A DNA stretch of 32,235 nt, taken from positions 1 to 32,235 of the IMG/VR virus record IMGVR_UViG_3300008450_000245. One strand, given 5' to 3'. Source of the stretch: a virus. The position numbers were made by a program, and so were the translations under genes. The notes under the pieces were generated by a model. The model had not been told where the DNA came from. It saw only the letters and a program-made list of their open reading frames with translations, and did no database searches. This document shows, in pieces, positions 1 through 32,235 of the stretch (the stretch's first letter is position 1; each line of letters opens with the position of its first letter).

Positions 1-174
1 GAGCTTAAAATCAATCGTGGAGACTTAGTAGGATATAAACCTTATGGTGAATATGACTTTATAGTTGATGGTGAAAGATTATATTGTATGAAATCAAATG
101 ATATTGTAATTAAATATGAATATAAAGGAAACGAAACAGAATATAATCCAAGCTGGGCACAAAGCAGTTCTTGA
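1..174 (+). CDS. groES: GroES-like co-chaperonin, 3' end only
   Basis: Frame 1 is open from the window edge to a TGA at 172-174, giving the last 57 residues of a protein that starts upstream of this window. The visible part, with INRGDLVGYKPYGEYDF, then VDGERLYCMKSNDI and an acidic/Trp tail, fits the C-terminal half of the small beta-barrel GroES fold as found in phage co-chaperonins (T4 gp31-like). The recognisable pattern is GD-V-YKP-x-x-EY-x-F, then DGE-LY-M. Phage co-chaperonins pair with host GroEL, often to fold the major capsid protein, which fits its place directly ahead of the head genes. The mobile loop that contacts GroEL lies outside the window, so binding cannot be judged. The last 59 bases overlap the next gene in another frame. 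Identification rests on residue patterns, not on a search. Confidence 0.72.
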   Translation, partial: ELKINRGDLVGYKPYGEYDFIVDGERLYCMKSNDIVIKYEYKGNETEYNPSWAQSSS

Positions 175-391
175 ATTAATTAAGGTTGCAGAGGAAGCTA
201 TTTTAGATAATGGTGATGATGATTTATCAGCAGATAAATTAAAGAATGCTGCAGCAACAAAAAAGTTAGCCATATTTGATGCTTTTGAAATCTTAAGTAG
301 GATACAGGATGAAACTCGTATGCTAGAAGATGAAGAAAAAGATCCTACAATAAAAACTTTCAAAGGTTTTGCAGAAGGGAGGTCTAAGTAA
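116..391 (+). CDS. Small conserved helical protein upstream of terL; candidate terminase small subunit
   Basis: A 91-residue protein, mostly alpha-helical and charged: IIQAGHKAVLELIKVAEEAI near the N-terminus, a central LSADKLKNAAATKKLAIFDA segment and a basic end (GFAEGRSK). I recognise this as a small protein commonly found just before terL in marine phages, but it has no assigned function that I know of. Size, helical character and position fit a small terminase subunit, which binds DNA and delivers it to TerL. That role is an inference from context. The start at 116 means a 59-base overlap with the co-chaperonin gene. I keep it because the residues encoded in the overlap look like the conserved start of this family and there is no later ATG before the core. 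Its stop overlaps the terL start by one base (TAATG), so the two are probably translationally coupled. Confidence 0.8.
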   Translation: MNIKETKQNIIQAGHKAVLELIKVAEEAILDNGDDDLSADKLKNAAATKKLAIFDAFEILSRIQDETRMLEDEEKDPTIKTFKGFAEGRSK

Positions 392-2613
392 TGTACGAAC
401 AAACACTTTACAAAGTATTACCCAACTATATTAAACAATCGGTAATCAAACAACAAAACCGATATAGTAAATGGAAGTATGGTTATAATAAAGAATATGA
501 TGTAATTATTATAAGCAAGACCGGTAAGATTGGTGAAATATACGAAATACAGAACTTAAGAATTGCTTTACCATTAATTGATGAATCATTTAAAAGATCC
601 GCAAAAAAGGAAGAGCAATATTGGGAACAATTAAAAATACCAAAAGAACTTGAGAAAATAAAGAGCGTATTTGATTGGAATAAATACCCTGACAGTTTTA
701 AAGAAAAATGGTATGATTATGTTGATAACGAATTTAAATATAGAGAAGAAGGTTTTTCATTCTACAATAATGGAATACCTACATATATAACGGGCACACA
801 CTATATGTACTTGCAATGGAGCAAGATAGATGTTGGGGCACCTGATTTTAGAGAATCAAATAGATTATTTTTTATATTTTGGGAAGCTTGTAAAGCGGAT
901 CCAAGATGTTATGGAATGTGTTATTTAAAGAATAGACGTTCCGGATTTTCTTTTATGTCGTCCGCTGAATTAGTTAATCAAGCTACTATATCAAGCGATT
1001 CAAGGTTTGGAATTTTATCAAAAGCCGGAGCAGACGCTAAAACAATGTTCACTGACAAAGTTGTTCCAATCTCTCTTAACTATCCTTTCTTCTTTAAACC
1101 CATACAAGATGGTATGGATAGACCAAAAACAGAACTCGCTTATAGAGTACCTGCTTCAAAGTTTACAAGAAGAAAACTAGATAGTCAAGAAAATCCTGAA
1201 GAACTTGAAGGTCTTGATACAACAATAGATTGGAAAAATACAGGAGATAACTCCTATGATGGTGAAAAACTTAAATTACTAGTTCACGATGAAAGTGGTA
1301 AATGGTTAAGACCAGATAATATATTAAACAACTGGAGAGTTACTAAAACCTGTTTAAGACTAGGTAGCAGGATTATTGGTAAGTGTATGATGGGTTCAAC
1401 GTCAAATGCTTTAGATAAAGGAGGAGACAATTTTAAAAAACTATATTATGATTCAGATGTTACGAAAAGAAACCGCAATGGACAGACTAGCTCAGGATTA
1501 TATAGTTTGTTCATACCTATGGAATGGTCGTACGAGGGATTCATTGATACTTATGGCATACCTGTCTTCGATACTCCAAAAACCTCAATCAAAGGAATTG
1601 ATGGAAACGAAATAGATTATGGTGTTATTGAACACTGGCAAAATGAAGTCGATGGTTTAAAAAATGATTCTGACGCATTAAACGAATACTATCGTCAATT
1701 TCCAAGAACGGAGCAACACGCTTTTAGAGATGAAACAAAACAGTCATTGTTTAATCTTACAAAGATATACGAGCAGATAGATTACAACGAAGACTTAAGA
1801 AATACAAATGTATTAACAAGAGGTAGCTTCCAATGGGAAAATGGCATACTAGATTCTAGGGTTATATTTCACCCTAATAAAGATGGTAGATTTTTAATTT
1901 CATGGATACCTCCTAAACATTTACAAAATAACGTAATAATAAAGGATGGGCTTAAATACCCAGGTAATGAGCATTGCGGGGCATTTGGGTGTGATAGTTA
2001 TGATATATCGGGCACAGTAGATGCAAGAGCATCTAATGGTTCCTTATCAGGATTAACTAAATTCTCAATGGAAGATGTACCTCCAAATAGATTCTTTTTA
2101 GAGTATATAGCTAGGCCGCAGACATCTGAGATATTTTTTGAAGAAGTTCTTATGGCGATGGTATTTTACGGAATGCCTATACTAGCGGAAAATAATAAAC
2201 CAAGATTATTATATCATATAAAAAGAAGGGGATATCGAGGTTATTCTATTAATAGGCCAGATAAGACTTATAATAAGCTGTCTCCCTTTGAACGTGAGGT
2301 TGGCGGAATACCTAACTCCTCGCAAGATATAATGCAAGCTCATGCTGCAGCAATTGAAACATATATAGAAAATTATGTTGGATTAAAAGAAGATGGGTAT
2401 GGTGACATGTATTTTCAAAGAACATTAGAGGACTGGGCTAAATTTAATATAAATAATAGAACTAAGCATGACGCCTCGATAAGTTCAGGATTAGCAATAA
2501 TGGCTTGTAATAGACATTTATACTATCCATCAAATCCATTGCAAAAGCAAGTGGTACCATTAAACTTTAAAAGATTTAATAACACAGGTAATAGTTCGCA
2601 AATAATAAGATAA
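391..2613 (+). CDS. terL: Terminase large subunit (packaging ATPase and nuclease)
   Basis: A 740-residue protein with the TerL layout. In the ATPase half, the Walker A position is occupied by LKNRRSGFSF (about residues 179-188), which lacks the classical GKT/S. A hydrophobic strand ending in the acidic pair of LLVHDESGKW (D300, E301) is the Walker B and catalytic Glu, and GSTSNALDKGG shortly after fits the ATPase coupling motif. The C-terminal half has an RNase H-type nuclease start, GCDSYDISGTVD (D535), and a late acidic site at QDIMQAHAA (D646), suitable for metal binding. TerL docks on the portal, pumps DNA into the capsid and cuts it. The gene follows the candidate small subunit with a one-base overlap, and the portal start abuts its stop with no gap. 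Degenerate Walker A loops of this kind are known in some phage terminases, so the protein is probably active. Confidence 0.93.
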   Translation: MYEQTLYKVLPNYIKQSVIKQQNRYSKWKYGYNKEYDVIIISKTGKIGEIYEIQNLRIALPLIDESFKRSAKKEEQYWEQLKIPKELEKIKSVFDWNKYPDSFKEKWYDYVDNEFKYREEGFSFYNNGIPTYITGTHYMYLQWSKIDVGAPDFRESNRLFFIFWEACKADPRCYGMCYLKNRRSGFSFMSSAELVNQATISSDSRFGILSKAGADAKTMFTDKVVPISLNYPFFFKPIQDGMDRPKTELAYRVPASKFTRRKLDSQENPEELEGLDTTIDWKNTGDNSYDGEKLKLLVHDESGKWLRPDNILNNWRVTKTCLRLGSRIIGKCMMGSTSNALDKGGDNFKKLYYDSDVTKRNRNGQTSSGLYSLFIPMEWSYEGFIDTYGIPVFDTPKTSIKGIDGNEIDYGVIEHWQNEVDGLKNDSDALNEYYRQFPRTEQHAFRDETKQSLFNLTKIYEQIDYNEDLRNTNVLTRGSFQWENGILDSRVIFHPNKDGRFLISWIPPKHLQNNVIIKDGLKYPGNEHCGAFGCDSYDISGTVDARASNGSLSGLTKFSMEDVPPNRFFLEYIARPQTSEIFFEEVLMAMVFYGMPILAENNKPRLLYHIKRRGYRGYSINRPDKTYNKLSPFEREVGGIPNSSQDIMQAHAAAIETYIENYVGLKEDGYGDMYFQRTLEDWAKFNINNRTKHDASISSGLAIMACNRHLYYPSNPLQKQVVPLNFKRFNNTGNSSQIIR

Positions 2614-5031
2614 ATGATTTATACAAATAATAATAGCACATTCCCTAGTCAAGTAGTGCCTACTGCTGTTAAGAACGGTTTAGAGTACGGAGCGGCTGTT
2701 GGTAGAGCAATCGAAAACGAATGGTTTAGAGGCAATCGCAACGGAGGAATTGGCGGCGACAGATGGAGTGCTAATTGGAATCAATTTCACTTGCTAAGGT
2801 TATATGCTAGAGGAGAACAACCGGTACAGAAATACAAAGATGAACTATCAGTTAATGGCGATTTATCTTATTTAAATTTAGATTGGAAACCAATTCCTGT
2901 ATTACCTAAGTTTGTTGATATTGTTGTAAATGGAATATCAAGTAAAAATTACGAAATAAAAGCTTATGCTCAAGACCCTGCTTCTATAAAGAAAAAAACA
3001 GATTATGCTTCAGGCATATTAAGGGATATGATGGCAAAAGATTTGTTAAGTAATATTAAGAATAAGCTAGGAGTAGATTTATTTAATACAACAGATCCAG
3101 GTAATTTACCTGAAGATATTGAAGAATTAGAACTTAGGTTACAATTAAACTATAAAGAAGCCGTAGAAACGGCTGAAGAAGAAGTTATAAATAATACTTT
3201 AGCTAGAAATAAATACGAATTACTAAACAGAAGAATAAATTATGATTTAACCGTATTAGGTATAGGAGCAGCTAAAACAAGCTGGACGAAATCAGACGGT
3301 ATTAAAATAGAATATGTTGACCCTGCTAATTTAGTATATTCCTACACAGAAGATCCTAACTTTGAAGATATATATTATGTTGGTGAAGTTAAAACTATTA
3401 GCTTTGAAGAACTTAGAAAGCAATTTCCAAGTTTAACAGAGGAAGATCTTTTAGAGATTGAAAAATTTCCTGGAGATACTAACTATAGAAATACTTATTA
3501 CGCACAAAGTTATGACTCTAGTAATGTGCAAGTATTGTATTTTGAATATAAAACATTCATTGATCAAGTGTTTAAAATTAAGCAAACCGAAACAGGATTA
3601 GAGAAAGCTATAGAAAAAGACGACGGATTTAATCCTCCTGAGAACGATACATTTAAAAAAGTATCTAGATCAATAGAGGTATTATATTCTGGGGTAAAAA
3701 TATTAGGCAAAGAAAAAATGTTGAAATGGGAGTTAAGCGAATCTATGACGCGCCCATTTGCAGATACAACTAAGGTTGAAATGAACTATGCCATATGCGC
3801 CCCTAGAATGTACCGCGGCAGAATAGAATCTCTTGTAAGTAGAAGTATAGGTTTTGCTGATATGATTCAACTAACGCATTTAAAGCTACAACAAGTATTA
3901 TCTAAGATTGTACCTGATGGAGTATTTGTGGATGTTGATAGTTTAGCAGAAGTAGATCTTGGTAATGGTACAAACTATAACGCTGCAGAGGCACTTAGTA
4001 TGTATTTCCAAACAGGTAGTATAGTTGGTAGATCAATGAACCAGGATGGCGGGCAAAATGTGGCTAGAACACCAATACAAGAATTGCAATCATCTAATGG
4101 CAACGCTAAAATACAGTCTCTTATAGCTACATATCAATATTATTTACAAATGATACGTGATGTTACCGGCTTAAACGAAGCAAGAGACGGTAGTACGCCT
4201 GATCCTAATGCTTTAGTTGGTTTACAAAAACTAGCAGCAGCAAATTCTAATACAGCAACGCGGCACATTGTGCAGTCAAGTTTGTATTTAACATTAAGAT
4301 TGTGTGAAAATATATCATTAAGGGTAGCGGAATCTTTAAACTATCCACTAACAGCAACTTCATTAATGCAAAGCATATCTACATTTAATGTACAAACACT
4401 AAAAGAGGTAGCTAATTTGAACCTGCATGACTTTGGTATCTATTTAGAATTAGAACCAGATGAAGAAGAAAAAGCGCAGTTAGAGCAAAATATTCAAGTA
4501 GCATTGCAATCAGGAGGTATAGATTTAGAAGATGCAATTGATCTTAGACAAATAAAGAATTTAAAACTTGCTAATCAGTCTCTTAAATATAAGAGAAAGA
4601 AGAAAATGGAAAGAGAGCAAGAAAAACAACAACAAAATATTCAAGCACAGGCGCAAGCAAATGCTGAACTAGCTGAAAAATCAGCAATGGCTGAAGTACA
4701 AAAACAGGAGGCTTTAGCTCAAACGCAAATACAAATACAACAAGCTAAATCACAATTTGAGATCCAAAGAATGCAATCAGAAATGGAGCTTAAAAGAATA
4801 TTGATGGCAGAAGAGTTTAATTATAGTGCTCAACTTGCCCAAATGAATTTAGCAAAAGAACAAAGTAAAATAAAAGAGATTGAGGACCGAAAAGATAAGA
4901 GAATAAAAATGCAAGGTACTCAGCAAAGTGAATTAATAGATCAAAGACAAAACCAATCAATGCCAAAAGATTTTGAATCATCTGGTAGTGACGTAATGAA
5001 TGGATTAGGATTTGATTTATTTGGAGAATAG
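2614..5031 (+). CDS. Portal protein with long C-terminal coiled coil
   Basis: 805 residues, starting on the base after the terL stop. The first 600 or so residues fit a podovirus portal: an early LLRLYARGEQPVQKY segment, a helical region, and then the core with IQLTHLKLQQVLSKIVPDG and a stem/crown-like stretch, GLQKLAAANSNTATRHIV. From about residue 640 the sequence turns into a Gln/Glu/Lys/Ala-rich coiled coil of about 130 residues (for example QIQIQQAKSQFEIQRMQSE), ending in a short acidic/polar tail. In P22 a helical barrel extends from the portal into the head, and this tail may serve the same purpose. Dodecamers of such proteins form the DNA channel and the binding site for terminase and neck. 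Assignment rests on the terL-portal-scaffold-capsid order and the characteristic size; there is no single catalytic motif to check. Confidence 0.9.
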   Translation: MIYTNNNSTFPSQVVPTAVKNGLEYGAAVGRAIENEWFRGNRNGGIGGDRWSANWNQFHLLRLYARGEQPVQKYKDELSVNGDLSYLNLDWKPIPVLPKFVDIVVNGISSKNYEIKAYAQDPASIKKKTDYASGILRDMMAKDLLSNIKNKLGVDLFNTTDPGNLPEDIEELELRLQLNYKEAVETAEEEVINNTLARNKYELLNRRINYDLTVLGIGAAKTSWTKSDGIKIEYVDPANLVYSYTEDPNFEDIYYVGEVKTISFEELRKQFPSLTEEDLLEIEKFPGDTNYRNTYYAQSYDSSNVQVLYFEYKTFIDQVFKIKQTETGLEKAIEKDDGFNPPENDTFKKVSRSIEVLYSGVKILGKEKMLKWELSESMTRPFADTTKVEMNYAICAPRMYRGRIESLVSRSIGFADMIQLTHLKLQQVLSKIVPDGVFVDVDSLAEVDLGNGTNYNAAEALSMYFQTGSIVGRSMNQDGGQNVARTPIQELQSSNGNAKIQSLIATYQYYLQMIRDVTGLNEARDGSTPDPNALVGLQKLAAANSNTATRHIVQSSLYLTLRLCENISLRVAESLNYPLTATSLMQSISTFNVQTLKEVANLNLHDFGIYLELEPDEEEKAQLEQNIQVALQSGGIDLEDAIDLRQIKNLKLANQSLKYKRKKKMEREQEKQQQNIQAQAQANAELAEKSAMAEVQKQEALAQTQIQIQQAKSQFEIQRMQSEMELKRILMAEEFNYSAQLAQMNLAKEQSKIKEIEDRKDKRIKMQGTQQSELIDQRQNQSMPKDFESSGSDVMNGLGFDLFGE

Positions 5032-5061
5032 ATTACATTAACAATTTTATAATATTATATC

Positions 5062-6198
5062 ATGTCAGAAATTAAACAAGAAGGGGAATTTAAAATTAAA
5101 ACTCCAAGGAAGTTAAACAAAATTAACGAGGTAACAAAAGTAAATTTAAAAGCTAAAAAAGAACAAGATGCCATTCAAGAGCAAAGCACAGATGAAAGCG
5201 TGTTGGGCAGCCAACAGCCTACAGTGGGATTGCAAGAAGTGGTCCAAGGAAACGAAGTCACTGAAGTCGTTACCGAAAATAAAGAAAAAGAAATAATTGA
5301 AATGATTGCAGCGCCGCAAGCAGAAGTTGAAACGGTTGCTGAATTAAATGAAATTGTTGCAGAAGCAAAAACATCAGGAGAACCTTTGCCGGAAAACATA
5401 GAAAAGCTTATTGCTTTTATGAAAGAAACTGGCGGTACAATAGATGATTATTCGAGATTAAATGTAGATTACTCGAATATAAAAAGCGAAACATTAATAA
5501 AAGAATATTATAGAAAGTCAAGACCGCATTTAGATGATGATGAGATTCAATTTCTCATGGAAGAAAAATTCAGTTATGACGAAGACGAAGATGATGAGCG
5601 AGACATCAAGAAAAAAAGACTCGAATTTAAAGAAGAGGCAGAAAAAGCAAAAAGGTTCTTGGAAGATGTGAAGTTAAAGTATTATGATGAAATCAAGTTG
5701 AGGCCATCAATTAACAGAGAGCAACAAGAAGCTAATGACTTTTTTAACCGATACAAACAGAACGAAAAGCGTTCAGAGCAATTGCATGGTAAATTCAAAG
5801 AAGATACCAAAAAGTTATTCACCAATGATTTCAAAGGTTTTGATTTCAATTTAGGTGAAAAAACATTGAGGTATAATATACCAAATACCAATGCAGTTAT
5901 TGATAAACAATCAGATATTTCTAACCTAGTTAAGAAGTTCTTAAACGATCAGGGTGAAGTTGTAGATGTTCAAGGGTATCATAAAGCTATGTACGTTGCC
6001 GATAATTCTGAAACAATTATGAAACAAATTTATGAACAAGGCAAAGCAGATGCCGTGAAGGAGATAATGGCTAAGTCTAACAATGTTAACACTACGCCCC
6101 GAACCAGCGCCCCAGAAAGCTTATTTGTAAATGGCATAAAAATCAAAGCAATTAACGGCATGGATTCTAACAAACTAAAAATTAAAAAAATAACTTAA
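5062..6198 (+). CDS. Candidate head scaffolding protein
   Basis: 378 residues, very rich in Glu, Lys and Asp, with no hydrophobic core. The first 35 residues are basic; residues 40-110 are acidic and low-complexity; a patch YDEDEDDERDIKKKRLEF (about residues 171-188) leads into a helical, coiled-coil-like region to about residue 240. The C-terminus is basic (NKLKIKKIT). Charged, helical proteins lying between portal and major capsid genes usually direct procapsid assembly and leave before or during packaging, with a basic C-terminal segment touching the coat. I see no protease motif, so processing of this protein is not predicted. A 30-base AT-rich leader separates it from the portal gene and only 11 bases precede the capsid gene. 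The function is inferred from composition and position. Confidence 0.75.
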   Translation: MSEIKQEGEFKIKTPRKLNKINEVTKVNLKAKKEQDAIQEQSTDESVLGSQQPTVGLQEVVQGNEVTEVVTENKEKEIIEMIAAPQAEVETVAELNEIVAEAKTSGEPLPENIEKLIAFMKETGGTIDDYSRLNVDYSNIKSETLIKEYYRKSRPHLDDDEIQFLMEEKFSYDEDEDDERDIKKKRLEFKEEAEKAKRFLEDVKLKYYDEIKLRPSINREQQEANDFFNRYKQNEKRSEQLHGKFKEDTKKLFTNDFKGFDFNLGEKTLRYNIPNTNAVIDKQSDISNLVKKFLNDQGEVVDVQGYHKAMYVADNSETIMKQIYEQGKADAVKEIMAKSNNVNTTPRTSAPESLFVNGIKIKAINGMDSNKLKIKKIT

Positions 6199-6209
6199 AG
6201 TAAAAAATT

Positions 6210-7610
6210 ATGTCAACATTTACACCGGATCCATTTTTTGGATCTATTGTGCCTTCTCAAAAGCCACAAACATTAATAACAAACTATTTAAATTTCACTG
6301 ATGGCAGTGGGAAAAACTTCTCTCAACAATATTTACCAGAAATCTATGAGCAAGAAGTAGAACGTTATGGGAACAGAACGTTATCTGGATTTTTAAGAAT
6401 GGTTGGAGCAGAGATGCCTATGACCTCAGATCAAGTTGTTTGGTCAGAACAAAACCGTTTGCATATTGCTTATACTGGTGTTGAGAGAGCAACTAATGTT
6501 TTAACAATCCCTACGGCTACTGGAGTTGAGAATGTAATATCAGTTGGTCAAACAATTGTTGTTATTGATAGTGCTGGCCAAGAAGTTAAAGCTTATGTAA
6601 GTGCTGTAAGCGGATTAGACGTAACAGCTATTCCATATCTTACTACTGCTTGGACTGGTTTTGATGATGAAGATCTTAAAATATTTGTGTATGGTTCTGA
6701 ATTCAGAAAAGGAACTCCAGATGATACCTTAGGGTCTGTTCAGCCGTCATTTACTCAATACAGCAATTCTCCAATTATAATTAAATCTAAATACGTTGTT
6801 AACGGTTCAGATACAGCTCAAATTGGATGGGTGGAAATTACAACTGAAGAAGGAGCGGATGGTTTCTTATGGTTCCTTAAAGCAGAATCTGAAACACGTT
6901 TACGTTTTGAAGATTACTTAGAAATGGCTGTTGTAGAAGGTGAAATTGCAGATAACTCTGCATTGACAGCTCTAGGTATAAAAGGTACTCAAGGTTTATT
7001 TGCCGCCGTTAAAGACAGAGGAAACCAAGTTGCTGATTTCTCAGGAGACTTAACTGACTTTGATACTATTCTAAAAAACTTAGATACTCAAGGAGCTATT
7101 GAAGAAAACATGATCTTTAATAATCGTCAAATGTCTTTATTGATTGATGATATGTTAGCATCTATGAACTCTTATGGAGCTGGTGGTACATCTTATGGAT
7201 TATTTGAAAACTCAGAAAAAATGGCATTGAATCTTGGATTCTCTGGATTTAGAAGAGGTTCTTATGACTTCTACAAAACTGACTGGAAATATTTAAATGA
7301 TGCATCTACTCGTGGAGCATTAGCTAATAGTTCTATTTCTGGTTTATTAGTTCCAGCTGGTACTTCTACAGTATATGATGAAATCTTAGGAACTAATATT
7401 CGCAGACCATTCTTACATGTAAGATACCGTGCTTCCCAATATGATGATAGAAGAATGAAACACTGGATCACTGGATCTGTTGGAGCTCAAACTTCTGCAT
7501 TAGATGCAATGGAAGTACACTTCTTATCAGAAAGATGTTTATGTGTTCAAGGAGCAAATAACTTTGTATTGTTTACCACTACAACAAACCCAACTCCTCC
7601 AACACCATAA
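6210..7610 (+). CDS. Major capsid protein (HK97-fold expected)
   Basis: 466 residues. The position after portal and scaffold, the even, unbiased composition, and the more uniform codon use (many GGA, TCT, GTT, ACT codons) all suit a highly expressed coat protein. The N-terminal arm includes NFSQQYLPEIYEQEVERYGN, followed by VVWSEQNRLHIAYTG, where an extended loop is expected. Residues of about 91-164 look like an inserted beta domain (VGQTIVVIDSAGQ through DLKIFVYGSEF). The later part contains FLKAESETRLRFEDYLEMAV, a helix typical of the P/spine region, and QMSLLIDDMLASMNSYGAGG. The protein ends in a Thr/Pro tail. It is expected to form the capsid lattice. It is the last gene before a strong terminator. 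I see no cleavage site or protease partner. Confidence 0.9.
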   Translation: MSTFTPDPFFGSIVPSQKPQTLITNYLNFTDGSGKNFSQQYLPEIYEQEVERYGNRTLSGFLRMVGAEMPMTSDQVVWSEQNRLHIAYTGVERATNVLTIPTATGVENVISVGQTIVVIDSAGQEVKAYVSAVSGLDVTAIPYLTTAWTGFDDEDLKIFVYGSEFRKGTPDDTLGSVQPSFTQYSNSPIIIKSKYVVNGSDTAQIGWVEITTEEGADGFLWFLKAESETRLRFEDYLEMAVVEGEIADNSALTALGIKGTQGLFAAVKDRGNQVADFSGDLTDFDTILKNLDTQGAIEENMIFNNRQMSLLIDDMLASMNSYGAGGTSYGLFENSEKMALNLGFSGFRRGSYDFYKTDWKYLNDASTRGALANSSISGLLVPAGTSTVYDEILGTNIRRPFLHVRYRASQYDDRRMKHWITGSVGAQTSALDAMEVHFLSERCLCVQGANNFVLFTTTTNPTPPTP

Positions 7611-7626
7611 TAAAAAATGTAGAAAT

Positions 7627-7657
7627 TGCCCTTGTTGAATTTACGAGGGCAGTTTTT
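7627..7657 (+). terminator. Factor-independent terminator after the major capsid gene
   Basis: A 9-bp stem, TGCCCTTGT (7627-7635) against ACGAGGGCA (7643-7651), with one T-G wobble and a 7-base loop. It is followed by G and five T (7653-7657). A-rich bases just before the stem could extend the pairing with the T run. It sits 17 bases after the capsid stop and before the next plus-strand gene, so it would end or reduce transcripts reading out of the capsid gene. Confidence 0.85.
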
Positions 7658-7694
7658 ACTCTTAATTAATTAATCTATTAAATCATATTATATC

Positions 7695-8564
7695 ATGGCA
7701 GAAGCTAAAAAACCAATGGCTAAAACAGTAGCTGTTAAAAAAGAATACGTTGAACCTCTAAACGATTTTGAAAAAGAGGTAGAAGAAAAAATTGATGAAC
7801 CAATAATTGAAAAGCCAAAAGCGAAAGCTGTAAACAAGTGGGAAATAAAAGATAGAAATTATTATTTAATAGGACCAGCGCCTTTAACATATATGATGAA
7901 GTCTAAGCATACTGCTCATAGTCCGCTATTATGGTTTGACAAAGAAATTGGAGAACAAAAAGAATTACGTTATGCTACTAATCAAAACTCTCCATTTGTA
8001 TCAGAACAAAAAGGTCAGGCAACATTAGGTCACATAATGTTTAAAGATGGAACTTTATTTGTTCCTAAAGAAAAACAAAACTTACAGAAATTATTGTCTC
8101 TGTACCACCCAAGTTTAAATAGGGTATATAAAGAACTAGATGAGCAAGCAGACGCTATTGATGATCTTGAAGAAATGGAAATTGAGTTAGACGCTTTAAT
8201 AGCGGCTAAAGAAATGGATATTGATCAAGCGGAAGCAATACTACGCGTTGAGTTAGGGTCTAAAGTTAGTAAGATGAGTTCTAAAGAGCTTAAGCGAGAC
8301 TTAATGTTATTTGCTAAAAAGAACCCGCAATTGTTTATTGAACTTGCGAATGACGAAAATGTTGGATTAAGGAACTTTGCTATTAAAGCAACAGAAGAAG
8401 GCATAATCCGATTGTCACAAGATCAAAGAACATTCCATTGGGGAAGTAATGATAGAAAGCTTATGACAGTCCCTTTTGATGAAAATCCATACTCAGCTAT
8501 GGCTGCATTCTTCAAAACCGATGAGGGCGTAGAAATTTATCGCTCAATAGAGAAAAAAATGTAA
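7695..8564 (+). CDS. Conserved phage protein following the capsid gene; probable head-associated protein
   Basis: 289 residues. A Lys/Glu-rich N-terminus (about 50 residues) precedes a compact domain: WEIKDRNYYLIGPAPLTYMM, LLWFDKEIGEQKELRYATNQ, then HIMFKDGTLFVPKEKQNLQK. A charged helical region from about residue 145 contains DDLEEMEIELDALIAAKEMD, and the C-terminal part has LSQDQRTFHWGSNDRKLMTV. I recognise this arrangement from uncultured marine phages, where it sits just after the capsid gene, but I know of no demonstrated function. Candidates are a capsid decoration, a head-completion protein or an assembly partner of the coat. The gene stands between two hairpins (7627-7657 and 8585-8611), so its transcript level may be set separately from its neighbours. 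The start is the first ATG, after an AT-rich leader lacking a Shine-Dalgarno sequence. Confidence 0.82.
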   Translation: MAEAKKPMAKTVAVKKEYVEPLNDFEKEVEEKIDEPIIEKPKAKAVNKWEIKDRNYYLIGPAPLTYMMKSKHTAHSPLLWFDKEIGEQKELRYATNQNSPFVSEQKGQATLGHIMFKDGTLFVPKEKQNLQKLLSLYHPSLNRVYKELDEQADAIDDLEEMEIELDALIAAKEMDIDQAEAILRVELGSKVSKMSSKELKRDLMLFAKKNPQLFIELANDENVGLRNFAIKATEEGIIRLSQDQRTFHWGSNDRKLMTVPFDENPYSAMAAFFKTDEGVEIYRSIEKKM

Positions 8565-8584
8565 AAATACGTAATAATTAATAC

Positions 8585-8611
8585 TAAGCGGTTGCATATT
8601 GTGACCGCTTA
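8585..8611 (+). terminator. Hairpin, possible weak terminator or processing site
   Basis: A perfect 8-bp stem, TAAGCGGT (8585-8592) against ACCGCTTA (8604-8611), with an 11-base loop. The following bases are AT-rich (ATATTATAATAG) but lack a clean T run, so read-through or RNA processing is as likely as full termination. It lies 20 bases after the preceding gene and 20 bases before the next start at 8632. Confidence 0.55.
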
Positions 8612-8631
8612 ATATTATAATAGCATATGAT

Positions 8632-9336
8632 ATGGCAGTAAATGTTGATACAGTATATAAAACAGTATTGTTAATACTTAATAAAGAAAATCGTGGTTAT
8701 ATGACTCCAGATGAGTTTAATAAAACCGCAGCACAAGTACAGTTAGATATATTCAATACTTACTTTGAGGATCTTAACCAACAATTAAGGATACCTGACA
8801 ATGATAGCGAATATGCAGATAGAATAAAAAACTTAAAAGAAAAAATATCTATATTTGAAGATATAACCTACTGTATATATGATTCTGGCAATGAATGTTT
8901 TGAGACACCTAGCACTCTAGATGTTTATAAAATAGGAACCGTAATATATAACGGGGATAAGGAAGTACAAAGTGTACAAGCTAATGAATTATTAGAATTG
9001 AACCTATCTCCATTAACTAAGCCAACAACCTACTATCCAGTATATAGACTTAAAAACAACAGGATATATGTATACCCAAATACAATAACCTCAAACATAG
9101 AAGTTACTTATTTAAGAAAACCAGCAGATCCAATCTGGAACTTTACAGCATCAGCACCTTCTTATACATATGTTTACGATGATCAAAACTCAGTTCCTTT
9201 TGAATTACATCCAATAGAACAAACAAATATTATAACAAACATACTTATGTACTCAGGGATAATAATTAAGGATCCTAGTGTAGTGCAAATAGCTTCTCAG
9301 CAAATACAATCAGAAAAAATTAACGAAAAAAGTTAG
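8632..9336 (+). CDS. Ring/adaptor (head-to-tail connector) protein candidate
   Basis: 234 residues. The N-terminus has the pattern VDTVYKTVLLILNKENRGYM followed by TPDEFNKTAAQVQLDIFNTY. I recognise this helix pair from structural proteins of Bacteroidetes podoviruses and related marine phages, where such proteins occupy the neck (ring) region. The middle is beta-rich with YPVYRLKNNRIYVYPNTITS, then EVTYLRKPADPIW, resembling a small beta domain closing with a YLRKP motif. The C-terminus is helical (LHPIEQTNIITNILMYSGI). The expected role is a subunit of the ring stack joining portal to tail tube. The next gene starts eight bases after the stop. The assignment comes from the N-terminal pattern and gene order; a head-completion function is the main alternative. 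Confidence 0.72.
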   Translation: MAVNVDTVYKTVLLILNKENRGYMTPDEFNKTAAQVQLDIFNTYFEDLNQQLRIPDNDSEYADRIKNLKEKISIFEDITYCIYDSGNECFETPSTLDVYKIGTVIYNGDKEVQSVQANELLELNLSPLTKPTTYYPVYRLKNNRIYVYPNTITSNIEVTYLRKPADPIWNFTASAPSYTYVYDDQNSVPFELHPIEQTNIITNILMYSGIIIKDPSVVQIASQQIQSEKINEKS

Positions 9337-9343
9337 ATAAACT

Positions 9344-10558
9344 ATGGCATTTCCAAACGGAGGTTTAATTACCGAAACCAATAGACAATATTATGCTGGT
9401 TCTCAAGGCTTTCAGGTTAGAGGATTCGGATCAGATGATACTGTATTCACATTTACATTTGATACTCAATTAATTTTAGGTAGTTGGGATCCATCGGATG
9501 TAAACTATGCTTTAAATAATTTCAAGTTATACCACAGTACTGACGGCCTTGTGTATAATGAATACGTTGATGAATATTATTTAGACGGAAATACAATAAC
9601 CTTGGATAGCCCAATAGGTCTTGATGAGATACTTGTTTGCCAGCTTAAAATGCGAAATGGAGGCCAATACGGAGATAAAGACGCGTATGGTAATACTGTG
9701 GAAGAAAATTACGGTAGTTACTCTTATATATCACTTAATGACGTTATAAACAACTTTATGGTTGCATATGTTGGAACTGGAAAATTAATAGGAGATGTTA
9801 AAAGAACTGACGTAATATTCCATGCAAAAAGAGCTTTACAAGAGTTTAGTTATGATACATTGAAAAGTATCAAATCTCAAGAACTAGGTGTGCCGCATAA
9901 TTTAAGTATACCATTGCCACAAGATTATGTTAACTATGTTAAAATGTCATGGATTGATAGAGGCGGAAATAAACACCCTATTTATCCGTCAAGACTTACA
10001 ATAAATCCAACGGAGTTGCCAGTGCAAGATAATTTTGGTATTCCTATGCAAAGTAACTTTGACGATAACATTGAAGGAACCTCTATAACAGAAGAAAGAT
10101 TTAGAAATAATGGTGGACATGATAACATAGCTTCTACATTAGGATATAATGATGGCTGGTATGGATATAACTGGGGATATGGGGGTTACTTTGGGCAACG
10201 TTACGGGTTAGAGCCACAACTTTCTAATGTTAATGGTACATTTACAATAAATGAAAGAGAAAATAAAATATCTTTTTCTAGCGACTTAGTCGGTATGGTT
10301 ATTGTGCTAGAATATGTATCAGATGGATTAGCTTATGAGCTAGATACCAAAGTACCTAAATTAGCTGAGGAAGCAATGTATGCGCACATACTACACGCTA
10401 TTATTTCTACTAGAATTAATCAACCAGACTATCTAATTAATAGGTTAAAACAAGAAAGAAGAGCAAAATTAAGAAATGCAAAAATAAGACTATCTAATAT
10501 CAAGTTAGAAGAAATAACACAGGTATTAAGAGGTCAATCTAAATGGATTAAACACTAA
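9344..10558 (+). CDS. Neck/tail-tube adaptor protein candidate with N-terminal beta domain
   Basis: 404 residues in two parts. Residues of about 30-105 form a beta domain (DDTVFTFTFDTQL, then NFKLYHSTDGLVYNEYVDEY and ITLDSPIGLDEILVCQLK) that resembles the small domain seen at the ends of tail-fibre and adaptor proteins: a Phe-rich opening strand, a Y-x-V middle and a final PxGxxI strand. The second part starts at about residue 128 with ISLNDVINNFMVAYVGTGKL, then DVIFHAKRALQEFSYDTLKS and LPQDYVNYVKMSWID, a pattern common in marine phage neck proteins. A Gly/Tyr-rich loop (about residues 263-285, DGWYGYNWGYGGYFGQRYG) links to a helical, basic C-terminus ending in SKWIKH. It is probably a multimeric adaptor below the portal. 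The next gene starts four bases after the stop, suggesting coupled translation. Confidence 0.7.
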   Translation: MAFPNGGLITETNRQYYAGSQGFQVRGFGSDDTVFTFTFDTQLILGSWDPSDVNYALNNFKLYHSTDGLVYNEYVDEYYLDGNTITLDSPIGLDEILVCQLKMRNGGQYGDKDAYGNTVEENYGSYSYISLNDVINNFMVAYVGTGKLIGDVKRTDVIFHAKRALQEFSYDTLKSIKSQELGVPHNLSIPLPQDYVNYVKMSWIDRGGNKHPIYPSRLTINPTELPVQDNFGIPMQSNFDDNIEGTSITEERFRNNGGHDNIASTLGYNDGWYGYNWGYGGYFGQRYGLEPQLSNVNGTFTINERENKISFSSDLVGMVIVLEYVSDGLAYELDTKVPKLAEEAMYAHILHAIISTRINQPDYLINRLKQERRAKLRNAKIRLSNIKLEEITQVLRGQSKWIKH

Positions 10559-10562
10559 TTAA

Positions 10563-13500
10563 ATGGCAGAAATTAAAAATACATTTTTATCGTCTAAGAT
10601 GAATAAAGATCTTGACGATAGACTAGTACCTAACGGAGAATATATTGATGCTTTGAATATACAGGTTGGAAGATCTGAAACAAATGATGTAGGAGCATTA
10701 CAACCAATATTGGGTAACTCTAAAGAGCTTATATCATTAGAAACAAATACAACTCTTGTGTGTATAGGTACATTTATGGATAACCAAAATAATTGTATTT
10801 ATCAATTTTTAACAAATTATAAAGATCCAAACCCGGCCGTTATTACTTTGCCTTCTACAAGTAGAACAATGAAAATAACAGAATACAATTTAGATCTTGG
10901 AACATATACAACTTTAGTTAGTGGGTCATTTTTAAATTTTGCATATAATAAAGAATGTTTAATTTTAGGTGTAAATATAATAGAAGGTTTATTATATTGG
11001 ACTGACAATAGAAACCAGCCAAGAAAAATAAATATAAAAACAGCTAAATCAATACCTGGTTATTATACTAGAGAAGAACATATATCAGTTGCTAAATATG
11101 CTCCTGTGGATCCTATATTTATGTATAAAAAAGTATCCACAAAGATTACAGAAGCTAGTGTTCCTCCATTAGGAACTACTTTTGATGTTGAGGATGCAAC
11201 AGGCATTGAAGTTGGCATGACTTTAAACTATTCAGGGGCAACTTTGAATGACGCAAACATAGTGACTGAAATTAATGGCAATACTATAACTTGTTATTTA
11301 GCTATTAATCCAACGTTAAATGTAGGTGATAAAATATCTTTTTTATCTTCAACTATGACCAATGAATCCGATAATCCAAATTGGCCTGGTGATCCGGATT
11401 TTATAGAAGCTAAATATATTAGATTTAGTTATAGATTTAGATTTGATGATAATGAATATTCTGTTATGGCCCCTTTTACGCAAATAGCGTATATTCCAAA
11501 GCAGAAAGGATATTTTATAAAAGGGAACGAAGAGGATGCATATAAAAGTACGGTTATTAATTGGATGGAAAACAATGTGAATAACATTGAACTCATGATT
11601 CCATTGCCAGATGTTGCAAATAAAATAACTAGTAGTTATAAGATAAAAGAAATAGACGTATTGTATAAAGAGTCAGATTCAGCTGTTGTTAAGGTTTTAG
11701 AAACAATAGATTCAGCAGCATTACAATCTAATTCAACAAACAATATTTATATACAACAATACCAATCCCAAAACCCATATAAGACATTAACCGAAGCTCA
11801 AATAGTAAGAGTATATGACAAGGTGCCTGTAAGAGCTTTAGCTCAGGAAATAACAGGTAATAGAATAATATATGGTAATTTTTATGACAGATATACAGCT
11901 CCTGCTACAATTAATTATAATATAGGAGTATTTAAAAAAAATGTGGGATCTACAAATTACATAGAATACCCAAATCACACGTTAAAACAAAACAGAAATT
12001 ATCAAGTTGGAATTATATTGTCAGACAAGTTCGGCAGAAGTTCTTCAGTTATATTATCTTCCATAGACAAAAATGGACTTGATTTAGCGGGGTCTTTTTT
12101 CGGGGGATCTTCTATATACTCTTCTTATATAAAAGAAGGATCAGTTGATTTTAATGTAAAAAGCTGGATGGGTAATGCTTTATATATGGTAGTTAATGAT
12201 CCTATAACATCCAGTAGGAATATTCCTTCCGGTACTCCGGGTTTATATGCTCAACAGATAGGAAATGGATTCGAAATAGACCTTTTAACCCCTGTAATAA
12301 TTACTGATAGTGGTATTAGTTTTGAAGTAATTAGCGGAACAACTCCTTTAAGGGGACAATACTTGAGGGGACAGTATACAGATTATGTTAGAATTACTAA
12401 TATAACTCCTGGAGATTTACCAACCGATCCTCCTACATACAGTACAGATGGCAGGGCTAGTGACTTATATATTGAAAATCCTGATAATCTACCTGACACA
12501 AAATACGCATATACTATAAACCCAATAGGTTGGTATTCATATAAAGTGGTGGTTAGGCAGCAAGAACAGGATTACTATAACGTTTATCTTCCGGGTATAT
12601 TAAACGGTTATCCTAATGCTCAAACATTTGGATCACAGGTGACATATAGCCCTCAAGGTTTGCCTACTTTGGAGAATGCTATTGACTTTACAGTATTTCC
12701 TCAATCTGAGACTGGTAATACTGCTCATGCTGTATTAATAAACGATAATATAAACAAAGTGCCTCGAGATTTAACCGAGGTTGGCCCTGATCAAAAACAG
12801 TACAGAAGTAGTGTTGAATTATATGGTAGAGTATCAAATGGGAGCGTTGAACTTGGAGGCGAAGATGGGCTAGAAGCAATAGCTCCTCCTAATTATGACC
12901 AAAGAACAAATTACTTTAGTTATGATCCTTTAGGTGCTGATGGCGAGGCCTGGCTCTCTGTTGCTCCTGGGGACGGAATACAAAGCGTGGAAGCTAATGA
13001 ACCCATTCCAAATCCACCAGTAATCCCTCCAGACCCTTCTGCTCCACCTACTGTCCCTAACCCAGACGCTTGGTATGCAAACACAGTAGTTGTAAAAAAC
13101 GATAAACAAAATGGAGTTATACATTTTGCTCCTTTAAACATAATAAGAGGAACTAATGGTAGCCCAATATATAATCATTACATTATAACAAAAGCAGAAA
13201 ACCTACAATATTACCCATCTAGAAAAGCCGATGTGGTTACATCTATTGCTACCTCAAAAGAATTTAACTTTGTAGAAAACTCAGTTACAAACGTAAAAGG
13301 CACTGCTGGGTTAAACTTTTATCAAATGCAATCGGATCCATTAATAAGCAGGATTGCTACTGTTAATGAGATAGGAGTTACATCTGAAAAAGGTATGATA
13401 CCTTTTTTAGCGGTATATGAAACAAAACCCGTAGAATCTTTATTAAATATATTTTGGGAAACATCAACAACTGGGCTTATATCGGATTTAAATTGGGATG

Positions 13501-16388
13501 TATTAACTGGATATGAAGGGCCTGTAGCATTAACCGACCCCGAGTTTGAATTTTGGGAAGATCAAAACCCTAATGGCCTAGAATCAGGTACTGGTGATCC
13601 TGAGTCTCGTTATATAACAGACCCGTTTTTTCCTATTTCAAATTTAGGTATACTTTTAGATGATACTACATTAGAATCATTTACAGTGGAAGACTTAACT
13701 GGAGAAAATAAAACAGGTCTATTTGAGGTAATACAAAATACAACTCCACTTGATCCTGCACAAGGTTCTTATAGAATAAGAATTGCTAAAACGTCTAATT
13801 TTGTTTTTGGACCGCAGTCTTATCAAGAGGATAATTTTGTTTTTACATTAAATATCAAAAGAGTTACTCCAAATGGCACTTCGATAGTACCATTAGAAAT
13901 AACAGGGCGACTAGGCAATAGAATGCCTTATCTTTATCCAGAGGAGTCTTGTATAGACGGTTATTACAATAAAAATATATCTCAAGAAGATACATTTATA
14001 CAAACAATACAAGCTCGCAATGGTTCTTTTATTAACTCAGGAAATGCAGCAAATCAATATTTAAGATTTGAAATAATAAGTCAAAATCCACCTTCGTCAC
14101 CTGGCTATTTTTCTATAGATCCCGATAGTGGAGAATTAAGTTTGATTAATAGTTTAGTGCCAATAGGTTCATATCAGTTAGAAATAAAAGTTACTGATGC
14201 GGTAAACTTTGCTATAAATCCACCTGTGGGCGCCGATACAATAGATCCTTTAGAGGAATTCAGTAGTATGGCTCAAACATGTATAATTGTTATTACTGTA
14301 AACAACCCCCCTGTTAATACTTGGTTACAACCAGGATATAATTTAGCTTTAGAGAATCCACTAGGGTCGGTTTATCCGGCATTGCAGCAGCCATGTAGAG
14401 ATGTCACAACTTATAATTACCCCAATTGGCAACCTGCTGATGGTAGAATATTTGCTATAGATGCAATGTCTGTTCTTGATTATACACAATCCACAATAAA
14501 TATATCTATAAATAATGTTCCGTTACTTTCAGGATATTCTAGGGTTACTTCTCAATATAATTCTCAATTAGTTATTGGAATAAATATAGCCCCTAGTGTA
14601 AACATACCTGCCGGAGCATTCGTACAAATAAATATAGCCCCTGGTGAAAACTCACCTATAACTGATAAGTACGGCCTTTGGGTTGTAGCCGCAGAAAGGT
14701 TATTAGATAGAACATACGGGGCTTTTGACGGAGGCGATCCCGCTCCCGCCGAACTAGATCCAGATGACCCGGCTAACATTCCTTTCTTTGCTCAACTTCC
14801 AGCGGTTCCATTAATGTCAGTTCCTTTTGGTCAACAACCTGAAACAACAAAAGCATATAATACATTTGAAAATATAGAAACAAAAAACGCAGAAGTTTAT
14901 TTTGAGGGATTGGAACATGACATTGAGCCAAATGGATTGCTACAAGGTACATTGCGTTGGACTGTAAGACTATTTATAAGTAGTTATTTAAACCAAGGAG
15001 CAGATGGTCCTTGTCAAGATCTTACTACTGAAATAAAAGGATATGCTAGAATAATTATATTTAGAAGGCCAGCTGTTGACTCTAGATTTACAAATACAAA
15101 TCCATGGGAAATAGTTTCTGATAATAATAATGTTATAGGAACTGGAGCCATTGAAGCGGACAAAGGTAATTTTACTAGTGGATTAAGATCAAATGTCCCT
15201 ACTAACAATGAAAATATAGTTAATGATGACATATTATTAGGGGCAGAATTATTATGGGATTGCGGCGCTGAAAAAAGAGGATATAGAGAAGTAACATTTA
15301 CTACTGAAAATCCAGACGAGAATGCATATGAGTGGGCTGTAGCTGTTTGGTATAGAGATGAATCAAAGTTTGAGCAAACGGGCCCGATAACATCAGATGC
15401 TTGTAATTGTACATTAATAGATGTTTCAGAAAGAATGTATGTTACAGTGGCTGTTGAAGACGCTAATTATACGTATCCAGATTGGGAACCAGGGGATGAT
15501 AATGCACAAGGAGTTACTACGGCATATAAATATTACACAGGATTAGAATATGGTTTAAGTTCTGATAAGAAAACTTACGCTATTCCGTTTGAAGCGCAAA
15601 ACGCAAATATAGTTAATTATCAGTCTGACCCAAATACTGTTTATTCTGCCGTCCCTACTAATCCTAGTCTTGGGGAAACTGTAATAATTAAATTAACAGA
15701 TAATGATACACAAATCGCTCCTGGACTTTTTACTGAGTTCGGAATAGTATCAAGCTTTTGTTTTGTAGACCCTATAGATGGTAGAACTGTGGTAATTGTT
15801 GAATCTAATGGGTTTACTAGTATATCAGCAGGTATGCCAATTACATTTACACTTGTTAACCCGCTTGTAGACCCTAATTTATGCCCGCCAGGAACTCCTA
15901 TTCCTGCGCCTTCTAATTCAGGCATTATATATGCAACTACTCCAGAGGGTTCAGAAGTAGAGCAATTTTATGAGGATGAATTATTAACAACGCCTTGGAA
16001 TCCAACTGGTAATCCAGATGCTACAGACGCTTTTTATAATTTTACACAATGGGATACCCAGTATTTTAATACAGAGGTTTGTGATCTTAATGGAAAGCCT
16101 GAGCCTTTACAAGGTGAACCGGAAACAAGGCCTCAAACGTTTCCTTGGTGGAGCGCTAAAATGACGGCTTCAGGAAAAGTTATAAAACAACCTATTGGAA
16201 ATCCTCCAAACGACCATTATACAGTACAAACAGCATTAAGATTTGCAAATGCCGCTAATACTGGATTTCCAGACCCAGGTATATTATTAGGTAGAAATTT
16301 AAAAGAAAGAAGGCTTGGAGATCCTGATGGATGGGTACCGTATCCTTGTCTACCAGATTTACCAGGAAGTGGTGGAACTGGCCCATAA
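10563..16388 (+). CDS. Giant tail protein (tail nozzle/fibre-like), 1941 residues
   Basis: The N-terminus, NTFLSSKMNKDLDDRLVPNG then EYIDALNIQVGRSETNDVGA, is one I recognise at the start of very large tail proteins in marine and Bacteroidetes podoviruses. It leads into a propeller-like region containing LLYWTDNRNQPRKINI (about residues 143-158). A small beta domain appears inserted at residues 194-262. Further on are a tandem LRGQY duplication (596-605), a Pro-rich linker (about 812-836), a cadherin/Ig-like region (about 1130-1253, with FSIDPDSGELSLINS and GSYQLEIKVTDA), and a 16-residue tandem repeat at about 1340-1371 (INIAPSVN, INIAPGEN). The C-terminus is Pro/Gly-rich. It probably forms the distal tail nozzle or carries receptor-facing domains. 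No depolymerase catalytic motif was recognised. The alternative is a virion surface fibre anchored by its N-terminus. Confidence 0.78.
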   Translation: MAEIKNTFLSSKMNKDLDDRLVPNGEYIDALNIQVGRSETNDVGALQPILGNSKELISLETNTTLVCIGTFMDNQNNCIYQFLTNYKDPNPAVITLPSTSRTMKITEYNLDLGTYTTLVSGSFLNFAYNKECLILGVNIIEGLLYWTDNRNQPRKINIKTAKSIPGYYTREEHISVAKYAPVDPIFMYKKVSTKITEASVPPLGTTFDVEDATGIEVGMTLNYSGATLNDANIVTEINGNTITCYLAINPTLNVGDKISFLSSTMTNESDNPNWPGDPDFIEAKYIRFSYRFRFDDNEYSVMAPFTQIAYIPKQKGYFIKGNEEDAYKSTVINWMENNVNNIELMIPLPDVANKITSSYKIKEIDVLYKESDSAVVKVLETIDSAALQSNSTNNIYIQQYQSQNPYKTLTEAQIVRVYDKVPVRALAQEITGNRIIYGNFYDRYTAPATINYNIGVFKKNVGSTNYIEYPNHTLKQNRNYQVGIILSDKFGRSSSVILSSIDKNGLDLAGSFFGGSSIYSSYIKEGSVDFNVKSWMGNALYMVVNDPITSSRNIPSGTPGLYAQQIGNGFEIDLLTPVIITDSGISFEVISGTTPLRGQYLRGQYTDYVRITNITPGDLPTDPPTYSTDGRASDLYIENPDNLPDTKYAYTINPIGWYSYKVVVRQQEQDYYNVYLPGILNGYPNAQTFGSQVTYSPQGLPTLENAIDFTVFPQSETGNTAHAVLINDNINKVPRDLTEVGPDQKQYRSSVELYGRVSNGSVELGGEDGLEAIAPPNYDQRTNYFSYDPLGADGEAWLSVAPGDGIQSVEANEPIPNPPVIPPDPSAPPTVPNPDAWYANTVVVKNDKQNGVIHFAPLNIIRGTNGSPIYNHYIITKAENLQYYPSRKADVVTSIATSKEFNFVENSVTNVKGTAGLNFYQMQSDPLISRIATVNEIGVTSEKGMIPFLAVYETKPVESLLNIFWETSTTGLISDLNWDVLTGYEGPVALTDPEFEFWEDQNPNGLESGTGDPESRYITDPFFPISNLGILLDDTTLESFTVEDLTGENKTGLFEVIQNTTPLDPAQGSYRIRIAKTSNFVFGPQSYQEDNFVFTLNIKRVTPNGTSIVPLEITGRLGNRMPYLYPEESCIDGYYNKNISQEDTFIQTIQARNGSFINSGNAANQYLRFEIISQNPPSSPGYFSIDPDSGELSLINSLVPIGSYQLEIKVTDAVNFAINPPVGADTIDPLEEFSSMAQTCIIVITVNNPPVNTWLQPGYNLALENPLGSVYPALQQPCRDVTTYNYPNWQPADGRIFAIDAMSVLDYTQSTINISINNVPLLSGYSRVTSQYNSQLVIGINIAPSVNIPAGAFVQINIAPGENSPITDKYGLWVVAAERLLDRTYGAFDGGDPAPAELDPDDPANIPFFAQLPAVPLMSVPFGQQPETTKAYNTFENIETKNAEVYFEGLEHDIEPNGLLQGTLRWTVRLFISSYLNQGADGPCQDLTTEIKGYARIIIFRRPAVDSRFTNTNPWEIVSDNNNVIGTGAIEADKGNFTSGLRSNVPTNNENIVNDDILLGAELLWDCGAEKRGYREVTFTTENPDENAYEWAVAVWYRDESKFEQTGPITSDACNCTLIDVSERMYVTVAVEDANYTYPDWEPGDDNAQGVTTAYKYYTGLEYGLSSDKKTYAIPFEAQNANIVNYQSDPNTVYSAVPTNPSLGETVIIKLTDNDTQIAPGLFTEFGIVSSFCFVDPIDGRTVVIVESNGFTSISAGMPITFTLVNPLVDPNLCPPGTPIPAPSNSGIIYATTPEGSEVEQFYEDELLTTPWNPTGNPDATDAFYNFTQWDTQYFNTEVCDLNGKPEPLQGEPETRPQTFPWWSAKMTASGKVIKQPIGNPPNDHYTVQTALRFANAANTGFPDPGILLGRNLKERRLGDPDGWVPYPCLPDLPGSGGTGP
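12348..12377 (+). repeat. Tandem 15-base repeat inside the giant tail gene
   Basis: Two adjacent 15-base units encode LRGQY LRGQY (residues 596-605 of the 1941-residue protein). They differ at third positions (TTA/TTG, CAA/CAG, TAC/TAT), so the duplication is old or kept by selection on the protein rather than fresh slippage. Confidence 0.8.
14575..14676 (+). repeat. Imperfect 48-base tandem repeat inside the giant tail gene
   Basis: The segment TAAATATAGCCCCT at 14581 recurs at 14629, exactly 48 bases (16 codons) later, with similar flanks. The encoded units begin INIAPSVN and INIAPGEN. The in-frame spacing suggests duplication of a beta-hairpin-sized unit in the tail protein. Confidence 0.65.
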
Positions 16389-16446
16389 TTAAATTATTCA
16401 AATATTAATAATACTAAAATTACAAAAAAACAAGTAATTATAAGAT

Positions 16447-18006
16447 ATGGCTGCTACTTTAGAACTAAAATATTTTAATTCATTTTGGCTAAAAAAAATG
16501 GATACAATTGTAGACGTGGCCTCAAGCCCGTCAATAACAAGCGGAATTACACCAGCTGAGGCTACATCAATTCTATTAACAAATGATAATCCAGCTGTAA
16601 TGCCTGGGCAATCTGTTACATGGATAAATAGCACCTTAGATCAAGTAACTAATAGCGTTGTATTTATAAGTGCCGATAATTTAACTGTATACCTTGCAAC
16701 GCCAATAGTAGAAGCTATTCCAAGCGGTACGACAATACAATTTGGTCCAATCTCTGATTTCACTTACATACCATATGCTTATAGTGAAACAGAATCTAGC
16801 GACTGGTTTTTAGAAGAGGCTAGAATACGTGGTGGTTATAACAATACTATAACTGATTTAGGTGTTAAAGCACATATTGTTGAAGATATATCTAATCAGC
16901 AGCATAAGTTTAATTCTCTAATATATTCAGGTGTATTTAATTCTAGAACTGGGGTTAATAGAACAAACGAATTTTCAGTTGGAGAAGATATTACTAGATC
17001 GGTAGATCCATCAAATGGTTCAATACAAAAATTATATAGTGAGAATACAAATTTAACTATATTCCAGGAGAACAAAGTAAGTCAAGCGTTAATAGACAAA
17101 GACGCAATATATTCAGCAGAAGGGCAACCAATAACAACATCTGGCAAGCAAGTAATTGGACAAGTCCAAGCTTATGCTGGTAATTATGGCATTAGCACTA
17201 ACCCTGAAAGTTTTGCAGTATATGGCTATAGAAAATATTTTGTTGATAAAAATCAAAACGCAGTTTTAAGATTATCTCAAGATGGTATAACTGAAATATC
17301 AGCATATGGCATGCTTGATTATTTTAGAGACAAATTAGGAACTGTTGGGTCTGGCGGTAAAATAGTAGGTGGATGGGATATGCACTCTAAACAATACGTT
17401 GTTTCAATACAGCCTGTTGGCGTTTCTTCTTATAATACACTTGCTTTTGATGAAAATGCTCAAGGATGGGTAAGCGAATTTAGTTACAAACCAAATTTTA
17501 TAGCTAGTCTTAGAAATAATATGTATACATTTTACCAAGGTAATGTTTGGAAACATTATAGCACAAAGGTAAATAAGGGTACTTTTTATAATATAGGCAA
17601 TAATTCCTATGTTACTTTAGCAATTAATCCAGAGCCTTCAATATCTAAAAACTTTAGCACAATAAATTATGAAGGATCAGCAGGGTGGAATGTCACTAGT
17701 ATACAAACTAATTCAGATACAGGGCTAGGTATTGAAGCATACATGGTGCCTTTAACATTAGCGGACTTGCAAGCGCAACTTTTAGTAAACTCCTTTAAGA
17801 AAAAAGAAAATAAATATTTTGCATCAATAAACAATAGTACAGGAGGTGCTTATGGGGAAGTTGTATATGGACAATCTATAAGCGGTATAAAAGGATACTA
17901 TGCTACAGTTTCATTATTAATAAACAACGCAATATATGGTGCTCCTACGCTTTCAAATATAGAATTATTTGCAGTCTCTTTGAGTTACCAAAATTTAACA
18001 TATTAA
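16447..18006 (+). CDS. Conserved tail structural protein
   Basis: 519 residues. After LELKYFNSFWLKKM there is a beta domain (about residues 36-102, with PGQSVTWINSTLDQ and LTVYLATPIVEAIPSGTTIQ). The conserved body follows: DWFLEEARIRGGYNNTITDL, HKFNSLIYSGVFNSRTGVNR, FSVGEDITRSVDPSNGSIQK, then YGYRKYFVDKNQNAVLRLSQ. I recognise this body from uncultured marine phages, where it is annotated only as a structural or tail protein. It probably completes the propeller-like tail assembly begun by the 1941-residue protein. A single fused gene in some relatives is possible but not something I can confirm. The first ATG is chosen because LELKYFNSFW seems to be the conserved start. The stop overlaps the next start by one base (TAATG). 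Confidence 0.8.
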   Translation: MAATLELKYFNSFWLKKMDTIVDVASSPSITSGITPAEATSILLTNDNPAVMPGQSVTWINSTLDQVTNSVVFISADNLTVYLATPIVEAIPSGTTIQFGPISDFTYIPYAYSETESSDWFLEEARIRGGYNNTITDLGVKAHIVEDISNQQHKFNSLIYSGVFNSRTGVNRTNEFSVGEDITRSVDPSNGSIQKLYSENTNLTIFQENKVSQALIDKDAIYSAEGQPITTSGKQVIGQVQAYAGNYGISTNPESFAVYGYRKYFVDKNQNAVLRLSQDGITEISAYGMLDYFRDKLGTVGSGGKIVGGWDMHSKQYVVSIQPVGVSSYNTLAFDENAQGWVSEFSYKPNFIASLRNNMYTFYQGNVWKHYSTKVNKGTFYNIGNNSYVTLAINPEPSISKNFSTINYEGSAGWNVTSIQTNSDTGLGIEAYMVPLTLADLQAQLLVNSFKKKENKYFASINNSTGGAYGEVVYGQSISGIKGYYATVSLLINNAIYGAPTLSNIELFAVSLSYQNLTY

Positions 18007-18479
18007 TGGATAAAAATATAACACTAAGGCCAGAGCAGGGACTAATAAATAGCGACTTTATGGATATGGTTGATAACCTTGAGAAGTCTTTATTATGTAG
18101 TGACTTGCCTGGTGTTGCAAAAGGTAACGACGGCACTTTTCCTTTAAAGCATTCTTTTTCTGATGGTATATATGTTAGAGAGATGTTTATGCGCAAAGGA
18201 GGCTTAGTAATAGGTAAAATGTATAAGATCTCACATACTTGGTTTTTGCTAAGTGGTGAGCTCGAAATAGCCACTAGTGAAGGTGTCAATCATTATATTG
18301 CGCCTTGTTATGTTACTGCTCCTGTTGGAGCAAAAAGAGTTTTACACGCATTAGAGGATAGCGTTTTTGTTAATGTATATCCTAACCCGGATAATATAAC
18401 AGATATAGAAACTTTAGAAAATTTACTTACGTGGAAATCGTATGAAGAATTTAAAGAATATAAACTTTTAAATGAATAG
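18006..18479 (+). CDS. Cupin-like protein in the tail operon
   Basis: 157 residues. The middle looks like a degenerate cupin barrel: ISHTWFLLSGELEIATSEG resembles the first cupin motif (one His, then G-E-L strand), and YVTAPVGAKRVLHALEDSVF resembles the second (P-x-G, then a His). The standard HxH pair is not complete, so metal-dependent chemistry cannot be assumed. The N-terminal part (GLINSDFMDMVDNLEKSLL) is helical. The role is unknown. In this position it could be a small virion component binding sugar or metal, or an assembly helper. Its ATG overlaps the preceding stop and the next gene starts four bases after its stop, so it is made together with tail and ejection proteins. I have seen similar proteins in marine phages, always without a proven function. 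Confidence 0.75.
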   Translation: MDKNITLRPEQGLINSDFMDMVDNLEKSLLCSDLPGVAKGNDGTFPLKHSFSDGIYVREMFMRKGGLVIGKMYKISHTWFLLSGELEIATSEGVNHYIAPCYVTAPVGAKRVLHALEDSVFVNVYPNPDNITDIETLENLLTWKSYEEFKEYKLLNE

Positions 18480-18482
18480 ATT

Positions 18483-19397
18483 ATGTCAATGATAGCCGCA
18501 GGAGTTGCTGTAGCCGGTTCAATAGTAGGTGGAATAATGAGTTCTAATCGAGCAAAAGCCGCTGCTAGAGAAAAAGCAAGATTACAAGCAAAGTTAGATA
18601 GTTTAGAAAAAAGCAGACAAGCTATAATTAACCCTTACGAAGGCGTTAAAGATTTAAGCAGCATGGCAAAAGACTTGTCTGGCATGATAAGTAATCCATA
18701 TGCTAATTTAGGAGTTGCCACACAAGCAGCTAAGTTTGAAGCGGAGCAAATAGATATGTCATTAGCCAATACCCTTGATACTCTAAGAGAAACAGGGTCT
18801 AGCGCGGGAGGAGCAACCGCTTTAGCTCAAGCAGCTTTAAAAAGCAAGCAAGGTATTTCAGCTAATATAGAGCAACAAGAAGCTCAAAATGAAAAACTTA
18901 AAGCTGAAGGTAAACAGCAAATGGATACGCTTAAAATGCAAGAGGCTGCACGTATACAGGGTATACAGATTTCCGAAGGACAAAGAATACAAACAGCGGA
19001 GGCGGCAGGTAAGTCGTTCATGTTTAATGCTCGCGAGGACAGAGAACAGCAAGCACTTGATAGAGTCGCAACCCAAATGGGTATTGCCCAACAAGCACAA
19101 GCACAAGCACAAGGAGATGTAACAGGCGCAATAACTACTGGTATAAATGCGGTAGCGTCTATTGGAGCGGCAGCATTGGATGCCAAACGACCCAATCCTA
19201 CCACAACTAGTGAAAGAAAAGCTCAGGAGTCAGTTTCAGGCTCTATTACTCCCGCAGGAGTTAAGCCTGTTGGAACAGACAAGCCGATAAACGCATTAGG
19301 ACAAATTCCATCTGGTCTTGTTTATGGAAGTGCTGGTAAGATTGCTGACGAGAATCCAGAGTACTATGAGCAACAAAATGCCTTTTATCCAAAATAA
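18483..19397 (+). CDS. Candidate internal virion (ejection) protein 1
   Basis: 304 residues. The N-terminus is a short hydrophobic Gly/Ala helix (IAAGVAVAGSIVGGIM) able to enter a membrane. It is followed by a charged helix and the segment NPYEGVKDLSSMAKDLSGMI, then YANLGVATQAAKFEAEQIDM and SSAGGATALAQAALKSKQGI. These are patterns I recognise from marine phage internal virion proteins. The remainder is Gln/Ala-rich coiled coil, with a short Ala-Gln run encoded near 19097-19113. Size, the hydrophobic N-terminus, and position at the head of three ejection-type genes suggest a T7 gp14-like role, forming part of a channel across the host outer membrane. This is an analogy rather than demonstrated homology. 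A 31-base AT-rich gap separates it from the next gene. Confidence 0.75.
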   Translation: MSMIAAGVAVAGSIVGGIMSSNRAKAAAREKARLQAKLDSLEKSRQAIINPYEGVKDLSSMAKDLSGMISNPYANLGVATQAAKFEAEQIDMSLANTLDTLRETGSSAGGATALAQAALKSKQGISANIEQQEAQNEKLKAEGKQQMDTLKMQEAARIQGIQISEGQRIQTAEAAGKSFMFNAREDREQQALDRVATQMGIAQQAQAQAQGDVTGAITTGINAVASIGAAALDAKRPNPTTTSERKAQESVSGSITPAGVKPVGTDKPINALGQIPSGLVYGSAGKIADENPEYYEQQNAFYPK

Positions 19398-19428
19398 ACT
19401 AAAAATATAACTTTATATAAAAAAATAT

Positions 19429-21042
19429 ATGGGAGCATACTCTAATCCACAGGGATTTATAGATACACAGTCAGGGCAACATTGGAGAGATTTAGCCACT
19501 AATTTAACAAATATTAGTCTTAAACTTATTGATGCTAAAAAAACAAGAGACAAAGAAGCCGCTGACGAGATAAAGAAAAATAAAGAAAAATTTGCTAAAG
19601 AGCAAATGGCTATTGACCAATGGACAATCGAGCAAAAAAGTAGAATCCATGCTATATCTCAAAAAGGAGGAACTGTAGAATGGGATGCAACATACGATAA
19701 ATGGATACAAAGAGCAGCCGACATACGCTTAGATCAAATGCAAGGGAATACAGATCCAGCTTTAAGGAAAGAACTTATAGCAATTCAAACATCTGTTGAA
19801 GATTATGCTAATGGTATAGCTAATTTAGCTGGTATTAATGAAACCTACGCTAAAAAGAAGGGGCTATATGGCAAGGAAGGTGGATTAAGTGCTACTAATA
19901 ATTCTGAGCTTTTAACAACCCTTGATCTATTAAGTGGGAGATTGCCGAGCAAAGGTAAAAGAACAAACATGGAATATGACCCTACTACTGGGACAATGGG
20001 TCAAATGATGTATGTTACAGACATTAACGGCAAAGAGCATCCATTGAGTATTACAGATATAAATAAGATGGCTTCAGATCCCGACGGTTTTGGCGGATTA
20101 ACTCTAATACCTGAGGTGACTAAGTCAATTGATGTTGTTAATGTGGAATTCATGAATAATGCAAAAGGTAAAACAAAGAATGCGAAAGGAGAAACAGAAG
20201 TTAATAAACAATATGCAGATAGTTTTATTGATACAAATTTTAACGGCGAAATTAATGGAGTAAAATATACTAATGGCGTTGGTACTATTGAAAGACAAGT
20301 TGGAGCTGAACGATCTGGGAACAAAGACATAGCGACTAATTGGGAACAAACAAAAGTATATGCTTTAAATGTAGATAAAATAATTGGGGATGCAGGAATT
20401 TATAAAACTAAAACAATGGCAGAGGCTGATGCTTTACTAGTCGATCCAAGTGAAGCAAAAGCGGCCTGGGTAGAATCAATAAAGCCCCAGTTAGAAGGTA
20501 TGTCAAAAGACGCTTTTTTACCAGAAACGCAAAGGAAAGAAATAAGCGCTTTGTTAGAAAAATTAAAAGGAAGTGATGATTTTAAAACTCCATTTAATGA
20601 GGAGCAAAAAGCTTTAGTTAAGGAGGGGTATTTTGCATTGTCTAAAGGATTGTTAACAAAACAAAACAGAGTACAAGAGTCAGAAGAGAAAATATCTATT
20701 AGAAAAGATATTCCTACAAAAGGTTCTAGTGACAAAAAGGATAATATTGCATACGCTAATACTAAAGAACTTATTGATACAGAAATACAAGGATTATTAG
20801 ATGGAGGACCAGATGCTACTACATCAATGTATTTAAATATTAATGGAGTTACTAATGAATATATAGTAGAGCGCGTTAAAGATGAACCAGGAAAACCAGG
20901 ATTTAGAATATTCAAGAATGCAACTACTACAGTTTCTAAACCTATGTATTTAAAAGATTTAAAAAAGGCGGCGGGAATAGCTGTAAAATCACAAAACAAA
21001 GCAGAAGAGGTATCACAAGCTCTTTATGAACAAAATAAATAA
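19429..21042 (+). CDS. Candidate internal virion (ejection) protein 2
   Basis: 537 residues, soluble and mostly helical, without a membrane segment. It starts GAYSNPQGFIDTQSGQHWRD, followed by a long Lys/Glu helix (IDAKKTRDKEAADEIKKNKE) and QWTIEQKSRIHAISQKGGTV. The middle has mixed segments and the C-terminus is Lys-rich (YLKDLKKAAGIAVKSQNK). I do not recognise a catalytic motif. By position and composition it may correspond to a middle ejection protein such as T7 gp15, which lines the periplasmic channel. That comparison rests on order and size only. The start at 19429 follows an A/T leader typical of this phage, and the next gene begins nine bases after the stop. Confidence 0.72.
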   Translation: MGAYSNPQGFIDTQSGQHWRDLATNLTNISLKLIDAKKTRDKEAADEIKKNKEKFAKEQMAIDQWTIEQKSRIHAISQKGGTVEWDATYDKWIQRAADIRLDQMQGNTDPALRKELIAIQTSVEDYANGIANLAGINETYAKKKGLYGKEGGLSATNNSELLTTLDLLSGRLPSKGKRTNMEYDPTTGTMGQMMYVTDINGKEHPLSITDINKMASDPDGFGGLTLIPEVTKSIDVVNVEFMNNAKGKTKNAKGETEVNKQYADSFIDTNFNGEINGVKYTNGVGTIERQVGAERSGNKDIATNWEQTKVYALNVDKIIGDAGIYKTKTMAEADALLVDPSEAKAAWVESIKPQLEGMSKDAFLPETQRKEISALLEKLKGSDDFKTPFNEEQKALVKEGYFALSKGLLTKQNRVQESEEKISIRKDIPTKGSSDKKDNIAYANTKELIDTEIQGLLDGGPDATTSMYLNINGVTNEYIVERVKDEPGKPGFRIFKNATTTVSKPMYLKDLKKAAGIAVKSQNKAEEVSQALYEQNK

Positions 21043-21051
21043 TTAAGATAT

Positions 21052-24000
21052 ATGTTTGACTACGTAGACAGTTTAGGTAACACAATTACATACGATCAAA
21101 TTACTAAAATGGCGAAGGAGGGTAAAACCTCCTTTGACGCTATAGTTAAAAAAAATGGGTATAAACCAAAACCTAAAGCGACTAAAGCAAAAGCGGGGGC
21201 CGAACTTTTAGGAATAGACACTACAACTAAAAAAGTTCCTGTTGTAACTACTGAAGAAAAGAAAACTCCTGTTGCTAAAAAAACTGTAATAGAAAACAAA
21301 CCAACATTTGCCCCAAGTATTGATCCATTTGCAGGTACAAACCTTGCTCAGCCTGTAGTAGGCGGTAGAGAAATGTTGTTATCTGAAGAATATAAAAAAG
21401 AAAGAGCAAGAAAATTACAAGAAGAAAAAAAACAACTTGAAATAGACGAAGCAGCATTAAAAGCAAGAGAAGCTAAAAGAGCTAATAAAAAACTTTTAAC
21501 AGAAAATAAAACAGTATTTGACAAAGCAAATGAATATATAAATAGTATTGTATTAAATACAGACGAAAAAGAAGAACAAAGCAAAAAGGCTGTAGACGAA
21601 ATAAATGGAAATACATTTCTTGAGAAAGCAAAAGGAGCTGCTGCAATATGGGCAGGTGCTATTGTAGACTCCGCTACTTTAGGTGCTCTTAGTGATGGGA
21701 AATTTGATTTAGCAGATCGCTGGCGAGAGAATTGGTCAATAAATAAAGAATACACCGATAAAGCTAAGGAGGAATTAAAAAAGAAAAAAGCAGCATGGGA
21801 AATACAAAATAAAAAATACCCATTATATAAAATACCAGAGCCAGTTATTGACGAAAGCAGTGTTTATGACTTGGCTATAAAACTACGCCAACAAGATAAT
21901 GAAAAAGCTCTTATTATACAAAAAGAACAAGAATGGTTTGATGCTAACGAAGACTTCATAAATCAAAATTATAAGCCTAAAGGAGGTCTTTATAAAGCCG
22001 GGACGATTAAGGATATTCCTAAGCTTTCGGACCCATTGTCTGTTGTGAATATTACCAAAAGTTTTAATACTACTAATAAAGATATAATAAAAACGTTTAG
22101 TAAAAATGAAGTAGCAAAAGCTGAAGCGGCAATATTAAAAGATCAAAAGAAAGAAGAAGCCCTAGAAGACTTTAAATACCAAAGCTTTGTTAAATTAAAC
22201 AAAATAAGTGAGCAAGCTAATCAATTAGCTAAAGATAACCAAGCTGTTCCTGAAGAATTAATAAAAGAATACAATAATAGTTTAAACTATTTTAAATATT
22301 TTTCTGAAAGACAAACGGATATAAACACGGAATTATCTAAAACTTATGAGAAATTTAATGATTACGAAAATATTGTAGATAGTTTTAATAGAGATTGGGG
22401 GCGCATTAGTAATATAATTGAGTCTGGAAATCAAATATTTCAAACTGCCGCTACTGGTATTGAAGGGGCTTTAGATTGGGCCATGAAATATAATAGTATG
22501 GCAGGAGCTATAAATGGTATGGCTTATCTATTTGACAAAGAATCTCCTATTACTGAAGAAGCTACTAGTTTTTGGGGCAATGTAGCATTAAATAGCAAAA
22601 AAGAACAAGAAGAAAGGGCTCTTGAGTTTGCTAAACAAAATCCAGACTTGTCATTTTCGGATTACTCTTTAAAAGATTTTGCGGATTTTGCTGTAAAAGA
22701 AACAATGAATGTAGGTAGTGTTTTAGCTCACTTTTCTAATCCAGTCGGCATTGGTTTATTTGTCGCAGAAGCAGGAGGTAATAAGCAAGTTGAAATGCTA
22801 GAAGAAATGGAGCGTGAGCCAGGTAAATATAATGAGTTCCAAAAATTTGCTTTACCATTAACATATGCGGGGGTTGATGCCGTACTTGCTTATGGTATGA
22901 AAGGGCAAATAGATAAAGCTAAACTTTTATATGCAGCAGGTAATAACACTCAAAAAAATATTATAAGAAAAGGTTTTTTCCAATACTTAACTCCGTCAGA
23001 AAAACTCGCGGCAGGAGTTAAAGACTGGGGAGGAGCGGTATTGCATAGTAATGCCATAATGGGTGGAGCTGTTTTTTCTAAGAATGCGTTGAATATAATT
23101 GTTGGCGAAGCTGACAAATCCACTATCTTTGACGGATTAGATGGGCATTTAGTTGCATCGGCAACATTTTTTGCGGGGTTAACTAAAGGAGCACCTTTAG
23201 TAGCTTCTGAAGCTATGTATAGATTAAGCGGCGATAAAGCCATTGATACACAATCAAAAAAGATAGTCGGGTATGAAGAAAAGCTTAGAAGTACAATTTC
23301 TAGTAATGAAAAAAAGGTAATACAGGAGTTATTAGCTAAAGCTAAATTGGATTTAAATATAATGTTAGAAGGTAAAAACGAAAAACTAAAAACATTAAAT
23401 AATAAACAATGGAGCAGTCTAATTTCCTCAAATAAAAAAAGCCAAGAGATTTTAAAACAAGGAAAAGAAATTAAAAATGACAAATCTATTTCTGATGAAA
23501 TAAAAAGAGATAGATTAAAAGAATTAGAAAAAGAGTTTAACGAATATCAAAAGCAAAAAACAGAGTTATTTGAATTTGGATATAAGGTACAATATGAGGC
23601 AATGTCAAAAACCGTACGCGGTACTCAATTAAGAGATTACTTTAGAGGACAAGCTGAAAGAATAGTACAAGAAGAAGTAAAAATAAGAGAAGAAAAAGGA
23701 GAAAAAATTGATCCTAAAAAAACAGAGGATATTATAAGATATTACTCAGTACTATTATCAGAAAGAGCTAATGCGAATGCCGTTGAGATGTATGCTAATA
23801 ATGAAAAAGCAATAAAGTTTAATGGAGTAGAAGAGTTTACTGGTAATAAACCTTTTATTTTTGGTGATGCTGCAAATAATTTAACCGTGCTAGAATTTGC
23901 TGATGGTAAATTGCTGCAAAAATATTTTGATGAAAACCCAGATCAAAGGGTTAAAAAAGAAGGAGAAAAAAACTCTGATGGCACACAAAAGTATTATACT

Positions 24001-27000
24001 GCAAATGAAATTTTAAGATTAAATTATGGTATAACTTTACTTAATGGCCAAAAAATAGTAAGTTATGAAAGTGCTGCAGTTGCGGGAAGAAAGTTTACAG
24101 GTATACATGAAACTGGCCATGACTTATTTAAGAGTTTTACCGCCATGGAACCAGCTAAGCAAAAGAAAATCTTAGATGAATTTCTTGACGAATTAAGTAA
24201 TGAAGATAGAGCAGCTTTAGAAAAAAGATTAGAAGGTTATAGTGAAACTGAGCGTGCGGAAAACATAGACGAGTACTTTACTCAGTATATTGAAATAGCT
24301 TTAGAAAAGAAAGGAAAAAAAGGAGATCTTAAAGCAGCAGAAGAAATAGAAACTGATGGAAGTATTGATTTTACCTCTGGTAAAGATATAAAGCAATACA
24401 TAGACAATGTTCTTCCTGCTGAGTACGAAACAGGTAACCGTAGCGCTCGAACAAAGGAATTACAAAAGAAAGCATCTGAAATTAGGGCCCAAGAAGCAAA
24501 AAGCAGTGCTTCTTTTTCAAAAGCTAAAGTTGAGGAAGTTCAAAAAAAGATAGATAAACTAGAAGAACAATTTGACAATGGAGAAATTGATTACGACGAT
24601 TATACAGGTAGACTTGAAGCGTTTGAAAAAGACTTAGAAAAAGCAAAAAAATTACCTGAAGAAGCAACGAAACCTACAATTAAAAAAGAAGTTACAGAGG
24701 AAGAGGCAGATAAAGAAATAATAAAAAATGAAAGAGGATCTGTATCTTCTGATAAAGTTCAAAAAATATACGAGGAACAAGGAGTAAACGGCGCGCAAGC
24801 TATTATAGATCTATTTAAACCTATTACTAAAAAATTAGTAAATAAAAGAATGGACGCTCCAGGGTTTGATAGAGAATTGTTAACAAGCGAAATAGAAACT
24901 GGAGATGGTGGTCTTTTTTACCTTATTAGAAGTTATAAACCTGAAAAGGGAGTTCCATTAGCAGCCTATATAAATAAACAATTACCATTAAGAGCAATTG
25001 CGGCGTCAAGAAGAGTATTAGATAAAGACTTTAGTAAAGACGTAACAGAAGAAAAAGGATTAATTGCTGAAGAAACAAAAATTCAAGCGGAAGAAAAACC
25101 AATATATAAAGATGCATTAGAATCAAATGTATTTGAGCCTAAAGTCTTAGAAGATGCTAATAAAAAAATATTAACTGTGGTAAGAACAATGAAAGCTAGG
25201 GTAGATGCTCCAGTTTCATTGAACAGAACAGTAAGTCCTTTTATTGCAGAATTAAAAGATGAAATAGGAAAATTACTTGACATTGATATTAAAACAGCAA
25301 TGGGAGGTAAAAAAGATGGGCAACTTGAAAGTTGGGCTTTAAAAAATAAAAAATACTTTCTTGAAAATATGACTACTACATTTTTAATGGGTAAAGATGG
25401 TCAAGGGGGAGTGCCTCAAGCAATTCAAAAACGTATTGGTGGAAAGTGGGTTAGTTATCCGGAATGGGTTGGTCAAAAAATTGATAGAGAAGCAGTTACA
25501 ACTGATCAAGCGGGTAGAACAGCTGGGCATGAATTAACTAGGCGTCTGCCTAATGTAGCTAATAATGTGTCTGACAAAGTTTTTTTAGGGCAATTAATTG
25601 GTCCAGATGGTAATCCAATTAGAGGTAGAAAAGAATCTTGGTCTAAAGCTATTGCTGATGAACTTACATTGGATATTGTAAAAAATGACATTAAAAAAAA
25701 TGGACCTATATCTGATGCTATTAAATATAACCAAGAAGCAAAGGGGGTTTCAATAACTGATGCATTTAATAATGAAATATTAAGGCAAAGCGAAAGAGGT
25801 AATGTAAAATATTCAAAAAGTTTAAAAGAAACTTTTAAAAAATCTCAAGATTACCTTAATATTGGATTTGAAATATTTAAAAATGATTTAAAAAGACCGG
25901 GGGTTACGGGTGATGAGACTATAAAAATTATTAATGATTTTATTAAAAATGAAGGGCGATCTATAAGAACTATGGCTTATACTATGTTTGGTAAAGGGGC
26001 CGAATTAACTAAAAATGAAAAATTATTTGAATATATTAAGGATCATATAGACACATATTCTCCATATAAAGGGGAGTTACTAGATGAAAATCATTATAGA
26101 TTAAAGAATATAGGTCAAAACAAAAGTATATTTTTTGGTAAAACAAAGGTTCCAACATGGCTAGATACCGAATCCTTAAAAAAGAATTGGGAAAAACTTA
26201 AACCTAAAGCAACCGAAGAAGCGGTAATAGCCACTGATGAGCTTGTTGATAAATTAAAATCATTAAAAAAACAAAATTATTCTGATAAAGAAATAGAAGA
26301 TTATTTTAAATTAATAAACTTTGATCAAAGAGGATTATCGCGTAAAGTTTCAAAACCTGGGATTGGTGTTGAAGGAATAACAAAAAAACAAAAAGCTTAT
26401 TTAGAGCATAATCCGCCAAAATATGACATAGTAAGAAAAGCTATGGACTTTTATAAAGGAAGAATTACTGAACAAGAATTAAGAGATTTTATAAATAACG
26501 CAAAAGTAAATTTAGTTCCAGAAGGCCTTAATGACGTATTACCTGCTTATGCTGAAGGTAAAAATAGAATGGACGATCCTGCTGTTGTTTTATATCTAAA
26601 AAAATTAATGGATAATGGGCAGAAAATTACAAATTTAGAAAGTGAGTATGGATCTATTGAAAACTTTAATGCAAAAGTAAAATTAGCAGAGTCAGGTGTA
26701 AATTCAAAAGAAACATTAGCTAATATTGATAGAATAATGGCTATTGATAGATCGTTAACAGCAAAAAAGTCAAAAGCTGAAAAAGGTATTTCTGTTTTTG
26801 ATTTTGATGACACGGTTGGGTTAACAAAAGGTAGTGTGCTATACACAATGCCTGATGGCAAAAAAGGCAAATTAAATGCTGAAGAATTTGCTAAAAATGG
26901 ATCTAAACTTTTAAACGAAGGAGCGGAATTTGATTTTTCTGAATTCAGTAAAGTTGTAGGCGGTAAGCCAGGCCCTATGGTTGAAAAGATGAAGAAGATG

Positions 27001-29535
27001 ATCGGTAAATTTGGGCCAGATAATTTTTTTATTCTTACAGCTCGCCCTGCTGATGCCGCTGGGCCTATCCATGAATTCTTATCATCAATAGGTATTGATA
27101 TCCCATTAGAAAACATAACAGGGTTAGGAAATAGCACAGGAAAAGCAAAAGCGGACTGGATGGTTGGAAAAGCTGCTGAAGGATATAATGATTTTTACTT
27201 TGCTGATGATGCTCCACAAAATGTTAAAGCAGTGCGTGACGCGTTAGATGTGTTAGATGTTAAATCAAAAATTCAACAAGCCAAACTTAAGTTTAGTAAA
27301 GCCATGTCCGATGACTTCAATAAAATTATTGAAGAGGTTAAAGGGGTAGAAAGTTATAAAGTATATTCTGATATTACAGCAAGAAGGAAAGGTATTAATA
27401 AAAATAAATTTGACTTTTATGTTCCGCCATCTGCGGCTGATTTTGAATTATTGCTTTATAATTTTATGGGTAAAGGAGCAGAAGGAAAGGCTCATAAAAA
27501 ATTCTTCCAAGATGCTTTAATAAAACCATATATAAACGGAGTTGATTTAATGGACTCAGTTAGACAGTCTATAAAGAAAGACTATAAAGCGTTGTTAAAG
27601 TCCTTCCCTGAGGTCAAAAAAGAACTTGAAAAATTAACTCCTAATAAAGATTTTACATACGATCAAGCTATGCGTGTTGCAATATGGGATCAATATGGGG
27701 TAGAAATACCTGGTTTATCAGCAAGAGATAAAACTTATTTATCTGATCTTGTTAATAATAATCCAGAACTTGCCGCTTTCAAAGATGGATTAATTGTAAT
27801 GGGTAGACAAAAAGAAGGATGGTTACCGCCAGATAATTTTTGGGATGCTAATACTATTGTTTCAGATTTATATAATATAACAGAAGGATCAGGTAGAAAA
27901 AAATTCTTAGGTGAATTTATTGAAAATGCTGAAAATATTTTTGGTAAATGGGAAGATGGTAGATTAGTTGGTCCTAACATGAATAAGGTAGAAGCTACTT
28001 ATGGAACAAATGTTAGAGAAGCATTAGAAGATTCTATATACAGGATGACTAATGGTAAAAACAGAAGTTTTGGTCAGGATAAAGAGAGTGCTGCTTGGTC
28101 TAGTTGGGTAAATGGTTCTACGGGATCTATCATGTTCTTAAATACTCGATCCGCTGCGTTACAGTTATTAGGAGCAGTTAACTTTTTAAATTTTAGAGAT
28201 AACAATCCGTATAATGCAGCTAAAGCATTTGCGAACCAAAAACAATACTGGAAAGATTTTTCTCGTATATGGAATTCAGATAAGTTAAAAGAAAGACGTG
28301 GCGGACTAAGAGAAGATGTTGCCTCTGCTGAGATTGCTAATGCGGCGGCAGGAAGTAAAAACAAGGTTGTTGCAGTAACATCGTATTTATTAAAAATAGG
28401 TTATACACCGACACAAATAGCAGATAGTTTTGCTATTGCTTCTGGAGGTGCTCCTTTTTATAGAAATAGAATTAAAACTTATTTAAAAGAAGGATTACCA
28501 GAAGTAGAAGCGGAAGCAAAAGCTTGGGAAGAGTTCTCAAAAGTTTCAGATGAAACACAACAATCAGGAGATCCAAAAGATATATCAAAACAACAGGCAA
28601 GTAGCGCCGGTAGAATATTACTTGTATTCCAAAACTTTACCATGCAACAGTCTCGTATAGTTAAAAAAGCTGCATTAGATCTTAAAAATGGAAGAGGAGA
28701 TGCCAAAACTAACATATCTAAAATAGTTTATTATTTAGCCGTACAAAATATAATGTTCTCCGCATTGCAACAAGGTTTATTTGCTGTTATGTTTGATGAG
28801 GAAAGTGAAGAGGATAAAAAAGCTAAAAATAAAAAAACAAAAGAGGATGCGGCTTATGACGTTGCAAACGGGGTATTAGATAGTATACTTAGAGGTACAG
28901 GGTTTGTTGGAGGAGTTACTGCAACATTAAAAAATACTGTTATTAAATACTTTGAGGAACAAGCAAAAAAACAAAAAGCAGAATATGCAAAAGTTGTTTT
29001 AGAAGCAGCAAATATGTCACCCCCTATTGGTTCTAAATTTAGAAAAATATATAGTGCACTACAACAAACTAAATATGACAAAGATTTAATAAAAGAAAGA
29101 GGATGGGGAGTTATGCAAGACGGGCGAGTTCATTTGGGCCCTATGTACTCTGTAAGTGGAAAACTTGTTGAAGCAACAACTAACTTTCCAATGGACCGAT
29201 TAGTTAATAAAGTTGAAAATGTATCACAAGCATTTAATTCTGATAACACTGCAGTACAAAGACTTGCTGTAGGAATGGGTTATTCACCTTGGACAGTTGG
29301 TATTGAAGGAACCAAAGGAGATATACTCATAAAAGAAACTGCTAAAGCAACACGTAAAGAAGAAGGTATAATAAAAGCTATTGAAACAAGAGAAGCAACT
29401 AAAGATAGCATACGAAGCTTAAAAGGAGAAGGCAGACTAAATTATCTTAAACAACAAAGAAAAGAAAAAATAGAAGCAAGAAAAAGAAAAATAGAAAGGC
29501 AAGAGAAAAGAAATAAAAGAAGAATGGGAGAATAA
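21052..29535 (+). CDS. Giant polyvalent ejection protein with metallopeptidase, sigma-like and HAD domains
   Basis: 2827 residues, probably carried in the virion and injected with DNA. From the N-terminus: a short start domain; Lys/Glu-rich linkers and coiled coil (about 100-480); a more hydrophobic Gly/Ala region (about 480-740); more coiled coil; then a zinc-metallopeptidase motif HETGH (H1019-H1023) with downstream acidic residues E1070/E1074. Residues of about 1247-1330 resemble sigma region 2 (LFYLIRSYKPEKGVPLAAYI). A HAD-type domain follows, with FDFDDT (D1917, D1919), LTARP (T1996), K2033 and FADDA (D2052, D2053). Near the end is a hydrophobic helix (IVYYLAVQNIMFSALQQGLF) and a basic Arg/Lys tail. 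The HAD and C-terminal modules are ones I recognise from other long phage virion proteins. It is the last of three ejection-type genes, like T7 gp16. There are no internal stops and no sign of fusion error. Confidence 0.85.
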   Translation: MFDYVDSLGNTITYDQITKMAKEGKTSFDAIVKKNGYKPKPKATKAKAGAELLGIDTTTKKVPVVTTEEKKTPVAKKTVIENKPTFAPSIDPFAGTNLAQPVVGGREMLLSEEYKKERARKLQEEKKQLEIDEAALKAREAKRANKKLLTENKTVFDKANEYINSIVLNTDEKEEQSKKAVDEINGNTFLEKAKGAAAIWAGAIVDSATLGALSDGKFDLADRWRENWSINKEYTDKAKEELKKKKAAWEIQNKKYPLYKIPEPVIDESSVYDLAIKLRQQDNEKALIIQKEQEWFDANEDFINQNYKPKGGLYKAGTIKDIPKLSDPLSVVNITKSFNTTNKDIIKTFSKNEVAKAEAAILKDQKKEEALEDFKYQSFVKLNKISEQANQLAKDNQAVPEELIKEYNNSLNYFKYFSERQTDINTELSKTYEKFNDYENIVDSFNRDWGRISNIIESGNQIFQTAATGIEGALDWAMKYNSMAGAINGMAYLFDKESPITEEATSFWGNVALNSKKEQEERALEFAKQNPDLSFSDYSLKDFADFAVKETMNVGSVLAHFSNPVGIGLFVAEAGGNKQVEMLEEMEREPGKYNEFQKFALPLTYAGVDAVLAYGMKGQIDKAKLLYAAGNNTQKNIIRKGFFQYLTPSEKLAAGVKDWGGAVLHSNAIMGGAVFSKNALNIIVGEADKSTIFDGLDGHLVASATFFAGLTKGAPLVASEAMYRLSGDKAIDTQSKKIVGYEEKLRSTISSNEKKVIQELLAKAKLDLNIMLEGKNEKLKTLNNKQWSSLISSNKKSQEILKQGKEIKNDKSISDEIKRDRLKELEKEFNEYQKQKTELFEFGYKVQYEAMSKTVRGTQLRDYFRGQAERIVQEEVKIREEKGEKIDPKKTEDIIRYYSVLLSERANANAVEMYANNEKAIKFNGVEEFTGNKPFIFGDAANNLTVLEFADGKLLQKYFDENPDQRVKKEGEKNSDGTQKYYTANEILRLNYGITLLNGQKIVSYESAAVAGRKFTGIHETGHDLFKSFTAMEPAKQKKILDEFLDELSNEDRAALEKRLEGYSETERAENIDEYFTQYIEIALEKKGKKGDLKAAEEIETDGSIDFTSGKDIKQYIDNVLPAEYETGNRSARTKELQKKASEIRAQEAKSSASFSKAKVEEVQKKIDKLEEQFDNGEIDYDDYTGRLEAFEKDLEKAKKLPEEATKPTIKKEVTEEEADKEIIKNERGSVSSDKVQKIYEEQGVNGAQAIIDLFKPITKKLVNKRMDAPGFDRELLTSEIETGDGGLFYLIRSYKPEKGVPLAAYINKQLPLRAIAASRRVLDKDFSKDVTEEKGLIAEETKIQAEEKPIYKDALESNVFEPKVLEDANKKILTVVRTMKARVDAPVSLNRTVSPFIAELKDEIGKLLDIDIKTAMGGKKDGQLESWALKNKKYFLENMTTTFLMGKDGQGGVPQAIQKRIGGKWVSYPEWVGQKIDREAVTTDQAGRTAGHELTRRLPNVANNVSDKVFLGQLIGPDGNPIRGRKESWSKAIADELTLDIVKNDIKKNGPISDAIKYNQEAKGVSITDAFNNEILRQSERGNVKYSKSLKETFKKSQDYLNIGFEIFKNDLKRPGVTGDETIKIINDFIKNEGRSIRTMAYTMFGKGAELTKNEKLFEYIKDHIDTYSPYKGELLDENHYRLKNIGQNKSIFFGKTKVPTWLDTESLKKNWEKLKPKATEEAVIATDELVDKLKSLKKQNYSDKEIEDYFKLINFDQRGLSRKVSKPGIGVEGITKKQKAYLEHNPPKYDIVRKAMDFYKGRITEQELRDFINNAKVNLVPEGLNDVLPAYAEGKNRMDDPAVVLYLKKLMDNGQKITNLESEYGSIENFNAKVKLAESGVNSKETLANIDRIMAIDRSLTAKKSKAEKGISVFDFDDTVGLTKGSVLYTMPDGKKGKLNAEEFAKNGSKLLNEGAEFDFSEFSKVVGGKPGPMVEKMKKMIGKFGPDNFFILTARPADAAGPIHEFLSSIGIDIPLENITGLGNSTGKAKADWMVGKAAEGYNDFYFADDAPQNVKAVRDALDVLDVKSKIQQAKLKFSKAMSDDFNKIIEEVKGVESYKVYSDITARRKGINKNKFDFYVPPSAADFELLLYNFMGKGAEGKAHKKFFQDALIKPYINGVDLMDSVRQSIKKDYKALLKSFPEVKKELEKLTPNKDFTYDQAMRVAIWDQYGVEIPGLSARDKTYLSDLVNNNPELAAFKDGLIVMGRQKEGWLPPDNFWDANTIVSDLYNITEGSGRKKFLGEFIENAENIFGKWEDGRLVGPNMNKVEATYGTNVREALEDSIYRMTNGKNRSFGQDKESAAWSSWVNGSTGSIMFLNTRSAALQLLGAVNFLNFRDNNPYNAAKAFANQKQYWKDFSRIWNSDKLKERRGGLREDVASAEIANAAAGSKNKVVAVTSYLLKIGYTPTQIADSFAIASGGAPFYRNRIKTYLKEGLPEVEAEAKAWEEFSKVSDETQQSGDPKDISKQQASSAGRILLVFQNFTMQQSRIVKKAALDLKNGRGDAKTNISKIVYYLAVQNIMFSALQQGLFAVMFDEESEEDKKAKNKKTKEDAAYDVANGVLDSILRGTGFVGGVTATLKNTVIKYFEEQAKKQKAEYAKVVLEAANMSPPIGSKFRKIYSALQQTKYDKDLIKERGWGVMQDGRVHLGPMYSVSGKLVEATTNFPMDRLVNKVENVSQAFNSDNTAVQRLAVGMGYSPWTVGIEGTKGDILIKETAKATRKEEGIIKAIETREATKDSIRSLKGEGRLNYLKQQRKEKIEARKRKIERQEKRNKRRMGE

Positions 29536-29582
29536 TAGGAGCAGATAATAATAGGCACCATACCTAATAGTTCCTATAATTG

Positions 29583-29617
29583 AAAAGGGGATGCACGCTT
29601 TGTGATCCCCTTTTTTT
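29583..29617. terminator. Bidirectional factor-independent terminator between convergent operons
   Basis: A 10-bp stem, AAAAGGGGAT (29583-29592) against ATCCCCTTTT (29605-29614), is topped by a small inner CAC/GTG pairing and followed by a run of seven T (29611-29617). On the minus strand the same stem is followed by the complement of AAAA, giving a shorter T tract. It lies 47 bases after the giant gene's stop and 6 bases beyond the end of the minus-strand gene, so it can stop both converging transcripts. Confidence 0.92.
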
Positions 29618-29623
29618 ATTAAA

Positions 29624-29842
29624 TTATAATTCTAATGTTGGTTTTTCAGGTTCTTCATTTGTAGCCTTACTTTTTTCCATCAAAGCTTTTATTGCATCAT
29701 CATATCCTGGCATAAGTTTTATTGTTTCTAAAACACCCATTGCTAAGGTTGTTAAATGCTGTTGCTCATTCATTATTTCCTGCAGCACTCTTATTATAGC
29801 TTCTTGTTTTTTCTGCATATCTATTAATGCGCTTTCTTTCAT
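29624..29842 (-). CDS. Small coiled-coil phage protein
   Basis: 72 residues: a helical N-terminal half (IDMQKKQEAIIRVLQEIMNE), then QHLTTLAMGVLETIKLMPGY and an acidic, Pro-containing tail (EEPEKPTLEL). The heptad spacing of Ile/Leu suggests a short coiled coil. I recognise similar small proteins from marine phages but know no function. It is the last gene of the minus-strand cluster, 66 bases after the ribonucleotide reductase stop, and ends just before the shared terminator. I prefer this strand over the plus-strand open frame at 29580-29870, because the latter overlaps the terminator and has a hydrophobic, low-complexity product. Confidence 0.75.
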   Translation of the reverse strand: MKESALIDMQKKQEAIIRVLQEIMNEQQHLTTLAMGVLETIKLMPGYDDAIKALMEKSKATNEEPEKPTLEL

Positions 29843-29908
29843 ACTATTTAATTTAAGTTATTTGTATTAATGGTTAATGAATATATCCAACACGTTGTTC
29901 CTAAGTAA

Positions 29909-31780
29909 CTATACAACTTCACAATTACCTCCTCCACATGCTTGTGAATCTGAAAAGTTTGTATTGTCTTGAACCTCAATTACTTTAGACAGATCAACAT
30001 TATGTAATGTAGACATCATCTGTTCGTATACTTCCTTAGTACAATCTTCAAATGGTGTTTGTTTATAAGTTCCGCCGTGATAAGGCAATACAGATAAACC
30101 ATTATAGTATTCTTTATTTGCCCACATCCATTCACCAACAATTTTCCACTCATCATCACGTACAGAAACAGTACAAGAAACATTATGTGTATTGTTACCT
30201 TTATCATGACCAGTCTTAACCCAATCTTTAGAAATCAATTTAACTCTTTCTAATAGATCTAATGTTGACTCATGACGCGTTATGGCTCCATCTGGAGCTT
30301 TCTGAGGCACAGAAACAACTGCTTGTAATGTTGGATTAAAATATTCATCTTCGATCAGTTCTGGATGATTTATTGCAAGATATGAATAGATTGCTTCATT
30401 CTTGCCTAAACGCATACGGCGAATATAATAGTCGTTATGCCAAGCGTGAATACCGCTAGAAGTGCCAAGTACAAGGCTAGTAGTTCCTGCCGGCTTAACT
30501 GCGGTGGTTCTGGCCGCCTTGTTGATATTAAGAGCCGACGCAATAATATTATTTGTTTCCTTAACAACCTGTGCTGCTTCTTCATAATTTAAACATTGTA
30601 TATTGTGTTTTGATGCAATACCTGTCATTGATACTCCAAGCAATGCATCTTTTTCTGTGTTTTTTCTCCATATATCTCTTAAGTAGTGGAAGTCTGAATA
30701 TGATGCTTGCAATGTTCCAATGAATGATGCAGCCGAAGCTCTTGCATTAAAATCTTCTTGACTTTCAATATCTGCCATATTAATCTCCGTAAGATTACAA
30801 AATTGATATGGTCTTAAAGCAATCTCACAGCAAGGATTGGTCCCCCAGTCTTTATCATTAGTTAAGTAAATACCCGGTTCGCCGGATCCTGATGCCTCAA
30901 TACGTTCCCATACTTTATCAAATGTTTTCTTATCAATCTTATGACGTAACAAAACAACTGAATTATTAGATCTACCTCGTTGTGGATTATCTTCCCACCA
31001 GTTACCAGCTTTACAATTTAGCATTGCATCTGAATCAAGATCAAATAAACTAATCATTGCTGCTCTACGAATACCACCAGCTAAAACTGCGTCGGCAATA
31101 TGACACTGAATATCATGGCACTCAATATCTGTTAGTTTAGATCTATCTTCCTTTTCACGTAATACAGCTTCAATCTTTACCAATGCAATTCTTAATGGCT
31201 CAGGGCCCGGTGCTTTACCTCCAGCTGTTATAAGTAAAGCTCCTTTAGGTCTTATATCAGAGAAGTCAAACTCTATATGCGAAGTTAGCCCTCCTGTATA
31301 AGATTTAAATAAAGCCTTAACTGCATCTGCCCATCCAATTATACTATCCTGAACAACATACTTTTTTTTACGATTGTAATTAGGTTTTCTGATTTCAGGA
31401 AGTTTCTCAATGTGGTGGTTCTGGACCGAATAACCCACTCCAGTCCCTCCAAGAAGTAAAAACATAGTCTCAGAAAAACTATGAATACTATCAACAGGTA
31501 AGAAAGCACAGTTATAAACGCGAGCATTATTAAGCTCAATAGCTTTACCACCAAACTGTAAGCTTCGCATCGAAGGTAAAACTTTTTTAGTAAATACAAA
31601 ATTCTTGTAAACTTGTTCAATTGATTCTTTCATTTTCGGGAACTTAGTAGTGTGCATTTCCATGTTGCGTGTTACTAATTCATCCCAGGTTTCTCTTCTC
31701 TCTTTTTCCGGTAAATATTTAGCATACTTAGTGTATACTGTAATGTCACTTAATATTTGCTTATCTAAGCTTAAACTCAT
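29909..31780 (-). CDS. nrdJ: Class II (adenosylcobalamin-dependent) ribonucleotide reductase
   Basis: 623 residues. It reduces ribonucleotides to deoxyribonucleotides for phage DNA synthesis. Key residues are visible: the first redox Cys in ARVYNCAFLP (C91); the glycine-rich GGTGVGYSVQ; the active-site loop NPCCEIAL, with thiyl-radical Cys C317 and N315/E319; the second redox Cys in PYQFCNL (C328); the phosphate-binding PAGTTSLVLGTSSG; and a C-terminal C-x4-C (C615, C620) that shuttles electrons from thioredoxin. NGLSVLPYHGGTYKQTPFED fits monomeric class II enzymes. No radical-generating beta subunit lies nearby and the Tyr pair of class I is not seen near the C-terminus, so B12 dependence is the best reading. 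It is shorter than the Lactobacillus enzyme (739 residues), as is common in phages. No intein is present. A 14-base gap follows the preceding small gene. Confidence 0.92.
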   Translation of the reverse strand: MSLSLDKQILSDITVYTKYAKYLPEKERRETWDELVTRNMEMHTTKFPKMKESIEQVYKNFVFTKKVLPSMRSLQFGGKAIELNNARVYNCAFLPVDSIHSFSETMFLLLGGTGVGYSVQNHHIEKLPEIRKPNYNRKKKYVVQDSIIGWADAVKALFKSYTGGLTSHIEFDFSDIRPKGALLITAGGKAPGPEPLRIALVKIEAVLREKEDRSKLTDIECHDIQCHIADAVLAGGIRRAAMISLFDLDSDAMLNCKAGNWWEDNPQRGRSNNSVVLLRHKIDKKTFDKVWERIEASGSGEPGIYLTNDKDWGTNPCCEIALRPYQFCNLTEINMADIESQEDFNARASAASFIGTLQASYSDFHYLRDIWRKNTEKDALLGVSMTGIASKHNIQCLNYEEAAQVVKETNNIIASALNINKAARTTAVKPAGTTSLVLGTSSGIHAWHNDYYIRRMRLGKNEAIYSYLAINHPELIEDEYFNPTLQAVVSVPQKAPDGAITRHESTLDLLERVKLISKDWVKTGHDKGNNTHNVSCTVSVRDDEWKIVGEWMWANKEYYNGLSVLPYHGGTYKQTPFEDCTKEVYEQMMSTLHNVDLSKVIEVQDNTNFSDSQACGGGNCEVV

Positions 31781-31794
31781 ATTTATATATTATT

Positions 31795-31983
31795 TTAATT
31801 ATCTATCTCTAATGCAAAGTCAATAAATGGTAGATACAAAACATGCGTCTTAAAATCAACCTCCTCATATGTTCTAATACCAAACAGTATTCCAGGATAT
31901 ATACCTATGGAAAATGTCCAGGTCCTCCCTTGTGGCTCTTCTGGTAATGGTGTTGGCATAACTTCTTTTTGTTTTTTTGTCAT
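31795..31983 (-). CDS. Small conserved phage protein upstream of nrdJ
   Basis: 62 residues. A polar, Pro-rich N-terminus (KKQKEVMPTPLPEEPQGR) leads to a compact hydrophobic/beta region: TWTFSIGIYPGILFGIRTYE and THVLYLPFIDFALEIDN. I recognise this pattern from marine phages, where it is a hypothetical protein near nucleotide-metabolism genes. There is no catalytic motif. It is not a clear membrane protein, because the hydrophobic stretch is broken by Pro, Gly and Arg. It begins two bases after the stop of the upstream small gene and ends 14 bases before nrdJ, so it is almost certainly co-transcribed with the reductase. Confidence 0.8.
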   Translation of the reverse strand: MTKKQKEVMPTPLPEEPQGRTWTFSIGIYPGILFGIRTYEEVDFKTHVLYLPFIDFALEIDN

Positions 31984-31985
31984 AA

Positions 31986-32162
31986 TTAATAATTGTTATT
32001 GGTTAAATTTAATTCTTCTTGTTTGTTTAATATATCCTTGTATTTTATTCTGCCTTTAATTTCAAATGACCATCTGATCCATTTATCAAATTGCCTTTCA
32101 GCATATTTTTTCCTTGCTAACCTTTTCTCTTCTCGAGAATTAACTTCACTGTCTTTAAGCAT
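31986..32162 (-). CDS. Small basic helical protein
   Basis: A 58-codon frame running from ATG (32160-32162) to TAA (31986-31988). The product is rich in Lys, Arg and Glu (REEKRLARKKYAERQFDKWI, then EIKGRIKYKDILNKQEELNL) and is probably one or two amphipathic helices. Support comes from its tight packing with the next gene (two-base gap), the coding-like composition, and the lack of another sensible frame in this stretch on the minus strand. The function is unknown; a nucleic-acid-binding role is possible from charge alone. The first 46 bases overlap the preceding frame. Confidence 0.6.
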   Translation of the reverse strand: MLKDSEVNSREEKRLARKKYAERQFDKWIRWSFEIKGRIKYKDILNKQEELNLTNNNY

Positions 32163-32235
32163 TCATCTTGATTTTGCGGTTTATATAATGTTCTTTTGTC
32201 ATTCATTAAGTGCATTAGGTATTTAAACATTTTCC
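32117..32235 (-). CDS. Small protein, probably the 3' end of a gene that continues past the window
   Basis: A minus-strand frame open at the window edge, ending in TAG (32117-32119). If it starts at the first visible ATG (32228-32230) it encodes 37 residues: FKYLMHLMNDKRTLYKPQNQ, then a Cys/Lys-rich helical end (CLKTVKLILEKRKG). Other in-frame Met codons lie at residues 6 and 9. The upstream sequence is missing, so it may be longer. It overlaps the next gene by 46 bases in another frame, like the co-chaperonin/terminase overlap at the other end of the window. The function is not recognisable. Confidence 0.4.
   Translation of the reverse strand, partial: KMFKYLMHLMNDKRTLYKPQNQDECLKTVKLILEKRKG

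Follow-up and report, generated by a model that had tools for sequence, protein, structure and literature searches.

A giant modular protein of an uncultivated podovirus with predicted zincin, sigma-like and HAD modules, and its likeness to polyvalent phage proteins

Introduction

Polyvalent proteins are late phage polypeptides in which unrelated activities are joined in one chain and exchanged as modules, and both delivery and self-processing have been proposed for them (PMC5512222). A HExxH zincin with a glutamate on a second helix is their common, although not obligatory, hub, ART-type domains are among their partners, and the hypothesis as framed by Iyer et al. 2017 (PMC5512222) covers both self-processing by the zincin and the jump-starting of transcription. 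In the main text of that paper, "sigma", "phosphatase" and "haloacid" each have 0 occurrences as word starts. A second point of comparison is the virion RNA polymerase of phage N4 (gp50), a late protein of about 3500 aa that is ejected at infection. Its N-terminal part is considered to cross the membrane, and the chain further holds the enzyme region, a zincin and, at the C-terminus, a large helical domain (PMC12633501).

The window analysed here is the whole stretch of 32,235 nucleotides of IMG/VR record IMGVR_UViG_3300008450_000245, a 32 kb record of an uncultivated virus. The preliminary description had taken the giant protein encoded in it for the best candidate in the window for a little-described system, a virion-borne early take-over package whose cargo might be released by its own protease. 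On comparison with the literature this view gave way, since Iyer et al. 2017 had already put forward the same idea as the polyvalent-protein hypothesis. The giant protein fits this known, little-studied class, members of which are thought to be injected at infection. Relative to the main text of that paper, the sigma region-2-like and HAD/Pnkp-like modules are additions, and the C-terminal block of the window protein, which is without a Pfam match, sets it apart from the described members.

Gene position, domain plan and host

The features of the giant gene were as follows.

21052..29535, plus strand: whole giant ORF P0001, final gene of the late structural operon
21052..21354, plus strand: N-terminal tip, residues 1-101, kept in relative L006
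21355..24021, plus strand: replaceable N-terminal segment, residues 102-990, without known family
24031..24309, plus strand: predicted zincin metallopeptidase core, residues 994-1086, with HETGH and third ligand E1074
24310..24735, plus strand: charged linker, residues 1087-1228, model confidence low in parts, holding the mosaic junction
24736..25032, plus strand: sigma-70 region-2-like domain, residues 1229-1327, from VIA, hhalign and column identity
25033..25821, plus strand: companion domain after the sigma-like part, residues 1328-1590, model largely confident, no known relative
25822..26772, plus strand: replaceable linker, residues 1591-1907, differing in L006 and most others
26773..27276, plus strand: predicted HAD phosphatase module, residues 1908-2075, from motifs, structural matches and conservation
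27283..29331, plus strand: conserved helical C-terminal block, residues 2078-2760, about 680 residues
29419..29532, plus strand: C-terminal tail rich in Lys, Arg and Glu, residues 2790-2827, which is no membrane helix

The ORF was uninterrupted over its 2827 codons, in agreement with the earlier reading of a single polypeptide. It starts 9 nt past the end of the preceding late ORF (the median gap to the upstream ORF in 162 relatives was 11 nt), and genes for TerL, portal and structural proteins lie upstream on the same strand, so that it is a phage gene beside late virion genes, as is usual for polyvalent proteins. From this gene position we infer that the product is a virion protein. A ribonucleotide reductase gene (29909-31780, minus strand) is convergent to the giant gene, and its DNA is 84-88% identical to that of relatives L015 and L018.

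Since the terminase, portal and capsid genes of the window match those of Flavobacterium, Cellulophaga and Maribacter podoviruses and of the uncultivated podovirus ctfjg026 (TerL identity to the latter, 65%), the podovirus most likely infects a member of the Bacteroidota; its lineage is of an aquatic type. The uncultivated viruses that carry the family are likewise related to flavobacterial podoviruses. Some matches to the C-terminal block in genome assemblies fall in Bacteroidota metagenome bins and are probably misbinned phage contigs. Family phage contigs were also found in the bins of an Aliivibrio MAG (JAAGZR01; L250, L251, L259 and L261) and a Woesearchaeota MAG (PBPJ01; L253, L255 and L257); neither is a likely host, and these assignments are probably binning errors.

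Zincin, sigma-like and HAD modules

The preliminary description had claimed protease, sigma-like and HAD modules in one chain, with the HETGH motif N-terminal to the other two. All three were recovered, the zincin and HAD modules through motif conservation and the sigma-like module through its predicted fold, and the order was as described (HETGH at residues 1019-1023, sigma-like part at 1229-1327, HAD core at 1916-2053). As in polyvalent proteins, at least two disparate predicted activities are thus combined in one chain. No supported Pfam domain was found in the whole giant protein or in 23 N-terminal segments, the named polyvalent domain families were not found in the window protein, and a PDB sequence search with zincin/sigma and HAD/C-terminal profiles returned nothing useful.

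The predicted zincin residues are H1019, E1020 and H1023 of HETGH (24106-24120) and the third ligand E1074 (24271-24273), which lies on a predicted helix and completes the arrangement of the polyvalent hub. In 146 aligned segments E1020, H1023 and E1074 were kept throughout and H1019 in 142, and residues 1041-1219 matched phrog_8246 (E 2e-6). Both the zincin and the HAD active sites were intact in nearly all of about 150 unique relatives, and at the sequence level neither HETGH nor the HAD motifs can be called chance motifs.

The HAD motifs were FDFDDT (1916-1921), ILTARP (with T1996), K2033 and DD (2052-2053). These are the four motifs expected of a HAD phosphatase, and the Asp/Asp/Thr/Lys/Asp-Asp set was nearly invariant, being present in 141-154 of 154 sequences per position with mostly gaps in the rest. 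With the predicted model, all 50 of the 50 VIA matches listed look HAD-fold and are headed by bacterial Pnkp1 (Z 10.8) and T4 Pnkp (Z 10.0), yet these Z scores were tied with those of other HAD enzymes; the module also matched phrog_415 (polynucleotide kinase) with E 0.0025. Its nearest known fold therefore resembles that of the polynucleotide kinase/phosphatases, as far as a predicted model can tell. Unlike T4 Pnkp and Pnkp1, the window's predicted phosphatase sits in a giant protein and is without a kinase. Neither of the two predicted models gave a significant match with Foldseek alone (E > 0.2 for both). The VIA lists were taken up by matches to the sigma and HAD modules and bear hardly at all on the fold of the zincin or of the C-terminal block.

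Several relatives carry additional pieces in or next to the HAD module. In relative L148 (10170-11291) a polynucleotide-kinase-type P-loop domain is inserted in it (AAA_33, 3.7e-16; phrog_505, 3.5e-12), which recalls the kinase/phosphatase pairing of T4 Pnkp. In L017, L126, L128 and L133, motif I is followed by a YHGAPKG...FFATD piece that resembles the ADP-ribosyltransferases of polyvalent proteins (ART-PolyVal; L126, E 3e-4, under the Pfam cut-off; L017, E 0.069). Of the named polyvalent domain families, LPD14 had a match in L010 (E 0.0015), also under the Pfam cut-off. An insert of about 190 residues between HAD and C-terminal block in L017, L018 and others matched phrog_16075 (unknown function) with 4e-5; a GNAT identity, proposed for it by eye, was confirmed by no library and was dropped.

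For the sigma-like part (residues 1229-1327), the predicted model was mostly of high confidence, and all 50 of the 50 VIA matches listed, which concern mainly model residues 243-349, were sigma factors, the best of them reaching Z 10.0 with an rmsd of 2.3 over 90 residues. Foldseek on the same model was not significant (E 0.67), and hhalign against E. coli RpoD, RpoS and RpoH aligned exactly region 2.2-2.3 (E 0.0018). Mean column identity over the domain was 66% (alignment A3). A sigma-70 region-2 fold is accordingly well supported for the model. The function is not well supported, because the Trp pair of region 2.3 involved in promoter melting is absent (NKQL or NKYL stands at its positions when the alignment of region 2.2 is continued without gaps), and because only some region 2.2 residues are kept while several are lost. 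No sigma family match was listed for residues 980-1600 and no region 4 was found, and in a further difference from RpoD, RpoS and RpoH the domain is fixed inside a giant protein. About half of the family had no detected copy, and the copies of L011, L014, L026 and L077 were degenerate. No report of a virion protein with a sigma domain was found in the literature searched, which is not proof of absence.

C-terminal block, linkers and N-terminal segment

In an alignment of 40 sequences the C-terminal block showed dozens of invariant columns, and it had no sequence match in Pfam, PHROG or PDB. Nearly all complete ORFs contained it, and those without it that were examined were either frame-broken or Elemovirus gp18, a different giant protein. 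No isolate carrying it was found; the family is large and widespread in uncultivated viruses. The hydrophobic C-terminal helix of the preliminary description proved absent, as the last 38 residues are rich in Lys, Arg and Glu and the most hydrophobic stretch of the C-terminal half (2561-2581, about 250 residues from the end) reached a mean Kyte-Doolittle value of just 1.26 over 19 residues. Its Lys/Glu-rich linkers held for the zincin–sigma linker (Lys+Glu 27-28%) and not clearly for the sigma–HAD linker (18-27%), the rest of the protein having 10-32% when the last 27 residues are excluded. Coiled coils are plausible, judged from long charged helices. Moderately hydrophobic stretches were located in the N-terminal segment, at residues 195-215, 552-575 and 666-719, and 70% of members have such N-terminal stretches.

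The plan recalls that of N4 gp50 in its N-terminal part, which is probably membrane-associated, in its enzyme region and in a zincin with a large helical domain C-terminal to it that has no known relatives (PMC12633501). It differs in that the window zincin precedes sigma-like and HAD modules; no T7-type RNA polymerase domain was matched by Pfam in the giant protein, and hhalign matched no window module to the modules of N4 gp50.

Exchange of modules among relatives

Scans showed that at least 590 viral stretches encode the HAD module and at least 241 the sigma-like module. Of the 167 unique complete ORFs in which any module was seen, 73 had all four parts (the zincin, the sigma-like and HAD modules and the C-terminal block), 60 were without sigma and 7 without HAD. 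In 19 ORFs the HAD module and the C-terminal block alone were seen; this group includes frame-broken ORFs, and divergence may have hidden some zincins. Over the whole set of 167 the module order was never violated. Sigma presence changed 26 times on the C-terminal tree, which is a maximum, as some diverged copies may have escaped detection. The sigma module, the HAD module and the N-terminal approximately 1000 residues are optional or replaceable parts.

Pairwise comparisons placed the exchange more precisely. The window and L002 were 89.5% identical in DNA over residues 1153-2780, with only about 20-30% aligned protein identity before residue 1153, whereas the first 604 and 510 residues of the window were shared with L024 and L030, respectively, at 87-93% DNA identity. 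L006 has only three parts in common with the window, namely residues 1-101 (the tip), residues 1210-1542 (the sigma block) and all those from 1901 onwards; DNA identity in the tip was about 89% over residues 1-61 and 73% over 75-101, and the next approximately 1100 residues differ. A mosaic junction hence lies in the charged linker, between residue 1153 (L002) and about 1210 (L006, L015). As this main junction falls just after the zincin, in the exchange between window and L002 the protease goes with the N-terminal segment and not with the presumed cargo.

Over 147 ORFs, the starts of shared blocks clustered at 1150-1250 and 1900-1950 and their ends at 1300-1350, 1550-1600 and 2050-2100, positions that were chosen after the data had been seen and in ORFs that, being related, are not independent. 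Further edges within the C-terminal block (starts 2300-2400, ends 2550-2600) matched no module border, and the edges may mark either recombination or drops in conservation. The preliminary description had proposed that domain order be compared across relatives to see whether modules move independently; the outcome was positive, with block edges near domain edges, a fixed order and frequent loss or replacement.

Three relatives have a broken giant ORF (L008, 12960-13060; L065, 9990-10060; L081, 9830-10010). These gene splits were considered as natural boundaries between cargo and chassis and were rejected, because the first is a frame change at the HAD start, the second a probable homopolymer frameshift in HAD motif I and the third a tandem duplication. 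All three are probably assembly errors or decayed genes.

Possible role at infection

By analogy with the described systems, the reading that we favour, if by a modest margin over doubt, is that of a modular polyvalent podovirus protein that is packaged in the head, ejected with the DNA and active early in the host. The C-terminal block would act as a chassis for packaging or ejection, like the large C-terminal region of the N4 enzyme, and the N-terminal segment with its hydrophobic stretches might help in crossing the envelope. Once inside, the zincin could trim its own chain or cut a host protein. The sigma-like part could bias transcription towards early phage genes by touching RNA polymerase or promoter DNA. 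The HAD part could act like Pnkp and dephosphorylate damaged ends of RNA or DNA, ends that may have been broken by defence nucleases. End repair is suggested by the likeness to Pnkp and the kinase-like insert of L148. Self-cleavage and engagement of RNA polymerase are the least certain steps, and the contact of the sigma-like part with polymerase or promoter DNA is the weakest of all because of the residues lost. A more specific version is to be considered unlikely: ahead of all phage gene expression, an injected sigma-region-2-like piece, which the zincin sets free or activates, would act on host RNA polymerase or on the incoming DNA, together with a Pnkp-like phosphatase that would repair ends against nuclease-based defence.

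Within the favoured reading of an ejected polyvalent protein, and compatible with it, the zincin may be an effector that cuts host proteins and leaves its own chain unprocessed. Host targets are one option listed by Iyer et al. 2017, and the N4 enzyme has a zincin and is yet packaged uncut (PMC5512222); in the exchange between window and L002, moreover, the part with sigma, HAD and C-terminal block is common to both, and the zincin, which lies N-terminal of the junction, is not. Zincins nevertheless recur beside many unrelated partners, as would be expected of self-processing enzymes (PMC5512222), and we regard the effector role as a possibility of less than even weight. It was also conceivable that the giant protein is an ejection or conduit protein whose enzyme-like modules serve assembly or envelope passage, with a zincin that cuts virion or periplasmic targets and a sigma part that is a structural remnant. 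This would agree with the C-terminal block as the sole universal part, with the hydrophobic N-terminal stretches, with the loss of canonical sigma contact and melting residues, and with the 93% identity of HAD and C-terminal block to L002 as against 54-60% for neighbouring tail proteins. The complete Pnkp-like HAD site, the kinase-like insert of L148 and the ART-like inserts of L017 and L126 are, however, hard to fit to such a role, which we judge rather doubtful. Most improbable of these readings is a late protein that stays unpackaged and acts during assembly as a maturation protease and host-modifying factor: the giant proteins in the same slot of phi46:3 and phi13:2 are annotated hypothetical amid structural neighbours, but those of Elemovirus (gp18) and phi38:1 (gp101) are annotated structural, and the window gene itself lies within a structural operon.

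If the proposed steps of the favoured polyvalent reading hold, a single ejected phage protein would bring along an end-repair phosphatase together with a transcription-factor-like module that is ready for use. The mosaic cut points at about 1153-1210, 1550-1590, 1900 and 2075 are usable for expressing the modules separately, and the role of polyvalent zincins and their partners at entry is therefore directly testable.

Same-slot giant proteins and a second variable late gene

The cultured phages with a giant protein in the same slot back a virion role unevenly. The only link detected to their giant proteins was the Elemovirus zincin, which resembles that of the window (E 9.8e-5); the C-terminal match in Panino was weak (E 0.054), and a scan for bridging relatives found none. 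Elemovirus gp18 and the ctfjg026 protein share with the window gene its position in a syntenic late operon and zincin or HExxH motifs, whereas HAD, sigma-like module and C-terminal block are undetectable in them despite TerL identities of 45-65%. In ctfjg026 (L083, 741-12320, minus strand) the slot encodes a protein of 3859 aa with two HExxH motifs; as judged from sequence, the slot has been kept and the protein replaced.

In the window a 1941-aa structural ORF (10563-16388) aligned over just about 9-40% with most relatives and over 92% with L030, and is a second rapidly changing giant late gene.

Follow-up and report, generated by a model that had tools for sequence, protein, structure and literature searches.

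The analyzed stretch of viral DNA (IMG/VR record IMGVR_UViG_3300008450_000245, positions 1 to 32,235; hereafter the window, 32,235 nucleotides in length) carries a structural module in which the terminase, the portal, and the subsequent structural genes lie in the same order as in Cellulophaga phage phi18:3, the elemo phages, and MW202828. The final structural gene encodes a giant protein, as it also does in phi18:3, elemo, and MW202828. In phi18:3, many structural genes and the syntenic giant gp123 were annotated from virion MS/MS. The giant of the window shows weak N-terminal homology to gp123 (profile E value, 8e-17, with high bias; blastp E value, 6e-4). The description of this giant as a virion protein, made in an earlier note on the same DNA, is supported by the collinear module and by the MS/MS annotation of its syntenic counterpart, and the giant is probably present in virions. 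The following features of the giant were located in the window:

21052..29535, + strand: giant virion-module protein of 2827 aa, closing gene of the structural module (open reading frame; collinearity with phi18:3, elemo, and MW202828)
24106..24120, + strand: HETGH zincin-like metallopeptidase motif, residues 1019-1023 (sequence)
24745..25050, + strand: sigma-70 region 2-like domain, residues ~1232-1333 (profile-profile comparison, PDB profile search, AlphaFold and Foldseek)
24748..24846, + strand: counterpart of sigma region (1.2-)2.1, formed by helices at residues 1233-1254 and 1256-1265, with invariant F1255, P1257, and I1258 (DSSP of the model; residue mapping)
24871..24933, + strand: counterpart of region 2.2, formed by helices at residues 1274-1282 and 1288-1294, LLTSEIETGDGGLFYLI (DSSP of the model; hhalign; residue mapping)
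24958..25017, + strand: counterpart of regions 2.3-2.4, a single long helix at residues 1303-1322, LAAYINKQLPLRAIAASRRV (DSSP of the model; residue mapping)
25099..25716, + strand: downstream domain with no assigned fold, residues ~1350-1555 (conservation among relatives)
26764..27291, + strand: HAD-phosphatase-like segment, residues ~1905-2080, with DFDDT, TARP, and ADD motifs (motif reading; kept in relatives)
27292..29307, + strand: conserved C-terminal region, residues 2081-2752 (common to nearly all relatives)

Elsewhere in the module, the gene at 16447-18006 contains the C-terminal domain of crassvirus muzzle proteins (PF25729; E value, 1.8e-7), here in a phage from the vicinity of Pachyviridae/elemo. 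A cadherin-like domain (PF00028; E value, 5.9e-7) was found in the 1941-aa structural protein encoded at 10563-16388. Residues 30-94 of the small structural gene at 5062-6198, QEQSTDESVLGSQQPTVGLQEVVQGN, recur in the giants of MW202828 and elemoB with 46-50% identity, and this segment may represent a module for virion targeting or cleavage that these proteins have in common. Behind the giant, a ribonucleotide reductase gene (PF02867, class II-like; 29909-31780, - strand) opens a module on the opposite strand.

Around the sigma-2-like domain, the giant is built of several further units. A match to phrog_8246 (residues 1041-1219; E value, 2.3e-6) lies close to the HETGH motif. A strictly conserved zincin neighbour was not found among 103 giants, 16 of which carry HExxH within 400 aa upstream. 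The HAD-phosphatase-like segment gave no match in the Pfam search. The downstream domain is conserved within the near clade and is replaced or strongly diverged elsewhere; a fold search returned no match of its own. The tripeptide FSK is approximately 4-fold over-represented in the giants and occurs mostly within the linkers between domains. In this giant it is found at residues ~1155, ~1587, and ~2081 (window ~24514, ~25810, and ~27292), and the relatives show the same pattern; examples are NAVFSKEASDKVQ directly ahead of the sigma-2-like domain and MFSK behind the next domain. These linker motifs are possible candidates for processing sites. As a multidomain protein of 2827 aa encoded by a structural-module gene, the giant fits the phage polyvalent protein type as judged from its sequence. 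The virion of phicrAss001 carries cargo proteins, among them RNA-polymerase-associated giants, that are modelled as ejected (PMC10172136), and by analogy the giant of this flavobacterial virus is probably injected into the host cell with the DNA.

The earlier note had read part of the giant as a sigma-70 region 2-like segment. The motifs on which that reading was built were recovered within a few residues of where it had placed them (residues 1251-1333, 24802-25050): IIDLFKPITKKLVNKRM corresponds to residues 1251-1267 (24802-24852), GDGGLFYLIRSYKPEKGVPL to residues 1284-1303, AAYINKQLPLRAIAASRRVL to residues 1304-1323, and DVTE, which ends at 25050, to residues 1330-1333. The conserved unit is a little longer than first noted, spanning residues ~1232-1333 (~24745-25050).

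Single-sequence searches of Pfam, PHROGs, and the PDB gave nothing useful. No member of the domain family reached the Pfam cut-off, and no above-cut-off match to PF04542 was found in the window. Viral alignments of 42 sequences (A3) and of 20 diverse sequences (A5) were compared by hhalign with a reference alignment of sigma region 2 from 17 sigma factors of E. coli, phages, and plasmids. The scores were 29.4 for A3 and 41.8 for A5, the latter with a P value of 2.7e-7 and a probability of 93%. The maximum score of the column-shuffled controls was 20.7 in 300 shuffles of A3 and 20.9 in 399 shuffles of A5, and the reversed alignments scored 10.8 and 12.7, respectively. When 131-residue windows were taken over the entire giant, a score above 16 was obtained only in the two covering the segment (33.9 and 30.5). 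The profile comparison with sigma-70 region 2 proposed in the earlier note thus yielded a significant match, well above every shuffled score (≤20.9), and the resemblance is real and beyond chance by the shuffle, reversal, and window controls alike. In profile searches of the PDB, the best match was a sigma factor for each of A1, A3, and A5, and sigma factors made up 7 of 11, 3 of 9, and 10 of 14 of the matches listed, respectively, led by SigK, RpoS, and FliA chains, each E value being just 0.02-1.6.

No region 3 or region 4 signal above background was detected along the giant, in agreement with the earlier remark that no region 4 lies nearby. A candidate region 4 at residues ~1040-1070 was rejected: its Sigma70_r4_2 match (E value, 0.066) is at noise level, and the surroundings are poorly conserved.

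An AlphaFold model of the domain, built from the 42 viral sequences only and with no sigma sequences in the input, had a pLDDT of 83.7 overall and approximately 90 in the core. When it was compared with the PDB by Foldseek, sigma factors accounted for 49 of the best 50 matches, with RpoS at the top (probability, 0.97), and the structural comparison likewise suggested in the note revealed no different fold. A match labelled RPSB was counted as what we take to be B. subtilis sigma-B, following UniProt naming. Against a viral library, sigma factors led again, alongside A0A218ML07, an uncharacterised giant of an uncultured virus that superimposes on the model with a TM score of 0.63 and an rmsd of 1.7 A. 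The Foldseek E values of this small helical domain were 0.2-3 and the TM scores ~0.45-0.6; because these E values are weak, the weight of the argument lies with the ranking and with the agreement between methods. The marginal individual E values would also suit a convergent small helical bundle with a chance motif, unrelated to sigma. Such convergence is highly improbable, since the profiles, the profile-profile controls, and the sigma-free structure prediction all point to sigma region 2, and the shuffle and window controls already refute it for the most part. We consider it very likely that the segment and sigma-70 region 2 are divergent homologues. The earlier wording of a region 2-like, partial sigma is thereby backed by both sequence profiles and predicted fold; the segment is a sigma-2-only module, or sigma-2-like domain, for which the name sigma factor would be inappropriate.

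It is well established which residues of sigma-70 contact the core enzyme or DNA. The family aligns with sigma-70 without gaps from G408 through the 2.3 helix, and in the region 2.2 equivalent LLTSEIETGDGGLFYLI aligns with FLDLIQEGNIGLMKAV of E. coli sigma-70. G408, G411, an aromatic residue (F/Y) at 419, P at 421, G424, and an aliphatic residue at 427 are kept in the family. The equivalent of D403 is D in 78% of members and S in this giant. The core-binding D-L-I-Q-E motif is partly kept (Q406 to E, E407 to T), and the core-contact positions L384 and V387 are changed to K and T, respectively. In the long helix, which has one extra residue (a proline) compared with sigma, Y1306 corresponds to Y430 and K1309 to W433. 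Of the promoter-melting aromatics of region 2.3 (Y430, W433, and W434), Y430 is retained in 95% of the family, and the equivalent of the first tryptophan, W433, is K in 95%. The W434 equivalent is aromatic in ~75% of members and Q in this giant. Seven positions are invariant among the 20 diverse sequences of A5 (G58, G71, P73, L74, Y77, I78, and R85), four of which map onto conserved sites of sigma region 2 (G411, G424, F427, and Y430). The earlier note had let its reading depend on the conservation of core- and DNA-facing residues, and this held in part: the equivalents of D403, G408, G411, F/Y419, G424, and Y430 are present, but a near-invariant K has taken the place of W433. The core-facing side appears to be partly preserved and the promoter-melting side altered. 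Given this mixed pattern, with W433 replaced by K, core docking would be a likelier function than promoter recognition of the conventional kind.

The most conserved stretch of the domain is the 2.3-2.4 equivalent (VPLAAYINK.LP.RAI..S.R), in which R1314 and R1321 are invariant in A3. Together with the several core-contact positions that are unlike sigma, and with the packaging of the protein alongside DNA, these arginines would fit a nucleic acid-binding module that plays no part at RNA polymerase and whose 2.3-2.4 face contacts (single-stranded) phage DNA, either inside the capsid or in the course of ejection. We regard this possibility as rather unlikely. The core-facing equivalents of D403, G408, and G411 are also retained in most members, and a separate sigma with no detectable RNA polymerase in the lineage fits a role related to RNA polymerase.

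A direct search with the segment found 22 viral loci, and a profile search of IMG/VR found at least 221 encoding stretches, 80 of which were kept. A deliberately loose pattern added distant versions (L158, L161, and L172). The domain was not found by the pattern method in cellular genomes, one genome each of ~85 thousand species, and tblastn with the giant or the domain found no relative among cultured phages. The domain is absent from the giants of the cultured or named relatives MW202828, elemoB, and phi18:3. Between the giant and its distant relatives, only two parts align, namely, residues ~1232-1350 with ~50-64% identity and the C-terminal third (~1905-2752) with ~40-55% identity; the higher identity of the former indicates that the sigma-2-like unit is the best-kept part of the giant. 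Among close relatives, dN (0.004-0.1) was far below dS (0.4-0.9; NG86), indicating strong purifying selection. This constraint bears on whether the sigma-2 fold might be an exapted scaffold, retained solely for the structure or packing of the virion protein. The replacement of W433, the blurred core motif, and the position of the domain within a long, linker-rich protein are compatible with such a role. We nevertheless find it improbable: nothing else in the central giant is as well conserved as this domain, whose neighbours have diverged beyond recognition, an unusual situation for a spacer, and the syntenic giants of cultured relatives manage without it.

The transcription genes of the lineage were searched in 14 domain-bearing contigs of 62-68 kb (long relatives). 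PF04542 matched in 12 and PF04545 in 13 of them, and by reading of the open reading frames a separate sigma of 253-274 aa is present in all 14 when either region 2 or region 4 is counted. This free phage sigma belongs to PHROG 351 (E value, 2.8e-23) and is divergent, with regions 2 and 4 (L187-L200, e.g., L193:184-960). No match to the beta subunit (PF00562) was found in any of the 14 long relatives. PF00940 likewise matched in none, an absence that carries little weight because the control also had no match anywhere. No sigma gene was found in the window, which is a genome fragment. MW202828, elemoB, and phi18:3 have neither the sigma-2-like domain nor a sigma gene. The co-occurrence of the domain with a free sigma is suggestive, but with 14 genomes against 3 it may be due simply to common descent. 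An origin of the domain in the free sigma of the phage was also weighed and set aside: the domain is no closer to that sigma than to cellular sigma, although the phage-sigma profile is shallow.

The same co-occurrence could be explained if the domain were a decoy or adaptor that binds host or phage sigma regulators (anti-sigma factors), or the phage's sigma, and not the core. A fold retained while the surface residues depart from sigma would agree with this role. No anti-sigma gene or partner was identified, and we judge such an activity quite improbable.

The reading we prefer, tentative as a statement of function, is that the sigma-2-like domain docks on the host RNA polymerase core once the giant has been ejected. 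The sigma-2-like domain, built into a polyvalent giant of a Bacteroidota podovirus lineage, would be ejected together with the genome and would dock on the beta-prime clamp-helices of the host core, the usual seat of host sigma region 2. The docked domain may then compete with host sigma or hold the core near the entering DNA, and the host enzyme would thereby be prepared for a hand-over to the phage's own sigma. The whole chain, from ejection through docking on the host RNA polymerase core and competition with host sigma to preparation for the phage sigma, is plausible, if a little short of probable. Less probable, though still conceivable, is a bolder form of it: in phages without an RNA polymerase of their own, a virion-delivered, sigma-2-only factor would occupy or condition the host core at entry, before the complete phage sigma is made. 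The domain hints that the virus may engage host transcription from the very start of infection.

Entire RNA polymerases (N4, crAss-like phages) and RNA polymerase-modifying enzymes (T4 Alt) are known to reach the cell as injected proteins. If the proposal is true, a virion-delivered partial sigma would be a third route to transcription takeover at time zero. A full-text search among open-licence papers found no description of sigma-70 region 2 in virion fusions and no earlier description of entry-time sigma appropriation. The analysis opens a concrete and cheap question, core binding by a domain of ~110 aa, and points to a domain that is widespread but unannotated in environmental Bacteroidota phages and that co-occurs with a free phage sigma.

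Compared with known systems, the domain resembles sigma-70 region 2 (PF04542; RpoS, SigK, FliA, and RpoD) in its predicted helical fold and helix order, in the equivalents of G408, G411, F/Y419, G424, and Y430, and in aligning without a gap between G408 and the 2.3 helix. It differs from the sigma-70 family in remaining below the Pfam cut-off, in lacking regions 3 and 4, in the change of W433 to K, in the one-residue insertion in the 2.3-2.4 helix, and in being embedded in a 2827-aa virion-module protein. With phage polyvalent proteins (PMC5512222), the giant shares its very large size, multidomain build, place in the structural module, zincin-like and HAD-like segments, and predicted injection. 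In the survey of these proteins by Iyer et al. (2017), sigma is unmentioned in the main text, and the transcription-related examples are N4-like RNA polymerases and protein-modifying enzymes (PMC5512222). The giant is also like gp45-gp47, gp49, and gp50 of phicrAss001, which are giants encoded with tail and muzzle genes, and the window has a muzzle domain; the cargo proteins of phicrAss001 are in the virion and linked to early transcription (PMC10172136). Whereas crAss001 packages its own RNA polymerase, a sigma factor and the sigma-2-like domain are found here, and no RNA polymerase was found in the long relatives. Phage-encoded sigma factors of PHROG 351, among them the free sigma found in this lineage, are homologous to the domain in region 2, but they are small separate proteins with complete regions 2 and 4, encoded outside the virion module.
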